DNA of 23,379 bases, taken from positions 1 to 23,379 of the IMG/VR virus record IMGVR_UViG_3300024518_000543; one strand, 5' to 3'. Every line of letters starts with the position of its first letter. The first letter of the stretch is position 1. A model generated the notes under the pieces. It made no database searches. It saw nothing but the letters and a program-made list of their open reading frames with translations, and was not told where the DNA came from. Origin of the DNA: a virus. The position numbers were made by a program, and so were the translations under genes. This document shows positions 1-23,379 of the stretch, piece after piece.

Positions 1-651
1 GCAGTAGCAGCCTTACACCCATACGTTAACTTAACTCCTGGTTCAGACATCACCACGTCTACAGCAGTTCTGATTAAACGTTCAGCACCTGTTAACTTCA
101 AAGGTGGTAACGTAGTTGTATTAGATACCGATGGCGACGAATTAGTACCAGACGATTTAGTATCTGCTATTCACCGTATGTGTCAAATGATCGAAGAGAA
201 AGATGTAACTCTTGATGATGGTATCATCTTAGTTCGTCCAGCTCAGTTCTACGCATTACTTGAAAGTGACAAGCTGATCAACAAAGACTTCTCTACAGGC
301 AACGGTGACTACGCTGCTGGTACTGTAATGAAAGTTAATGGAATCCGTATTGCGACTACTAACCGTTTCGCACCTATCGGATCAGCAGCTGACGCAGCCG
401 GTACACACCACCTATCTAACGCAGGTAACGCTAACGCGTATGACCGTACGTTAATTGATAACAAAGCAGTAGCAGTGTTCATCTCTAGCAAATCATTGTT
501 AGCTGGTGAGACTATTCCTTTGACTTCTAAAGTTTACTACAGCGATGTAGAACTTCAGTGGTTCATTGACAGCTACTTATCCTTCGGTGTAACACCTAAC
601 CGTGTTGAAGGTGCTGGTGCAGTATTCCAGAACGCAGCAGATAACCTATAG
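1..651 (+). CDS. Major capsid protein, C-terminal part (start lies outside the window)
   Basis: The frame is open from base 1 to the TAG at 649-651, so the visible 216 codons are the C-terminal part of a longer gene. The encoded protein should form the icosahedral head shell. The call rests on position (directly before tail-tube genes and separated from them by a terminator, as T7 gene 10 is from gene 11) and on a capsid-like pattern: an early stretch ending VVVLDTDGDELVPDD, a middle region with NGIRIATTNRF, and a C-terminus in which EGAGAV resembles the last strand of T7-like capsids. No slippery site with a usable second frame was seen at the end: the -1 frame stops just before the TAG and the +1 frame stops 12 bases after it, so a T7 10B-type long form is not supported. 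The family assignment is from pattern and context only. Confidence 0.8.
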   Translation, partial: AVAALHPYVNLTPGSDITTSTAVLIKRSAPVNFKGGNVVVLDTDGDELVPDDLVSAIHRMCQMIEEKDVTLDDGIILVRPAQFYALLESDKLINKDFSTGNGDYAAGTVMKVNGIRIATTNRFAPIGSAADAAGTHHLSNAGNANAYDRTLIDNKAVAVFISSKSLLAGETIPLTSKVYYSDVELQWFIDSYLSFGVTPNRVEGAGAVFQNAADNL

Positions 652-676
652 AAATATAAGTTAAGTTGTACTTTAG

Positions 677-698
677 TACCCATTCTTAGGAGTGGGTA
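677..698 (+). other. Hairpin A after the capsid gene
   Basis: TACCCATTC at 677-685 pairs with GAGTGGGTA at 690-698, with one G-U pair and a TTAG loop (686-689). Its 3' arm shares bases 694-698 with a second possible stem (694-701 with 716-723), so the two cannot form together. It could be an RNase III or stability element of the capsid mRNA; this is inference. Confidence 0.6.
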
Positions 699-704
699 TT
701 ATAA

Positions 705-721
705 GTATTACTAAGTAATAC
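705..721 (+). other. Hairpin C, small perfect stem before the terminator
   Basis: GTATTAC at 705-711 is a perfect inverted repeat of GTAATAC at 715-721, with a TAA loop. It is compatible with hairpin A but excludes the longer stem 694-701/716-723. Confidence 0.5.
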
Positions 722-725
722 CCAA

Positions 726-760
726 GGGGAGATTCTTTAATTAGAGTCTCCCCTTTTTTT
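726..760 (+). terminator. Rho-independent terminator between capsid and tail genes
   Basis: GGGGAGATTCT (726-736) pairs with AGAGTCTCCCC (743-753) over 11 bp, with one U-G pair and a 6-base loop, followed by seven T (754-760). This is a textbook intrinsic terminator. It stands where T7 has T-phi, just after the capsid gene. It would lower tail-gene transcription relative to capsid, with readthrough needed for 779 onward because no promoter is evident between the two. Confidence 0.92.
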
Positions 761-778
761 CTTTAACGAGGAACAACT

Positions 779-1357
779 ATGAATAGATTAGATACAGTAA
801 ACATGCTACTGAAAGAAATAGGCATGACTCCTGTAGGCTCGTTAGATGATAACCACCCTGATGTAGAAAGTGCATTAGCTGTCATGGACAGGATACATAA
901 TAGTAAACTATTACGTGGGTGGTGGTTTAATGTAGACTACGATGTGACTCTAACACCAGACAACACACTTAGTCATATAACATTTTCAAACGAGATACGT
1001 ACAGCCGTACCTGAAGACTGTACCTTAGTAAAAAGAGATAGAAAATTATACGACACTGTTAACAATACTTATGCATTTGCTGGCCCACAGGTAATGAAGA
1101 CCTTAACTAGAATAGTTGCATGGGATGAATGTGACTCCTCCTTTCAGGACTATATAGCATACCTATCAGCAGCACAGTTCGTAAGAGAAGAGTTAGAAGA
1201 TTCCGCAAAAGAAACATCACTAAAAGAAGATGCTCAACAAGCACTAGTTACATTAACTGATCTCGACTTAGAGATGGGTCAATACAATGTATTTGATAAC
1301 GCACGTGTGCGTAGAGCTAGGGGCGGAGTACGTCCATATAGAGGTGTCATACAATGA
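779..1357 (+). CDS. Tail tubular protein A (T7 gp11-like adaptor)
   Basis: The 192-residue product matches the size of T7 gp11 (196). It should form the ring between portal and tail nozzle. The N-terminus MNRLDTVNMLLKEIGMTPV is characteristic of the family, followed by the ALAVMDRI..S..LRGWWFN block in the first third, where T7-like gp11 proteins carry a G-W-F/W motif, and a helical C-terminal part (about residues 118-160). An AGGA lies just upstream of the ATG. The stop overlaps the next gene as ATGA (1354-1357), so the two are translationally coupled. Order and size relative to the next gene make the call firm. Confidence 0.88.
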   Translation: MNRLDTVNMLLKEIGMTPVGSLDDNHPDVESALAVMDRIHNSKLLRGWWFNVDYDVTLTPDNTLSHITFSNEIRTAVPEDCTLVKRDRKLYDTVNNTYAFAGPQVMKTLTRIVAWDECDSSFQDYIAYLSAAQFVREELEDSAKETSLKEDAQQALVTLTDLDLEMGQYNVFDNARVRRARGGVRPYRGVIQ

Positions 1358-3804
1358 GAGTTCGACAGGAATACCCAACACCTATTGATGGTGTAAGTAC
1401 AAAAGCGGATCTAACTCGCGGCCCTAGCGCAGCCGAAGAACAAATTAACATGCGAAGTAACCCAGTAGCTAAACTAACTAGACGGCCTAGTTTAGTACGT
1501 GAGGGTGTATTCCCCGTAGACGACAGCTCGACAGCTCGAATACACACCTACAAGAGACGTGGCAGTACATACCGTATTGTACATAGTCACGGTAAAGTAT
1601 TGGGTTTTAAAGATGGTGTAGAGAAAGGTGTGACAGGTTACGACCAATTCGGTGGGTATCTGCTAGGTGGTGATCTTAAATTCGGTACAATCAACGATAC
1701 TACGTTCATAGCTAATACAAAGATAACAGTAGAGAAAGCTACTAGGCCTAGTATAAATTGGCCTAAAGTGAGCTACGTTAACGTGTTAGATGCGCTAAAC
1801 TATGGTGAAACCATAGATGTTAAACTGAGTACAGTAAATTTTGCGGAGTGGACTATATCTTATAGCATCTCAGAGAAAGCAGCCGACTACGAAGCTTCCG
1901 ACTTACTACGAGGCACTGCATCAGTAGCAGCAGAATTAGCAGCGCTAATCAATTTAGCTAGAGATGGTGACCCGTTAGCGGTGCCACCCATCGGCGCAGT
2001 AGCTAATTTCCCTTTTGTTGCATCCTCTAAAGGATCTACATTGGAAGTACATACTGTTCTAAACGGTGGTAGTGTACTGACGAATCAGGAAGTAACTATA
2101 ACAGTTGCGTCTGGGCAAGGTACGGATAGTCTAAGAGTGTTTAACTCTATAGTAGATGGGCCAGAAGGTCTACCTCTGTATGCACGTACGGGATCAGTAG
2201 TTAGAATAGATGCGAACCCACGATCAGATAACGGTGTGTACTACCTTGAGGCAACTCTAGATGCCCGTGAAGATCATCCATTCGACTTCCCAACAGGTGG
2301 TGTGGGTGGAGTAGATGAGCCACTTAGAGAAGTACGTTGGGTAGAGACGAGTTCTCGTGAAGAAGATTACAAATTTGATGCGTCGACGATGCCAATAACA
2401 TTGGTGTATAGACAGGACACAGACGACTTCGTACTACAAGAAGCTGACTGGGATTATAGAGCAGCAGGTGATGATAACTCCGTACCATTCCCAGCATTCA
2501 CAGGTAGCACTATAGTAGGTATATCCTACTTCCAGAAACGTTTAGTATTTTTGTCTGAGAATGAAGTGTTCATGACACAGACAGACAACCTATTTAACTG
2601 GTTTAAAGTAGCTGCTACAGAACTACTTGTTACAGACCCTGTAGCAACAGCTTCAAGTGCGAGTGGTACAGATTATTTGTCACATGTGATCGGGCATAAT
2701 AGAGATTTGTTAGTAACTACATCTAATGCCCAATTCAAGATAGGTGGCAGACAAGCAGTTACACCGCAGACAGTATCAATGGCTTTAACAACATCTTATA
2801 ACTGCCAAGTATCAGTACCACCGGTTGCAGTAGGTAGTACAGTATTCCTACCATTCTTATATGGGGATAGTACGGGTATACTAGCTTATGAGGCAACAGG
2901 TCAAGCCGATAAAGATATAGCAAACAGTGTAACGAACCACGTAATAGGTTACATGCCAGGAAACATCACACATATGCGTAGCTCCTCTAACCTTAACATG
3001 GTTATAGTAGCAGTTGATGGTACAACAAATAATACACTCTTTGTATACGAACGTGAGCTAGACGCTCAAGGTAAACTAGTACAATCTGCATGGCATAAGT
3101 GGGAATTCCCAGAAGACACAAACATACTAGACTTTGCATTCGAGAATGACGAAGTGACATTGGTTTGTGATGAAGCAGGTGGTTTATCAATAAAGTCTGT
3201 AAATATGTTTAGTGAGCGAGAAGCTAATCCAGATGCAGTATTCTTAGATGACTTAATTTACGTAGATCATAATGGTTCAAGTATTACATTACCGGATGAT
3301 TACCCCACGCTAGGGCCAATAACAGTAGTTGAAGATAGTGACGGTGACTTCCCACTTATGGAAGTCAACCACATACGTGTTGGAAGAGACTTGATATTCG
3401 ACGACACCTATACTGTAGGTAAGATGTATGTAGGTAGGAGGTTCAGATCTTCGTATACACCTACTAGACCATTTGTTAGAAACAAGCAAGGTAAGACGCA
3501 AGACTACTTTAGACTACGGGTAAATCGTTGGATTCCAACAGTTGTAGAAAGTGGGCCTGTAAGCTTTAAAATAATATCTACCATAGGGGCAGACTACGAA
3601 GATCAAGTAAGTAGTGGTAGGATCATGGGGAGTGGGAGCAACCTTATAGGTGAAGAAAAACCCTATACAGGAGACTTGAAGTTTGCCTTTAGCCAGAATG
3701 CAAATACAGCTTTAGCAGAGTTCTACACAGAACATCATTTAGGTATGACAATAACAGCACTTCGTTGGGAAGGTCAGTATCATTCAAAAGGTAGGAATAT
3801 ATGA
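1354..3804 (+). CDS. Tail tubular protein B (T7 gp12-like nozzle)
   Basis: The 816-residue protein is close to T7 gp12 (794) and should form the hexameric tail nozzle below the adaptor. Family features are the N-terminus MRVRQEYPTPIDGVSTKADL, then EEQINMRSNPVAKLTRRPS (residues about 28-46), which matches the GV.QQ....R...Q......S.VEGL.RRP type opening of gp12 proteins; a beta-rich middle; and the FQKRLVFLSENEVFMTQTDNLFNWF segment around residues 390-415, a well-conserved gp12 signature. The start is set by GAGG at 1341-1344 and by the ATGA overlap with the gp11-like gene. The stop overlaps the next ATG in the same way (3801-3804). Confidence 0.9.
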   Translation: MRVRQEYPTPIDGVSTKADLTRGPSAAEEQINMRSNPVAKLTRRPSLVREGVFPVDDSSTARIHTYKRRGSTYRIVHSHGKVLGFKDGVEKGVTGYDQFGGYLLGGDLKFGTINDTTFIANTKITVEKATRPSINWPKVSYVNVLDALNYGETIDVKLSTVNFAEWTISYSISEKAADYEASDLLRGTASVAAELAALINLARDGDPLAVPPIGAVANFPFVASSKGSTLEVHTVLNGGSVLTNQEVTITVASGQGTDSLRVFNSIVDGPEGLPLYARTGSVVRIDANPRSDNGVYYLEATLDAREDHPFDFPTGGVGGVDEPLREVRWVETSSREEDYKFDASTMPITLVYRQDTDDFVLQEADWDYRAAGDDNSVPFPAFTGSTIVGISYFQKRLVFLSENEVFMTQTDNLFNWFKVAATELLVTDPVATASSASGTDYLSHVIGHNRDLLVTTSNAQFKIGGRQAVTPQTVSMALTTSYNCQVSVPPVAVGSTVFLPFLYGDSTGILAYEATGQADKDIANSVTNHVIGYMPGNITHMRSSSNLNMVIVAVDGTTNNTLFVYERELDAQGKLVQSAWHKWEFPEDTNILDFAFENDEVTLVCDEAGGLSIKSVNMFSEREANPDAVFLDDLIYVDHNGSSITLPDDYPTLGPITVVEDSDGDFPLMEVNHIRVGRDLIFDDTYTVGKMYVGRRFRSSYTPTRPFVRNKQGKTQDYFRLRVNRWIPTVVESGPVSFKIISTIGADYEDQVSSGRIMGSGSNLIGEEKPYTGDLKFAFSQNANTALAEFYTEHHLGMTITALRWEGQYHSKGRNI

Positions 3805-4430
3805 GTTTATACGCACAAGCAGCAGCTTCTAGTATGACCGCAATACACCTAGCCGCAGGTGGTGAATCAGCAGTTACACTAGCAGCCTATAACGAAGCTT
3901 ACGGTGAAGTTATAGCAAGGAACAACGCTAACAATAGACGGTTCACAGCAGAAGCAAACATAGCCAGACTGAAAACGGATACAATACTTAGTAACGTTAA
4001 AGTCCAGCGGAATGCACAACAAGCTAGAGCGGCAGCTACACTCGCAGCAGCAGTAAGTGGTGCAGAGGGTGGATCAGTAGATGCAGTAATGCAACAGATT
4101 GATTCTAACGAGCAATTCGCTAGCTACGCAGCAGAGAAAGCAGCTAAGGCTCAGAAAGAGAAGTTGTTGGCAGAAGTATATGCTGGTAAGTCTTCACAGT
4201 TAGCTGTACAAACAGGTAAGAATAGTATAGGTGCAGGTTTATTAAACGCGTTTAGTTCGATAGACAGAAAAGACTTAGATACAGCAGGTAAACTGTTCGA
4301 GAGCGAAGTAACAGCAGACGATTATTATCAAGCGCCTTTAGGTTCTGGTGAAGGTAGAACAGATGCATTCACAGGACAAGGTGTACCATTAGGAGATTGG
4401 AATGGAGATATTGGGGCAACCACAGCGTAG
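3801..4430 (+). CDS. Internal virion (ejection) protein, T7 gp14-like
   Basis: The 209-residue, alanine-rich helical protein sits between the nozzle gene and the gp15-like gene, exactly where T7 has gp14 (196 residues). In T7, gp14 leaves the capsid first and forms a channel in the outer membrane. Visible traits are repeated long helices with QNAQQARAAATLAAAVSG at about residues 72-90, followed by GGSVDAVMQQID, a pattern typical of gp14-like proteins (G..GGSV). AGGA at 3793-3796 supports the start. Its last 29 bases overlap the next gene. Function rests on order, size and this motif. Confidence 0.78.
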   Translation: MSLYAQAAASSMTAIHLAAGGESAVTLAAYNEAYGEVIARNNANNRRFTAEANIARLKTDTILSNVKVQRNAQQARAAATLAAAVSGAEGGSVDAVMQQIDSNEQFASYAAEKAAKAQKEKLLAEVYAGKSSQLAVQTGKNSIGAGLLNAFSSIDRKDLDTAGKLFESEVTADDYYQAPLGSGEGRTDAFTGQGVPLGDWNGDIGATTA

Positions 4431-6711
4431 CGCAACACAAGACGCGAACGCAGGTATAGTAGAACCTTCTCATGAAAAGAAGATGGGAAGATCTACTGCG
4501 GTTAAACAAAAGAAAGCAAGTCCTTTAGATAGCGCTGTATCCAACTTTGGGGAAGCCTTTGGTAATGTGATACAGCAGTTTACAGAAGAAGCCGCTGGCA
4601 ACCGAGCGGAGCAGAAAGCCCTTGACGGACACCTCCGACAAGGTACTGACACAGCTATAAATGAAATAGCTCGTGATAAGAAACGCGGCGTAGTTATGTC
4701 AGGTATCTTTGGACAAGACATAGAATATAGGGCTGCTCAACAACGTGCTACAGAAAACGTAGTACGAGACAAGTTCAATGAGCAGATGACTGTGATCGAC
4801 CAGTTTGCTGGTGAAGCTCCTGATCGTTATCAGATTCGTCTGAAAGATCAACTTAATGGCATGTTAGAGCCTTACGGACAAGACCAAGATACTAAGAACT
4901 TAGTAACCAATGCTTGGATGCAGGCTAGTGAGAAGTTATCTAAAGAACAGTTTAAAGGCCACTACGTGTACAACCAGCAACAGCAACGTGAAACAACGGA
5001 GCAGATGGTTAAAGGTATACACGACTCTCACACCTTAGTTGCTATGAAAGCTACATCACCTGAAGAACAGACAGATATATTTAACATCGCTAAAGAGATG
5101 TACTCCGATAAGAGTAAAGTCAAACCTAATGGTATGTCTAACGAAGCTTGGCGTGGTGTACTAACTGGTCAGATTAATGAACAGATGGAAGCAGGTAATA
5201 TAGGTGCTACTAACATTGCGCGTATGTCCGGTTTCTTAGATTCGTACTTACCAGTAGAACAAGCTAACTTCGATAAGGCTGTGGCCGTTTACGATAAGAA
5301 AGCTGACGACGACATGGCCTCTGCTTTAGATTACTGGGAGATTGATGTACTGCGACTAGACTCCATTGATGCAGTAGATAGTTATATAGTCGCTGCGCAA
5401 GAAGAGGCAAGAAATGCAAGGCTACGGGAGTCTGGTACAGAACGATACGAAGAGATAATCACAGATGCTGAAGTTAAGCTAGAAAGGCTACGTAAGAAAG
5501 CTACTAAGAAGGCAGCAGGTAGAAGCGCACAGCTAAACCGTGATGAGAAACTAGCGGCACAGTTACGTAGACCTGATACCATAGCAGCCGCTGGGGATAT
5601 TACTATACCTACACACAAAGACCCTGAAACAGGGGCTACTATTAGAGAGAAATCCTACAATAAAAGGGAGTGGGATAACGCAGGTAACATAAACATAACT
5701 AGATACACTGCGGAATCTATGGGTGTACACGTATATGATCCAGACAATCCTACAGCCGGGGGTCTAAAGCAAAACGAGGTACTCCCTGCCATGTTAGGTA
5801 ATCCCGCACATGCACAGAGAGCTAGTGAGTACTATAAAAAATCGAAATACCCCATACCTATTATTGGTGAGGGCTTTCGTCATGTACTTAAAGGTGTAGA
5901 GTCAGGAGAGATGACAGACCCTAAAACAGGGTTGTTTAGCGAACAAGCTAAGACATCTTACGCATCTATGCAGAACTTTAATGGCCCTACGTTAGCTGGG
6001 GATTTAGGTGCGGAGCTATACCAAGATTACCAGATGCAGCAAGATTACGTGTCTATGGGCAGATCCGTAGAGAACTACGAGAGAGATAGGGCTTTACTAA
6101 ACACTGCTGATAGTGGTAGTGCGGGTATACCAAATTGGTCAGGTGATCCAGAAGTAAGTAATAGGAACTTTATACGTAATAAGTTGCGAGGTCTAATGGA
6201 CGCAGAGCCTACTGCAAAGCAGATAGCAGAATCCTATAACCAGTTCCAAAGATCTATGAAGATGACTAAAGATGTAAAAGCATCTTTACAAGACTTTAGA
6301 GATATACAGATGGGCAACACAACTGAATTCTTAGGTATGAAACTAGACGGGAAACCTGACAAAGACTGGGACTTCAACTTAGAAGATACGTTTAAAGAAG
6401 CAGATGTTAACAACGTGTTCGCTATGTACATAGCTTCCGCCACAGGGACACATGAATTCACTAAGTTCGCAGAATTAGATAATTTAACGTATGCAGCAGA
6501 TTACACCGCTGGTGGTCTAACAGTACAAGGTCCTGGATTTAGACAGAAGGTAGTAATACCTTGGGCTATACTAGAAGAGCAGAACGAAGAGTTAAAAGAA
6601 GATAGAGAGTTCGAGCTAATGTTTGATGCGGCTAAAGCTTTATCTAACTCTAAGAAGTTGTCCGACGAAGATTCATTCACCGGTTCATTCAAGACCCACT
6701 TAGGTCTATAA
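4402..6711 (+). CDS. Internal virion (ejection) protein, T7 gp15-like
   Basis: The 769-residue protein is close to T7 gp15 (747) and lies between the gp14- and gp16-like genes. In T7, gp15 makes the periplasmic tube with gp16. The protein is largely helical and hydrophilic, with many Gln and charged residues (for example YNQQQQRETTEQM near residue 190) and no membrane segment or catalytic motif I can see. The ATG at 4402 follows AGGAG at 4391-4395; a later ATG in the same frame (MGRST, residue 29) has a poorer upstream signal. It overlaps the preceding gene by 29 bases. The call depends on position and size more than on a motif. Confidence 0.75.
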   Translation: MEILGQPQRSATQDANAGIVEPSHEKKMGRSTAVKQKKASPLDSAVSNFGEAFGNVIQQFTEEAAGNRAEQKALDGHLRQGTDTAINEIARDKKRGVVMSGIFGQDIEYRAAQQRATENVVRDKFNEQMTVIDQFAGEAPDRYQIRLKDQLNGMLEPYGQDQDTKNLVTNAWMQASEKLSKEQFKGHYVYNQQQQRETTEQMVKGIHDSHTLVAMKATSPEEQTDIFNIAKEMYSDKSKVKPNGMSNEAWRGVLTGQINEQMEAGNIGATNIARMSGFLDSYLPVEQANFDKAVAVYDKKADDDMASALDYWEIDVLRLDSIDAVDSYIVAAQEEARNARLRESGTERYEEIITDAEVKLERLRKKATKKAAGRSAQLNRDEKLAAQLRRPDTIAAAGDITIPTHKDPETGATIREKSYNKREWDNAGNINITRYTAESMGVHVYDPDNPTAGGLKQNEVLPAMLGNPAHAQRASEYYKKSKYPIPIIGEGFRHVLKGVESGEMTDPKTGLFSEQAKTSYASMQNFNGPTLAGDLGAELYQDYQMQQDYVSMGRSVENYERDRALLNTADSGSAGIPNWSGDPEVSNRNFIRNKLRGLMDAEPTAKQIAESYNQFQRSMKMTKDVKASLQDFRDIQMGNTTEFLGMKLDGKPDKDWDFNLEDTFKEADVNNVFAMYIASATGTHEFTKFAELDNLTYAADYTAGGLTVQGPGFRQKVVIPWAILEEQNEELKEDREFELMFDAAKALSNSKKLSDEDSFTGSFKTHLGL

Positions 6712-6726
6712 CAGAAAGGAAAAGAT

Positions 6727-9700
6727 ATGGCCACTACAGAGGAAAATGTAGCGAAGCTAAAAGCAGAAGGTATGACTCGTAGTGACATAGAAGCGGGTAT
6801 AGAAGGGTTGGGGTTAAACTCACCTGTGTTCGCACAGATACTAAAAGAGTTCCCAGAAGATAAACCCAAACCTAAAGCTGGTAAGATTGACAGAGTTAAA
6901 GATGCCGATACGTTAGTTGTAGATGGTAATGTAAACAGGGTAGCTAGTATTAATACAGCAGAATCCGTACATTTGGACAGAAGTAAGAATACCGTCGAAG
7001 GTGCGATTGCTTCTGACTTCGCTAAGAAAGTGCAACCAGTTGGTGCAGATGTTGCTATAACTAAACAAGGTAAAGGTTTATTCAAAAGAGATATATCCCT
7101 AGTTGATCGAGTCATAGACGGAGTACCTATAGATATGGGATTCGTCATGATGGATCAAGGGTTCTCACAATACGAGACAACCTACGGTAAAAACGCCGAC
7201 CCGCTACGACATAAGGACTATAAAGAATATTACAGTAAGTACGCACCTTACGAGTATGGGGACGTTAAGACTTTACTTACAGACGACGAGAAAGAGACTG
7301 TTGAGCTAGGTAAGGCTGCGTTGGCTACAGCTATTGAACATGGGAATCAAGAAGAAATAGATGCGGCCTTAGTTAACTTGTATAAAGACCCCGGAATTGT
7401 AGCTAGATATCGTAAGGAAGCTAACGACTTTGAAGCACCTGCGGAAGAGTTTGACGGTACAGTGAAGAACGCCTTTCAAGTAATGTCTCAGAAAGACCCT
7501 TCACTGAAAGCTAAATATAACAAAGCTATAAAAGCAGGTGGTTTACAGAACATGGGTAAACCGCACAGATACACAAGCTTCTGGGAGAACTTTGAAGCGA
7601 GTTACGAACAGTACTCATCTATAGTAAATTCCCTAGATGCTAATGAGTTAAGTAGGTTTAGACGTTCACGAGTAGAACTAGAAGTACCTAATAAGGAACT
7701 TGTTGAGAACCTTCCCGAACAGTACCATACACTCATACAACAAGAGTACGCCACTACAGGCGGTTTGGCTGCATTAACATTACGAGATCAGATAATAGAG
7801 CAACATGCTAATAACGAGATTATAGACAACCTACCTATGTACGCTCAGTTTGGGTTTGGTATAGGTGCTGCTGTAACAGATCCAGGAACATGGATAACAG
7901 GTGCAGGTGTTGGTCAATTAGCGCAGAAGAGTCATGTAGCTGTAAGAGCATGGCAGACTAGCGCACCATTCAAAGCTGCGGCACACCTTAGTACATGGGC
8001 AGGATTAGGCGCTGTAGAGGGTTCTCTTTACGCACTACCTAGGTTAGCAGCAGATCATACTTACTCAGTAAACGACTACGCTTTAGACATCGTGATGGAT
8101 GCTACATTTGGTATGGCGTTAGGTACTGCGGCAGTAGGAGTCAAGAAAGCTTGGAACGCAAACTATTCTAAAGAAGCTAAAGAAGCGCGTCAGAAAGAGA
8201 TTCAAGAGATCACCGAGAAAGGTGCTGAAATGAAAATAGAGAATCCTGTCAAAGTAGAAGACGTACCGTACGTAGCAGACGTAAAGCAAGCTAAATCCCC
8301 TTACGAGACTAACGAAACAGTTAGTAACTGGGTAGGGCCGCCAGAGCAATCTAGTCTCAGATTACAAGATGCTAAAAGTAAAACCAGCAGTAAGCCAGAA
8401 GTTTCTCCGGAGACACAGAAGCAGAAACAAAAGGTGAACCTACGTTCTAGTGTACGCCAAGCGTACACATCGCTAGAAGCAATCACAAGTGTGCCTCAAA
8501 AAGGTTACAGGTTAGCACTCGATACTATTGGTAGTACTTTCCCTCCTAACTCAGTAATGAGTAAGGTATTAAATACCCAGAAAGGTATTAACAATAGGAA
8601 CCTAGATCCAGCAGCTAGGTTAGAGGCGGATAAGCTAAATGCTACTGTATTGAAACTAGCAGCACAGTTCCCTGACGGTAAAGTACCTAAAGCAGTTGAG
8701 CAGCAAATAAGAGCTGTGATGTGGGAACAGAACCTAGCTAAGCACGAGAACGCACTAGGCGATATTCTACAAGGCCATACAGCAGATGTAGAAAACATCA
8801 TGCACGGATATATGGAATCCCTCCGTCGGCAGGAAGACCTCTGGGAAGGCTATGACCCTATCAATTTATCTACTGATGAATTCTATGCCCAGCATTCGGA
8901 TCTCGTCTCAAAGCATCCTCTGGCCCATGATGACGCTATATCTTTGATGCAGGAAGTCTTACCTAAAGAATTGTCTTTCATTCGGGATATGTTAGAACTT
9001 AACAGTATGGCTCAGAAGAAGAATAGCCCAGAGTTCACAGAACTGGTAGAGGAACTCAATGGTTTAGTAGCTGTCCGTATGGAACAGAAGACCTTTGGCG
9101 AGACACGAAGATACACGGATAGCAACACATCGTTCGCCGAGAAAGTCGCAATGTCTCCTGATGAGATAATGAAGCAGGTTAAGTCCGAAGGCTTAAAGCC
9201 TAAGACGCCGGAATTCAAAGCTCGTATGAAAGAGTTACGTCAACAAGGACAAGATGTCGCACAAGACGTAAGAGACTTTGGTAGAGCTGACGACTACGCA
9301 GTTGGTGGAAGTAAAGAAGATATACCTACAGATAAATCGAAACGATACGATGCAGATTCAGACGGTAGTGACATCGAAGCCACACCTATAGCAAGAGATA
9401 CATTTAATGAAGATTCTATATTCGCTACCAAGAAGACAGTAGCTGGCGAAGAATCTAGCAATAGTGGGGATTTCGTAGAAGGACAAGACTTATTCGATAG
9501 AACTTCTCGTACTGATCAGCTAGAGCAAGATCTACTACCTAGATCATACACGTCCTACACAAAGCAGAAGGCACACGAAGAGCTAAATGCTAATTCACTA
9601 AGTAATCTAAATAGAAGACTTAACGAGGGTGTAGGTAAAAGTCTAGGTATAAACAAACTTAATAACGTAGACCTATATTTTAAGAAGGAAAGACTTAGTA

Positions 9701-12402
9701 ACATAAAAAGGGATATGTTAAAAGATAAAAAGTTTGTAGTAGGTCGTATGGTAGGTTCTCGATCAATGGATGAGTTAGTTGATGTAATGCGAGTATCTAA
9801 CCAGATAGCTATTGAAACTAGAAAGACTGCTGTAAACACTAAGCACGTCGAAGGTGGGAGTAGTAAGGAATCTGGTAGCTTAGAGAAATCAGCTAAACAA
9901 AAGCGGGAGGCGGATGACGCATTAGAAGATACATCTAAAGATGATGTCTATGACGAATTATCAGAAGAAGCCCAAGCTAGACAAGACGCACTATCGAAAC
10001 CTCTGACAGAGGAGGAAGTAGATGTATACGTCAATGAGCCAGAGACACTTACCGTAGACGAATTAGAAGCTACGGAGATACGTTTAGATGAGGCAGTCGA
10101 CCAAGTGGCAGCAGATAGTGCTGGTAGGGTTGGTGCAGCGGTAGCGAATTTCCTACAGTCAGGACAACAGAAGCAATTTGAGTTAGCACGTAAACACGTT
10201 GGTGTATTAGACTTCGCTGGTAAACTAGCAGGTAAGATAACTCAAGACCTAACGACAACACTACAAAACTCAGGTATACCTAGCTTAGAATACTTTGGTG
10301 CAATGGTTCCCGAATCAGCACGAGGTTACGCAGGTACTATCAAACGAGGGTTCACAGGAGCGATCATACGTGATGCTAAGTATAAAGAAAGTATTATGCA
10401 GATTATGCCTAATTACGTTAGGGCTATGGATGACTTTGCGGCTGAAGAAGGTGCAGGTGCAATCGGTAAGCTTATGGCTGCACAGAAAGATGGTGCAAGC
10501 AATCCTACAGTTAATAAGTTCAACAGAGAAGTCTTCAGGGTTCAAGAGAGTCGTAGACAAGGAAGACCTCTTGGTAAAGTATCACCAACTGTCACTAAGT
10601 TCGTGGATGACTTTGACAACTACATGGATAGAAACCATGCTATGTTGGTCGATGCTCAAGTGGGTGGATTTACGGCCAAACGTAAGGTTCAGCATTATAT
10701 CCCGCATGTATGGAAAGTAGGTAATCTCAAAGGTATGGAAAGTAAACACGGTACAGACTTTGTACGTGACTTACTAGCTAAAGGCTATATGAATGCCTCT
10801 GGTAGAGATGTCCCTATTTCAAGAGAGAAAGCTATAGAGATGGCTAACGAGCAGATTGATTGGATTAAGAAACAGGAAGAAACTCCTGAAGATCAATTCG
10901 TACCAACAGCGGATAGTAGAGCTAAGCAACGTAAAGAGATTGACACCACAGCAGAAATAGATGGTGTAAGCGTATTAGACTTACTTGATACTGAGGTAGC
11001 TAGCTTAACTACTAAATACTCTAACAGAGTTGGTGGTTGGGTAGGTTTAGCAGATTCTACTAACGGTACACTACGTTCCGATACAGACATTGATGCGCTA
11101 CGTTCTCAGATGAAAGAAGAAGGTGCTACACCAGATCAAGTACAATGGTACGATGATACTGTCGAGATGATGATGGGTAGACCCACTCGTGACGGATTAG
11201 ATGAACGAGTACGCAACTTCAAGGATGCCGCAGCACTAACCCGTATGGGTGGCTTAGGTATGGCTCAAGCAATTGAGACCGGTCAAGTAATTGCCCGCAC
11301 CATGATGAATACGTTTACAGATCCACAAGTAGTTAAGAAAGTCTTTCGTATGGCTAACGAGAGTATAGAAGATAAGCCGTTGATGGAAGAAATTCAAAGC
11401 ATTAGTAACCTAACCAATGATATTGAATGGCTTGACAGACAGTCCGTACATCTAGATCAACACGAACTAGATAAGTCTAACAAAGTAAGAGCACTGTCAT
11501 TACAGATAGCAGACAAAGCAACTTTCGGTTCACTTAAAGCACCAGCTAGTAGACTACTAGGTAAGACTAGTGGATACAACGCAATCCGTAGATACCAATC
11601 AAGAATAGTACAAGCTTCGTTTATGAACGATATAGCACGTCACTTCAATGACGGTACAGGTAAGATGGGTAACTTACGTATGGCTGATGTAGGACTAACA
11701 GATGTAGATGGTACTAACCCAGCTATGAAAGAAGCATTCAAGAAACATGCTGAATTCGGAGGCGGAGTACTTAAGAAACTAAACATCGACAAGTGGCCTA
11801 AGCAGCAACGTGAAGAACTACAGTTCGCTATGATACGAGATGAAGCACAACAGATCCAACGTACAATGATTGGAGAAGCCCCACCTTGGATGAATAGACC
11901 TATGCTAGCAGTAGTAGCACAGTTCAGAGAAATGGCTATAGTAGCACAAAACAAACAGCTAGCTAGATCTATGGCATTTGCCGATAGAGAAGCAGTAACG
12001 GCAGTTATGTTAAACGCAGCTATGGCAGGTGTAGTAAGATACGCTAAGTTCGCTGGTCTTGCAGCAGGTGCAGCAGCTATCACACAGAAAGAATGGGAAG
12101 AGCCTACAGCAGAAGGTATGCGAGTAGACAAGTATATCACCCAATTCGGTATAGCTTCTGACGCTTACGATCTAGCTATGACAGGAGCACAAGTAGGTAA
12201 AGACGGGCAATTTGATAGACATGATATAGACAGAGTAATGGGCGAAATGCCTATGTATGGTCTAATGAAAGACTATGCAAATGTCGGGTTAGGTATGGAT
12301 CAAGGTAGAGTAGACGCAGTACAAGGTATAGTGCCATTAGGTAACACCGCGTATGGAGATCATATCTTTACAATGATAAACGAAATTATTAAGGAGAAGT
12401 AA
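6727..12402 (+). CDS. Giant internal virion (ejection) protein, T7 gp16-like, with N-terminal staphylococcal-nuclease-like domain
   Basis: At 1891 residues this is longer than T7 gp16 (1318). It should be ejected and form the inner-membrane part of the DNA conduit. T7 gp16 starts with a lytic transglycosylase; I see none here. Instead residues 51-150 follow the SNase pattern: VKDADT (57-62, like IDGDT), R71, INTAE (75-79, like VDTPE), EGAIASDFAKK (91-101), R121, then VPIDMGFVMMDQGFSQY. Residues matching the SNase catalytic R35, E43 and R87 appear as R71, E79 and R121; the metal ligand D40 is N76. Hydrophobic stretches occur near residues 370-400, 418-440 and 453-476; an acidic linker lies near 1040-1130; the C-terminal GEAPPWMNRP..AVVAQFREM block (about 1715) is typical of gp16-like proteins. 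AAGGA precedes the ATG. The stop overlaps the fibre start (TAATG). Confidence 0.85.
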   Translation: MATTEENVAKLKAEGMTRSDIEAGIEGLGLNSPVFAQILKEFPEDKPKPKAGKIDRVKDADTLVVDGNVNRVASINTAESVHLDRSKNTVEGAIASDFAKKVQPVGADVAITKQGKGLFKRDISLVDRVIDGVPIDMGFVMMDQGFSQYETTYGKNADPLRHKDYKEYYSKYAPYEYGDVKTLLTDDEKETVELGKAALATAIEHGNQEEIDAALVNLYKDPGIVARYRKEANDFEAPAEEFDGTVKNAFQVMSQKDPSLKAKYNKAIKAGGLQNMGKPHRYTSFWENFEASYEQYSSIVNSLDANELSRFRRSRVELEVPNKELVENLPEQYHTLIQQEYATTGGLAALTLRDQIIEQHANNEIIDNLPMYAQFGFGIGAAVTDPGTWITGAGVGQLAQKSHVAVRAWQTSAPFKAAAHLSTWAGLGAVEGSLYALPRLAADHTYSVNDYALDIVMDATFGMALGTAAVGVKKAWNANYSKEAKEARQKEIQEITEKGAEMKIENPVKVEDVPYVADVKQAKSPYETNETVSNWVGPPEQSSLRLQDAKSKTSSKPEVSPETQKQKQKVNLRSSVRQAYTSLEAITSVPQKGYRLALDTIGSTFPPNSVMSKVLNTQKGINNRNLDPAARLEADKLNATVLKLAAQFPDGKVPKAVEQQIRAVMWEQNLAKHENALGDILQGHTADVENIMHGYMESLRRQEDLWEGYDPINLSTDEFYAQHSDLVSKHPLAHDDAISLMQEVLPKELSFIRDMLELNSMAQKKNSPEFTELVEELNGLVAVRMEQKTFGETRRYTDSNTSFAEKVAMSPDEIMKQVKSEGLKPKTPEFKARMKELRQQGQDVAQDVRDFGRADDYAVGGSKEDIPTDKSKRYDADSDGSDIEATPIARDTFNEDSIFATKKTVAGEESSNSGDFVEGQDLFDRTSRTDQLEQDLLPRSYTSYTKQKAHEELNANSLSNLNRRLNEGVGKSLGINKLNNVDLYFKKERLSNIKRDMLKDKKFVVGRMVGSRSMDELVDVMRVSNQIAIETRKTAVNTKHVEGGSSKESGSLEKSAKQKREADDALEDTSKDDVYDELSEEAQARQDALSKPLTEEEVDVYVNEPETLTVDELEATEIRLDEAVDQVAADSAGRVGAAVANFLQSGQQKQFELARKHVGVLDFAGKLAGKITQDLTTTLQNSGIPSLEYFGAMVPESARGYAGTIKRGFTGAIIRDAKYKESIMQIMPNYVRAMDDFAAEEGAGAIGKLMAAQKDGASNPTVNKFNREVFRVQESRRQGRPLGKVSPTVTKFVDDFDNYMDRNHAMLVDAQVGGFTAKRKVQHYIPHVWKVGNLKGMESKHGTDFVRDLLAKGYMNASGRDVPISREKAIEMANEQIDWIKKQEETPEDQFVPTADSRAKQRKEIDTTAEIDGVSVLDLLDTEVASLTTKYSNRVGGWVGLADSTNGTLRSDTDIDALRSQMKEEGATPDQVQWYDDTVEMMMGRPTRDGLDERVRNFKDAAALTRMGGLGMAQAIETGQVIARTMMNTFTDPQVVKKVFRMANESIEDKPLMEEIQSISNLTNDIEWLDRQSVHLDQHELDKSNKVRALSLQIADKATFGSLKAPASRLLGKTSGYNAIRRYQSRIVQASFMNDIARHFNDGTGKMGNLRMADVGLTDVDGTNPAMKEAFKKHAEFGGGVLKKLNIDKWPKQQREELQFAMIRDEAQQIQRTMIGEAPPWMNRPMLAVVAQFREMAIVAQNKQLARSMAFADREAVTAVMLNAAMAGVVRYAKFAGLAAGAAAITQKEWEEPTAEGMRVDKYITQFGIASDAYDLAMTGAQVGKDGQFDRHDIDRVMGEMPMYGLMKDYANVGLGMDQGRVDAVQGIVPLGNTAYGDHIFTMINEIIKEK

Positions 12403-14969
12403 TGCCTTTAACATATAACGAAGTAGTTAGTGATGGTGCACAAGTTCTGCACGATGTATCATTCGATCTAGGCTACCTAACAGAAGAACATGTGTATGTC
12501 TACTTAGGAGGGGTCACGGAAGGTGACCCTGACACACAACTAGGCTATACATATATAAACGCAACACAGATACAACTAGATGCACCAGTAGCCTTAAATG
12601 AGACATTTACAATCAGGCGTATCGTACCTCATGACGAACTGTACAACGAGTATACAAACAAGTCGCAGTTCAAGAAGAAGACTCTAGAAGATTCCTTCTT
12701 ACAGCCTCTTATGTTAATACAAGAAACAGTAGATGGTCTAATACAGATTGATGGTAACGGTGAGATAGTACACGCAGCTAATGTAAACATGCTTGGTAAT
12801 AGAATTACTAACATGGGTGACGCTGTAGATGTTATGGACGCAACTACACTACAACAAGTACAAGCATTAATATCTGCTATATTTGATGCAGACATAGATA
12901 TGCGTCAGCACAAGATCTTTAATCTAAAAGACCCTATAGCGGGCCAAGATGCTGTTAACTTACAAACCTTATTAAGTATGTTCATGTCTGACCTAGATAT
13001 GAATAACAATAAGATACTCAATCTTAAAGACGCAACAAACGGTAGTGAAGCTACAAACCTACAACAAGTGTTAGACTTGATAACAGCTATACCTGATTCT
13101 GATGTGGAAGGTGTTACACCAATAACACAGGTACGTCAATTTACCAACGTGAGCAACGAGTATGTAACTTCATACCCAACAAGTATAAACGCAGCAGCGT
13201 TCCAAGTACAACTTGGCGGTGTATGGCAAAGACCTACTACAGACTATACAGTAAATACTTCAGGTAACGTAGTATTCGTAAACCCTACAGAGATACCTGA
13301 TGGGTTAAACGTAGATATATTATTCTGGCAACCCGCAGCAAAAATAAATGACACAGTACATCATTTTGTATCCTTAAAAGGTAATACGGGTTTAGATGCA
13401 GTGTCGGCACTGTACGGGGAAGTGGGCGATACAGTACATGTAACAGAACACATGTTTGGTTCTGGTGTTGGGTCAGGTGACTACGAGATAGTAGATATAG
13501 ATCCACTGTTCCCGCTTATTAATGTACAGCGTATAGATGGTAAATGGTTGAAACTTAAAGTAGTCGATGGTGTGCATATAGTTAATGCGGGGGCTGATCC
13601 AACTGGTCTAATTAGCGCGACAGCCGCTGTAACAGAAGCCTGCCTATATGCTAGATCCTTAGCAGAAGATAAAACTTTATTAGGTTTAGCTGCATTGTCT
13701 AGAGTACCTGTGTTATTTCCAGTAGGAGGTAACATACACCTAGGAAGTACAGTACAGTTAGTCTCAGAGGCAGGTAGACTAAACTTTGAGTGTATAGGTG
13801 GTAAATGTAACGTTTTTGGTGATGCCACATTAACAATAAACGGATTCGCATTCGACCTGATGGTACAAGCCTCTATAAAAAACATAAACTTCTCTGGTTT
13901 CGATACTGCATGGGAATGGGACACAAACAATATAGACGCAACCGTTATCACGTATACTAATTGCGATTTTATAGATTGTAACATGGGAGTTGATACACGC
14001 TCCTTCGCAGAAAGTAGATCTACAATTCTAACGTTTGACAACTGTAGAACTAACGGAGTAATACAATTAACAGATTGCTACTGTGATCAACTAATATTTA
14101 AAGGTGGCTCCTATAAGAATGGTAGTAGTACTAACGCTTTAGTGAAAGCTAACAGTAAAGTACTAGTATTCGGTGGTATATGGACACCTGTATTCCAAGG
14201 AGCAGGCGCTAGGTGGTTTGATCTATACAACACAGGTGCATTAGGATCTCGTGGTATAGAAACGTTCGGAGTACGGTTCGGCCCTGAGAATGGTGGTATA
14301 CCTATAGTATTCAACTATATAGTAGGTGATACTATTGCAACTAGTAGAGTTACCGATGCGATATGCTTCTACGGGGGTATGCCTTCATCAACAGACCCCA
14401 CGACGCTAAGAAGTCCTGTAGTCCTAATGTCCGATGGGGCAGGTAAATCGTATGCACCTAATATAATTAAATTCTGCGGTGCTAGTTGGAGAGGCGTAAA
14501 CGCTGTAAGAACAGAGTTGGGGGAACCAGTACTAAATTTAACTCAAGGTGAATTTATGATCGACATAGATCAAGCATCTTGGTCGAGACTAGGTAATACC
14601 AACACGAGTTACGACCCAGTAGTTACACCCGAATTAAAGCTGTACTTAGCACCGTACGCAAGACTAGATGACAGTCAGACAGTAACCGATACAGGTGCAG
14701 TAACTATAGACGCTTCATTAGGCGCAGACATTTATTTCAATCCAGGTAGCGCCTCCGTTATAGATACTATAATTAACGCATTTAATGGACAGTCTGTGAC
14801 AATAAGGTTCGCTAATAACAATGGGGACGTAGAGGATAACACAACCAGTGGTAGTCGGTTATTCTTAAATAACAGTGCAGATTTTATAGCAACCCAATTT
14901 AGTTCTATAACATTGACATGGTTCCGTGCTGGTAATAAATGGATCGAAGATGGTAGATCTACAAGATAG
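12402..14969 (+). CDS. Tail fibre/spike with T7 gp17-type N-terminal anchor
   Basis: The 855-residue protein begins with a T7 gp17-like tail-attachment domain (about residues 1-115; MPLTYNEVVSDGAQVLHDVS, later FTIRRIVPHDEL). Next come three repeats of about 35 residues with the I.NLKDA..G..A.NLQ pattern (127-230), a beta domain, a GDTVHVTEH..GSGVGSGDYEIV module (about 339-385) shared with the next gene, and a GADPTG start of a probable beta-helix (from about 396) rich in N and C residues such as FDNC. The C-terminus (about 775-855) has SVTIRFANNNGDV and TWFRAGNKWIEDG, of a type common at the ends of tailspikes. It probably binds, and may degrade, a surface glycan; no catalytic pair can be assigned. 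The start is backed by AAGGAG at 12391-12396. T7 gp17 is only 553 residues. Confidence 0.87.
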   Translation: MPLTYNEVVSDGAQVLHDVSFDLGYLTEEHVYVYLGGVTEGDPDTQLGYTYINATQIQLDAPVALNETFTIRRIVPHDELYNEYTNKSQFKKKTLEDSFLQPLMLIQETVDGLIQIDGNGEIVHAANVNMLGNRITNMGDAVDVMDATTLQQVQALISAIFDADIDMRQHKIFNLKDPIAGQDAVNLQTLLSMFMSDLDMNNNKILNLKDATNGSEATNLQQVLDLITAIPDSDVEGVTPITQVRQFTNVSNEYVTSYPTSINAAAFQVQLGGVWQRPTTDYTVNTSGNVVFVNPTEIPDGLNVDILFWQPAAKINDTVHHFVSLKGNTGLDAVSALYGEVGDTVHVTEHMFGSGVGSGDYEIVDIDPLFPLINVQRIDGKWLKLKVVDGVHIVNAGADPTGLISATAAVTEACLYARSLAEDKTLLGLAALSRVPVLFPVGGNIHLGSTVQLVSEAGRLNFECIGGKCNVFGDATLTINGFAFDLMVQASIKNINFSGFDTAWEWDTNNIDATVITYTNCDFIDCNMGVDTRSFAESRSTILTFDNCRTNGVIQLTDCYCDQLIFKGGSYKNGSSTNALVKANSKVLVFGGIWTPVFQGAGARWFDLYNTGALGSRGIETFGVRFGPENGGIPIVFNYIVGDTIATSRVTDAICFYGGMPSSTDPTTLRSPVVLMSDGAGKSYAPNIIKFCGASWRGVNAVRTELGEPVLNLTQGEFMIDIDQASWSRLGNTNTSYDPVVTPELKLYLAPYARLDDSQTVTDTGAVTIDASLGADIYFNPGSASVIDTIINAFNGQSVTIRFANNNGDVEDNTTSGSRLFLNNSADFIATQFSSITLTWFRAGNKWIEDGRSTR
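12780..13091 (+). repeat. Three tandem protein repeats in the tail fibre stem
   Basis: Residues 127-163, 164-196 and 197-230 of the fibre are degenerate copies: N/D-x-N/D-M, then K/R-I-x-N-L/M-K/G-D, then A-x-N/T-L-Q. The units run 33-37 residues. Such repeats usually form a trimeric stem between anchor and receptor-binding part. The DNA copies have diverged, so this is an old duplication. Confidence 0.7.
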
Positions 14970-14983
14970 TACAGGAGAACAAC

Positions 14984-16798
14984 ATGGTAACAAGAGTACA
15001 CAAACATACTCAAGGCGAGTATGGACATATGCTAGAGGCCCAAGCGGCCTCTGGTAAGGTAGGCGAGAAAATTTACATCTCTGAATACATAGAAGGCAGC
15101 GGTGTAGGCGGCAAGTATGAGATTGTTGCGGCTGATCCGGGCTTTAACCTTATTAACCCTGCTAAAATTGACGGCAATTATTTGAAGCTGGTTACTCCGG
15201 CAGAGATAAATGTATGTCTAGCTGGGGCTGTACTGGATGGCGTAGTAGACGATACGGCAGCTTTCCTTGAGTGTATTCAGTATGCATGGGATAACGGAAT
15301 AGATATACAGCTTGCAGGAAATAGCACGTTCACCAATTCAGCCTTACCCGTGATTATTCCAGATGGCGGAATATTAAAGATGACATCTATTGATGTCGGA
15401 GCAGCGGTAAGCGCTATTAATATCCAAGGAGGGGATAAGTCTGCAATTGTAGGTGATGGGGGTGTCACTCCTGTTGCTGTTAAGGGTACAACACTACGAT
15501 TCTTAACAATAAAGAATGTGACTATTCAGGGGTTTGATAAGTTTGCAGAGGTTTCAACAAACAACCTTGACTCTGCCCGATGGAGGTTTGAAAACGTTAC
15601 GGCTGACGATATGAATATGCTACTAGACTCTACTAGCTACGCCCTATCAAGAAGCACTAGCGTAACATTTAGTGATTGCAATTTTCTTGTGGGATGCGTT
15701 CAGCTTGGTGATTTTTATGTTGATGCATTAACATTTGATAACTGCTGGTTTCAGCACCCAAGCTCGGGAATGTATTATATTAAATGTAACGCGAACACCC
15801 AATTCAATGGCGGTGTAAGAATACCGGCAGGCGCAGGAGCTGCCGGTACAGCCTTCTGCTTATTTACTAATGATGATGGTGATGGGGGAGTTACATCTAG
15901 TGAATTCACTAGAAACCTATCATTTACATCGATGAGGAACTCTAACGAAGGTGGTAATAGCCCTTTAGTTATTGCTGATTACCCGCCTGTTTCGTCTCAG
16001 GGTAGCGGAACGCCAACAATAAGCTTTGACGACTGCTTTTTAAATGGCTTTCACCCTGTTCATTATGAGGCTAGCGGAACGGAAACCGGCATTATCCACT
16101 TTCTTCAATATCCCGCAGGCGTATCATTCAAGGCTTGCTCATTTGTTGGACTTGGCTCTGACACCAGCTTGCTTGCATCTAAAGATGCCACTCTTGCTGT
16201 AGATGCAGATGATACGTTTTCAATTGAAATGGATGCGGTTAGCTATAAGATTGGCAAGCAGGTATCAAGCGCCATTGATACTCACAACCTAGCTATTGAT
16301 ATGGTCCAATTCATAAATAACCCCGACCCATCAACATTCAGAGACGTTATTGATGGTGGCCATTTTATTGTTGTTGATAGCAGTACGGCTGGATTAAAGA
16401 AGCTCACATTCAAGGCTATAACTGGATGGAATGACCCGAACTACGCAGCCCCTATATCATTCCTACTTAACCTTAGCGGGTCCGGAACTGATGCTAATAA
16501 TGATCTTAATTATGCAGGGTCGTCGGTGTACTTAATAACTTTAAACGGGTTTTTCTCAGGCTCTCACCAAGCAAGGCTAGCATCAACTAAGCTTCATGGG
16601 GACGCTTACGGGCTTAACGATACAGCAAACGCGGATATAGTGTCTCTACACTTCGGTACTGCTGACACTGGTGCCGCTACCGCTGCAAGAGCTTCTGAGT
16701 ATGACGTTACTATAACTTTTGGGGCTAATGTTAAGTTTGGGCAGGCATCCTATGACCCGTACTGGATTAAAGGAAGGGTACAAAGAAACTTGTCTTAA
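14984..16798 (+). CDS. Second receptor-binding protein, probable beta-helix tailspike/depolymerase
   Basis: The 604-residue protein lacks the gp17 anchor. It starts with a short peptide (residues 1-23) and then has GKVGEKIYISEY..GSGVGGKYEIV (24-69), homologous to residues 339-385 of the preceding fibre. VLDGVVDDTAAF (83-94) is a typical opening of pectate-lyase-like phage tailspikes. Further shared motifs are STNNLD (191-196) and SYALSRST (218-225), matching TNNID and SFAESRST in the fibre. It probably docks on the first fibre or on the tail and recognises another glycan; no active site can be named. AGGAG (14974-14977 region) supports the ATG. Two stops in a row (TAA TAG) end it. Codon use from about 15053 differs from neighbouring genes (more GGC, GTT, CTT and CTG, fewer CTA), suggesting recent gain. 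Confidence 0.75.
   Translation: MVTRVHKHTQGEYGHMLEAQAASGKVGEKIYISEYIEGSGVGGKYEIVAADPGFNLINPAKIDGNYLKLVTPAEINVCLAGAVLDGVVDDTAAFLECIQYAWDNGIDIQLAGNSTFTNSALPVIIPDGGILKMTSIDVGAAVSAINIQGGDKSAIVGDGGVTPVAVKGTTLRFLTIKNVTIQGFDKFAEVSTNNLDSARWRFENVTADDMNMLLDSTSYALSRSTSVTFSDCNFLVGCVQLGDFYVDALTFDNCWFQHPSSGMYYIKCNANTQFNGGVRIPAGAGAAGTAFCLFTNDDGDGGVTSSEFTRNLSFTSMRNSNEGGNSPLVIADYPPVSSQGSGTPTISFDDCFLNGFHPVHYEASGTETGIIHFLQYPAGVSFKACSFVGLGSDTSLLASKDATLAVDADDTFSIEMDAVSYKIGKQVSSAIDTHNLAIDMVQFINNPDPSTFRDVIDGGHFIVVDSSTAGLKKLTFKAITGWNDPNYAAPISFLLNLSGSGTDANNDLNYAGSSVYLITLNGFFSGSHQARLASTKLHGDAYGLNDTANADIVSLHFGTADTGAATAARASEYDVTITFGANVKFGQASYDPYWIKGRVQRNLS
15032..15054 (+). other. Strong hairpin at the module junction inside the second spike gene
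   Basis: CTAGAGGCC (15032-15040) pairs with GGCCTCTGG (15046-15054) over 9 bp with one T-G pair, loop CAAGC. It encodes residues 17-23, the link between the N-terminal peptide and the shared module, and lies where codon style changes. It may be chance, a translation-modulating structure or a recombination footprint. Confidence 0.6.
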
Positions 16799-16841
16799 TA
16801 GTACATAGGCCTTAACCGGTCTTTAAAGTAACAAACTAGAG

Positions 16842-16863
16842 GGCATTCTAACGAGTGCCTTTT
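16842..16863 (+). terminator. Rho-independent terminator after the spike gene
   Basis: GGCATTC (16842-16848) pairs with GAGTGCC (16853-16859) with one U-G pair and a TAAC tetraloop, followed by TTTT (16860-16863). The short U-run makes it moderate in strength. It closes the tail-fibre block before the gene at 16911. Confidence 0.7.
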
Positions 16864-16864
16864 A

Positions 16865-16887
16865 TGATTGTTATTGGACAACAATCA
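16865..16887 (+). other. Second hairpin in the spike-downstream gap
   Basis: TGATTGTT (16865-16872) is a perfect inverted repeat of AACAATCA (16880-16887) with a 7-base loop. No T-run follows, so it is not a terminator by itself. It lies between the terminator and the strong AGGAGG site of the next gene and could be an mRNA 5' stabiliser. Confidence 0.5.
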
Positions 16888-16910
16888 CACGAAATGACAT
16901 AGGAGGCAAC

Positions 16911-17258
16911 ATGGCCAAAAACACATTTCACATGCGTGGGGACATAGGTGACACACTAGTCACAGGCCCAATGCACGAAGACTATAAGGAAGCGGAGCTA
17001 TCCTTTATAACCTTCTTTGATATAGACGGTAACGAAGTAATACCTACGGGTGGTACAGTAAAAATGCAACTGTCTCCTGATGGTATAACTTATAGAGACG
17101 TAGCTGACGGTACAATGACAGCTTCAGACCTAAAGACTGAGACTATCGTTATGCCTTATGCACAAGGCTTAGCACTACGTGGTAAGTTAGTACCTGACTC
17201 TATAGTAGGAACACCGACTATAACTAGTTGGCGAGCTGCTATCTGGAGAGCGGTATGA
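16911..17258 (+). CDS. Unknown 115-residue protein, probable virion-associated beta protein
   Basis: A perfect AGGAGG (16901-16906) sits five bases from the ATG, suggesting strong translation. The sequence is beta-rich and hydrophilic, with MQLSPDGITYRDVADGTM (about residues 50-67), which resembles the strand-turn pattern (S-x-DG-x-x-W/Y) of small phage beta-sandwich proteins. There is no signal peptide or membrane segment. It overlaps the next gene by ATGA (17255-17258), so the pair is coupled. Placement between receptor-binding and lysis/packaging genes suggests a tail or head accessory. I do not recognise the family. Confidence 0.6.
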   Translation: MAKNTFHMRGDIGDTLVTGPMHEDYKEAELSFITFFDIDGNEVIPTGGTVKMQLSPDGITYRDVADGTMTASDLKTETIVMPYAQGLALRGKLVPDSIVGTPTITSWRAAIWRAV

Positions 17259-18151
17259 CCTATCGTAGTAGGGAAAGTGGTGGTGGTATCACACGCACTG
17301 TAAGCTTCAGCGCTACAGGTGATAACGACGACATGCAGTCGATACATTTAGACGCTAACGGGTATAGCTCTATATCTGCACGAGCCATAAACTATGCGAC
17401 TGGTGCATTCGATTCCGCAGATGCCACAGCTATAGACAACATACTAATGGACTGCACAGAAGCTACTGGTGGTTCCTTAGTAGGTCTGTTTGTAGCAGGC
17501 GTAGAACCAGAGAATCTGGACAGAGCCACGGCACTAGTAACAGGAGAACACGTAGCACCAGTGTTACAAATCTTACCTGTTGCACAAACACAGACTGTAG
17601 GGTTAGTAGCAGGCGTAGACAAACTTTCAGACTTAACCACGACAGGTATAGACACACCCCTGTGGGAAAATGACAACGACACCTTGATCATTGGTGCAGA
17701 TGCTCCATTCGACGATATAGTGTTCGCACTAACCACAGGGGCTACAGGGCCAGGAATCAACGCTACCTTTGCCTACTCCACAGGTGTAGGTACATGGGCA
17801 ACATTATCAGTTAACGATTCTACAAATGACTTAGCTGAATCTGGTATACTCTGGTGGGGTAAAGACAATCCCGTAGGTTGGGTAGCTGGTGATGTAGGGG
17901 GTAACTACCTAGTACGTATTACTAGAACTCGTAACGCAGGTGGTGCAGGTCATGTAGTAGCTGACACAGTACTCACAAGAACCTCCACAATACTGGGTTG
18001 GGACGACACAGGCTTCCTAGATGTATGCAGGATAGCCATGCGATGTTCCAGTTTCGGGAGTGGAGGCACACCACCAGCAGGGTTAGTAGCACACGAGTTC
18101 TGGGTAGATACTGATGATAATTCAGTACACTACACCTCAATACCAACTTAA
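17255..18151 (+). CDS. Unknown 298-residue beta-rich protein, probable tail-associated
   Basis: The frame is open from a TTG at 17228, but the ATG at 17255 is the better start: it forms an ATGA overlap with the upstream stop and has GGAGAG just before it. The protein is rich in Gly, Thr, Ala and Asp. The second half (about residues 160-235) has FAYSTGVGTWATLSVNDST, then SGILWWGKDNPVGW and YLVRITRTRNAG, a strand pattern of the kind seen in phage tail accessory proteins (bound-ligand or structural beta-sandwiches). No enzyme motif was seen. Function is inferred from coupling to the 115-residue gene and from position after the spikes. Confidence 0.6.
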   Translation: MTYRSRESGGGITRTVSFSATGDNDDMQSIHLDANGYSSISARAINYATGAFDSADATAIDNILMDCTEATGGSLVGLFVAGVEPENLDRATALVTGEHVAPVLQILPVAQTQTVGLVAGVDKLSDLTTTGIDTPLWENDNDTLIIGADAPFDDIVFALTTGATGPGINATFAYSTGVGTWATLSVNDSTNDLAESGILWWGKDNPVGWVAGDVGGNYLVRITRTRNAGGAGHVVADTVLTRTSTILGWDDTGFLDVCRIAMRCSSFGSGGTPPAGLVAHEFWVDTDDNSVHYTSIPT

Positions 18152-18167
18152 TTAAATAGGAGGCACA

Positions 18168-18443
18168 ATGGAGTGGCTTAGTACGAAGGTGATGGGACTA
18201 GTACTGGGATTATTAATATCCTTAGTCACTACATTTTACTGGTATGACAAAAAAAACCGAGATCATAGACTTGAGAAACTGGAGGATCGTATGACCGCAG
18301 CGGAAGACGACCACAGTAAAGTTTTGACCGAGTTAGCACTAGTAAAATCTGACGTAGTACACGGTAATGAGATGGTACAACTACAACTCCACCAAGTGTC
18401 AGCAGCAATTGAAGAACTTAAAGAACTAATAAGGGAGAAGTAA
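18168..18443 (+). CDS. Small membrane-anchored coiled-coil protein, lysis (holin or spanin-like) candidate
   Basis: This 91-residue product has one strong hydrophobic segment near the N-terminus (about residues 8-26, VMGLVLGLLISLVTTFYWY), then a basic turn (KKNRDHR) and a long charged helix to the end (about 35-91) that should form a coiled coil. The plan fits either an inner-membrane spanin-type protein or a single-span holin-like protein. T7 has its holin (17.5) just before terS and its spanins (18.5/18.7) between terS and terL; this gene lies before terS. No lipobox partner was found embedded in it. AGGAGG at 18158-18163 gives a strong start. Confidence 0.6.
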   Translation: MEWLSTKVMGLVLGLLISLVTTFYWYDKKNRDHRLEKLEDRMTAAEDDHSKVLTELALVKSDVVHGNEMVQLQLHQVSAAIEELKELIREK

Positions 18444-18444
18444 G

Positions 18445-18627
18445 ATGGGTACAATTTTAGTAAAAGCTTTACTATCTGTAGGTACTAAGTTACTGGCAAG
18501 TCTAGCAACTCGGGAACTACTGGAATGGGCATTGTTTAAGGTTGCAGATGTGGTCGTAGAGTCCACAGAAACAGCACATGATGACGAGTTCATCAAGGAA
18601 CTTAAGAAATCCTACAACAAGCAATAA
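18445..18627 (+). CDS. Small 60-residue amphipathic protein, unknown
   Basis: The gene starts one base after the stop of the previous gene and has AGGGAG upstream. The first two thirds (ILVKALLSVGTKLLASLA to LEWALFKVADVVV) could form two amphipathic or weakly membrane-associated helices; the tail is charged (AHDDEFIKELKKSYNKQ). Small proteins of this build often sit near phage lysis genes, but I cannot assign a role. It is probably co-transcribed with the membrane protein before it and terS after it. Confidence 0.55.
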   Translation: MGTILVKALLSVGTKLLASLATRELLEWALFKVADVVVESTETAHDDEFIKELKKSYNKQ

Positions 18628-18644
18628 CTGTTATGGAATAAATT

Positions 18645-18968
18645 ATGGCTAAAAGCACAGCTACAGAGACAAAACTAGGCGCGTTACATGGTAAGGTTGC
18701 AGATGTGTTGTCGGCTAGATTAGATCACCAAGCTGAAGATACTACATTCGATGAGAATGGGGTGGAAGTCGGTACAGGTGAAATGGTCTACGACTGTTCA
18801 ACACAGGATATAGCAGCCGCCATTAAGTTTCTGAAAGATAATCAGATTACAGCAGATATAGAGACAGACAGCCAAATGGGCAACTTAAAAGAGAAGTTAG
18901 CTAAGAAGACTAAACATAGTAGATTAGCTTCTGTCAGTCCTATTGAAACAGCAAAAGAGATGGGCTAA
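18645..18968 (+). CDS. terS: Small terminase subunit (T7 gp18-like, DNA recognition)
   Basis: The 107-residue protein directly precedes the large terminase. It shows the family layout: ETKLGALHGKVADVLSARL near the N-terminus (residues 8-26), then DIAAAIKFLKDNQITADI (55-72), the helix with FLKDN that marks T7-like small subunits, and a charged tail. It is slightly longer than T7 gp18 (89) because of an acidic insertion (about 28-48). It should form the oligomer that regulates the motor and helps recognise the concatemer. The ribosome site is weak (GGA upstream). It overlaps terL as TAATG. Confidence 0.88.
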   Translation: MAKSTATETKLGALHGKVADVLSARLDHQAEDTTFDENGVEVGTGEMVYDCSTQDIAAAIKFLKDNQITADIETDSQMGNLKEKLAKKTKHSRLASVSPIETAKEMG

Positions 18969-21037
18969 TGAGTATAGACAACATGACCCGTGAGGAGATT
19001 GTTGCACTTGTTGGTGAGCAAGATTTAGAGAAGCTAGCTGCGGCACAAGCGGCTAAGCTCTCTAGTTTCGAGTCGGACATAGATGAACTATGGGACGACG
19101 AAGACGGACTACATTCAGACGAAGAGTTCAAAGAACTATGCGAAAAGCACAGCAAAGAAAACGCTCTCTACGGAGTGGAAGACGAAGATCCTTGGTACTT
19201 CACGAACATAGTAGAGGACAGGACAGAGTTCCTAGCGCTAAATGAGATAGAGCAAGCAACAGTAGTTAGATGGGGAGAGATAGAAGCCCTACGAGACCAC
19301 TATGCTATCTTCGCTGACTTCATGTACGATTGTATGACAGAACTAATGGGATTCCAATGTAGCGAACTACAAGTAGACATCGCTAACTTCCTACAGTCTG
19401 ACGTACAGAATGGAATGATCCAAGCACAACGCTCACAAGCAAAGTCAACAATAGTGGCGATGTTTGCCGTATGGCAACTAATCCACGACTGTAAACACAG
19501 AGTACTTATTATCTCGGCAGGTAGTGAGGTAGCAGCAGAGATTGCTAACTGGGTAATACAGATCATCATGAACTGGGAACAGCTTGAATGCATGCGACCA
19601 GATAGACAACACGGAGATAGAGCTTCTAGTAAAGCTTTCGACATTCACTGGCAGCTTAAGGGCCCAGAGAAATCTCCATCAGTAGCCTGTATAGGTATCA
19701 CTGCTAACATGCAGGGTAGACGTGCAGACTTACTAATACCTGATGACATCGAATCATCAAAGAATGGTACTACCGAGATTCAGCGTATGGCGCTAGAACA
19801 TCTCTCAAAGGATTTCACATCCATTTGTCAGAAAGGTAGGATCATGTACTTAGGTACACCGCAGACTGTAGACAGCATATATAACAACTTATCCGAACGT
19901 GGTTTCACGATCAGAGTATGGACAGGACGTTATCCTACAGTAGAAGAAGAGAAAGTATACGGCGACACACTAGCCCCATACATCAAGAACGCAATGGAAA
20001 TCGATCCTAATCTGCGGAAGGGTGGTGGATTGGCCGGTGATCGTGGAAAGCCCACTGATCCCGTCCTGCTTGGCGAAGAAGCCCTTGTAAAGAAAGAGCT
20101 TGACCAAGGCCCAGCCTATTTTAATCTTCAGCATATGCTCAACACGGAGCTTTCAGACGCACTCAGGCATCCTCTGAAACCCAAGAATTTAATAGTTATG
20201 CCCTTCGACATAGACAAGGGGCCAGGTGAGATAACATGGTTGCCTAGTCCCACACGTCGAGTAGAAGCTAAAGGCTTTAACTGTAAGCCTGAGTTGTATA
20301 GTCCATTCACAATTAGTGAGAAGCTGTACGACTATGAAGGTAAATACATGTATGTGGATACCGCTGGTGGTGGTAAGAACGGGGATGAAACAGTAGCAAC
20401 AGTAGTATACGTACTACATGGTTACTTATTCTTCGCCGAGATGCTAAAACTAGCAGGTGGTTACGATGACAACATCTACGAGAAACTATCCTTACTTGCA
20501 TTGAAACATGATGTAAATGGTATAGATGTCGAGAAGAACTTTGGCTTCGGAGCATTCGCCGCTGCATGGAGACCCAAACTACAAGCTGCCTATAAGAAGG
20601 CTGGTAGAGAAGGTTGCCCACTCATTGAAGATGTTTGGGAATCCGGTCAGAAAGAGTTACGTATCATAGATACACTAGAACCTCTTATGGCTCGGCACAG
20701 GATCATAGTACATACCGACATAATAGAGTATGACCGTGAATCTGTTAAACACTACCCAGTAAATGAACAACCTAGTTATCAATTCTTCCATCAGATGAGT
20801 AAGATCAGCCGAGAGAAAGGCGCTCTAGCACATGATGATGCATTGGATTCGTTCGCAGGTTGTTGTAGACGTTGGGTAGAGCATATAGCAGTCGACGAAG
20901 TACAACGTATGGATCAAAAGGACACAGACGACAACGTCGAGTTCTTCCGTAGGTGGGGTGCTGAAGTTGGCGAGTTTCAACTAGATGGGTCATACGGTAA
21001 TTGTTCCGATAGATTCACACGAAATAGAAGACACTAA
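18968..21037 (+). CDS. terL: Large terminase subunit (packaging ATPase and nuclease, T7 gp19-like)
   Basis: The 689-residue motor protein pumps DNA into the procapsid and cuts concatemers. Visible motifs: Walker A-like QRSQAKST (residues 154-161), Walker B with catalytic acid LLIPDDIE (255-262), coupling motif GTPQ (296-299), and RNase H-type nuclease acids in YVDTAGGGKNGDET (462-475), IDVEKNFG (519-526) and HDDALDS (622-628). T7 gp19 has 586 residues; the Walker A-like motif of this protein lies some 90 residues further from the start because of an acidic N-terminal extension (about 33-85). Codons 349-403 use a different leucine style from the rest of the gene. Both ends overlap neighbours as TAATG. 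Confidence 0.94.
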   Translation: MSIDNMTREEIVALVGEQDLEKLAAAQAAKLSSFESDIDELWDDEDGLHSDEEFKELCEKHSKENALYGVEDEDPWYFTNIVEDRTEFLALNEIEQATVVRWGEIEALRDHYAIFADFMYDCMTELMGFQCSELQVDIANFLQSDVQNGMIQAQRSQAKSTIVAMFAVWQLIHDCKHRVLIISAGSEVAAEIANWVIQIIMNWEQLECMRPDRQHGDRASSKAFDIHWQLKGPEKSPSVACIGITANMQGRRADLLIPDDIESSKNGTTEIQRMALEHLSKDFTSICQKGRIMYLGTPQTVDSIYNNLSERGFTIRVWTGRYPTVEEEKVYGDTLAPYIKNAMEIDPNLRKGGGLAGDRGKPTDPVLLGEEALVKKELDQGPAYFNLQHMLNTELSDALRHPLKPKNLIVMPFDIDKGPGEITWLPSPTRRVEAKGFNCKPELYSPFTISEKLYDYEGKYMYVDTAGGGKNGDETVATVVYVLHGYLFFAEMLKLAGGYDDNIYEKLSLLALKHDVNGIDVEKNFGFGAFAAAWRPKLQAAYKKAGREGCPLIEDVWESGQKELRIIDTLEPLMARHRIIVHTDIIEYDRESVKHYPVNEQPSYQFFHQMSKISREKGALAHDDALDSFAGCCRRWVEHIAVDEVQRMDQKDTDDNVEFFRRWGAEVGEFQLDGSYGNCSDRFTRNRRH

Positions 21038-21387
21038 TGAACATCACAAGAAAAGATTTACCAAAGGCTCGCACACAAGCGCAGTCACAGTTTAACAACG
21101 AGTTCCTAAAAGTATTCCGTCAGTGTAAGCGTAAGCCTTCTGATATTACAGTACTAAAAGAAACACTAAAAGCCGCACACAAGTTATGTGGTGAGTTCGA
21201 GAAAGATCAAGAATTGAAAGCTATCGAACTAGGTAAGAAATTAGAAGCACAGGCAGAAGCCAAGGCTGATGCGGAGAAGGTAGATGAACAAAACGCAGAA
21301 GATGAAGGTACAGGCGAAGATTCTCAAGGACAAGATGAAACTAGCACAACAAATAAAGACGAAACAAAAGCAGGAGAAGATAAGTAA
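21037..21387 (+). CDS. Unknown 116-residue charged helical protein after terL
   Basis: The start overlaps the terL stop (TAATG) and the stop overlaps the next start in the same way, so it belongs to the packaging operon. Residues 1-60 are basic to mixed and helical (FLKVFRQCKRKPSDITVLKE); residues 60-85 form a Lys/Glu/Ala coiled coil; the last 30 are an acidic, Gly/Thr/Asp-rich tail that is probably disordered. T7 has only the small gene 19.5 here. A packaging or head-stabilising cofactor is possible but not shown by any motif. Confidence 0.6.
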   Translation: MNITRKDLPKARTQAQSQFNNEFLKVFRQCKRKPSDITVLKETLKAAHKLCGEFEKDQELKAIELGKKLEAQAEAKADAEKVDEQNAEDEGTGEDSQGQDETSTTNKDETKAGEDK

Positions 21388-21746
21388 TGGCTAATACACT
21401 AGGTATTTTAGAGCGCACATTAGCGCAAGTAGCACAATCAGATGACGTATGTAACGTAGTTAATCCTGTAGGGACTAACCCACAACAACAACGTCTATAC
21501 ACAGAGCAAGGCTTAACTATCCGTATCACAGATCACACAGACAACGACGCTGGTGAGACAGGTACAGATACCAACTTGATGGCTTTGTTCCATTCTAAGT
21601 CGTTCGGCGCACCTTGGTGTAAACTACGTGGTGATGAATCAGAAACTATCCACGCAAATGCCGCAGGTAGTAACGTAACAGCCACAGTTAGCGACTTGTT
21701 CCCTAATTTTGACTATACCGACTCAGCTTGGGCTAAGTTGACTTAG
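21387..21746 (+). CDS. Unknown 119-residue protein
   Basis: AGGAGA precedes the TAATG overlap start. The sequence is soluble, mixed alpha/beta, with two cysteines (about 22 and 77), an acidic loop (ITDHTDNDAGETGTDTN), and FHSKSFGAPWCKLRGDES. It resembles no enzyme I can recognise. It ends directly before a UUCG terminator, which marks it as the last gene of the transcript that includes terS and terL. A virion or packaging accessory is plausible from position only. Confidence 0.6.
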   Translation: MANTLGILERTLAQVAQSDDVCNVVNPVGTNPQQQRLYTEQGLTIRITDHTDNDAGETGTDTNLMALFHSKSFGAPWCKLRGDESETIHANAAGSNVTATVSDLFPNFDYTDSAWAKLT

Positions 21747-21753
21747 AGATAGT

Positions 21754-21773
21754 GAGGGCTTCGGCCCTCTTTT
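21754..21773 (+). terminator. Rho-independent terminator with UUCG tetraloop
   Basis: GAGGGC (21754-21759) pairs with GCCCTC (21764-21769) around a TTCG loop, the extra-stable C(UUCG)G type, followed by TTTT (21770-21773). The next gene's ribosome site (GAGGA, 21774-21778) begins directly after it, so that gene must be served by readthrough or by a start site I cannot see. Confidence 0.88.
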
Positions 21774-21781
21774 GAGGACTT

Positions 21782-22249
21782 ATGAACCAGATTGACAGAA
21801 ACAAAGAAGAACATAAAGTGTTCGATCACCCTATATGGGATAACAGCTTAGTATACGCAATGAAAGCACCAGAACATGCAGAACGTATGACTAACTGGGA
21901 CGAGATTAGAGCCAAATTAGAGCTAACAAAACCGGAATTAAATTTAGTACAAAAGTTATGGGAAACAGCATCACCTGACGGTAAAGTAACGTTTACTAGC
22001 AGAAAACAGAAGATGACTGCTTTAAAAGGTAACGACTTTGTAAGAGAAATAGGTGGAGACTACTACCTTAACCCAGCAATAGTATGGGCTAGAAATTGGT
22101 GGTCACCTTGTTGTCAGGGTATCATGGCAGTCAGATGGATGAATCAACTTACCTGCGACTTAGTTGTAAGTGAATGTATCGGGGACTTCCGTACAGGAGC
22201 TACACACGCTAGTAATGACCAAAAAATAGCACAATTTTTAGACAATTAA
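21782..22249 (+). CDS. Unknown 155-residue protein, last gene before the gene-free stretch
   Basis: GAGGA lies 4 bases before the ATG, immediately behind a terminator. The protein is rich in Trp, Asn and Lys in its first two thirds, with KLELTKPELNLVQKLWE (about 39-55), and FVREIGGDYYLNPAIVWARN (about 82-101); the latter has a faint likeness to the wing (Y.xNP) of winged-helix RepL-type proteins, too weak to use as a call. The C-terminal third has cysteines (about 106, 107, 121 and 128). T7 has no equivalent of this size here. It may be a regulator, but this is a guess. Confidence 0.55.
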   Translation: MNQIDRNKEEHKVFDHPIWDNSLVYAMKAPEHAERMTNWDEIRAKLELTKPELNLVQKLWETASPDGKVTFTSRKQKMTALKGNDFVREIGGDYYLNPAIVWARNWWSPCCQGIMAVRWMNQLTCDLVVSECIGDFRTGATHASNDQKIAQFLDN

Positions 22250-22465
22250 CAAAACTGTAACGGCTACAAGCCACGTGGCACTAAGGCTAGACCCCTATTT
22301 ACATAGCAAATCTGCTTATATAAGAGCAAAGCGAAAAGCCTCTGGCAACCCCGCAAGCGGGAGAACACTAGGTAACACCAACTACTTCGTAGTAGTAAGA
22401 AACAGTACTACTCAGTCTTACTCACTGACGTAGAGTGATTAAGTTTTAACGGGTAGTAATTACGA

Positions 22466-22495
22466 GGTGGCACTCCGCTCCCTCCGGTCGCCACC
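22466..22495 (+). other. GC-rich hairpin in the gene-free stretch
   Basis: GGTGGC (22466-22471) pairs perfectly with GCCACC (22490-22495). The 18-base loop contains a possible inner CCG/CGG stem (22475-22477 with 22485-22487). It is the strongest structure in the stretch. The ATG right after it (22496) opens only 20 codons and is not called as a gene. Confidence 0.55.
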
Positions 22496-22593
22496 ATGTC
22501 CCCCTTGGCCCTACACATTTACTCATGTGTATGTAATGAAGTCTCTGTTGTATCGTAGACGTGCGTCGGCTTCGCCTCCTGATATGTCTCTTT

Positions 22594-22599
22594 TATGAT
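22594..22599 (+). promoter_or_regulatory. Possible host sigma70 -10 box for early genes
   Basis: TATGAT matches 5 of 6 bases of TATAAT and lies 80 bases upstream of the first early gene. The -35 at the usual spacing (TTCGCC at 22571-22576) is poor. It is a candidate only. Confidence 0.25.
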
Positions 22600-22678
22600 A
22601 CACCTAAACACAATGTATCTACTCATAGTACACTCATGTATTATGTAGTGACACTCACTTACCACTCAGGATACACTC

Positions 22679-22954
22679 ATGAATACATTTATCTTTATTG
22701 TCTTACTACTCAATGGTACTAGCTATGAGCTATGCTCTACTGATATCAATGATGCTACACTACGTGCTAACTCATATAACACTCAGGTATCTACTGTTAC
22801 TGGTAGTACTGACACATGTGTTGATGGTTGGGCTAATGAGTTTGCTGATGATGAAGTAGTGGACTATGATGATATGGGTAATGAGATCTATGCTTCTGAT
22901 CTTGATTACACTGATACTGTTATGAACATTAGTTACAACAACATTGAGGAATAA
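22679..22954 (+). CDS. First early gene: 91-residue, highly acidic protein of unknown function
   Basis: AGGA (22668-22671) precedes the ATG. The product has 18 Asp/Glu, no Lys and a single Arg, so it is extremely acidic. A hydrophobic N-terminus (residues 4-11, FIFIVLLL) could be a signal or buried helix; two Cys lie at about 19 and 47. The acidic cluster (about 53-77, ADDEVVDYDDMGNE) dominates. In T7 the first early gene, 0.3, encodes the acidic DNA mimic Ocr that blocks type I restriction. Position, size and charge invite the comparison, but no sequence similarity to Ocr is claimed. Codon use differs from the late genes (more ACT, GAT and GCT). Confidence 0.65.
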   Translation: MNTFIFIVLLLNGTSYELCSTDINDATLRANSYNTQVSTVTGSTDTCVDGWANEFADDEVVDYDDMGNEIYASDLDYTDTVMNISYNNIEE

Positions 22955-22955
22955 C

Positions 22956-23126
22956 ATGAACATTCTACTAAAGCTAGTTACGTACTCTTATTGTTTACAC
23001 TCGGTTATACTTAAGAAACACTTGCCTTACCTATTGACTGAACAAGCTGGTAGTACACATAGTGCTACACGTTATGATCATGTTGATAACATGGCTTTCC
23101 TTAACTCTTACAATCAAGCAGGTTAA
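22956..23126 (+). CDS. Small early protein, 56 residues, unknown
   Basis: An open frame reaches back to a TTG at 22944, but the ATG at 22956 is the likely start: AGGA at 22947-22950 is 5 bases before it and the upstream gene stops at 22954. The N-terminus is hydrophobic and basic (MNILLKLVTYSYCLHSVILKK), the rest polar with several His and Tyr. It could bind membranes or be a small host-takeover factor; nothing in it identifies a family. Confidence 0.6.
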   Translation: MNILLKLVTYSYCLHSVILKKHLPYLLTEQAGSTHSATRYDHVDNMAFLNSYNQAG

Positions 23127-23130
23127 TACA

Positions 23131-23298
23131 ATGCGTAACTATACAGTTAAATACTTGAACGTTGATACTAATGAAGTTGAAGTGCAACATGTACAATCAG
23201 ATCTTGGCTTACTACATGCCTTGATTGTTGCTACGGAGGGTACAGAGGTTGTACTCGTTGGTTTCACTATCTCACCTATCTCGGAGAATGTACACTAA
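23131..23298 (+). CDS. Small early protein, 55 residues, unknown
   Basis: The frame extends upstream to 23062 across the previous gene, but the ATG at 23131, preceded by CAGG and sited four bases after the previous stop, is the likely start. The predicted fold is small alpha/beta: MRNYTVKYLNVDTNEVEVQ as two strands, LGLLHALIVATEG as a helix, EVVLVGFTIS as a strand. The stop overlaps the next ATG (TAATG). Function unknown. Confidence 0.6.
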   Translation: MRNYTVKYLNVDTNEVEVQHVQSDLGLLHALIVATEGTEVVLVGFTISPISENVH

Positions 23299-23379
23299 TG
23301 CTATACACTACTGTTTACTCGGACAATGGTATCGGCTATGTACTTGATGGTTATCCATCTTGTATCTTTAATACACTTG
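23298..23379 (+). CDS. Start of another small early gene (cut by the window edge)
   Basis: The ATG at 23298 overlaps the previous stop as TAATG, the coupling used elsewhere in this genome. The frame stays open for 27 codons to the edge, beginning MLYTTVYSDNGIGYVLDGYP. The length, end and role cannot be seen. It continues the run of tiny early genes. Confidence 0.5.
   Translation, partial: MLYTTVYSDNGIGYVLDGYPSCIFNTL

Follow-up and report, generated by a model that had tools for sequence, protein, structure and literature searches.

The stretch of DNA analysed here (the window) is a 23,379-base viral fragment carrying late genes of an Autographiviridae phage: the end of the capsid region, the tail tubes, gp14-, gp15- and gp16-like ejection proteins, the tail fibre and the terminase. 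Part of its terminase gene shares about 75% DNA identity with the Alteromonas phages vB_AspP-H4/4 (H4/4) and vB_AmeP_R8W (R8W) of the genus Foturvirus, and the source of the window is a marine T7-like phage, a Foturvirus-like podophage. The ejection cassette is surrounded by nozzle and tail fibre genes, and its features are collected in Table 1. The gp16-like protein matches the internal virion protein family phrog_342 over residues 349-1878 (4.8e-79) and also phrog_37474, and it is 41% identical over 97% of its length to the internal virion proteins of H4/4 and R8W. Homology of the C-terminal body and a place after the gp14- and gp15-like genes and before the tail fibre gene put it in the gp16-like class. 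T7 gp16 holds the same position in its cassette and is related over the C-terminal ~1500 residues (phrog_342), but it is 1318 aa long, lacks a staphylococcal nuclease (SNase) domain and has a lytic transglycosylase (E37) at its start.

Table 1. Coordinates of the ejection genes and of the parts of the gp16-like protein in the window
Feature	Position	Strand	Basis
gp14-like internal virion protein	3801..4430	+	PF24072 T7_gp14
gp15-like tunnel protein, 769 aa	4402..6711	+	phrog_3883; lacks the transglycosylase insertion of L009 (alignment)
gp16-like internal virion/ejection protein, 1891 aa	6727..12402	+	ORF, PHROG matches, identity to Alteromonas phages
N-terminal extension, residues 1-49	6727..6873	+	three predicted helices, 4-13, 18-28 and 33-40 (AlphaFold2)
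Predicted SNase fold core, residues ~50-153	6874..7185	+	PF00565 in homologues, PDB profile match, fold match
D59-A60-D61-T62, equivalent to SNase D19-G-D21-T22 (Ca ligand D21)	6901..6912	+	alignment of 15 domains, PDB alignment
R71, equivalent to catalytic R35	6937..6939	+	invariant
N76-T77-A78-E79 (N76 at Ca ligand D40, T77 at T41, E79 at E43)	6952..6963	+	E79 invariant
R121, equivalent to catalytic R87	7087..7089	+	invariant
Domain tail, residues 154-178 (D158, H162, Y165, K166)	7186..7260	+	conservation; low model confidence

The N-terminal extension matches no known family in Pfam searches; by alignment its one likely counterpart is in the relative L037, and L019, the nearest relative, lacks it. 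Three further observations concern the reading frames of the window. A 215-aa minus-strand ORF (6501-7148), known from the mechanical ORF list only, overlaps the SNase domain. Beside the tail fibre lies a gene for a 604-aa protein (14984-16798) with a weak EPS depolymerase PHROG match, possibly a second receptor-binding protein. A 307-aa ORF with a TTG start (17228-18151) overlaps the end of the ORF at 16911-17258 and has no Pfam, NCBIfam or PHROG match.

Family, active site and inheritance of the N-terminal domain

Sequence homology and a structure model both assign residues ~50-153 of the gp16-like protein to the SNase family of OB-fold domains. The initial annotation had noticed this likeness by eye at residues 51-150 (window 6877-7176), and every motif that it named was located: D59-A-D61-T62, R71, I75-N76-T77-A-E79, G92..A95-S-D-F-A-K-K, R121 and V133-Y149. 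The window domain alone gave no Pfam match and no PDB match in single-sequence searches and falls under the PF00565 reporting score, and its family membership comes through homologous orthologues. The orthologues in R8W and H4/4, found by tblastn at 2e-26 and 1e-26, score 26.3 and 23.5 bits against PF00565, and the L011 domain scores 26.1 bits, compared to a gathering threshold of 21. At E <= 0.1, PF00565 is matched by 12 of the 15 homologous domains (best 4.6e-10). The L011 domain also matches the NCBIfam thermonuclease NucI at 5.7e-10, far under the equivalog cut-off of 250 bits, which makes it kin to NucI and not the same enzyme. A PDB search with a profile of the family alignment reached staphylococcal nuclease chains at 8e-9, the motifs of the active site being lined up, while phmmer of the R8W domain against the PDB returned only a chance dioxygenase match. 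Scans of viral contigs found no relatives with the window protein as sole query; with alignment queries, relatives were found.

An AlphaFold2 model of window residues 1-214, whose input included 14 relatives, has a pLDDT of 80 overall, about 82-95 for residues 51-140 and under 50 for residues 150-180. The modelled domain shows the OB-fold barrel with helix of staphylococcal nuclease, which it matches at a Foldseek E of 3e-6 and a VIA Z of ~13.8 (rmsd 2.0-2.4 A over 101-103 residues); the structure-library match spans residues 46-154. The domain is slightly bigger than first stated, as conservation reaches about residue 178, although residues 150-180 are modelled with low confidence. That the likeness is a chance pattern, or reflects another OB fold, might be suggested by the window sequence finding no Pfam or PDB match by itself, but this is ruled out by orthologues above the Pfam gathering score, a profile match to the PDB nuclease at E ~1e-8 and the fold match, which leave it a negligible chance.

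The active site was examined in an alignment of 15 homologous domains, most of which are 31-45% identical to the window domain. Eleven columns are fully invariant, among them D59, D61, T62, R71, E79 and R121, so that the catalytic-type residues R71, E79 and R121 read from the window hold throughout the family. The chance that the equivalents of D21, R35, E43 and R87 would all fall within 11 of ~128 columns is ~3e-5. As judged from sequence and model, the window domain thus combines the OB fold with equivalents of D19, D21, T22, R35, T41, E43 and R87, including the catalytic R35, E43 and R87 (R71, E79 and R121) and the metal ligand D21 (D61). It differs from staphylococcal nuclease in that it is fused to a virion protein instead of being secreted and in that the Ca ligand D40 is not kept, the alignment placing N76 there.

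At the D40-equivalent position most relatives have Asn, as the window does; L009, L011 and L037 have Asp there, and L035 has Gln within a degenerate loop (QVGE). Among 80 standalone bacterial SNases it is Asp in 74 and Asn in 6; since these were fetched via a 6-member alignment and a pattern permitting only D or N at this position, the count compares D with N and says nothing on other residues. Asn at this position is therefore enriched in the phage family, but it is not unique to it and comes without loss of other active-site residues. Because the position is Asn, Asp or Gln among relatives, N76 is best read as natural variation. D40 is conserved in active staphylococcal nuclease and is not a condition of SNase family membership, as Asn occurs in standalone members too; no report on D40 mutants was found in the open literature. 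The suggestion that the Asn change kills catalysis thus stands as to the presence of Asn, while the residue taken alone does not indicate decay, and we rejected the view that N76 marks a dead enzyme.

Codon comparisons indicate that the SNase domain is under purifying selection (dN/dS 0.09-0.14), the dS between the window and L019 being saturated. In two close pairs, the SNase domain is more conserved than the remaining gp16 (86% vs 79%).

The survey of gp16-like relatives showed the fusion in 14 of 14 gp16 proteins of the clade for which the N-terminus lies in the available sequence. This clade comprises the Alteromonas phages H4/4 and R8W and metagenomic relatives; the fusion is also found in the partial relatives L018 and L019, the latter carrying the domain nearest to that of the window (~68% identity). 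The tree groups the window with L037 as a fully supported pair. The fusion is absent from the Tawavirus (Vibrio phage) outgroup of JSF7, phiV141 and K437b. Taken together, the alignments and the tree show inheritance of the fusion through the clade. As a separate observation, the gp16-like proteins of the Vibrio phages JSF7 (L003, P0005) and K437b (L005, P0007), which lack SNase, have a just-sub-threshold match to ART-PolyVal (ADP-ribosyltransferase).

Position of murein hydrolases relative to the nuclease domain

Family searches of residues 1-1891 of the window gp16-like protein found no transglycosylase or lysozyme, and no murein hydrolase was found in the gp15-like protein or in the other main ORFs of the window that were checked. 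As the window is a 23-kb fragment, this absence holds for the stretch and not for the whole phage. The contrast first drawn, in which T7 gp16 starts with a transglycosylase and the window protein with a nuclease, is correct for the window protein, but it does not describe a simple substitution. In L008, a Phage_lysozyme-like domain (PF00959) is fused in frame N-terminal to SNase; most of the PF00959-like domains in the relatives score near the gathering threshold or narrowly under it. H4/4 and R8W, whose gp16-like proteins carry the same SNase domain (~45% identical within the domain) in the same gene order, encode the lysozyme as a separate ORF directly upstream of SNase-gp16, where the window protein has its 49-aa helical extension. 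This ORF ends in A AAA AAG TAG and is joined or joinable to SNase-gp16 by a -1 frameshift. The slippery site A AAA AAG lies at 5971-5977 in H4/4 (L001) and at 5947-5953 in R8W (L002), and the -1 frame is open from the end of the lysozyme ORF straight into SNase-gp16. The record of H4/4 annotates the frameshift. Hairpins 3' of the sites, evaluated without a shuffled control, are weak in R8W and moderate in H4/4. The prediction of a -1 frameshift in both phages thus rests on the slippery heptamer, on the open -1 frame and on the record annotation, and draws no support from RNA structure. In R8W, SNase-gp16 has a possible independent start too (AGGAG...ATG).

Other relatives carry the hydrolase elsewhere. 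The gp15-like protein of L009 (L009:6145-8979) contains a transglycosylase-like insert of ~200 aa, with a weak Pfam match, that is absent from relatives; lysozyme lies at the gp16 C-terminus in L032 and L036; and a lysozyme-like gene follows gp16 in L011, L031 and L033. Directly after gp16, L029 (L029:8894-9235) and L035 (L035:15038-15421) have an M15_4 peptidase-like gene, below the Pfam threshold, which may be an alternative murein hydrolase in the same slot. Searches of the available stretches of the window, L013, L028, L030 and L037 found no murein hydrolase. Across the relatives, then, as the gene maps read, the position of the nuclease is fixed while that of the hydrolase shifts. We also considered that the nuclease had replaced the transglycosylase, and rejected this because both modules coexist in relatives (L008, H4/4 and R8W). 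Swapping of the hydrolase between gp15 and gp16 is already known (K1E), and an N-terminal lytic transglycosylase is not universal among gp16-like proteins (PMC8954989).

Possible roles of the nuclease domain and related systems

The reading that we favour, which we give about an even chance when ejection, location and cleavage outside the tunnel are taken as a whole, is that of an active, virion-delivered periplasmic nuclease. The gp16-like protein would leave the capsid ahead of the DNA and thread its N-terminus into the periplasm like T7 gp16, so that nuclease would arrive in low copy number (T7: four to six copies) where the DNA enters, on the outer side of the gp15/gp16 tunnel. With Ca2+ present, as in seawater and the periplasm, the domain would act as a non-specific DNase/RNase, possibly a slower one, and would cleave nucleic acid outside the tunnel, such as surface or periplasmic DNA, including that of competing phages; inside the tube, the genome of the phage itself would be protected. 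The exact target is a guess.

The two parts of this proposal differ in strength. The SNase domain is probably catalytically active, as suggested by the fold, the invariant catalytic positions, the dN/dS and the clade-wide presence. Against this count the poorly modelled C-terminal part of the domain and the Asn at the Ca ligand in most relatives compared to 6 of 80 standalone SNases; with N76 at this ligand, activity could be weakened or lost. A nuclease packaged beside the phage's own DNA also needs some safeguard; as a speculation, Asn in place of D40 might lower the Ca affinity and so spare the packaged genome. A periplasmic location is likely, because the N-terminal domain of T7 gp16 is periplasmic and its C-terminal part cytoplasmic (PMC8954989), and because a lysozyme, which needs to act in the periplasm, precedes SNase in L008, R8W and H4/4. 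In these three, SNase lies between the lysozyme and the membrane regions, in one chain or in the predicted frameshift product. Against it, the argument is by analogy with T7 gp16, which is distantly related and has no SNase, and a cleaved or differently threaded gp16 N-terminus is possible.

A somewhat unlikely alternative is that the SNase fold is catalytically silent, or nearly so, and serves as a nucleic-acid-binding or scaffold module that holds the DNA end or forms the tunnel wings. The Asn at the D40 position in most members, with Gln in L035, would fit a silent module, and so would its place, as the domain sits where T7 gp16 has its tunnel-wing domain (residues 1-156 form the wings of the periplasmic tunnel; PMC8954989). 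It would also be risky for the phage to pack an active nuclease together with its genome. However, binding alone is not obviously in need of the general base E79 and of R71, R121, D59 and D61, all invariant, and the natural D/N mix within one family suggests a working site.

Decidedly improbable is the reading in which the domain, as an active nuclease, enters the cytoplasm and breaks down the host chromosome or RNA early in infection. In its favour, gp16 is ejected into the cell and the C-terminal part of T7 gp16 is cytoplasmic; YokF, a phage homologue of SNase, carries the annotation 'chromosome degrading nuclease'. Staphylococcal nuclease requires Ca2+ in the millimolar range, and free cytosolic Ca2+ is very low, which speaks against cleavage in the cytoplasm. 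Polyvalent proteins do bring DNase domains into hosts (PMC5512222), but the T7 gp16 N-terminal part remains in the periplasm and lysozyme precedes SNase in L008, R8W and H4/4. The attack on host DNA or RNA proposed in the initial annotation is accordingly modified, as the T7 topology (PMC8954989) and the N-terminal lysozyme make host chromosomal DNA and cytoplasmic RNA less likely targets than periplasmic or surface nucleic acid.

Related arrangements are known in other systems. The tail-hub protein of the BtI1 prophage has an N-terminal SNase-related domain where its relative, gp147 of Bacillus phage 0305phi8-36, has a transglycosylase, and the role of this domain was not obvious to its authors (PMC2147016). 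It resembles the window protein in having an SNase-related N-terminus on a virion entry protein, and it differs in being the tail hub of a Bacillus element with another backbone. Polyvalent proteins are very large phage-delivered multidomain proteins whose enzyme domains take in DNases and lysozymes (Iyer et al. 2017, PMC5512222); staphylococcal nuclease, thermonuclease and ejection proteins go unmentioned in the main text of that paper. Polyvalent proteins hold several enzymatic effector domains; a single enzymatic domain was detected in the window protein, with lysozyme added in L008, L032 and L036 and sub-threshold ART-PolyVal matches in Tawavirus gp16 proteins; unlike polyvalent proteins, the window protein has a gp16 backbone with a structural role. 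Standalone SNases occur in Bacillus and Staphylococcus phages. For the podophages, 'putative internal virion protein' is the sole label of the protein in the R8W record, the word nuclease is absent from the main text of the R8W paper, and we found no report of SNase on a podophage ejection protein in the open literature.

Thus, while swapping of murein hydrolases on podophage ejection proteins is already known, a conserved nuclease there is undescribed in this family in the open literature that was searched. An extended version of the favoured reading, which we consider quite unlikely, is that a Ca2+-switched nuclease on the periplasmic face of the tunnel destroys nucleic acid arriving by other routes and so forms a virion-borne superinfection barrier that works as soon as infection begins; the choice of D or N at the Ca site would tune it, and a -1 frameshift could add a lysozyme as an optional partner. 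Both H4/4 and R8W have been isolated and their hosts can be cultured, which makes the proposed activity directly testable. If the domain is active, some phages would deliver a nuclease in the virion before gene expression, at the place where DNA crosses the envelope, and this would bear on superinfection exclusion, on host killing and on how a nuclease is packaged safely with DNA.
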